From NCBI RefSeq assembly GCF_000003605.2, contig NW_003134354.1, positions 151,088-188,564 of the forward strand: a stretch of DNA of 37,477 bases, written 5' to 3'. The DNA is from Saccoglossus kowalevskii. Its lineage: Eukaryota; Hemichordata; Enteropneusta; Harrimaniidae. The position numbers and the translations under genes are program-made. Below, piece after piece: positions 1 through 37,477 of the stretch (position 1 is its first letter; each line of letters begins with the position of its first letter). Below the pieces are notes generated by a model. The model was not told where the DNA came from. It saw only the letters and a list, made by a program, of their open reading frames with translations, and did no database searches.

Positions 1-34
1 TTTAAGTATATGACGATTTAATTACAGTTTAAAA

Positions 35-42
35 TGACGTCA
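35..42. promoter_or_regulatory. Palindromic CRE, TGACGTCA
   Basis: Exact full CRE/ATF site. It is one of five in the window, and no gene is visible beside it. Confidence 0.4.
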
Positions 43-1004
43 TACCTGGATGAATAAATGAATTAATTAATTCCTTGTGAACAATGACAATGGTGAATCT
101 AAAAATACCAAAATGAAGCTATCTTATGTGAACTTCCTCTTGGATGTGTGTCAGCAATATGTTCCGATATTATGTGTATGCGGTATTCATTTACTAATGG
201 AACGCCCAGTACATGTACGCTATGAACACGATCCGTATAAATGGTTTGCGATCATGGTTTGTCATTATTTGTGAAGATGGAAAGAAATGTTTTGTAACTA
301 CGTTCGTAGAAACTAAGCTCGCAACCTCGCGAGAGCCTACCACTTTTTTTTCTGAAATACCGATGCACATTTGTGAAACTTATGGTTATGTATGTGTGAG
401 TACGTGAATATTACCATGCGATGGTTAAATTATCTGCAATAAACAAACACACATACAAACCATTATGAGACGTTAGAAATAGTCTATACTAGTAGTAAAC
501 TTAATTGCAGCGTGGAACATGTACAACAGATGCTATCACGGTTTACATCCACTACCCGTCGTGTAGGAAATGGACCGCTGATTGTTTAATACACATACAC
601 TGAAACAAGACGTTATGTTAAAAATGGTAACGGGTGAATATGTATGTCGGTACACCCCCCCCCCTAAACGCCCAACTCGTTATGGCCTCACGTAGTATAC
701 CACATATACGTTCAATGTCCGTTCGTATCGCAGGCACATTGGAAAACGATGTTGGGTCGACATCATTACGGCGATCAACACGTCTTAACTACAACTTACA
801 AGGGGCATGCGGATGCAAGTATTGTTGGGATTTTTTTTTTGGTCGCGAGATTAATAAATAGAAAATTAAACTTGAGCTTAACCATGAGTATTAAGATCAC
901 GTAGGGAAAGCTTAGATCTGCTTGCAGTGTCATCTTCAAATTTCTTAAACATACAGGTCATGTCACCTGCTGTTACTGAACAACCAAGACCCAGTTTCGA
1001 TTCT

Positions 1005-1012
1005 TTATGTAA
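1005..1012 (+). promoter_or_regulatory. PAR/NFIL3-type bZIP site, TTATGTAA
   Basis: Exact match to the core recognised by PAR and NFIL3 bZIP proteins, about 4.9 kb upstream of a bZIP gene of that class. An autoregulatory role is inferred. Confidence 0.35.
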
Positions 1013-1040
1013 ACAAACTTATTGGGACCGTTGTATGTAA

Positions 1041-1048
1041 ATTTGCAT
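1041..1048 (+). promoter_or_regulatory. POU octamer, ATTTGCAT
   Basis: Exact octamer motif and the first of five in the bZIP 5' flank. It lies 28 bp from the TTATGTAA site at 1005. Confidence 0.4.
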
Positions 1049-1241
1049 ATCTCTAATTGAAATCCTGGTAATTCTCATCGAGATAGCAGACGCTGAGCCA
1101 AACAACCAGCATAATGAGTCCAGTGCATTGTTGAAAAATAAGTATTCACTTTTATATCATAAACGAGTACAAGGTTCCGGGTACGAATCACACAACACCA
1201 GCTAACAAGCAATGGTCACTCCGGTTAGGAATCAGAGTGTA

Positions 1242-1249
1242 TTATGTAA
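1242..1249 (+). promoter_or_regulatory. PAR/NFIL3-type bZIP site, TTATGTAA
   Basis: Second exact TTATGTAA in the 5' flank, about 230 bp after the first. Confidence 0.35.
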
Positions 1250-1924
1250 ATTAGACGAGATCATTGAATTCGATTACTAAGAATTAAACTTGAATTAAAG
1301 TAAGTCAGAATGTTTTTTTGTTTTTTTTTGGTATTTTTAAAAAGCATGGTATATTTAACAGTTGTAGATTGAAATATACCCAAAGGCGCCATGCCCACAT
1401 CGTCGTCACTGAATGTCAATGTTCAATATCAAAAAGATTTAATAACCTTCTTTGGTGGTGCCAACTAACACACAAAAACTATCATCTTTATTGTCTAAAT
1501 GTAGTAAAATCACGTTCTGGTATATTGTGGTATCTTTTTCATCATTTTCAACGTGTTCGACTTGAAAGGGGACGTGGACATTTCAAAGAAAGTATAATGC
1601 CGTTACGTGGCTCACTGAAGATGAAAAACACGAACGTAGTCCAAATGACGTGCAAAGTCAATTTCACTTCTCTGCAAAGTGAGCTAACTTACTATTGTGC
1701 CTGTTTTATTTATTCTAACTTGTGACGCCGTGCAGTTGGGAAAATGAAATAGTTTTCTTTGATGATTATAGTGTGATCGTGCTAGTAGCTTTTAAAAAGT
1801 CATTAATCTAGCCTCTGGATTGAAAAAAACAAGTTCTCAGGTTTGTCCGCCAACGCACAATGTCGGAGTGACGTATTTAATGAACAACGTACAATGCAAC
1901 ATGCAATGCATAATAAGTGAGCGT

Positions 1925-1932
1925 ATGCAAAT
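1925..1932 (-). promoter_or_regulatory. POU octamer (ATGCAAAT on + strand)
   Basis: Exact octamer in reverse orientation, 60 bp before the first TTTA array. Confidence 0.4.
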
Positions 1933-1992
1933 GTTTTGAAAAAAATATTGCGCCACCTCATATATATGTATAACGACAATTATCATTTAATG

Positions 1993-2087
<95 letters not shown>

Positions 2088-2089
2088 TT
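1993..2089. repeat. (TTTA)n microsatellite
   Basis: About 24 uninterrupted tetranucleotide units. The array has no stop in some frames, which produces an apparent repeating Ile-Tyr-Leu-Phe peptide that should not be called a gene. Confidence 0.97.
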
Positions 2090-2653
2090 CGAATTCTGGG
2101 TTAACAAGAAAATGTGAAAATTCGGAATTTTAAACGAAATCTGAACCGTTTGCCGTGTGTACGGCGTTGCTCTATCCTGTCTTCCCACTAACATAAGCCA
2201 TAGCTCGCAACATTATTTCCGATATTCTCTCCAGTGAAGAAAAATACAGGAATAGGAACTCGAAATCCGGAGGCATTGTTAGTTGTGCTTTGTACAGCAA
2301 GAAGCGAATAGTGAGCGTGGGTGGTTCAGTAGTGTTGATCAAACATATTCCCTATTATTTACATTACCCAATACTTAGCGTACATTACAAAGTCATTGCC
2401 AAGAGAACGCAGTTTACATACGCCGTTTTAAATTACCATAAATATCGCGAGAATTTACTCTTGCGTACATAATGTTCGTTTCATTTCGCCGACAGGGAGA
2501 ATTCAAAAAAAAAAAACTTCATTAAAAAGTAGTATATTTCGTCACGGTTGAAATGGATTAATGTCCTATTTATTATTACATTTAAAATAAGAGCCGCGTG
2601 CATCAAGTTGAACTCACAATGTACGCATTTCATTTTTAATGGAGGATTGAGAT

Positions 2654-2669
2654 GGTCGCCATGGCGACC
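2654..2669. promoter_or_regulatory. 16-bp perfect palindrome, RFX X-box-like
   Basis: GGTCGCCATGGCGACC is a perfect palindrome. Its inner 14 bp fit the RFX X-box pattern of GTYRCC, two bases, then GGYRAC. It is isolated from the main X-box group at the right end of the window. Confidence 0.4.
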
Positions 2670-3138
2670 GTATACTATTGCAAGTGAACATCAGGTGCGT
2701 TTTAGAAAGGAACAGCTTGGTGTATGGGTGGTGGTTTTGGGGTGTGATTGGGAGAGGTAATAGGGGATCTGTTAATTTCACTCAACTAAGATATGTGACT
2801 AACGGACAACTTAGTAATGTCAAATAATTTTTGGCACGCGAATTGCGCGCTTACTATTCCCCCGTCATCCCCAGCATAACGTGATTCTCATCTCTCCATA
2901 GTATTATTAAAAGCCCAAGTGCAACTATTAAATTTTAAGAGAAGCGTTTTTATTAAAGCCGCAGAATAACTAACGTGGACATGACAATGGGATTCGTGCT
3001 AATCTCAATGATAAAAGAGGTCGTTACCTAAGCGGCAGCCTTTCTGAATACTTATATTCGGTCATTACTTCAATTCGTAAGTGATGTTCAATTTCAACGT
3101 CATTCTGACGATGGCATTATACGTACAAATACGGAATA

Positions 3139-3146
3139 ATTTGCAT
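3139..3146 (+). promoter_or_regulatory. POU octamer, ATTTGCAT
   Basis: Exact octamer, the third in the bZIP 5' flank. Confidence 0.4.
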
Positions 3147-3306
3147 ACGTGCTAAGGAACCAATATCATCCTAAGCTCCCTTGAAGGAAATTAACAATAT
3201 CCGTGTGTGCTAAAATCTATTTTCTTATTTTCTTTTGTTTCTCTTTTTATTTATGTGTATTGTGCACAGTTCGTTAAACTCTTATTCATTTTTTTTTAAA
3301 TTTTGT

Positions 3307-3308
3307 AT

Positions 3309-3387
<79 letters not shown>

Positions 3388-3413
3388 TTAAATAATTTAT
3401 TTATTTATTTATT
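3307..3413. repeat. (TTTA)n microsatellite, interrupted
   Basis: A second long TTTA array with one AAATAAT interruption near 3390. It lies 1.2 kb from the first array in the same orientation and phase of unit. Confidence 0.97.
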
Positions 3414-3694
3414 CTGTTGGTTTATTTTTTCTCAATTGTGCAATGTTAGTGGAATTCGTATGCGCTGTTTTTTTTTTTTTAAATAAATGTTTGCGGCATC
3501 GCTCCAAGAAAAAAGAATTGCGTGACTAGGCGAAATGTTATAGAAGTAACGATCTGGTTTTGATAATGAAAAAAACACCGCGGGGTTACAAATCCAAGTG
3601 CAAAAGGAATGTTGACAACAGTGACAGGCACGATCGATGCATATCAAAGGAAACGCACAAGTTACGCGGTACTGATGCATTATTGAACGGTTTT

Positions 3695-3702
3695 ATGCAA
3701 AT
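3695..3702 (-). promoter_or_regulatory. POU octamer (ATGCAAAT on + strand)
   Basis: Exact octamer, the fourth in the flank. Confidence 0.4.
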
Positions 3703-3912
3703 GTAACCTTGAATTTCAGCTCAATAACAAGTACGGGGTCAAGTTTATGAGCGTACGGTTGCATCACGGTTAACTGAACGCAGGTTATATACGTAAATTT
3801 TGGATTGTAAACAATACCCAACAAAATTATAGTTGATATGCAATCCTAGTTTAGGTTCCTATGGAGATTTCGATATATATTTTTTAAAACGTATACATTT
3901 CGATGTTTTAAT

Positions 3913-3920
3913 TTATGTAA
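3913..3920 (+). promoter_or_regulatory. PAR/NFIL3-type bZIP site, TTATGTAA
   Basis: Third exact TTATGTAA upstream of the bZIP gene. Confidence 0.35.
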
Positions 3921-3970
3921 TACATGTTATAAATAATGAGGTCACATTTAGGTAATGTGATCGCATACTA

Positions 3971-3978
3971 TATATAAG
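3971..3978 (+). promoter_or_regulatory. TATA-like element, TATATAAG
   Basis: A good TATA match followed by GGCG. Thirty to forty bases downstream an open frame runs to 4224, with ATGs at 3998 and 4016. The frame encodes no recognisable domain. A possible splice donor (CAT|GTAAGG) lies near 4197. A core promoter is possible but unproven. Confidence 0.2.
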
Positions 3979-4433
3979 GGCGTTATTCTTATTCGCATTG
4001 ACAGTTGGCGTTGTCATGACGCAAAAAACGAGGCATAATGAACAATACGTACACTACTTGCAGTCAACAGTTGTTGTCGATGACTACAACGTACTGCAAA
4101 TACATGGAGGGGTGTGGGGCACAACTACCAAGAGAGTAAAAAAATGTTTGAATAGTACTCAAAATAGCGGAATCAGTAAATTTGGCGCGGGAAGCCATGT
4201 AAGGAGGTGGACAAAGAAATGACCTCAACAAGGACACAACGCCATTACACTCGTGGATAATTAGTAAATTAGTGATGTGTTAGTTTAATTAACGGCGTCA
4301 ATACCCGGGTTACAGTAAGACGGACAGCCATGGAACATCCAGCTTTCTCAAAGATCGGATACTGACGTGGAAATCGAATTACGAATTTGGCAATTTGATT
4401 TCGTGTTTCCAACGTCATTGTCAAACTCGCCTC

Positions 4434-4441
4434 ATTTGCAT
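4434..4441 (+). promoter_or_regulatory. POU octamer, ATTTGCAT
   Basis: Exact octamer, the fifth in the flank, 1.5 kb from the bZIP start codon. Confidence 0.4.
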
Positions 4442-5088
4442 ATTTTATATTAGCAAGTTCAAGGAGGCCTCGCCTCCCTTTGTGCGTTAGCTCGTTTTCA
4501 ACAAAAGAATGCCAGTCGATTTTACACCGGAACTGCGTAGATCTGTGGCTTCGTTGGTGAAGAGTTCAAAATAATATTGAGTTTGAAACTGACCATGGGG
4601 CTGACTCCATTAAAATATAACTGAACTTCAGATATGCGGTGTATTTGCACTTGGAGGTCATGGGATGTTTGCTTTCAGTACACGAACACACCTTGTGCGC
4701 GGCCCCTCTATCTTACTGAAAATTACTTATATAATTTGTGACAACGCAATGGTTTTAAAAGATGATTAGTCACAATTTACGATTAAGTTTCTCCGAGAGA
4801 TAGTCGTAAATATAAGCGAGATGTAGAATTATAAATTTTCATTGATATTGAAGCGATCTGTTTTTGTTTCATTCATTGTTCTTGTGCAATAAATTACGGT
4901 TTAATTTCAACTAAACCCATACATTCGTGGCACAGTCGACAACAATGCATTTCGTGTTGGGCGATGAAATGTTATGATTATAACATATCATTTATTCATG
5001 AAACTAGGCCAAACTTTGAATATTTATGACGTTGACGTAAACCGTGAACTGACCTCGATGTCAACCCAAATGCGGCAACTTACGAGGC

Positions 5089-5098
5089 GTTACGCAAT
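5089..5098 (+). promoter_or_regulatory. PAR/C/EBP-type bZIP site, GTTACGCAAT
   Basis: Exact full site of the hybrid type bound by C/EBP and PAR-family dimers, 0.8 kb upstream of the bZIP start codon. Confidence 0.35.
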
Positions 5099-5836
5099 TA
5101 TTATCGCCGTCCAATCGTCGCTCGGGACTGCCTCATTTCGTAAGCAGTCAATCACAGCGCCCGCCATCAGGATTGGTTCAAGTGTAGGCCATGGTCTAAT
5201 GTATTCTTTCACCAGCTCGCTCGTGGCGTTTATACTGGCATTTGGGTTCAAGCCCAGGTCAGAATTTGTGACTAACAACCTTACGCTGGTTACGAAACGG
5301 TAAGTAATAGAAGAGTTTCTTTCTATCCACTGGTATCATCGTTTTCTCCTGTTTTCCCGGTGAGTTCGAACATGGGGTGGGCTGTGGGTGGTGTGTAGGA
5401 GTAGGTACGTAAATTACGAATGTGTTATGTGGTGGAAACTGCGGTGAAAATGCGATCGGGTCGGTCTTCGCAATATGGTGTAACGTTCACATACCTAGCA
5501 AGCAAGCGTAATTAACAATGTATTGAGAGCAAGGCCATGTAGAGGACATCACACCGGCCATGACCTATGTGAGATGATTACATTTTTACGTACTTGGTAG
5601 ATTATTTACGTGGACTTGAATCGTACCTGTACGGCGCTGCTTTAGCAGCGCGACGATTCTCGCAACAGTGTGTCATACGTAGGTAATCGCTTTGGTCACA
5701 TGTTGGTTTACTGTTTATGTTACAGGACCGTATCCCCACATGCAGTACGCACAGTGAAGTCATATAAAGGCCGAAAGTAGGCACGGTCAGTATTGTTGCT
5801 GTATTAATTGCTCCTCAATACAATAGATTGTGGTGT

Positions 5837-5842
5837 CACGTG
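5837..5842 (+). promoter_or_regulatory. E-box CACGTG in bZIP promoter
   Basis: The canonical palindromic E-box sits 15 bp upstream of the TATA box and 63 bp upstream of the start codon. This class of E-box is bound by CLOCK/BMAL, USF and MYC-type bHLH factors. Animal PAR bZIP genes are classic CLOCK targets through such E-boxes. Occupancy here is inferred. Confidence 0.5.
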
Positions 5843-5856
5843 ATCAAGTTAAGTCG

Positions 5857-5863
5857 TATATAA
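5857..5863 (+). promoter_or_regulatory. TATA box of the bZIP gene
   Basis: TATATAA is placed so that transcription would begin near 5885-5890, giving a very short 5' leader of about 15-20 bases before the ATG at 5905. The element is clear; the start site is inferred from usual TATA spacing. Confidence 0.55.
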
Positions 5864-5904
5864 CAGAACAGAGGAGATAGCTAGCATTAATACAGTATTA
5901 CACA

Positions 5905-7035
5905 ATGGCAAGCGAAGTCACAACAACTGCAGCGCCGGTCATTCAAAGCGATTCCGTTGACGACGCCGTGGACTTAGTCGTCCCGAAAAAACGTATACGC
6001 CATTCAAGCGACATGCTGCCTGCCGAAGACCACTCCGAAGGCTCCGCTACGGATACTTCCGAGCCGAACTCGCCGCTTCCAACGAACGCAGTTGTGGATA
6101 AGTCACGTCATCACCGTGTGCATTCGGACTCGGAATCCGATGGGGAATCATCAAGCGGGTCGACAAGTGCGGGGAAACCACATGGAGTTCGACTTGTGCC
6201 GCAACTATCACAGTCGGCGTTGGAGCAACAGTTTATATTCCCGTCAACATCGTCGGCAGTTACGATGCCACTTCGGATGAATACGAATAGGATGATGCGC
6301 CCGTTCAAGGCCTACACCGCAAGTCGGGATCTCCTGTCCTACGCTGGGCTCGGGGCTGCGGGTCTCCATCAACACTCCGCTGCTTTCTCTCTCGGGATGC
6401 CCACGTTGTTTCCATTCGGTCATGGTATGCACCCATCATTGGCACCCCACTTGATGAATTTAGCGAATGAAGCCGCCAAAACTATTAATCCTAATCAACA
6501 TTACCAATTGCAGATGCCACGAAAAAGGCCAGTTCCGTCATCAACGGTAACCACAGCATCGGCATCGGCATCGTCCGCGGCGTCGGCGTCGGCATCGTCA
6601 ACTTCATCATCGCCTCGCAGTCAGATCAGTCCAGACGGCAGCGCGTCATCGCCACCGGGACGAAAACACATCCAAAGTGATAAAAGGGACAGTACAAAAA
6701 ATGCCGCTATCTCGTCATTAAATTCTTCGTTGTCTCAAAAGCCGTCGTCATCATCACCTTCTTCGTCATCTTCGTCGTCGTCGTCTACTTCCGCTTTACT
6801 CCCGCCAAAGAAGAGACGTTCTTTACCGGATGAGCTGAAAGATGAGTCCTACTGGGAAAGAAGGAGGAAGAATAACGAAGCAGCGAAACGATCTCGGGAT
6901 ATCCGGAAAGCAAAGGAGGACGAAATCGCGATACGGGCCGCTTTGCTGGAACAGGAAAATATACGTCTGAGAGTTGAAGTTGCTTCGTTGAAGGAAGAAA
7001 CTGCCAGACTTCGTTGTATACTGTATAATGGTTAG
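5905..7035 (+). CDS. bZIP transcription factor, Ces-2/NFIL3/PAR-like
   Basis: A 376-residue nuclear, sequence-specific DNA-binding protein encoded without introns. The bZIP domain fills the C-terminus (about 308-373). It starts with DESYWERRRKNNEAAKRSRD, in which N323, A326, A327, S330 and R331 are the base-contacting positions. The zipper heptads fall at I341, L348, L355, L362 and L369, and the protein ends seven residues later with LYNG. The YWxRRRKNNxAAKRSRD basic region is diagnostic of the PAR/NFIL3/Ces-2/Giant group. Glu325 matches NFIL3 and invertebrate Ces-2-like members, whereas vertebrate PAR proteins carry Met or Val there. RPFKAY (132-137) resembles a short motif I recall from Giant-like relatives. 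KKRIRH (28-33) and PKKRR (301-305) are likely nuclear signals. Ala-Ser and poly-Ser tracts (219-236, 280-296) come from TCR/GCR codon repeats. The start has A at -3 and G at +4. These proteins recognise TTAYRTAA as dimers. Exact orthology is uncertain. Confidence 0.95.
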   Translation: MASEVTTTAAPVIQSDSVDDAVDLVVPKKRIRHSSDMLPAEDHSEGSATDTSEPNSPLPTNAVVDKSRHHRVHSDSESDGESSSGSTSAGKPHGVRLVPQLSQSALEQQFIFPSTSSAVTMPLRMNTNRMMRPFKAYTASRDLLSYAGLGAAGLHQHSAAFSLGMPTLFPFGHGMHPSLAPHLMNLANEAAKTINPNQHYQLQMPRKRPVPSSTVTTASASASSAASASASSTSSSPRSQISPDGSASSPPGRKHIQSDKRDSTKNAAISSLNSSLSQKPSSSSPSSSSSSSSSTSALLPPKKRRSLPDELKDESYWERRRKNNEAAKRSRDIRKAKEDEIAIRAALLEQENIRLRVEVASLKEETARLRCILYNG

Positions 7036-7615
7036 GGAAAACCTGCAACACTTATCTTTCATGTTTCGATTTCCTGTAATTTAGATAGTATACCTGACCA
7101 AAAATACCTCTATATATTAAGAAGATAAAACTATTTTATTTTGTAAATACGTATCTCAGGTTTGAAGTAAAAAAAATATATATATACTAAACATTCTCCT
7201 GGGGTACGGGAGGTTAAACTTAAAACAATAGGCAATTGTTATAATTATTGAACACAATGTAACCAATAACTTTTTGTTAACTGTGAAGGCGGTTGAATGT
7301 GTTTGATCCCACAATATAGCGTAGCAATACATTTTTTTGGGTTGTTTAATATTGTCGTGTAACAGTTGAGCATAGGTACGCATGTTCTAGACGATACACT
7401 ACACAGCGTGTTCACGGAGTGCGCATACACGCAACATGATGATATATCACCGAGGAATTGCGTTTCGTTAATGCAATGAGATGTTCTAAAACTGTGCTTT
7501 GTATGGGAAGCTTAATGTTTGCGTGCATAACGTATGTCAACCTCCATTCACCCACATGGGAGAAATGTTATCGTCATGTTATCGTTATAGAGCCTAAATA
7601 TGGCTAATAAATAAA
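7036..7615 (+). other. Putative 3' UTR of bZIP gene with poly(A) signals
   Basis: The first good poly(A) signals after the stop codon are overlapping AATAAA hexamers at 7606-7611 and 7610-7615, implying a 3' UTR of about 580 bases. The segment is AT-rich, and its short frames are not credible genes. Confidence 0.5.
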
Positions 7616-8566
7616 TAGTCATAATATTCAGGGGAAATTGTTTTCGTTACCACAGCAGGGTAAAAACTTCGATGTTCAATGTATATTTTGAGTTTGTTTT
7701 TTTTTTGGATGGTGCCTTATACTTACGCGTTGCCACCATGTTGAGAGTAAATATAAAATTCTAAATCCCCCCCCTAAATACCATTTGTCTTCATCCCTGT
7801 GGCTGATGGTCGTGGATGTTCTTAAAGCGGGTTTTAGTGGCCACATTTCTGTGTGCACAACTCAGTGTAGAATCTCTAAATATACACATTTTCAATGTTA
7901 CGATGGAAACCGATTTTTTTCCAGAATAATTTATGTGTACGTCGAATCTTTTGTCAAGAGAGTTTTAAACAAAATTATTGTTAAGACCATCACACGAAGG
8001 TCATTTACTGTAAAGACAAGTAATCCTTTTGGCACGAATATAACTTGTTATTATTATTATACATATACTGGTTGGTCTCTTGTATGTGGATGTGTTTGCT
8101 ATACCTTGTTCCGCACGCGTTGAAACACCACTGTCCATTCATGAATTTGACGTGTGTTCATGCTTAGTGGTCGCATTTTGTGTTGATTTACGACATTTAC
8201 GACCTTGTATTGCCCGATCGATTACCCCCCTCCCCGTTTGCATGTTTTAAACCAACAAAAGCAGTAATGCACATTATAAAATCCGGATTTTAGTGTTTTC
8301 AAAATGCTATATTATAAATAGATATTGTGTATAATGCGATTTAATGGAAAAGAGTGTGGTTGTTTCCGTCCATATTTCGAACATGTATGAATTGTCCACA
8401 GAGCACAGACGTTTCCTGTTTGATAATAATAATAATAATACTATTTGAATGTATTGTAATAAGTTAATTCATTTTATTAACATCGAAATAGAGAGAAACG
8501 GTCACTAAAACTAATTCAATTGATGATGCATGTAACTAGTCTGGACTGTGTTATGTTTCGTTAACG

Positions 8567-8574
8567 TGACGTCA
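8567..8574. promoter_or_regulatory. Palindromic CRE, TGACGTCA
   Basis: Exact full CRE, 1.5 kb downstream of the bZIP stop codon. Confidence 0.4.
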
Positions 8575-9414
8575 TCTTCCACCACCTTGAAATAAACATA
8601 GCTCACAATAGACAGCCTGATAAGAAAGAGAATGGACGGATACGGTACATGTGTCCTCGTGAGAATTGTTAAATATATATTTAAATTAAATTTTAGTACA
8701 AAACGAGATATTTATTGCCTGACACACCGTGGTATACAGAAATATCCGCCAAAAATTACGTTATAATTATCTTGGAAGCAACTATGCAGTGACGACGATT
8801 TGTATTGAATTTGTGAAACAAGAGGGCGCTATAACTGAACTTGAACTTCCTTGTTACATGCCTACAAAGAGTCATGATGCCATGGCAACGCTGATATTGG
8901 TTTCTTGTTAGCTAAGCAGAACACGCGGGATATTTTCTTTTCTGTAGCATGGAGGTCTATTTTTAACATTCATGCCCGTATCAAACATGGATCACTCTCT
9001 TTTTACCTGTAAATTACGTCATTTTGGGTTTTAGTTATTTCTGTTTTATGCCAAAATATAGGAGGTCAAACCGACCACCAGCCCATCCCCGAGAATTGGG
9101 GTTACAGTTGATACCGTCCATGTGGTTCATTCAACCAAATCTTGTCCAATAATTGCTGTAGTATAAGTAACAATAGAAGCACTATTGTGTTTTCTACCGT
9201 CACAAAACCAATAAATTATGCTTTTAAAGACTGTAATAACGCGAAAACACACATGTTTCATTGGGCTCACTTCCAGTAAATTCAATAAAGGTCAGGTAAA
9301 TGAAATAAGCGCGGCAGGCGACCCGGTTTTACAACATAAGTGTGTCCGTAACGAAATTTAAATGTCTAATAAGTGCTGACTTGGAATGGGGGGGGGGGAC
9401 TAGACTTCAACAGA

Positions 9415-9434
9415 TATAAAAGGGCGGGGGCGTG
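9415..9434 (+). promoter_or_regulatory. Promoter-like TATAAAAGG plus GC box
   Basis: TATAAAAGG is followed directly by GCGGGGGCG, an SP/KLF/EGR-type box. It is a strong core-promoter match. The downstream ATGs (9545, 9580 and 9604) open only very short frames, so any transcript would be non-coding, or coding only after splicing. Confidence 0.3.
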
Positions 9435-12022
9435 CTTCACCTTGAATTACACAATTGATTCATAACTATACATTCACCTTGGCGGGTGTCCCGTTAGTTT
9501 TTGTAGGAGCGATAATAATAAACCGAGAACAGCTTACTTAGACGCATGCGTGTCGCTGCTCTAGATCTGTTGTGAGAAATGTTGGAGAAATTGCAGGCCA
9601 GATGAGAACGCCTTCAGTGTCTTGTCCGTGATGTAATTATCCCTTCGCGCTAACGGAGTCGAAGATATATCCAACAACGTCATATGACAGAAGTCTACTG
9701 TCAACCTTTTCACATACTAGCCAAATACTGACAACAATGTTGGGCGAGGTTCACAAGAAAATACGTATTTCGCATTGATTTTCAAAGGTAAATAGACAAA
9801 ACATCGTTTACCAGTGAATTACAAATAGTGCTATTAATGAATGGCCTCTTTTGACCGCCTCCAACCCTCTGTCGTTAAATTCAAAAGCAGTAAGCGAAAA
9901 CATAAGTACTGTTTTCTAATAGTTCATTGACCAAGTGTTATCAGTCATTTCGCTTTGTAAATTCATTTTAGGCACAAAACTGACCCGTCTGAAACGGCAT
10001 CACAGTGTACCAACTACATACACACACGTGGCCAAGACCGACTAAATGTGGTCCACATACGACTCAGGTGAAATGAGCTACGCCTCGGTAAGCAGCCTGG
10101 CGCTTAAACCAGCTTTGAATATCATCGGGGAAAAAATCAATATTAATATATATTTAATATACGTTCTCACATGGGTTCTATATCAGTATTTTGAACTACC
10201 TTACACCCGCTAGGAATTGTGAAATCTAGCAATGAAACTAGTTTATCTTGTCGAGTGTCTGCATATCGGACTCGCCATCTGATTGGTTACAAGTATATGA
10301 TGAGATGGTGATAAAATCACGCTCTCGCGTTTAAGTCATGAGAATTCTGTAAACTATTGAACTTTGATTTAGTACTGAGTTTATACGTTATAAAGTAATG
10401 GCACATGGTACACAGTGGATAAACATCATCCAAGTGCCAGGAATTCTTGTCTCTCAACACAGGTTCGTATAAAGTTCGATCTCGCGTCATTTCTGCGTGA
10501 GCAACATCCAATCTGCAGTAAATTCCGATTAAGAGCAAACGGAGTCAGTCGATTTGGCCATCGTCGCTTTAATAATGTACACGATGGAAAATGCTATAGA
10601 CAAAAAAAAAAGAAGCACGTCTACTTATCAAAGGAAGCTTTATGTATATTATTAACTCAAATTGTTTTTGCGAATAAATTATGGATATTCGTTACACAAG
10701 TTTATCTTTAGCGCATAATGAGACTACTGTAGATATGCTAGTCATTAATTTAAAATATTATACAGTCTGACGCCCATGAGCGCACATTACAAATAATTTA
10801 CTCTACTAGTAAAGATAATATGAAGAATTCAATGGTTGACAACATTGTTGAAGTTGATTATCTGTTTACCTGTTTTGAAGGATGGTAATTAACATTGTTT
10901 ATTTTTTTTACGTTTGAACTGATTAACACAGATGGGTTTTGTGGTTTCGGGGCAAATGCGGGTTTTTTCTACTCAATAAGAAGCGAACCAATACTGACAT
11001 CTGTTATTGGGTTGGTCACGTCACCGGAAATAGGATCATTTTCCAAGCTTCTAAAATGGAGATAATATCAACATTATTTCTTAATAATCCTTTACATCTT
11101 TAATACTCCTTTAATTCCTTTACTATTATTAAGTTGATATAGCGAAGAGAGACATTTATTTTAATTATTCACAACGCCGTGTGCTCTATAGTTTATCTTT
11201 GTATTGTATGCAGTATGCATGGTATACGTATTTACCACCAATGTGATTAGCACGCAGATACCGGGTCAAACGATTTAACGTAATCGTATCTTGTTATGGT
11301 CTCTGCGTAATGCTATCGTTGTGCCAGTCATCGCTATATTTAATTTTAGCTGGCAGGAGGTTGCTGGCCTGTTAGTTATAAATAATTCGCTGGGTCATAC
11401 CATGATTTCTTAGGGGTCTGAAGGGGAATTATATTCGTCCACATGCATTTCAATACCACAAAATGACAATTGAGATAGATCGACGATGATACAATGATAC
11501 CGACATTACCCTTTCAAATTACTATTGCTGCTTTTATTCCTCACTATAGCACTATTATCACCAGATCACGATGCAGCGCTGCTGCTACACCAGTGCAGTG
11601 CAAATGCAGTTCAGTAAATAACACAAGTTAGGGTTCAGTTCAGAGAAATTTTAAAATCCACGTATCTCACAACTTAAAAAATACATCTCAAAAAATTAAG
11701 AGTCAGGCTCGTTTTCAACTTCTAAATGCAACCAGTTCTTCGTGAGATAGCCACCATTCCCCGTTTCTACGAAAAACGACCATGAATATAACAATTTTCG
11801 GCATAACCAGAAGAAAATTAGTACAATCTGTAAACCATCGACATACTTAGAAAAAAAGCAGACTGAAAAAAGAAGAGTGACTCAATAGTTCAAGATCTCC
11901 TTGTATTACGAGAAATAAACCGGAAAAGAAAGAAGCCAAATCCACTGGAAAGCCGCCCTCTGTATGCATGGCGAAGTAAATTATTATGCGCAGGCATGAG
12001 ATATTGAGATTTTTGAAATCCG

Positions 12023-12030
12023 TTACGTAA
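12023..12030. promoter_or_regulatory. Palindromic bZIP site, TTACGTAA
   Basis: Perfect palindrome and high-affinity core for PAR/NFIL3 bZIP proteins, in gene-poor DNA. Function is unknown. Confidence 0.25.
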
Positions 12031-15004
12031 AAGAAAAATTGAGAAATTGAGTTAATATATTCTTGAAGAGTAAGAGATTATTACCTAGTTTTGGACCCGT
12101 GAAACTCAATTACACAGTAATAGTACAATTCTTAACTAAATTAATTATTTGATTTCGTCGTACGTATATACACATTATATAAATACGTGGAAAAAAACAG
12201 GAAATATAGAAAATACAAAAACCTGTGATGCATATCAAGATCATTACCATTTTTCATATATTTATTAAAGTTGGGTCTTCATAATATTGTGATAATGGAA
12301 TACTTTTTAGACTATGTAATTCTTTTAAAACGTCTTGCACTGCAGTAAATTGAAAACTGTGTATGTTTAGTTTGGCAAAACTTGATACTGATATGTTTCT
12401 TTCACTAGCAAAAAGGAGGCGTGGTAAATTATAAGAGATCTTGTTTTAGAGTTCCTGTCACAGCATCAGGTTGAAGTGGATTCGGCAATGTGTATATTCC
12501 AATACTCTCGTAATGTGACTTGTGAGGTATTATCGACAATCAAAAGATTAAAACGGTCACACTGGTGACAAATATTGAGAAATCATGACAGTGATATGAT
12601 TGTATCCAGGAATCGACGTAACCCAACCCAATCCAATCTGGTTTTCCATGTTTGGTCAGTAACCCAGGAGTCACATTTAACCACAGTCTGACGCCGAATC
12701 ATGGATACTCACATGGCAGTATGTACATGCTACTCAGTGTGGATACTGTGAGGTAATAGTGATGTAAATAGTGCTAGTATTCCACGCCAAAACACGTTAA
12801 GTCAGCAAAGGGTTCCTAACTTGGAATGGGACATTGCATTGCAAAAAAGGACGAGAAACACATGAAAGCACGGTGTCATATTTCTATTTGTTCATCAAGT
12901 GAGCAAATCAAAGTTTCTTTTAGACTAACTCCATGCTAGTGGTGCCAAGTTTTGGATATGACACTCTTCTACGAATTGATGAATCGTTTTACAATACAAC
13001 ACGATTAGAAAGATTTAAACATATAATAGAATGTGCTTGGTGGTTTGTTCAGTTGCTGGCACTTGGGCATGATTTTATGTTACTTATATGACCGTATTCA
13101 ACAAGGATCACCACAAACAAAGACTGGAACCTATTCAGACAGCCACGAACCACATCAAAGTATTGAATGAAGAAGATGTGAAGAGTGGTGTCAGTAGAAA
13201 TCTAAACAAAATTTAAATTTGGTCTGCTAGAGTTACGATTTCACTTTCAGCTAAACTCACACACCCATTGCAATTAGAAGACACTGCCAGAATTCGACAT
13301 CTATAAGTGGTTATTGACACGATTTAGCCAGATCGAGTTACAAATCACATCTACACAATCCATAATTGTTCCTTTATCAATTATCCCCTCACATAAAAAT
13401 GTATATAATCATTACTGTTAATGCTACACTACACCGCACACCAAAGGAAGCTTTCCCAGTTAATATGTGAGAATGGGTAGTTTCCATATTGTGACTAACC
13501 ATCTCTGAGACAGGTCAACATTTTGCTGATCCAGAACTGACATTAATGGGTTGAATCTACCACAGTCAATGAGTGTACAGCAATGAATATTGTGAAGATT
13601 TGAAATAGTAAACTTCGTAAATACAATATGAAGCACTTTCGCGATTACTTCTGGGGAAGTTTGGCAAATGATAACATAGCACCAGCTTTGAAGAAATTAA
13701 AACCGTGCAGGTTTAAGTTGCAGAAGCTATACATCAGCAACAGGTAAATTATAGTGTTTTTATCAATACTGATGAGACCTGCTACTTTGTATATGTGTTC
13801 TGGCAGAAAAGGAACCAAGGAATGACATATGTCTGGATTTTGGTATTACCTCGGTATTACATACGATTGGTTATTGTGCCGTATTTTTTCTATGTATTTA
13901 TTGAAGGAAATTTTCAGCCAAAGAGGCCACAGTAGGCAACAAAACGTCCACCGATCTGGCCCTAGAACAGTGATTTCATATGAAATACCTTTTTAGCGGG
14001 TTTTCTCAAACAGACAAAAACTGTATTGAAAAGATAGATATTAGCATGCTGCGACCAGCCACGACTGATAGAAGATTTCTCCGGGTATTAGATAATCTTG
14101 GAAAGAATATGTTCCGTCTATGACTGATGAGAGATGGAGTTTGTGTTATAATATGGGAGGGGGGCACTAAGCGATTTCAACCCATTCGGTCGTGATGAAG
14201 CAGGTATTAATAAGTATCTCAACAAACGATGTTGTTCCCTTAGAGGATACTGACGAATTATCAGCTGTAAACCATTGTCATCACCATTTTGTTATAAATC
14301 TATAAGAGAATGCAATACATGTCTCACATGGTACGATAACACGACACAAAGCGTTAATACGTCAGACAGTTAATACATTTATACATATATTCAGGCTTTG
14401 TGCGTATAAGTATTCACAACCACGATACAGATGCACTTATGCTAGTGATGCGCCATAAACATCACTTTACTGTCTGTTCAAGAAATGATTAGTGCTAGTG
14501 CAAGTAAAAAAACATCATGATATGCATGAAACTCTAGTAACGAAACCCTTAATAAAATTCCTTTTACAACCCTGGTCTTGATAGATGCGACCAGTGTCTA
14601 TTTACAATATAACATTGCAATGGTATAATAACTTGAGACTCGAGGAGATTTGATGGAACCGACCATGGCGAAGACCGAACGAATAAAGATTACTACAAAG
14701 CACGAATTCGTAGGAAAGCATTTGAACCGCGCAAATGGTACGCCGGGATAGTACAACGCTGAACTGCTCATAAACAAGTTGTTAGAACGTGCACACCGGA
14801 TAGCAACGAGACATATTAATGTGAGCCGGATACAGTCTAGTAAATGAATGAAAACTTTAGAGTTTGTAAAAACATTGACACATTTTTCAGAGTGGCACAT
14901 TTTGCTAAGGCATACTCGTGACCACGTCCGTTGGAGGAACTTTTGACAACAAAGACATATTCGATATCCATATAAAGAATACATGCAAAGCCATTCACTG
15001 TCAC

Positions 15005-15587
15005 CTTCGTCGCATACCTCAGCAATGACTTGTCACATTTTGTCAAACTTGATTATGAGAATTCACTTTTATTTGGACTCCCAGAAAAGAGTATTGATCT
15101 ACTTCAAAGAGCCCATAACACAGTTGCTAGAATCTGCATCACCTATGCTAGAAAATCTGAGCATATAATCCCAGTTTTACAAAAACTGCATTGGCTTCCC
15201 GTTCATCACAGAATTGAGTACAAAGTTATTATGTTAATGTTTAAAGCTTCGAACGGCCTTGTTCCAGACTACCTCTGTGATCTTCATTTATATACATCCG
15301 GTCGTACACTTCGTTCTTCCAATAAGAATATTCTTTGCATCACTAATTATAAATTTTGAACATATGGAGGACGTGTTCTTTCACATGCTGCTCCCCAACT
15401 TTAGAACATCCCTTCCATCTGACATACGTCAAGTCACTTATTTAGAAAAAGACTGAAATCATATATTTATTTATCAAAGCCTACAGTGTGGAATAACTCA
15501 CTCAGTGCATTTGAACAGAACTTGGTTTTGGATCCAAGCGCTTTATAAATGTTTATGATTGAATTATAAAAAAATGTTTATGATTGA
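15005..15587 (+). mobile_element. CR1/L2-like LINE, 3' fragment (decayed)
   Basis: Degenerate C-terminal end of a non-LTR retrotransposon ORF2. The frame through 15030-15357 contains YENSLLFGLPEKSIDLLQRA, then HNTVARI, then KLHWLPVHHRIEYKV, then SNGLVPDYL. This is the hallmark end of CR1/L2-type reverse transcriptase proteins, where SrLDYCNsLLfGLP and LHWLPvxxRIxyK are conserved. Similarity continues past the stop at 15358 in a shifted frame (SLPSDIRQ near 15410-15433, then FRKRLKSYIF near 15440-15470). A YLS segment near 15017 is followed by an apparent internal deletion. A 16-bp direct repeat ends the element (15547-15562 and 15572-15587). The copy is 5'-truncated, contains stops and frameshifts, and is surely inactive. 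Confidence 0.9.
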
Positions 15588-16233
15588 CCAAAAATTGATA
15601 CGATGTTTGGGGTGATATACCACATACGCGTACAGGTAATTTCGGATATGGTGTGTTTATATCGCTAAATGATAAGAAATAGTTGTGTTGATATGGAAAT
15701 ATGTTTTATTATATTCACATCCAGATACTAGCAGAATACGGATCCAATCCGATTAAAACCCGATGTAGTACATCACCTGTAACTACCAACTTAGACACAT
15801 TGAGATCTCAAAAGAATTAACCAATCAGAGCTCTTCTTACGGGCTGTTTTCTAGTAAGGCACGCGCTAATTGGTTGACAAACCCATCACAGGAAAGCTGT
15901 TTGAATGCGACATGGGTCAGATACGATGTAGATCGGCGAACGGCGATAAATGAAGCCAATTGAGCTGAGTTACAAACATTGTAACAAAAATTCCTTATCA
16001 ATCAAGTAGCACAAGCGGGTGATTTTTGAAAAGTCAAAATGTAAGGAATTTATATATGACAATAATAATGCATTAAACAGATTTTAATATCAAATCTCAA
16101 TTTAAATCAAATTCAAATGTACCAATATCAATCAACACATACACACAATAGGCAACAGCAAACGAGAAATACTTATATTATAATATTTATGTTTAATACC
16201 ACAAATATTTGTATAATTGAGTTTAAAATATAC
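15588..16233. other. Intergenic DNA between transposon remnants
   Basis: No gene is supported. Apart from the hairpin at 15817 I see only AT-rich sequence. Confidence 0.5.
15817..15877 (+). other. Imperfect hairpin with two inverted CCAAT boxes
   Basis: Two 24-nt arms (15817-15840 and 15854-15877) pair without bulges. Nineteen positions are paired, counting two G-U pairs, and five are mismatched. The loop is 13 nt. The 3' arm contains TAAGGCACGCG from 15855, identical to the first 11 bases of miR-124. The outer arms are CCAATCAG and its near mirror ATTGG, so the dyad could simply be two NF-Y boxes. Pairing does not extend below the stem, which argues against normal Drosha processing. Confidence 0.3.
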
Positions 16234-16380
16234 TACTGTAAAATGATTAATTATTCACTGGGTTTTAATTTTGCTTGTTTCGCTGACTGGAAAAATGCGC
16301 TAAATTAAAACCCATTGAATATGCCTGAAAAGCTAAATCAGTGAAATTTAAACCCAGTGAAAATTAGTCATTTTACAGTA
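16234..16380. mobile_element. TA-flanked inverted-repeat element (MITE-like)
   Basis: A compact non-autonomous element of 143 bp bounded by TA on both sides (16234-16235 and 16379-16380). Its terminal inverted repeats run 16236-16274 and 16341-16378, starting CTGTAAAATGA on each strand and matching over about 38 bases with few differences. A further inverted copy of the inner arm lies at 16298-16318. It matches 19 of 21 bases of 16254-16274, so the element can fold in two ways. It has no coding capacity. The TA duplication suggests mobilisation by a Tc1/mariner-class transposase, which is inferred. Confidence 0.8.
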
Positions 16381-16639
16381 TTTGTTTCCAGCTGTTACAA
16401 AGACGCAAGCTAAATGTAACTTTCAGTGTTGATTCGGCTTTCTTGGTACGACCACGCCTTTTTGAATTTGTGAGACATCTTCGATTCTGGCAGCACATAT
16501 TTTGCAAGCTTTGTATGTAGCCAAATGAGCGACATCATAATTTTGTTTTTACTAAAGCAGTTAACCCTGTTCGACTAAATTCAATGTTCGATTGTCTGTC
16601 AAAATGTTATGGTTGCGCTTCAGTTGTGTCACAACACAC

Positions 16640-17598
16640 ACCAATTATGGCCATGTATAGCAAGTGTTAGGCAGATACCTCCTAGACGTATTTATAAAAA
16701 AAAACAAATAATTAAATATTACAGTCGGGCCGTGAATTCTAATAATGCGTTACTCAAAGAAGCTTTTGTGGTTAACCAAAACATTAAAAGTAAATGGTAT
16801 CTAGAAGTAACATTGTTATTAAACAATATCCAACAATATCATTCAGTTAACAACTGTGATAAATTAGCCTCGGCACAAATGAAACAAATTGATTTGGGCA
16901 TCAAGGATTTATTTCTAACAAGATGGAAAGGTACGGTCCATAATGATAACCGCACCAAAGCAAATGAGAAAAACAAACTAAGAACATATCGGCTAATCAA
17001 TTCAGTTTTAAAACTTGAGCCATATTTAGTCAAGCTAAAAAACTTTGAATTTCGTAGCGTGCTTACCAAATTTCGTCTTTTAGTGACCATAGTCTCAAAA
17101 TTGAAATGGGTCGTCATAATAAAATCCCATTAAACAACAGGGTTTGTGACATGTGTAACAAAGGTCTAATTGAGTATGAAATGCATTTTCTGCTGGAATG
17201 CAACAAATATAATGAGTTGCGTACCAAACTGTTCAATAAAGCTAAGGATATGATCCCAGCATTTGAAAATAAACCTGCAGAGAAAAAATTCATGCAATTG
17301 TTACGGAATGAAAACGTTATTATACCAGTAGCACAGTTCATAAGTAAAAGCTTCGAAGTCAGGAAGCAGGGTCTTACTTGACATCTTAATGCCTGCTGTC
17401 AAATTAGTAATTTCATATTAGTTAGTATTTTAGAGATTTTGTATTATTTAGTGATTTAGTGATTGTATTTGTTATTTAGTATATTGTGTTTTTGTTTTGT
17501 TTTTATATATATTTTTCTCCTTGTACTTTGTGACCATTTTCTTTCCCTCCGGGGATTGTGTAAGAGTCAATAAGTAAATAAATAAAATAAATGTATGG
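16640..17598 (+). mobile_element. Non-LTR retrotransposon, 3' fragment with frameshifts
   Basis: Degenerate C-terminus of a LINE ORF2 plus its 3' UTR. A GRY segment near 16672-16680 precedes KKKQIIKYYSRAV, then RWKGTVHND (16920-16946), then KLRTYRLINSVLKLEPYL. A CCHC motif follows, RVCDMCNKG with HFLLEC (C-x2-C-x9-H-x4-C, 17145-17201). This layout is typical of the end of ORF2 in many animal LINEs. Two single-base frameshifts are visible, in the A9 run at 16696-16704 and the T4 run at 17078-17081. Coding ends at 17381. The 3' UTR has a CTCCGGGGATTGTG segment and ends in a TAAA-rich tail at 17568-17592. The clade is uncertain. The copy is 5'-truncated and inactive. Confidence 0.87.
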
Positions 17599-17670
17599 TC
17601 AATGTCCCGAACTTCAATAACCGGTTCGTACTGGATTAATCGCATTACAATTTGAGGCTAAGGCCGCAAT

Positions 17671-17678
17671 ATGCAAAT
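17671..17678 (-). promoter_or_regulatory. POU octamer (ATGCAAAT on + strand)
   Basis: Exact octamer, isolated, 70 bp after the second LINE fragment. Confidence 0.25.
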
Positions 17679-19947
17679 ATAATTTGTACCATACAAGTAA
17701 AACAGATTTACAAATTTACAAACAGTCTTTTTCAACCAAAAGCCGTAATACAATCCGTTTAGTTTACGTTACAGACAATATGCCTATTTTGTAAGTTTTC
17801 TGTTACCGGCAGATATCGTATCATTTTTCTATCAAACCCCCATATCGCCAGCCTGTCACTCAAGTAAGCGACATTTAGACGTTCTGTACCGGAAATGAAT
17901 AAAGTCTAGTATTTATGTTACATATTAGTTACACAATCCGAGTCAGGTTAGTGTGACCTGAGTTTTGATACACCTATTGGAAAAAAAACCATCATCAGAA
18001 ACTCCATTATGGCTAGGTATTGAGATCACCTGATGTATATATCTTGCCAACTTCCCGTTACGGATTGATATCACCGTGTTGTCACAACTATACCTACACG
18101 TAGCCTGCAGCCTGGCGCCAACGATCGTTGCGAGAAACCATGACACATCCAACATGATTTTCCGAGGAAGCAGTCCATAGATGATGTAGTCTTGGAAATT
18201 ACATTCGCTATAAAGTCGAATATGCATGTCTACAATCAATGATAAGGATAAATCGTTATATCTACTAGGACAAAATCGAGAAGGTGGGGAGATACAAAAA
18301 AAAATAGCAAAGAACAATAATATAAACCAAACACACTATCTGTATAAAGGATTTTCTTGAAACTTGTAAGCCACCCCTTCAGAAAAAATGGCATACTCCT
18401 AAAGCCGTTAACTACGAATACACGTCGCCATTCTAGCTAAGTATCGTAGCAACTCCCCCCCCCATGTCAAGGGTTAAAAAACGAAAGGAGGGTAATAGAA
18501 CAACATGTAAAATATGACACATATCAAGTTTTTTTTTTCAAGTTGAGTTGCATTTGAGTGGGATATGTGAATGTGTAAGTGACATTAACAGTAAAATATA
18601 ACCCTAACGGGGTATGTAAATGGTGCGCACAATTCAGTGAGCCAAATCTTCCACGCCAGACCAGATAAATAATCATTGTCTTAAACGGTGGGCACAATTT
18701 CCTCGTCAAACAGATTAGGGCCCACACATTGAAAATAAATGGGTCAGCTGAGATTTAATATTCGTATTTAAAAGTCAAAAAGTAGTATTGAAATATGTTA
18801 TTTTGAATAAAAAAGTATGTGTACACAAAAAAGTCTGATTTTAGAACTGGTTATCTCAAATGAAATTAAAAAACACAGAATCATTAACCATTGTTTATAT
18901 CAGATTGAATACATTTTTTTAAAAAATGAGACTCGTTTCCATGAAAACACGGTTCTTGGATACAACCTCATCCTTTAGAAAGGCGTAGTCACTACACCGC
19001 AATGACCTGTGGCACGATTGCGCATTAGAGATAAGTCACGCAATAAAATTATGATAAATTCACAATTATAATGATGAAAAAACAGTTATTGTGATGTATT
19101 TCCATTATCATACTAGAAAATAAAAGGTATTGGGTAATTAATTATTATAACATGAATTCCGCTTGTCCGTATAATAAATTATTGTTATCATATATTTACG
19201 TTTCCGGCACTCGGCCAGGCAAGACGTCTTCTAATGTTTTCCCATGCGTAAAATGTATTGCCAACACTAAGGAGGGTATTTACAGTTTTAAACGCGAAAA
19301 TTATGTTTAATAGGTTTCACAGCATTTCTAATTATAGCAACAGTTCGAAGACAAATTTTCACCCCAAGGACACCACCACCTGGTTATTACGCACCAACCC
19401 AAACGCCCGCAATTAATTGGCGGATTTTCGATAATATGTACACAGAGGTGCCCGCAATTGTTTGTTTTCGTCTTTCCACACACCGTGATTACGACCACCA
19501 CCTGTTTATAAGTTAAACGGAACATTTCAAATAAACGTATGTTCAGTGCGCCGTTCAAATGGAGTCATAATACCATATACATATGTATACTTGCATGCAT
19601 AATTGTAGCTCTTATTTATGATAGGAGTAAGTTTCTTGTTACTATAGTTCGAATGGTTTGTGACTTTTTGCCATGATAATTTTTTCTTGTGACATACGTT
19701 TCACCACTGTGGTGCGTAAGGGCAAATGGTGCGCAGATCAACATGCTACAAATTTTGTTCCAGATGAGAAACGGGTGTCAACAACCAGCAATTTGTTACA
19801 AAGAATAGAGCATGGTTTCAATCAATTGAAGATGCTGGCTGTTGACGGGAATCTCTCAACTTGCCACTTAATTGTAATATTTTGTTTTACTGACTTTAGA
19901 GAATGCTATTTTTTTGTTGTTGCTGGCCTCGAAAAACTGAGACAATA

Positions 19948-19978
19948 AAATAAAACAAAACAACAAAACAAAACAATT
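19948..19978 (+). repeat. A-rich (AAAAC)-type tail, possible retroposon end
   Basis: An AATAAAATAAAAC segment grades into repeated ACAAA units. This is the look of a retroposed 3' tail. An open frame (19673-19948) ends exactly where it starts, but the encoded 91 residues match no family I recognise. Confidence 0.4.
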
Positions 19979-20264
19979 ATGAAATGAGAAAGGGTAAATG
20001 AAGACACATTGGACATTAAGCAGCGAGGGTGAATGGGTTAAATTGACTTTCAAATTCGAATCTAGTTACTCCCTGATCAAATGAAAAAATACAAATTTAT
20101 AATGGTGCCAGCAAACATCAGAATACACATTGTTCTCAGCAATTTCTTAATCAACTGAGACAAAACAAACACTTTCAACCCCTTTGTTATAGTATTTAGA
20201 ATTCTAAAGTTTTAATGTATTTTATTCTATTTTGTATTGTATTAAAACTGATGACATTTACAGC

Positions 20265-20295
20265 CTATTTTATTTTATTTTATTTTATTTTATTT
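20265..20295. repeat. (TATTT)n pentanucleotide array
   Basis: About six units of TATTT, directly abutting and in phase with the TAGTC array that follows. Confidence 0.9.
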
Positions 20296-20355
20296 TAGTC
20301 TAGTCTAGTCTAGTCTAGTCTAGTCTAGTCTAGTCTAGTCTAGTCTAGTCTAGTC
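20296..20355. repeat. (TAGTC)n pentanucleotide array
   Basis: Twelve exact copies of TAGTC, followed by the variant TATCC. It shares its 5-bp phase with the preceding TATTT array. Confidence 0.97.
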
Positions 20356-20780
20356 TATCCTAGTATTGCGGATATAATATAATAATGTATAACGCTCGAT
20401 ATATCTAAACACGCATGTCTAGGGGAATCTGCCAAACCCAGGGATTGCACCATATAATCATTGGACACTATTGTATATGTTGTTTACACTATTAATCTGT
20501 CTTTTGTTTTTCATTATAATTTTAGTCTAGAAATTAAATGTGTTGTTAGATTAGGCTTAAATGGAGATGCCCCTTTAATATAACAACACCCACAGCACCG
20601 ATGACTCCACGGCAGCCAAGTGTGCCCCTGAACCAAACACAATCGTTGTAACTCATATAATGCGTTGGTGCATGATGTACAAATCTGGAGACTGGCTGTA
20701 CCCAATCTAGATCACGTTATACTGCCCTCAGACAACAAGTATAGTCTGACTCAATCAATTAAAATGTGAAGTATTGCTTT

Positions 20781-20903
20781 GAATGGATGAATGAATGAAT
20801 GAATAAATGAATGAATGAATGAATGAATGAATGAATGAATGAATGAATGAATGAATGAATGAATGAATGAATGAATGAATGTGAATGAATGAATGAATGA
20901 ATA
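20781..20903. repeat. (GAAT)n microsatellite
   Basis: About 30 GAAT units with small interruptions (a GGAT unit near the start, AAAT near 20804 and GTGAAT near 20881). Read on the minus strand it gives a spurious Ser-Phe-Ile-His repeat peptide. Confidence 0.97.
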
Positions 20904-21157
20904 TATAGTGTTAGTAGAATATCGACTTACGTGAGAATGAATATGGATGCACAAATTGTACACAAGGTGGAAAGAGAGAATCTGTCTCACACCGGTCACA
21001 TCCATCCGTCTTGGAATATTTAACCTTGAGTTTACCAAGCAGATAATTACACATAATATAAGTTCCAGGCATTAAATGTGGCCAGGTCACTCAAGCACGT
21101 ATAAACTGTTCTTGGCTATAGACACAGTATGCAATCGAAAACCGTATTCATCACCCA

Positions 21158-21165
21158 TGACGTCA
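21158..21165. promoter_or_regulatory. Palindromic CRE, TGACGTCA
   Basis: Exact full CRE, about 100 bp upstream of the twin hairpins. Confidence 0.35.
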
Positions 21166-21258
21166 CACAGAGACAATAAAATACATATGGGTTAGCATAA
21201 ATACATAAAGTTTGAAGGTTACGCCATTACTATTATCAACGGACAACAGAGACCTCTG

Positions 21259-21335
21259 ACGGTGGTAATATCTATATATAAGATACCACCGTCTTCTCAC
21301 CCTGGGATAAACCAGATGGTGACCGGCTGGTTTAT
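21259..21335 (+). other. Two adjacent 9-bp-stem hairpins
   Basis: ACGGTGGTA (21259-21267) pairs perfectly with TACCACCGT (21284-21292). ATAAACCAG (21307-21315) pairs perfectly with CTGGTTTAT (21327-21335). The loops are 16 and 11 nt. The second hairpin lies inside a short open frame described separately. Confidence 0.45.
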
Positions 21336-21422
21336 TTGTGGGATACCGTTTCAGCTTATGTGAGTGCGTCAGAGAGGGCGGTATACTACGACACTGCGGG
21401 CATCAAATCAAGTCTGGAGTAA
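21282..21422 (+). other. Short open stretch with WD40-like phrase
   Basis: A 46-codon stretch without a start codon ends in TAA at 21420-21422. It includes DGDRLVYLWDT, which resembles the end of a WD40 blade. It is preceded by TATATATAAG, which could act as a weak splice acceptor or as a TATA. It is followed 200 bp later by AATAAAATAAAT (21620-21631). It could be a terminal exon, a processed fragment or chance. I found no matching upstream exon. Confidence 0.2.
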
Positions 21423-24037
21423 TATACAGTTGATATCATTTTACAGTTAGAAGTGTCTCTAGTTTCTACAACCAAAAAATGAATGCTCGTCTAGGCGAGG
21501 GATGGACTATAACAACTATCCTCTCACAGGGGACGGGTATTTGTATTTAGGAGATTTGAAAGCGCCCTAGACCTGCATACAGTCTATTGTTTGTCTGTTT
21601 TTGTTTTGTGTTTCGTCAATAAAATAAATTATTGTGTGAGTTTATTAACATGTCCTTAATTTCATTTTACGACAACTTAAAAAATCAAAAATGAAATGAC
21701 CATACTAGTTTTGATTTAAGGGAAATCCCAGTCGTAAAATCCTCGTTATGTACTACTTTATAGAAATGATTCAAGTATAAACAGATATGGGAAAACAACT
21801 CCACATCGTTGGCACGCCAACAGCAAAAATAATAGTGAATACGAGAGAACATAAAAATTGTCAATTAGGATGAGCGCCTCCAACGTCAATATACACATGT
21901 TTATTATTCACAGAGGGCGCTATTTCAAAATATACACCATTGACTACAATAAACTTACATACATTGACATCTTTATTCGCGTCAAATATAGGAAACTTAC
22001 AATACATTACTACTGTGTTCGTACCTACTTCATTCTAACAGCCGCGTCAACGATTCGTAAATACCGACCTCTGTCCGTTCAGCGTCTCTTTTTTTACCGG
22101 CACTGACACTCGGATCGAGCCGAGAATCACATCCTCACTGTTGTCCGCGGACAGTTGTCCTGTTTCTACGAGTGGCGTGATAGACGACAATTATGTTTTC
22201 CAATTACATAAAAACGTAGTTTCTACTGTTATTTTTTCATTAGAAACTGCTCTTTATTTCGTTATTTGGCGTATATACGATAATTCGCACAATTTTTGCA
22301 CTATTTTTTTCACTGACCAGAGAAAATACAACAACGAACCAATTTAAATTCGGGAAGCATTTTAGAAATTAAATGAATGGTCGAATTAATTTGTTCGCCA
22401 TTACTTCTCCAGTAAAAATGGTTTTTACCACTTTAAATAGTGCAGCTTTGATAAAATGAACTGTCTTTGAATCCGAGTCGCAGAACGTTAACAAACCTAT
22501 ACATGATTATTATGTGTGCATTTGTATTTGAAGACATCTGTACGAACCGCGGAGAAAATTCCGAAGAAAAGGGAGCGTCGGGTAATGCGACTCCCTTGTA
22601 CCACCTGTTTCTTACGACTTGCCGTATGGCAACTGCAACATTTAAAGCAGGTGCAGATTTAAGATCCTTGTTCATTTATCCACATTCGATTATAGCAGAA
22701 ATGATGTACCTCTTGTTATATCTATCCGTAAGACACCGCGTGTTATTACAGTGACGATAACCAAATACTATAGTGCTAGTAAATGACATGACAACTCTGT
22801 AAGAAATCACTTTATAATACCCTCACTCATGTTCACTACGTCATTTTTTTTAAACCCTCGCAGAAATTCTCCAAATATTTGCCATTTTCGAATACTCGCT
22901 CATTCACAGCAAGTTCCGTTTATTTGTACAATTTGACATTTACAACGCGTAATTCTTTGACCTCAATTCCTTGAAGCGATCCGTAAATATGAGCGCCCAC
23001 GTATGCGACACGCATTATTTAGTATACGCTATGAGTTGACATCATTCACTGGACCATTAACAGTCACGATCAAGTTCAATACTATCATATTTTGACTTAT
23101 TCCGTTCACTGGACGAAGTTTGACCTCGTATAGCTTAACACTGTATTAGTGCCCGACTTATCTTTTTGCACTGCAAGTTATTCGGTGGAATGACATTTCC
23201 GTGTTATCGTTCCGTTAGAAGGAGCCTGTATTCTCCGTCACATTATCGACGACATCGACCTTAAACTACACGATACGATTTATTGAAATCTACTAGTCCG
23301 GTCTACATGGGTATATAACATTTTTGAGACAAGGCGTGGTTTTATAGGATATATACAAACTCGCCTTACAAAATGATTAAATAATAACAGTTTAAAAATC
23401 GTTACTATAATTTTGTCGTATTTCAAAAAAAAATGTATTTGACATGATTTACTGACGGTAGTGTTACCTGATTTTATGTGGGTGGTATTTTCTTAGCATG
23501 CACATTCCCCCCATACATGGCATGCCGCCGCAGTGGACCGATTTTTCATAATTCGTTTCGCATGTGGCTTTTTTGCTAAGATGATGCATGGATACTATAA
23601 ATTGACCATATGTTGGCGCTCTTCATCTTAGTCACCCCTGACGTCTGTTAATCTGCAATGTACATGGGTAGTAAATAATCGGCGATACAAATGACTATGA
23701 ATTATTTACTCGAAGTACCCGTCAGAAAAGGGGCAGCTGTTGTTCACTGTCTTAAAATGCAATCTCTGATAACTTTATGTTATTATAGTGCTCCCCTTAC
23801 CGTTTAGAAAAAATGTACCAGAAAGAAAAGTTTTTTTCTTTATGTTAAATTTTATCTGTATAAGAGTCAACCAACGACTTCTCGTTTGATGTATGTCTAT
23901 CTCGCCGCAGAAAATATGGCGGAATTCTTGGAATGCCCCGATGTTTGGATGCGGAATTCAAAGATGTTGCGTTCTTCACGTTTTCCGTTGCTATTTGCGC
24001 TGATGAAAAATGTTACGGTTGACAGAAAGTGGTGGTT

Positions 24038-24057
24038 AGTCAGTCAGTCAGTCAGTC
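24038..24057. repeat. (AGTC)n, five copies
   Basis: A short perfect tetranucleotide array in otherwise unremarkable sequence. Confidence 0.8.
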
Positions 24058-26292
24058 GCGTGTAGGTTTCAGCTTGCATGGCACGTATTTTCAAGTATCA
24101 ATTAATACACGCATGGAATATCTCAGTTATCAGCCAGAATCATTTCACCTGCTCAGTAAAACTGGATTTACCAGTTTATGTTTACACCTCACAGTGTTTC
24201 TCGAAATAGTACGTGTATCTCTTATATTGTAGCCCACCCGTCCCGCTCCCAATAAAAAAGCTTTTTTTTTTATTTGCCGACAGGGTAGCGCATAGCCCTT
24301 TTATCTGGCCTGCTCCCCATATCATGCTTGGTCCTGTAAAATATACGTACTATAAAAGTTTAAATGTCACGATAAAACTAAACCCGATATACATTGACTT
24401 GTGCATTCAATTGTAATGCGGGGTAAACATGTTTGTGTCTCGGTGTCAAACGTGGAAACTTGGACGGTTGGCAATACGCCGCGTCTCATTAGACCCTCGT
24501 GCTTATCGCGTGCCAGGCCAGTACAGTAAGTACGAAAGTAATGTGATAGCTCTGAAGTACATTTTCATTTTTTGTATTGTATTCTGTGACTTCTCTGTTA
24601 GATTTTTTCCCAGTTCGCGAGAGAAAGTAGTATTAATTTTGAAATTAGTAGGGATGAGTTATTTTTATCTTTTTATATGTGAGTGCAAAGCGAATCTACC
24701 GATTCCACTTGACATTTATTAGCTAGAAGATCCCCGAGAGATTGACGCGGATAACCAAAATAAATAGAGGGGTATTGCGTATCAACGGCATACAGTGCCG
24801 AGTGTCTATCATCGGTCAGTGCTTCATGTCTCATCCGTACCTTCACTACTCTGGCAGGCGGTGCAATCGATTAAATTAATTAGGGGCAATTGTACGAATC
24901 GTGTCAGGATGCGAAACATTGCAACTGTTAGCAGAAGCATGCGGGGGTTGGTTGAAAATTGAAACCGATCCTATTAGCATGTGACTCTGTTAACCATGCC
25001 TCCCGTCGCCCGGTAGCCAAGCAGTACGCCGGTAATGTCAAACCCAGCTGTTTCGGGAATGACTCACAGGCCAACTTTAGGGAATGGTTTAAATAGCAGT
25101 TTGCAGACTATAGCAGAATTAATGACCGATTTATGACACACAATAGCAGGCAAAAATGCGAGTTTGGCGTATTTGAGCGTGACCCGGACCAGGAAGGGCA
25201 TGTGCGGGAGAATGCGCCAGTTGTTCTTTGGTAGGAACAGTTGTGCGGTATTGGAATACTGGAGAGTGTAGGCAAATCATGTGGTTTAGTGTGGATAGGA
25301 ACGTGTACGGCATACCGCTCACTTTATACAAAGTATTACATCCTCATTAACCTCGTGTTACAAACTCATATAAAGTTCCCTGCAAGCCCGTACCAGCTGT
25401 TAGGGCCACATTTCAAACAAAACACTCGCTGTCCATTGCAATGATCCACACAACGGAGATAATCCCTAGGTTCCTGCGTGACTGTTTTTATTGCATTGTT
25501 GCCATAACTTTTCACTTTTTAATGTCATTCTTCATTTTTATTTCTATTATCGTAACATAGTACGCGTGATCAAACATTTTCACAAAACGCGATTATTACA
25601 CCGTTTACCCAACGAACTAATAGTGAATTGTTTGTCCTTATTAAGTTTACACACCGGTCTGGGTTTGTAAATGATTGCTATTTGACTTTAAAGTTGGTTG
25701 CCACCTTGATTTGCCATTGCAACTTGAAGGCATTTTCTGCATTTTAGAGATTTGCGTTTACGTTTAACGTACAACTACTGTATATGTGCATCAACTACCA
25801 ACTTTGATTATGGCGGAAGGAGTTAGACGCGCTAACGAGAATGTCAATTGGCGCATGAGATTATGTTCGGAGATCTCATTGATATTACAAATAGGTGTCA
25901 ATTGAGGACGTCATTGACTCCGGATCTGGAAATCTGATTTGACGTGAAGTTTATTGTTAGAACGCAAAGCGACGGTAATTTGTATATACATCGCAGTGTA
26001 AACCGAAACACTGCGCATCGGTGGAACACGTGCGCTCGATTACGAAAAGCACACAAACACGGCCTGCTCACAGTTGAGTGTTTTAAAATTACAGAAGTTT
26101 GGAGTGAAAACAATCTTCTTGTGATCTACTCACTTAAAGGACTTGTTCATATTGGTTCAAAGTTTTAGGGATAAAAACAGTTTCTTGATTGTTTTTATCT
26201 GGTGGGTCAACGAAACTCAAAATTTGGAAAATTGTGTTGACATATTGTGGATAATATTGTGGAACTACTTTTAAACAAAGAGAGTTAAAACC

Positions 26293-26305
26293 GTTGCTAG
26301 GAGAC
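26293..26305 (+). promoter_or_regulatory. X-box-like site, GTTGCTAGGAGAC
   Basis: Fits RYYRYY-N-RRNRAC, the RFX X-box pattern with a one-base spacer. It is the leftmost of the group on the right side of the window. Confidence 0.3.
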
Positions 26306-26970
26306 GAACTCAAGTTTCAGTATAGTTAAGAATATTATGTGTGTGTCTTGTATACGTGCCTGGATTGATGATCCTGAATTGAGCATCATGAAATTCCTCG
26401 CCACTTCACAAGTGGCGTTGTATTTTATTAAATCATGATCTCGTCCGTCACATTCGTTAGTATCGCCGTTCAGGGGCGCATATCAGATACTTTTGGTCAT
26501 TCTAGCTCGTGGGAAATCCCCCCAGATGATATTCGCTTAAATAGTTGCGGCAAATTTAGTGGAAAGAGGAATCTCGGTTTAATAGAGAGACAATTTGTCT
26601 GTATCTGATCATGATGGCTCAACTGAGCGGTTTGATTAAATATGGCTGGTGGTGCGATACTCGATACATCTACTGTTCCCATAATGCATAGCGAAATACG
26701 GCTGAATTCACCCCTGCCTGCCAACTAGAATTCGCGTAATCTATCATTACGACGTGGATCATCTCTCCGTCACTGCAATTGTTTAGACTGACTCGTGGTA
26801 ACCATGGTTTATTTTTCTCCCTAGAAAGTCACCCATCGCGGGGTTTGTTTTTATTATCAATGTACCACGAAATCGATCTATTCCAGTGCACATGACAACA
26901 TGTTCGGGACGAGTCCTGTGGATAAGCTCGTCGAAATGTTCACTTCCAGAGACGCAGGGAGCTCGAACCG

Positions 26971-26983
26971 GTTGCTTGGCAAC
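26971..26983 (+). promoter_or_regulatory. X-box-like site, GTTGCTTGGCAAC
   Basis: Near-palindromic RFX X-box with both half sites intact and a one-base spacer. Confidence 0.45.
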
Positions 26984-28386
26984 TACATAGTTCCCACGCG
27001 TCACATAGCTACAAGATGAAACGAGACACAAAGAATGCGAATCACGTTGTTGTGAAGACGACGAGTGAATTAAACAAATTTCATAAAATTGATAATGTGA
27101 AATCCGATCAGAAGCAAAATAGTGAAATGGACATTCCTGTCGTAGAATGCCAACTGTTGTGTCTGTTATGGAACAGCCGTCTTCAGTTCGCCTTTAACAA
27201 ACTTTGTTCAAGCCACCGTCTCCTCGCATGACTAACACATTCTAACAAACATCAAACTTATCTGTTTTCTCTCACTCTTCAACACAGCGATCTTAAATCA
27301 CGGCATTTGACCCAAATCGCCACTTTTTTTTTTATAATCTATGTTCTTTAGATGTTTCGTGCCAAAAAGGTACCTACCACGAGGCACCTCAGCAGGCTAT
27401 TTGATGACATCGGAATTGCTGGTCAGTCAACTTCCTCAAGGAGGCAGGCATTGTCTGTCACCGACACGTCTTAAACACGATCATGTTGAAACGCCAACTT
27501 TCTGTTGTCGGGGCAACCGCAGCCTTCTTGAAGACGGGTAATCGAACCGCCTCTCATTTTCGTCGTATTGATTGATACCCGGGAGTTCATTTGTCATGGC
27601 AACGGAATCAGTGGATCTTCACGCTACTGACGTTGTCATGATGTTCTATGCTTCAATCGGCATCCCTCTCATTGATCGGCACTTGATGTAGAAGGTGCAG
27701 CTGGGATTGAGCTTGGAAAACAAAGTACATTTTATTAAATGTGTCGAGAAATGCAGAAAAGCGCTTTTGTGTGTTGGAAATTTAATTAGCTACTGGGGCA
27801 TGTGCATTTCATTGGTAGTTGCATGTTGCTTCATGACATTGTTCATTTCATCCCGATAAGTTTAAAAGCACCAGTACCAAAAAGTACCAAATGGCTCGAC
27901 AAACGTGAGCTCCAAGTATTTCACCTTTCTCAATTATTTGGCGAGTGGTAATAAAAGTGCCGCTCCAGAAAATTCAGTAGCCAATCACCAGTTGATAATT
28001 TATCTACCTTATTAATATTGAACGTGTCCACATTTAGTGAACTTTGCATGCTGTGGACATGATGGTGTCAGCCACTCAATGAGAATTGAATACCGGTGGA
28101 TTTACACCAAAAGTCATGTCAACCGTAGTCTCGCGGTGGAAATATGCGCGTTTCTGTTTCTCGAAGAAGTAGGGCCCTTGGCGCGCTCACTCGGTGTTAA
28201 TTTTCAAGCCAGATTGGAGAAATTCTTAATGAAGAAAATTTGTCTCATTCGCTTAATAGCTTTAAATTGGCAAACAACAGCGAGATTGATAAACAATGTC
28301 TGTGGACTGTGATGTATACAGGTATCATACACAGAGAGACTCATTCTTCCCTACGAGATGAGGCGTGTATTGTGCTCTCAAACCAT

Positions 28387-28394
28387 TGACGTCA
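28387..28394. promoter_or_regulatory. Palindromic CRE, TGACGTCA
   Basis: Exact full CRE. A palindromic TTACGTAA bZIP site lies 0.2 kb away at 28612-28619. Confidence 0.35.
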
Positions 28395-28611
28395 AGTTCT
28401 ATCTATAACTCATTCATATCCATAAGGGAATACAACTTTATGATTGACGAAAATTCGCCATTTCAAAAAAAAAGTTTGGGAAATATTCCAAATACTTCAC
28501 TTCAGTTTCGTTTAAGCCATTTAAGTTTCACTCAAATTGGAAATCTGTAATTTATTCTTGTTTTATAATTTTCTCTTAAATATTTGCAATGAAACTAATG
28601 CCCTTGTATAT

Positions 28612-28619
28612 TTACGTAA
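28612..28619. promoter_or_regulatory. Palindromic bZIP site, TTACGTAA
   Basis: Perfect palindromic core for PAR/NFIL3 bZIP proteins. The nearest gene is FAM181, whose 3' end is 2 kb away. Confidence 0.25.
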
Positions 28620-29026
28620 ACGGGATATCAGTGATAATGTAGTTATGGCAATAATTTCATGCTCCCTGGACACATGTACTAAAAAACGACTTATTTAAGT
28701 CAGTCAACACATTATTAAGTCACACATCGAGGTAAACAAACTCCAAACGCCCACAGTCTTAACCCGGGACTGCAAGTGCTCGCTCTCTCTGCCACACACA
28801 AAAAACACCGACGCGAAATATATACGGGCAGCTGGGACCGTTTACGCGATAGTCGCGTGCCTGAAAACTAAATATTTTTCTTTCGGTACACCATTGTTTT
28901 TATTTATCGTGTTTTATGTATTATAACCTCGCTTGGAGATCTAAACGTTCTTAATAAGCACCCCTCCCTTCTCAGAGTCACATCACGCATTTGTGAGCGG
29001 GTCCACGCTCCGCTGGACAGAGATTC

Positions 29027-29034
29027 ATTTGCAT
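29027..29034 (+). promoter_or_regulatory. POU octamer with adjacent partial X-box
   Basis: An exact ATTTGCAT octamer is followed nine bases later by GTTGCCATAGTACA (29043-29056), a partial RFX X-box with an intact first half site. Confidence 0.3.
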
Positions 29035-30520
29035 AAATGTGCGTTGCCATAGTACATCGTAACTATGCGTTTGGTATGCATCTGTTGCTGCTCGATAAAA
29101 TAGCTATTAAATGGAACTAAAGACAAAGGCAAACAACATTATTCTCTGACAGCAGTATGTTTCTTGGCCTTCCAATGTACATTCATTCAGGATTGAACGT
29201 ATACCCGTGTGTACCTTCGTCTGAAACCAAACACAACCATGCCCCCATGAGAGCGCCAAATATCGGTTAAACCACAGGGTGGAATGTTTGTCTAACTTTA
29301 AGTCAATCATACCTAGCTATAGGCTAACTGAGATCAAGTCCTGTTATACTTATTTTGTCACGGTTCACTGCCTCGGTTGCTAGGCACACCACTCGGGGAC
29401 GAAATGGCCTTACACTGAGCTTAGACTTGTCTAAAAAGACTTCTTCAGGACGTGCTTGCCATGGAGAGAGAAAAAGAAGACCGCCCGAGAAATGCTGTTA
29501 TTTACTTTCTAAACACGCCTGTTTTGGAATGGATACTTGCTATTTCATTTCAAAACCAACGTGATCGTCTTCGATGCATAAAATTTACATTCTTTACTAC
29601 GTCTAGCGCGCTAGCATGGTAACCCGGCTGAATACTTTCAACCAGTTCATTGTTTGTCATAGCGTCCCTACGTGTTCTCCGTCTAATGAATGTAAACCAG
29701 TCGTTGTATTAATAGCGTGTCGTAGCACCTTTATTTTAAGCGCCAAAAAAAGGTGAATAGTATCGAGTACTTTTCGTCGATAATCATTCTACACCCGAGG
29801 CCATTTCTTAAGCAGCAAGCCAAGCGTGGATGAACCGGATGTCTGAAGAGAAAATAAGGACGATTGAGACAGAACTTAAAAAGAATATCTGTACACTTTC
29901 AGCTTGAATAACTCTTCTTCAAAGTTTGAGAAGTTCAGTCGTTGGGGGTAAATTTGTCAGTTCAAAAACACAATGCGAAAAAAAACTCAGGGGAGGGCAA
30001 AACTAGAATGAAGTCTTAACTTAAGGATGGTAGTATACAAACAAACAACGGACGACGCGGTGTGTACGCTTCACGCAATAAGTATACGTGTTTCACTACT
30101 ATGGGACTTTTCAGAAAGTACAATTAACATCACTAAAAATCAAAAACAAAACACAAGCAAAATTAGTATAAAATGAAATAAGAATATATTTTTCTTAAGT
30201 AAAAAATACAAAATTGTTCATTCCAACAACAAAAACACACTCACAATTTCTTTCTTGCGTGACATTGGTAACGTTTCCCATCGCTTCGTGAATCGGTAAA
30301 TGTCACAGCCATATTTGATTATTACTAGTAATTGTGTCACATGGGCTATTGAAACAGACCAAACGCTGTTGATCTGTGCCATGTCAAGCAAAATCTCCCA
30401 CATCTGTACCAGAGGAAATACAGCATTATAAAAAAGCACACTAATATTTGGTCTAAGGTCAAATCATAAACGACCCAAATGACTCCATAAAGTATTCATT
30501 TGAAATATCTCGTATATCAG

Positions 30521-30526
30521 TTTATT
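30521..30526 (-). terminator. Poly(A) signal of the FAM181-like gene
   Basis: AATAAA on the minus strand (TTTATT on plus), the first after the FAM181 stop codon. It implies a 3' UTR of roughly 350-370 bases across 30500-30874, in which no other gene is seen. Confidence 0.5.
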
Positions 30527-30874
30527 TTTAATGTTTGTCACATCTCGAAGATTCCTCGCATTTTATCACTTGCTCTTTTAGCCACAACGTTTTTTTTTCT
30601 CCAGTGTTCCACCGAAGCGCATTATTCCAGCAATGCGTATGGATAGACACGTGTGGCAATGGACTATTTTCAAACAAAACAAAAGTAGCTCTCTGGCAGT
30701 GCTTATACGTATTGAAATAAACATAGTTACAATATTTATATATTCATAGGAGGGGTAAAATAAAGTTTACAGCCGCTGCTGTTGTTGTACGGTATTTTGA
30801 GGTCCGTGTCTTGTAATAATTGTTCCGACTCGTAATTACCAAGCCGCGTCGCCCACCGTTATTTGATTGTGTGT

Positions 30875-32128
30875 CTACATATGGATCGGATGATAGCGCT
30901 GAGGGTAACTTGTGATAGATTTGGTTGGAATGGGTTTTAGGATACGAGGTGTACTGTTGGAATTCAACGAATCTGTAATCGTTGTTGCTGCAGGGGAAAG
31001 TTGTAAATTCAATGGCGGTGGAAGTGTCCCGCTGGAGTTGGCGGACGGAGACATCATTGATGAATAAAAGTTATGGCGTGGATAAAAACTCATACTGTCG
31101 TAAAATGAGAGCTGGTTACACCCAACCATGGGTGACGCGGTGGGTCCAGCAGGTGTGTGGTGGTGGTGATGGGCATGACAGTTACACGGTGGTGGCGCAC
31201 TGGTTGATGCCGCGGCCGCACTTGCCCGATAGAAAGCGGCCATATGACTGGTACTGAAATCACTCATTGGAGCAAACGGATAGTGGTGAAAATGATAATT
31301 GTTATTAGGGTGCAAAGTAGTGTCAGCCAACGGAATCGAAGGAAAAATAAAAGCGCCTTTCTCATTGTCTTGTTCTCGTACTTGATGGTGAACTATGGCA
31401 CTGATCGAATGTTTAAGTTCTGTTTGTTTGGACTGCGATGAGTTTGATATTACCTTATGCATTCCAGGTGACATGTCGCCGTCTTTACCTGGTTCCTGCC
31501 AAAATGATGCCGGCAATCGTCGTTTTCGAAGCGGCACTGGATTTCCAGCGTCGTCTCCTTTACCCGTTCGAATTTGTTTCACGTTGTCAGATTCGATTCC
31601 ATCGCTCTTGTATGATATATCACTTCCCTTCATCACATCGTGTTGATGGAATTCACCCGAACTTCCCAAAGACATGTCCGTGATGTAGCTCAGTTCCGAT
31701 GCGCTGTCGCTTCCCTCGGACGTGAGGCTCGAGACACTGGTTGAGCGTTTCTTTAGACAGCGCAATGGTTCAACTCTGCCGGTCTGTGCGGTTACTGGGT
31801 GGTACACGTTTCGGTTGCAGTCGTTAATAGTTCGCTCGCGATCAGTTGGCGAAAATCGCTTCAATTGTTTTTGCAGATATTTCCTATGATCGACAGATTT
31901 TTTACAAGGAGCAGACTTATCGAGCGCCGCTTTGATATCACATGAAGCAAGGTTGACAAAATTTAACAAAGTCTTTACATCGCCTTCCGATGACTGTGCC
32001 TGGGCCATAATATTGGTCCGGCACTTAGACTGAGAATTCTGCTGCGAGCTATCGCCAGTCTTGTCCGACTTGGGCCCAGAAGTAATCACTGCAGCGTCTC
32101 CGCAGGAGTGGTCGTCAGCTTGTGTCAT
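30875..32128 (-). CDS. FAM181: FAM181-family protein, TEAD-binding type
   Basis: A 417-residue protein encoded without introns. Residues 49-93 carry the family signature: GDVKTLLNFVNLASCDIKAA, then LDKSAPC with KSVDHRKYLQKQLKRFS. This is very close to vertebrate FAM181A/B as I recall them. A second motif, RRLPASFWQEP (203-213), matches the TEAD-binding omega loop of YAP (RKLPDSFFKPP) and of vertebrate FAM181 proteins. The hydrophobic anchors are L205, F209 and W210, with S208 and R203 also kept. The linker between the motifs is Ser-rich and probably disordered. The C-terminal third is rich in His, Pro, Ser and Tyr, with a CNCHAHHHHH run at 315-324. I see no signal peptide or membrane segment. 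A nuclear role on TEAD is inferred from vertebrate work. The ATG has A at -3. No upstream in-frame extension looks better. Orthology to FAM181A versus FAM181B is not resolvable; it probably represents the pre-duplication gene. Confidence 0.95.
   Translation of the reverse strand: MTQADDHSCGDAAVITSGPKSDKTGDSSQQNSQSKCRTNIMAQAQSSEGDVKTLLNFVNLASCDIKAALDKSAPCKKSVDHRKYLQKQLKRFSPTDRERTINDCNRNVYHPVTAQTGRVEPLRCLKKRSTSVSSLTSEGSDSASELSYITDMSLGSSGEFHQHDVMKGSDISYKSDGIESDNVKQIRTGKGDDAGNPVPLRKRRLPASFWQEPGKDGDMSPGMHKVISNSSQSKQTELKHSISAIVHHQVREQDNEKGAFIFPSIPLADTTLHPNNNYHFHHYPFAPMSDFSTSHMAAFYRASAAAASTSAPPPCNCHAHHHHHTPAGPTASPMVGCNQLSFYDSMSFYPRHNFYSSMMSPSANSSGTLPPPLNLQLSPAATTITDSLNSNSTPRILKPIPTKSITSYPQRYHPIHM
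31490..31516 (-). other. TEAD-binding omega-loop motif, LPASFWQEP
   Basis: These nine codons encode residues 205-213 of the FAM181-like protein. The L-P-x-S-F-[FW]-x-x-P pattern is the YAP/FAM181 interface-3 loop. I do not recognise the helix that accompanies it in YAP, as expected for FAM181. Confidence 0.85.
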
Positions 32129-32685
32129 GTTTGCTAAGTAAAAAGCACAGAAGGAGACGGAGTGACGTGTCTACCAATCCTCTCCTTCCTAATTGATGGT
32201 CAACCGTATTCTTCGTGATGATTGGTGACAAGTATTACTCTCTGGGTATCGGGTTGCACACACTCCGACAGCTGCGCAGGCCAGTGGTAGGAAACTTCTC
32301 AGTTTGCAGCCGTTATATGCGACAGACAGCCTTGCTATTAGAGCATCATAATGTCCGACTACTTGACGTGAATATCCACAACGCCTATTCAAACGCAGAC
32401 AACTTCTTTGACATACATCACCGGGTAAATGTTATTGTAGTAATTGTTTTTAAACTATGGACCTTATCAGCGGGAACGAATGTACGGCACTCAGTGTATA
32501 CATTATCAACGCACGCACAGTGGATGGGTATAAGAGAAGTACCGAAGCTTTTGTTCTGGCTCCGAGCGCGATACACTCACTCTTTAAACGGCCTATGTGT
32601 TCACATGAACAGCACAGCGAGGATCGTGATGCCACTTTGACGAACTGTCTACAGAATAGCCAAGTCACTGGGAGAGTGTACGGGG

Positions 32686-32692
32686 CCTTATA
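32686..32692 (-). promoter_or_regulatory. Possible TATA element for FAM181 gene
   Basis: TATAAGG on the minus strand, about 560 bp upstream of the FAM181 ATG. A CCAAT box and an X-box lie 165-190 bp further upstream. The position is plausible, but there is no direct evidence for a start site. Confidence 0.25.
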
Positions 32693-32856
32693 TCCGTCCA
32701 AAGGAAGCAGTCTTTGCATACAGACTTCCTGCATTACCGGGCCAACGCAATCCACAGCAAAACCCTCTAAAAATCTCAATAACCCCTGACGTGTGTCATT
32801 CATCCTAGGCCAACCAAATTTGTCCAGCGTATTTGTATGGCATTTTATACTGAAAC

Positions 32857-32876
32857 ATTGGCGTCGCCCCGGCAAC
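32857..32876 (-). promoter_or_regulatory. CCAAT box next to X-box-like site
   Basis: On the minus strand CCAAT (32857-32861) sits one base from GTTGCCGGGGCGAC (32863-32876), which fits the RFX X-box pattern. NF-Y and RFX co-occupy such paired sites in other systems. Here it lies 0.73 kb upstream of the FAM181 start codon. Confidence 0.4.
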
Positions 32877-33865
32877 CATTGTCCGCCTATATTGTGAAAT
32901 TAACTGTACGATCAATAGTAACGTTAATCTCGTGAATTGATATTTCATTTATTTTAGAAATGGCGGCGGTAGGAGGGAGGGGGAATTATGCCAATGGCTG
33001 CCCCCGTGTCTGTTTTCATTGGGATTCCAAAAACACACAGTTTTATTGGCAAACCCGCAAACAATGCGGTATTGTTGATCTTCTTTCTGCCTTGTTTCCT
33101 ATTTCATTTTTATTGCCTGTTTACATTTACAAGTTATTTCCAGGAGGGAACGGAATGTAACTCTTGCTTTCAGTATAGTCCGCAAGTATGTGCATATACA
33201 AGTGTGTGTTCAAGAGCATCATTTTACACCCCCCCACCAATTAAATAAATGTCCCACCAGACACATTATGGGTTGTATCTACTCGTGTTAGTTAATCAGA
33301 CCGCCCCAGCTCGCCGTTACTATTCGGCTTTCAGTGCGTAGGTGAGGGCAGGGCTGGCCTCTGATTCTTCCAACGCCACACGGTTCATTACAGCCGGTGG
33401 AAGACTTCTTTTCTGGCAGTGGTGTTGAAAATTAAAGCAACCGTTAGGTTTTCATGAAACACAGGGTGTGTTATGACGATTTAAACTGTTGGACAAGCAT
33501 GCGCGATATCCAAGACATAAATCGAGTGCTCAGCGCAAGAATCTTGTCTTCCATTGTCCACCCGTTAAACTCCGGTGGTAAAGCATACAAAGAACTGAAA
33601 GGCAGTTTCAGTTCAGAGATTAGCCCCACTATAATAACCAGACCTTCTTTCATTGTATTCCGGTGCCCTAGGAGTCGCCAAAGAATGTCTTTAAGCGTAA
33701 AGAGTGACACAATTGAGTGTCACACAACTGTCCGGCTTTCATTTAGCCATAATTATGGCGCAGTTCAGTTCTTCCACCTGGTCTCCTTGACAACGGCAAT
33801 CATCCCCGAGCGATGCGCTCAATCGCAATGGCGGGTTCCGCCGATGAAGAAAACAGAGTCTACAG

Positions 33866-33879
33866 GTTGCCATGGCAAA
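33866..33879 (+). promoter_or_regulatory. X-box-like site, GTTGCCATGGCAAA
   Basis: One mismatch in the last base from the palindromic RFX X-box. Confidence 0.35.
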
Positions 33880-34636
33880 AAAGAATGAAGACGGTGCAAG
33901 AACGCACAATTGATGTATAAAATGGAAAGCGGACTTGCCCAAACAAGAGATGCAGTGAATCGCAAAGACCCGTTGCAAGGCCAACAAATTACGGACATGC
34001 CTTTAAAGGGGTGACTGCGGTCTAATAATACATGTATTTTTCAATTAAACCCTCGTCACAACTTGAGCTTTTCAGTGATTGAACTCCTCTCCATTTGTTT
34101 TAGTCGAAAATATAGTATATATATGAGTTGACATGCAGATACAGCCAGGCCAATCCACACCTCTGACACTTCACTCAACAGCAATCTAAACTTGCCAACT
34201 GGCGAGAGCAAAAGCGAGTACTACCAGCACGGAATAAAATGCACACACATTAATTACACAGATATGGCAGTTTGCACCGAATCAATCAAAATTTCACTCA
34301 AAGATCCGCGTTATAACCCGGCAACCAGAGTTTGCCTCGTTTTCGCCGTAGATTACACACGCCAAAAAAAATTTACGCACTGCAATCGAATTGACAAATA
34401 TTTTAGCTGAGTATATATTGTTTACTGACTAGTGAAAGTCGGTTTTTATTACTTTAATTTAATGCCCCTTCACTTTCCATGGAGATTCCTTCTTCCTGGA
34501 CACCTTTCTCACTCGGTTGCCATCACCACGCAAAGCCCACAACATCTCTTTGTTCGGGACTTTCGTGCCACCCGCGCTCTCTGCCACTCGTGTACGATAG
34601 CACAACAAGTGGAACAACCAAATTATACGTGCATAT

Positions 34637-34649
34637 GTTGCATAGTAAC
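34637..34649 (+). promoter_or_regulatory. X-box-like site, GTTGCATAGTAAC
   Basis: The second half site AGTAAC is intact. The first half site has one mismatch, with a one-base spacer. Confidence 0.35.
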
Positions 34650-35737
34650 CCTTAATCACAAAAAAAAATCGTATTCGCATTATAAAAAAAAAATCCGTTT
34701 TTAACGGACGACAGTCTAAAGAAGGGTCTGCTACCACTCCCCCCCTCCGTTCCCCCTCCTCGCCAAACTCAGAGCTACGCCCTTATTTGCTCAGATGCAG
34801 TTACTTATTGTTTGTTTTGCTGACGTGTGTCAGTGAATTCTATGACCTGTAAAGCTAGATAGAGAGGCGAGATATGATTCCCTCCTTTATCAGCGCTCTC
34901 CGAAGACGCAGATGCCTGCGTGTGCGCACACGCGTGACCAAGTATTTCGTAGTCCCGAAGGCATGGGAAGTTCAAAGGGGCGTGTCTTCATTTCAACACT
35001 AAGCCACGTTACTATGAATCTATGCGTCCGAATTATTAATGTAATATAAAATAGATATATTTGATAAAAAAAGAGAGATAAAGTATGATTAACTTGTATT
35101 TAATAGCGCAGTGGTTGATCGCTGTTCTCATATTGTTGCTTGCTATCTACAGCTATGTTAGCTATTGGATTTAATGTTTATATACTTGGATGATTGTCTC
35201 TCATCGCAGTTAAGTCATTAGTATCTATCAGGGGGGTTATTCAAAAAACACTATCACATTGATATCTCAGTCGTTTTGTGTGGGAAAAACAAGATCGCCG
35301 AGACAACTTGAAGCCGAAGTAATTTAAGTTCAGAGTTCGGACTCGCCGGCACACATTCATTAGTCTTATCGCCATTGCCTATAACATGGATTCAGGCACG
35401 GGTTTTACAATCCTGTGATGCCAATGACTAAATGACGCAGACGTGCGAATAAATGCAATAATTGTCATTCTCACGAAAAGGTATTCCACGCTGTACTGAT
35501 ATTATAGCCGTACCTGTGAAGCTAAGCGGGACAGGCAGGGGGGGGGGGGGATGGAGAGGTGGGATCCCATATATGCCGACATTTGAGACCCTTAAAAACG
35601 CTGTCTCTATGCAACTGTACATAGCAGTGTAATATTTACTCAGAGTATAGAATTGCGGAGATAAGTTGCTATGCAATGGTTATAACCGTATACGCGACAG
35701 CTGGTCTGTGTATTTAGGTCGTCCTGCATGTGCATAT

Positions 35738-35751
35738 GTTACCATGGTAAC
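35738..35751. promoter_or_regulatory. Perfect palindromic X-box, GTTACCATGGTAAC
   Basis: A full RFX X-box with both half sites ideal and a two-base spacer. A partial site, GTTGCTATGCAAT, lies 60 bp upstream at 35665. Confidence 0.6.
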
Positions 35752-36000
35752 CGTGCCGTGAATTAACAACATTTTCACCACTGAATGAGATTTTCCCCCT
35801 TTTTAATGAATATTTGTAAGCCTACAACTGCTTCTCCGAGTGTCCGATTGGCAACTTCTCCCAAACAAGCATTTTTCTTTTAATCTCGCCGACAAATACA
35901 ATTACTGCTCCTCGAATTACGCAAATACGTCCCTTAGCTGAGAGAACACACTCCCCCCTGCATACACTCGCGGTGTTGCACTCAATTCAAGATGAATTAT

Positions 36001-36008
36001 TGACGTCA
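36001..36008. promoter_or_regulatory. Palindromic CRE, TGACGTCA
   Basis: Exact full CRE within the X-box-rich segment. Confidence 0.4.
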
Positions 36009-36609
36009 ATATTCAACGGCCGCCGAAAAATACGTTGTTTAGCAATGGCATTCAAATTCGCGATCGTTTTTCCCCATATAATATTTCAACTCGTGGTTAG
36101 ATTTAAATTCAGAAATGTATAAAAATAAAAGAAAGAAAATAAGTGAGAGAAATCGAGCATTTTTTCACGCAGTGTTGATACATGCCGTTAACCTCAGAGA
36201 TGTTAGTGCACGATTACACAGGCAGAGGAACGTGGGCATATTTAAGACATGGGGTCCCGAAACCCCCGATGACAAGTATTTGGAATTTTTGCTCTGACTG
36301 CGATTTTTGACCTATAAACAATGTTCACCCTGTGGGGGTTTTCTATTATAACACTGCTCAAATATTTTAATATATATTCGCATACTGCATAAGTGATATG
36401 ACGTTTACTAGTATGTACAGCGTGGTAAATGCTTCGGTTTATTTATTCAGTTAAATCCAAGTTCTGAGTTAGATTTAGCAATTTGCAGTTGTTTTTTTGC
36501 GCTCAAGATGAATACAACCAAACACACGGAAAGACACTATTTGCCTCAAATAAATTTTTAATTTCCGAATTTATTGTTTAAATAAAATGTTATTCGATTC
36601 TGCGTCATT

Positions 36610-36625
36610 CACACACACACACACA
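36610..36625. repeat. Short (CA)n tract
   Basis: Eight CA units. Confidence 0.8.
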
Positions 36626-36784
36626 TATTCATTTGACATAACGCCGTTGTCACGGTTTACGTTCGGAATTACGTCATTTTCTGTTTATTAAAATAATTCA
36701 CCTTTCTAACAACCAATGTTATAATTTATTCTCGTCAGCCCGAAGACGAACGTAACCACTGTTGCATGCATCTGTAGTTCCTGG

Positions 36785-36798
36785 GTTGCTATAGTAAC
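36785..36798 (+). promoter_or_regulatory. X-box, GTTGCTATAGTAAC
   Basis: A full RFX X-box match. A TATAAAA element follows 15 bp downstream (36814-36820), giving a promoter-like arrangement on the plus strand. The first ATGs downstream open only tiny frames, so a first exon, if real, would be largely non-coding. Confidence 0.5.
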
Positions 36799-37117
36799 GG
36801 CACAAACTCGACTTATAAAACCAACTGCGTTCGGTTCATTGACACCCATGTGTTTTTAGATAGGTGTGGGTTGCAATGGCGTAGCAGGGGTTCACTACTA
36901 GACAGGCCATGGCGTAGTGCAAATGAACAATGATTGGGAAAAAAAAGTGTTTTCATCTTCAGCGAAATCACCTAACGATACCCCCTCCCCTGCATAGCTG
37001 GGCAAACAACCTGAAAACTAGACACAGAGTCGGTAAATAAGCCACTGAAATGTTTTGCCAGCAAGACCTTATGAATATATCAACGTGCATAACTTCTTCC
37101 TAAACAACATGATATTG

Positions 37118-37131
37118 GTTACCTTGGAAAC
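37118..37131 (+). promoter_or_regulatory. X-box, GTTACCTTGGAAAC
   Basis: A full RFX X-box match. A partial site, GTTGCCATAACAAT, follows at 37161-37174. Confidence 0.5.
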
Positions 37132-37301
37132 CCTTGTCGAGTTGTGGGGGAGACAACACAGTTGCCATAACAATGGCGTGAATATGAATAAAGAATGGAA
37201 TAGATGAGATTCAGCGGTAGTCAAATATTCCGATACAGATTTTCAGATTGAAACTATTTCGATTCATTTCATTTTCCACGGGAATTGGTAAAATGAATTC
37301 A

Positions 37302-37315
37302 GTTACCATAAGAAC
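37302..37315 (+). promoter_or_regulatory. X-box, GTTACCATAAGAAC
   Basis: Fits the RYYRYY-NN-RRNRAC pattern. It is the last of the cluster before the window ends. Confidence 0.4.
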
Positions 37316-37477
37316 GATCAAACGAAAATGTCATTCTGACGTAGTTGTACTAAGTTAAGTCCATATAAAGACGTCAATGAATGCATACACACTGATTGCT
37401 ACGTAGTACGCAAATTTCGGTCAACGACACGCGTCACGGATTGACCCCCCCCCCCTCTAACGCCAATTGCCAGCAGA

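Follow-up and report, generated by a model that had tools for sequence, protein, structure and literature searches.

Coding frame and other features of the window

The window, by which we mean the whole stretch of 37,477 nucleotides analysed here, carries on its minus strand a frame of 417 aa without interruption, designated P0001 (Table 1). The frame is opened by the first start codon past an in-frame TAG. Fourteen codons separate this TAG from the ATG, which has an A at -3. When the window was copied 200 times by a first-order Markov model, the longest frame starting with ATG was 220 aa (mean 128), against 417 aa for P0001. The plus-strand reading of the same positions contains many stops and was ruled out. 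Most of the protein is unconserved and rich in Ser, Pro, Ala, Thr and His. The Pfam scan returned the model of a TEAD-binding loop, PF15238, and as its sole other match Rad9, which at 16.1 bits is below the cut-off of 25 and was taken as chance; PHROGs gave no match. The heptamer LKPIPTK, found close to the C-terminus, is absent from the three host paralogues L002, L003 and L032 described below. Presumably it is also part of human FAM181A.

Table 1. Features of the FAM181A-like gene, in positions of the window
Feature	Position	Strand	Basis
In-frame TAG, upstream bound of the P0001 frame	32171..32173	-	sequence reading
Coding frame, 417 aa, FAM181A-like protein (P0001)	30875..32128	-	frame reading; length compared with Markov copies
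N-terminal conserved block, residues 49-93; also in L002, L003, L032	31850..31984	-	sequence comparison; PMC9710580
Omega loop / TEAD interface 3, residues 198-213 (VPLRKRRLPASFWQEP)	31490..31537	-	PF15238; PDB 6l9f peptide; genome profile search
LKPIPTK, residues 397-403	30920..30940	-	sequence reading
AATAAA, possible polyadenylation signal	30521..30526	-	348 bases past the stop

Elsewhere in the window, a plus-strand frame of 376 aa (5905-7035) encodes a bZIP domain (PF07716, 56.8 bits), which we take to have the look of the PAR/CES-2 type. A TGAA tetranucleotide array of 31.2 copies lies at 20780-20902, and TTAT and TATT arrays occupy 1993-2089 and 3306-3413. With P0001 and the bZIP frame counted apart, the Pfam scan of 20 of the 24 window frames of at least 90 aa gave no match.

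The omega loop of P0001

An earlier note on this DNA had described an invertebrate FAM181 protein with an intact omega loop. This description is borne out by the Pfam scan, in which PF15238 (TEADIR3) covers the loop over the full length of the model at 33 bits (cut-off 26), and by the presence of the loop residues that the note had named. Its residue numbers for the loop motif (LPASFWQEP, 205-213) and for a conserved N-terminal block (49-93) are exact, and the basic residue that it placed two positions before the leucine is R203, ahead of L205. The note gives no strand for the frame. A profile search of the genome with PF15238 gave the same loop 37.3 bits. A peptide of human FAM181A (PDB 6l9f) ranks first among five solved-structure matches to P0001 (E 0.0029, residues 197-213). 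The pattern R.LP.SF[FW]..P was met in none of 200,000 shuffles of the P0001 protein.

By position, L200, R203 and L205 of P0001 are the counterparts of YAP Met86, Arg89 and Leu91, and S208, F209 and W210 those of Ser94, Phe95 and Phe96. The roles of these YAP residues and of TEAD4 Glu263 and Asp272 are described in PMC5400505 and PMC10146773.

Over 17 columns, the P0001 loop is identical to that of human FAM181A (letters from PDB) at 13 positions, to those of the host proteins L002 and YAP and to a provisional FAM181B loop sequence at 11 each, to human YAP at nine and to a PERCC1-like host protein at eight. Among the seven loops compared, only those of P0001 and FAM181A have the tryptophan. 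The loop separates the B type weakly: L002 agrees with the provisional FAM181B loop in 13 of 17 columns and with host YAP in 12, and the provisional FAM181B loop agrees with host YAP in 13. Of the human FAM181 stretches compared, the FAM181A loop alone could be checked; its letters agree with PDB and with one paper.

Loop proteins of the host

The genome searched comprises 572 Mb in 4830 contigs. PF15238 produced six matches in it at E up to 10. Four are above the cut-off (window 37.3 bits, C1550 34.9, C1210 30.5, C2602 30.1) and two are below it (17.7 and 17.2 bits); this search could overlook a loop interrupted by an intron. None of 14 control genomes had a match above the cut-off, and seven had matches below it.

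The locus on C1550 is YAP: a single frame there encodes the motif LEDLF, the loop and the beginning of a WW domain, whose first 18 positions match at 20.3 bits, below the Pfam cut-off of 26.9. C1210 carries a PERCC1-like gene (L008), with LNELF and an SFFKEP loop in one stop-to-stop frame of 269 residues. The gene on C2602 (L002) is a second FAM181 gene, FAM181B-like, with the N-terminal block (N-block), the motif LAALF (133-137) and an SFFAEP loop. Outside the block and the loop, P0001 and L002 agree at 63 of 286 aligned residues. An LxxLF motif is thus present in three of the four host loop proteins found, and none occurs in the 417 residues of P0001, a feature that is absent from the earlier note. 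Neither PPxY nor a WW match was found in P0001.

In genome_contigs, the search for relatives returned sets of 14 and 87 pattern matches without a relative among them, and viral_contigs searched with P0001 gave none either.

The N-terminal block and the genes that carry it

In the description by Sanchez-Pulido et al. 2022 (PMC9710580), the FAM181 family is marked by a conserved region near the N-terminus (residues 59-106 of human FAM181B) and by TEAD interfaces. According to this paper, the N-terminal region is helical by prediction, is related to PERCC1 and is also present in C19orf85, which has no TEAD motifs. The paper cites an annelid FAM181 member. The literature consulted gave no function for the 49-93 block, in agreement with the earlier note.

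With P0001 as the query, the N-block was located at three places in the host genome; the query P0002 gave four, namely the window, L002, L003 on C3983 and L032 on C3354 (E 6.1e-4). In all four genes a single open frame, 384 to 417 residues long from the chosen ATG, holds the N-block. Over 49 aligned residues, L002 is identical to P0001 at 27, L003 at 23 and L032 at 20. Judged by its codons, the N-block is under selection, because P0001 and L002 share 26 of 41 residues (columns 54-94) and encode 20 of these 26 by different codons.

The loop pattern and LxxLF are both missing from the proteins of L003 and L032; the genome search placed no PF15238 match within them, and they gave no Pfam match. 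The fact that two loop-less host paralogues keep the N-block suggests that what the FAM181 family has in common at its core is this block and not the TEAD loop. Its presence in these two genes also suggests that it acts without contacting TEAD through an omega loop. One of the two could correspond to human C19orf85.

An N-terminal stretch of the PERCC1-like protein L008, LLSFAEMVNADI, resembles the FAM181 N-block. In viral_contigs, a search with the N-block alignment gave 161 pattern matches, of which three (L025-L027) passed tblastn with 57% identity over query residues 19-44. None of the three was accepted as a relative, on the evidence of L025, whose match lies between two phage frames, in a frame that stops close off shortly before and after it.

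A type and B type

The original FAM181 paper is said to place LxxLF in FAM181B only. The published accounts disagree on the interface-2 helix of the human proteins: in PMC10146773 FAM181A binds TEAD at interface 3 only and both FAM181A and FAM181B are without the helix, whereas PMC9710580 gives FAM181 both interfaces 2 and 3.

P0001 looks like FAM181A in having the loop tryptophan and no LxxLF, as against L002 with LxxLF and an SFF loop. The N-blocks appear to sort in the same way. Over 41 columns, that of P0001, which may correspond to the human FAM181B region 59-106 of PMC9710580, is identical to FAM181A at 37 positions and to FAM181B at 24, and that of L002 at 27 and 35, respectively; the human blocks, like the FAM181B loop, are provisional sequences that were set down later than those of the host and could be biased by them. 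With the same provisional N-blocks, the quartet contains ten informative sites for P0001 with FAM181A and L002 with FAM181B (nine in the block, one in the loop). It thus looks as if P0001 pairs with FAM181A and L002 with FAM181B. The earlier note had assumed a single invertebrate FAM181 and a vertebrate duplication; this does not agree with the four N-block genes of the host and, on provisional human N-blocks, with the A-like and B-like pairing of two of them.

The split between FAM181A and FAM181B looks older than vertebrates, with what seem to be separate A-type and B-type genes in the host. Since the host is a hemichordate, the split would precede the parting of ambulacrarians and chordates if the pairing stands; this dating covers ambulacrarians and chordates. 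The available text of PMC9710580 contains nothing on the timing, and the string "duplicat" occurs in it 0 times. Among the matches listed for FAM181, for FAM181A with FAM181B and TEAD, and for C19orf85, no title dealt with the age of the split, most subscription papers being outside the scope of the search. FAM181 was also absent from the papers among the matches listed on Saccoglossus, amphioxus and sea urchin.

The TEAD gene and other contigs of the host

A TEAD gene is present in the host, with TEA-domain exons and middle exons found on contig C1646. For its YAP-binding domain, PF17725 gave no match in the genome, and this model gave no match anywhere. A provisional human bait sequence gave no match, and tblastn against a 140-kb portion of the contig, about 47 kb of which is N, returned nothing convincing. 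A stretch of 23.5 kb (C1646:632165-655669), which may be a gap or withheld sequence, reads N, 1.5 kb beyond the last TEAD exon found. On the minus strand of the same contig (L018:9009-9204, G000:C1646), two similar stretches 64 bases apart each resemble the terminal part of the TEA domain (QVSSHIQVLA...) and differ in the residues that follow. It is possible that they are mutually exclusive TEAD exons.

The innexin model gave no match on the host genome, in line with a host outside the protostomes; it gave none in the 14 control genomes either, so this negative result is weak.

The mitochondrial contig, C4830, is 17,037 bases long. Its COX1 is best matched, among solved structures, by chains including 7o37 and 1occ, which we take to be from mouse and cattle. 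In COX1 and cytochrome b together, ATA faces Ile at eight, Met at one and other residues at eight of 17 aligned places, and AAA faces Lys at five of six. According to PMC2697986, ATA as Ile is common to echinoderms and hemichordates and AAA as Asn is an echinoderm change; nad5 and cob adjoin in hemichordates and in Xenoturbella, which is without the ATA change. The two genes also adjoin on C4830, where genes were named by eye from translations and COX1 and cob were confirmed. The mitochondrial order of Branchiostoma and Epigonichthys is vertebrate-like and that of Asymmetron contains cox1-cox3-nad3 (PMC2034537); the order of C4830 differs from both lancelet orders given in that source. Together, the mitochondrial code and gene order point to a hemichordate as the most likely host; AAA as Lys speaks against an echinoderm, and a protostome is disfavoured. 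On the same contig (L023-L024), with names given by eye, cox1 runs in the reverse direction to the adjacent cox2 and nad1, nad2 stands before nad1, and near-identical repeated frames follow cox2.

Proposed role of the protein and alternative explanations

We propose that the P0001 gene is probably the FAM181A of the host and encodes an adaptor whose contact with TEAD is a single omega loop, without an LxxLF helix, while its N-block binds something else. Such a protein would be nuclear. L200, L205 and F209 would enter the hydrophobic pocket of TEAD interface 3, R203 would contact an acid of the Asp272 type and S208 one of the Glu263 type, and W210 would cap the loop. The helix for TEAD interface 2 would be missing. 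The N-block, a predicted helix followed by the basic stretch HRKYLQKQ, would bind something other than TEAD, because two host paralogues keep it and have no TEAD loop. P0001 would probably act as a weak, loop-only TEAD ligand that brings the partner of its N-block to TEAD, or else compete with YAP for interface 3.

The assignment to FAM181A would be misleading if a single FAM181 of ancestral type had been duplicated separately in the host lineage and in vertebrates, with the A-like and B-like features converging. FAM181 proteins are mostly unalignable beyond the two motifs, so the tree signal is small, and the human N-blocks used were provisional. However, none of the informative sites supports either of the other two groupings, and the loop tryptophan and the missing LxxLF both go with the A side; we therefore regard separate duplications as unlikely. 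A more drastic deviation from the proposed identity, namely that P0001 is a divergent YAP/TAZ or PERCC1 gene and not a FAM181, might be suspected from the fact that one Pfam loop model matches the YAP, PERCC1-like and FAM181 proteins of the host. This can hardly be the case, since YAP and the PERCC1-like gene are found at separate loci, and P0001 has the FAM181 N-block and lacks PPxY, LxxLF and a WW match.

The proposed docking on TEAD, too, has an alternative. The loop could be a relic in a protein that works through its N-block and C-terminus, TEAD binding having been lost in the host. Two host relatives do without the loop, and the isolated loop of YAP is a weak ligand of about 100 uM (PMC10146773). 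A relic would drift, though, and the P0001 loop has kept the named contact residues and scores highest of all PF15238 matches in the genome, ahead of host YAP, which makes this explanation quite improbable. The FAM181A-like adaptor thus remains the preferred reading of P0001.

Novelty and significance

FAM181 outside vertebrates, with its loop and N-block, is already published (PMC9710580), TEAD binding there being a published prediction. The second, YAP-independent TEAD partner outside vertebrates that the earlier note had inferred has a known precedent in Drosophila Vg (PMC7566471). What is new is the set of genes in the host genome. Human FAM181A and FAM181B have been reported to bind TEAD, their function being unclear (PMC10146773, PMC12672301); they bind TEAD4 in co-immunoprecipitation with no settled effect on transcription (PMC12672301), and in BioID of human cells FAM181A ranks with the most strongly enriched neighbours of TEAD4 (PMC11574045). 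Of three modules tied to larval cilia in an echiuran annelid, module 8 has a gene called FAM181B at the top of its hub genes (PMC10380512). The name "FAM181" has also been used in a different sense, to denote the portion of YAP that binds TEAD (PMC8526868).

A wider and rather speculative picture may be drawn from the host genes, to which we give a low probability. FAM181A and FAM181B would be two ancient genes, split before the parting of chordates and ambulacrarians, alongside at least one loop-less N-block gene, and the lack of the interface-2 helix would be an old, kept design of the A type. A loop-only ligand would leave TEAD interfaces 1 and 2 free, so that FAM181A and a Vestigial-like protein could share one TEAD, and the N-block would be the effector linking TEAD to a partner common to the N-block proteins. 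Should the split and the differing motif sets (the loop by itself in one type, LxxLF with the loop in the other) be older than vertebrates, findings in a simple deuterostome would inform both human genes. The searches turned up a single TEAD gene in the host and one FAM181 gene per type. Its two loop-less paralogues make the search for the N-block partner well posed.

Comparison with known TEAD-binding proteins

Vertebrate FAM181A shares with P0001 13 of the 17 columns of the solved loop peptide, together with the tryptophan and, on provisional human letters, 37 of 41 N-block residues and LKPIPTK. P0001 differs in coming from a non-vertebrate; the comparison covers the loop, the N-block and the heptamer. 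Vertebrate FAM181B and the host gene L002 have the N-block and the omega loop in common with P0001; L002, however, has LxxLF and an SFF loop, P0001 is without LxxLF, and their N-blocks agree at 26 of 41 positions. C19orf85, as described in PMC9710580, and the host genes L003 and L032 are like P0001 in their N-block and unlike it in having no TEAD loop. YAP/TAZ and PERCC1 share with P0001 the interface-3 loop (PF15238). In the host, both YAP and the PERCC1-like protein carry LxxLF, and YAP the start of a WW domain, whereas P0001 has neither of these features.
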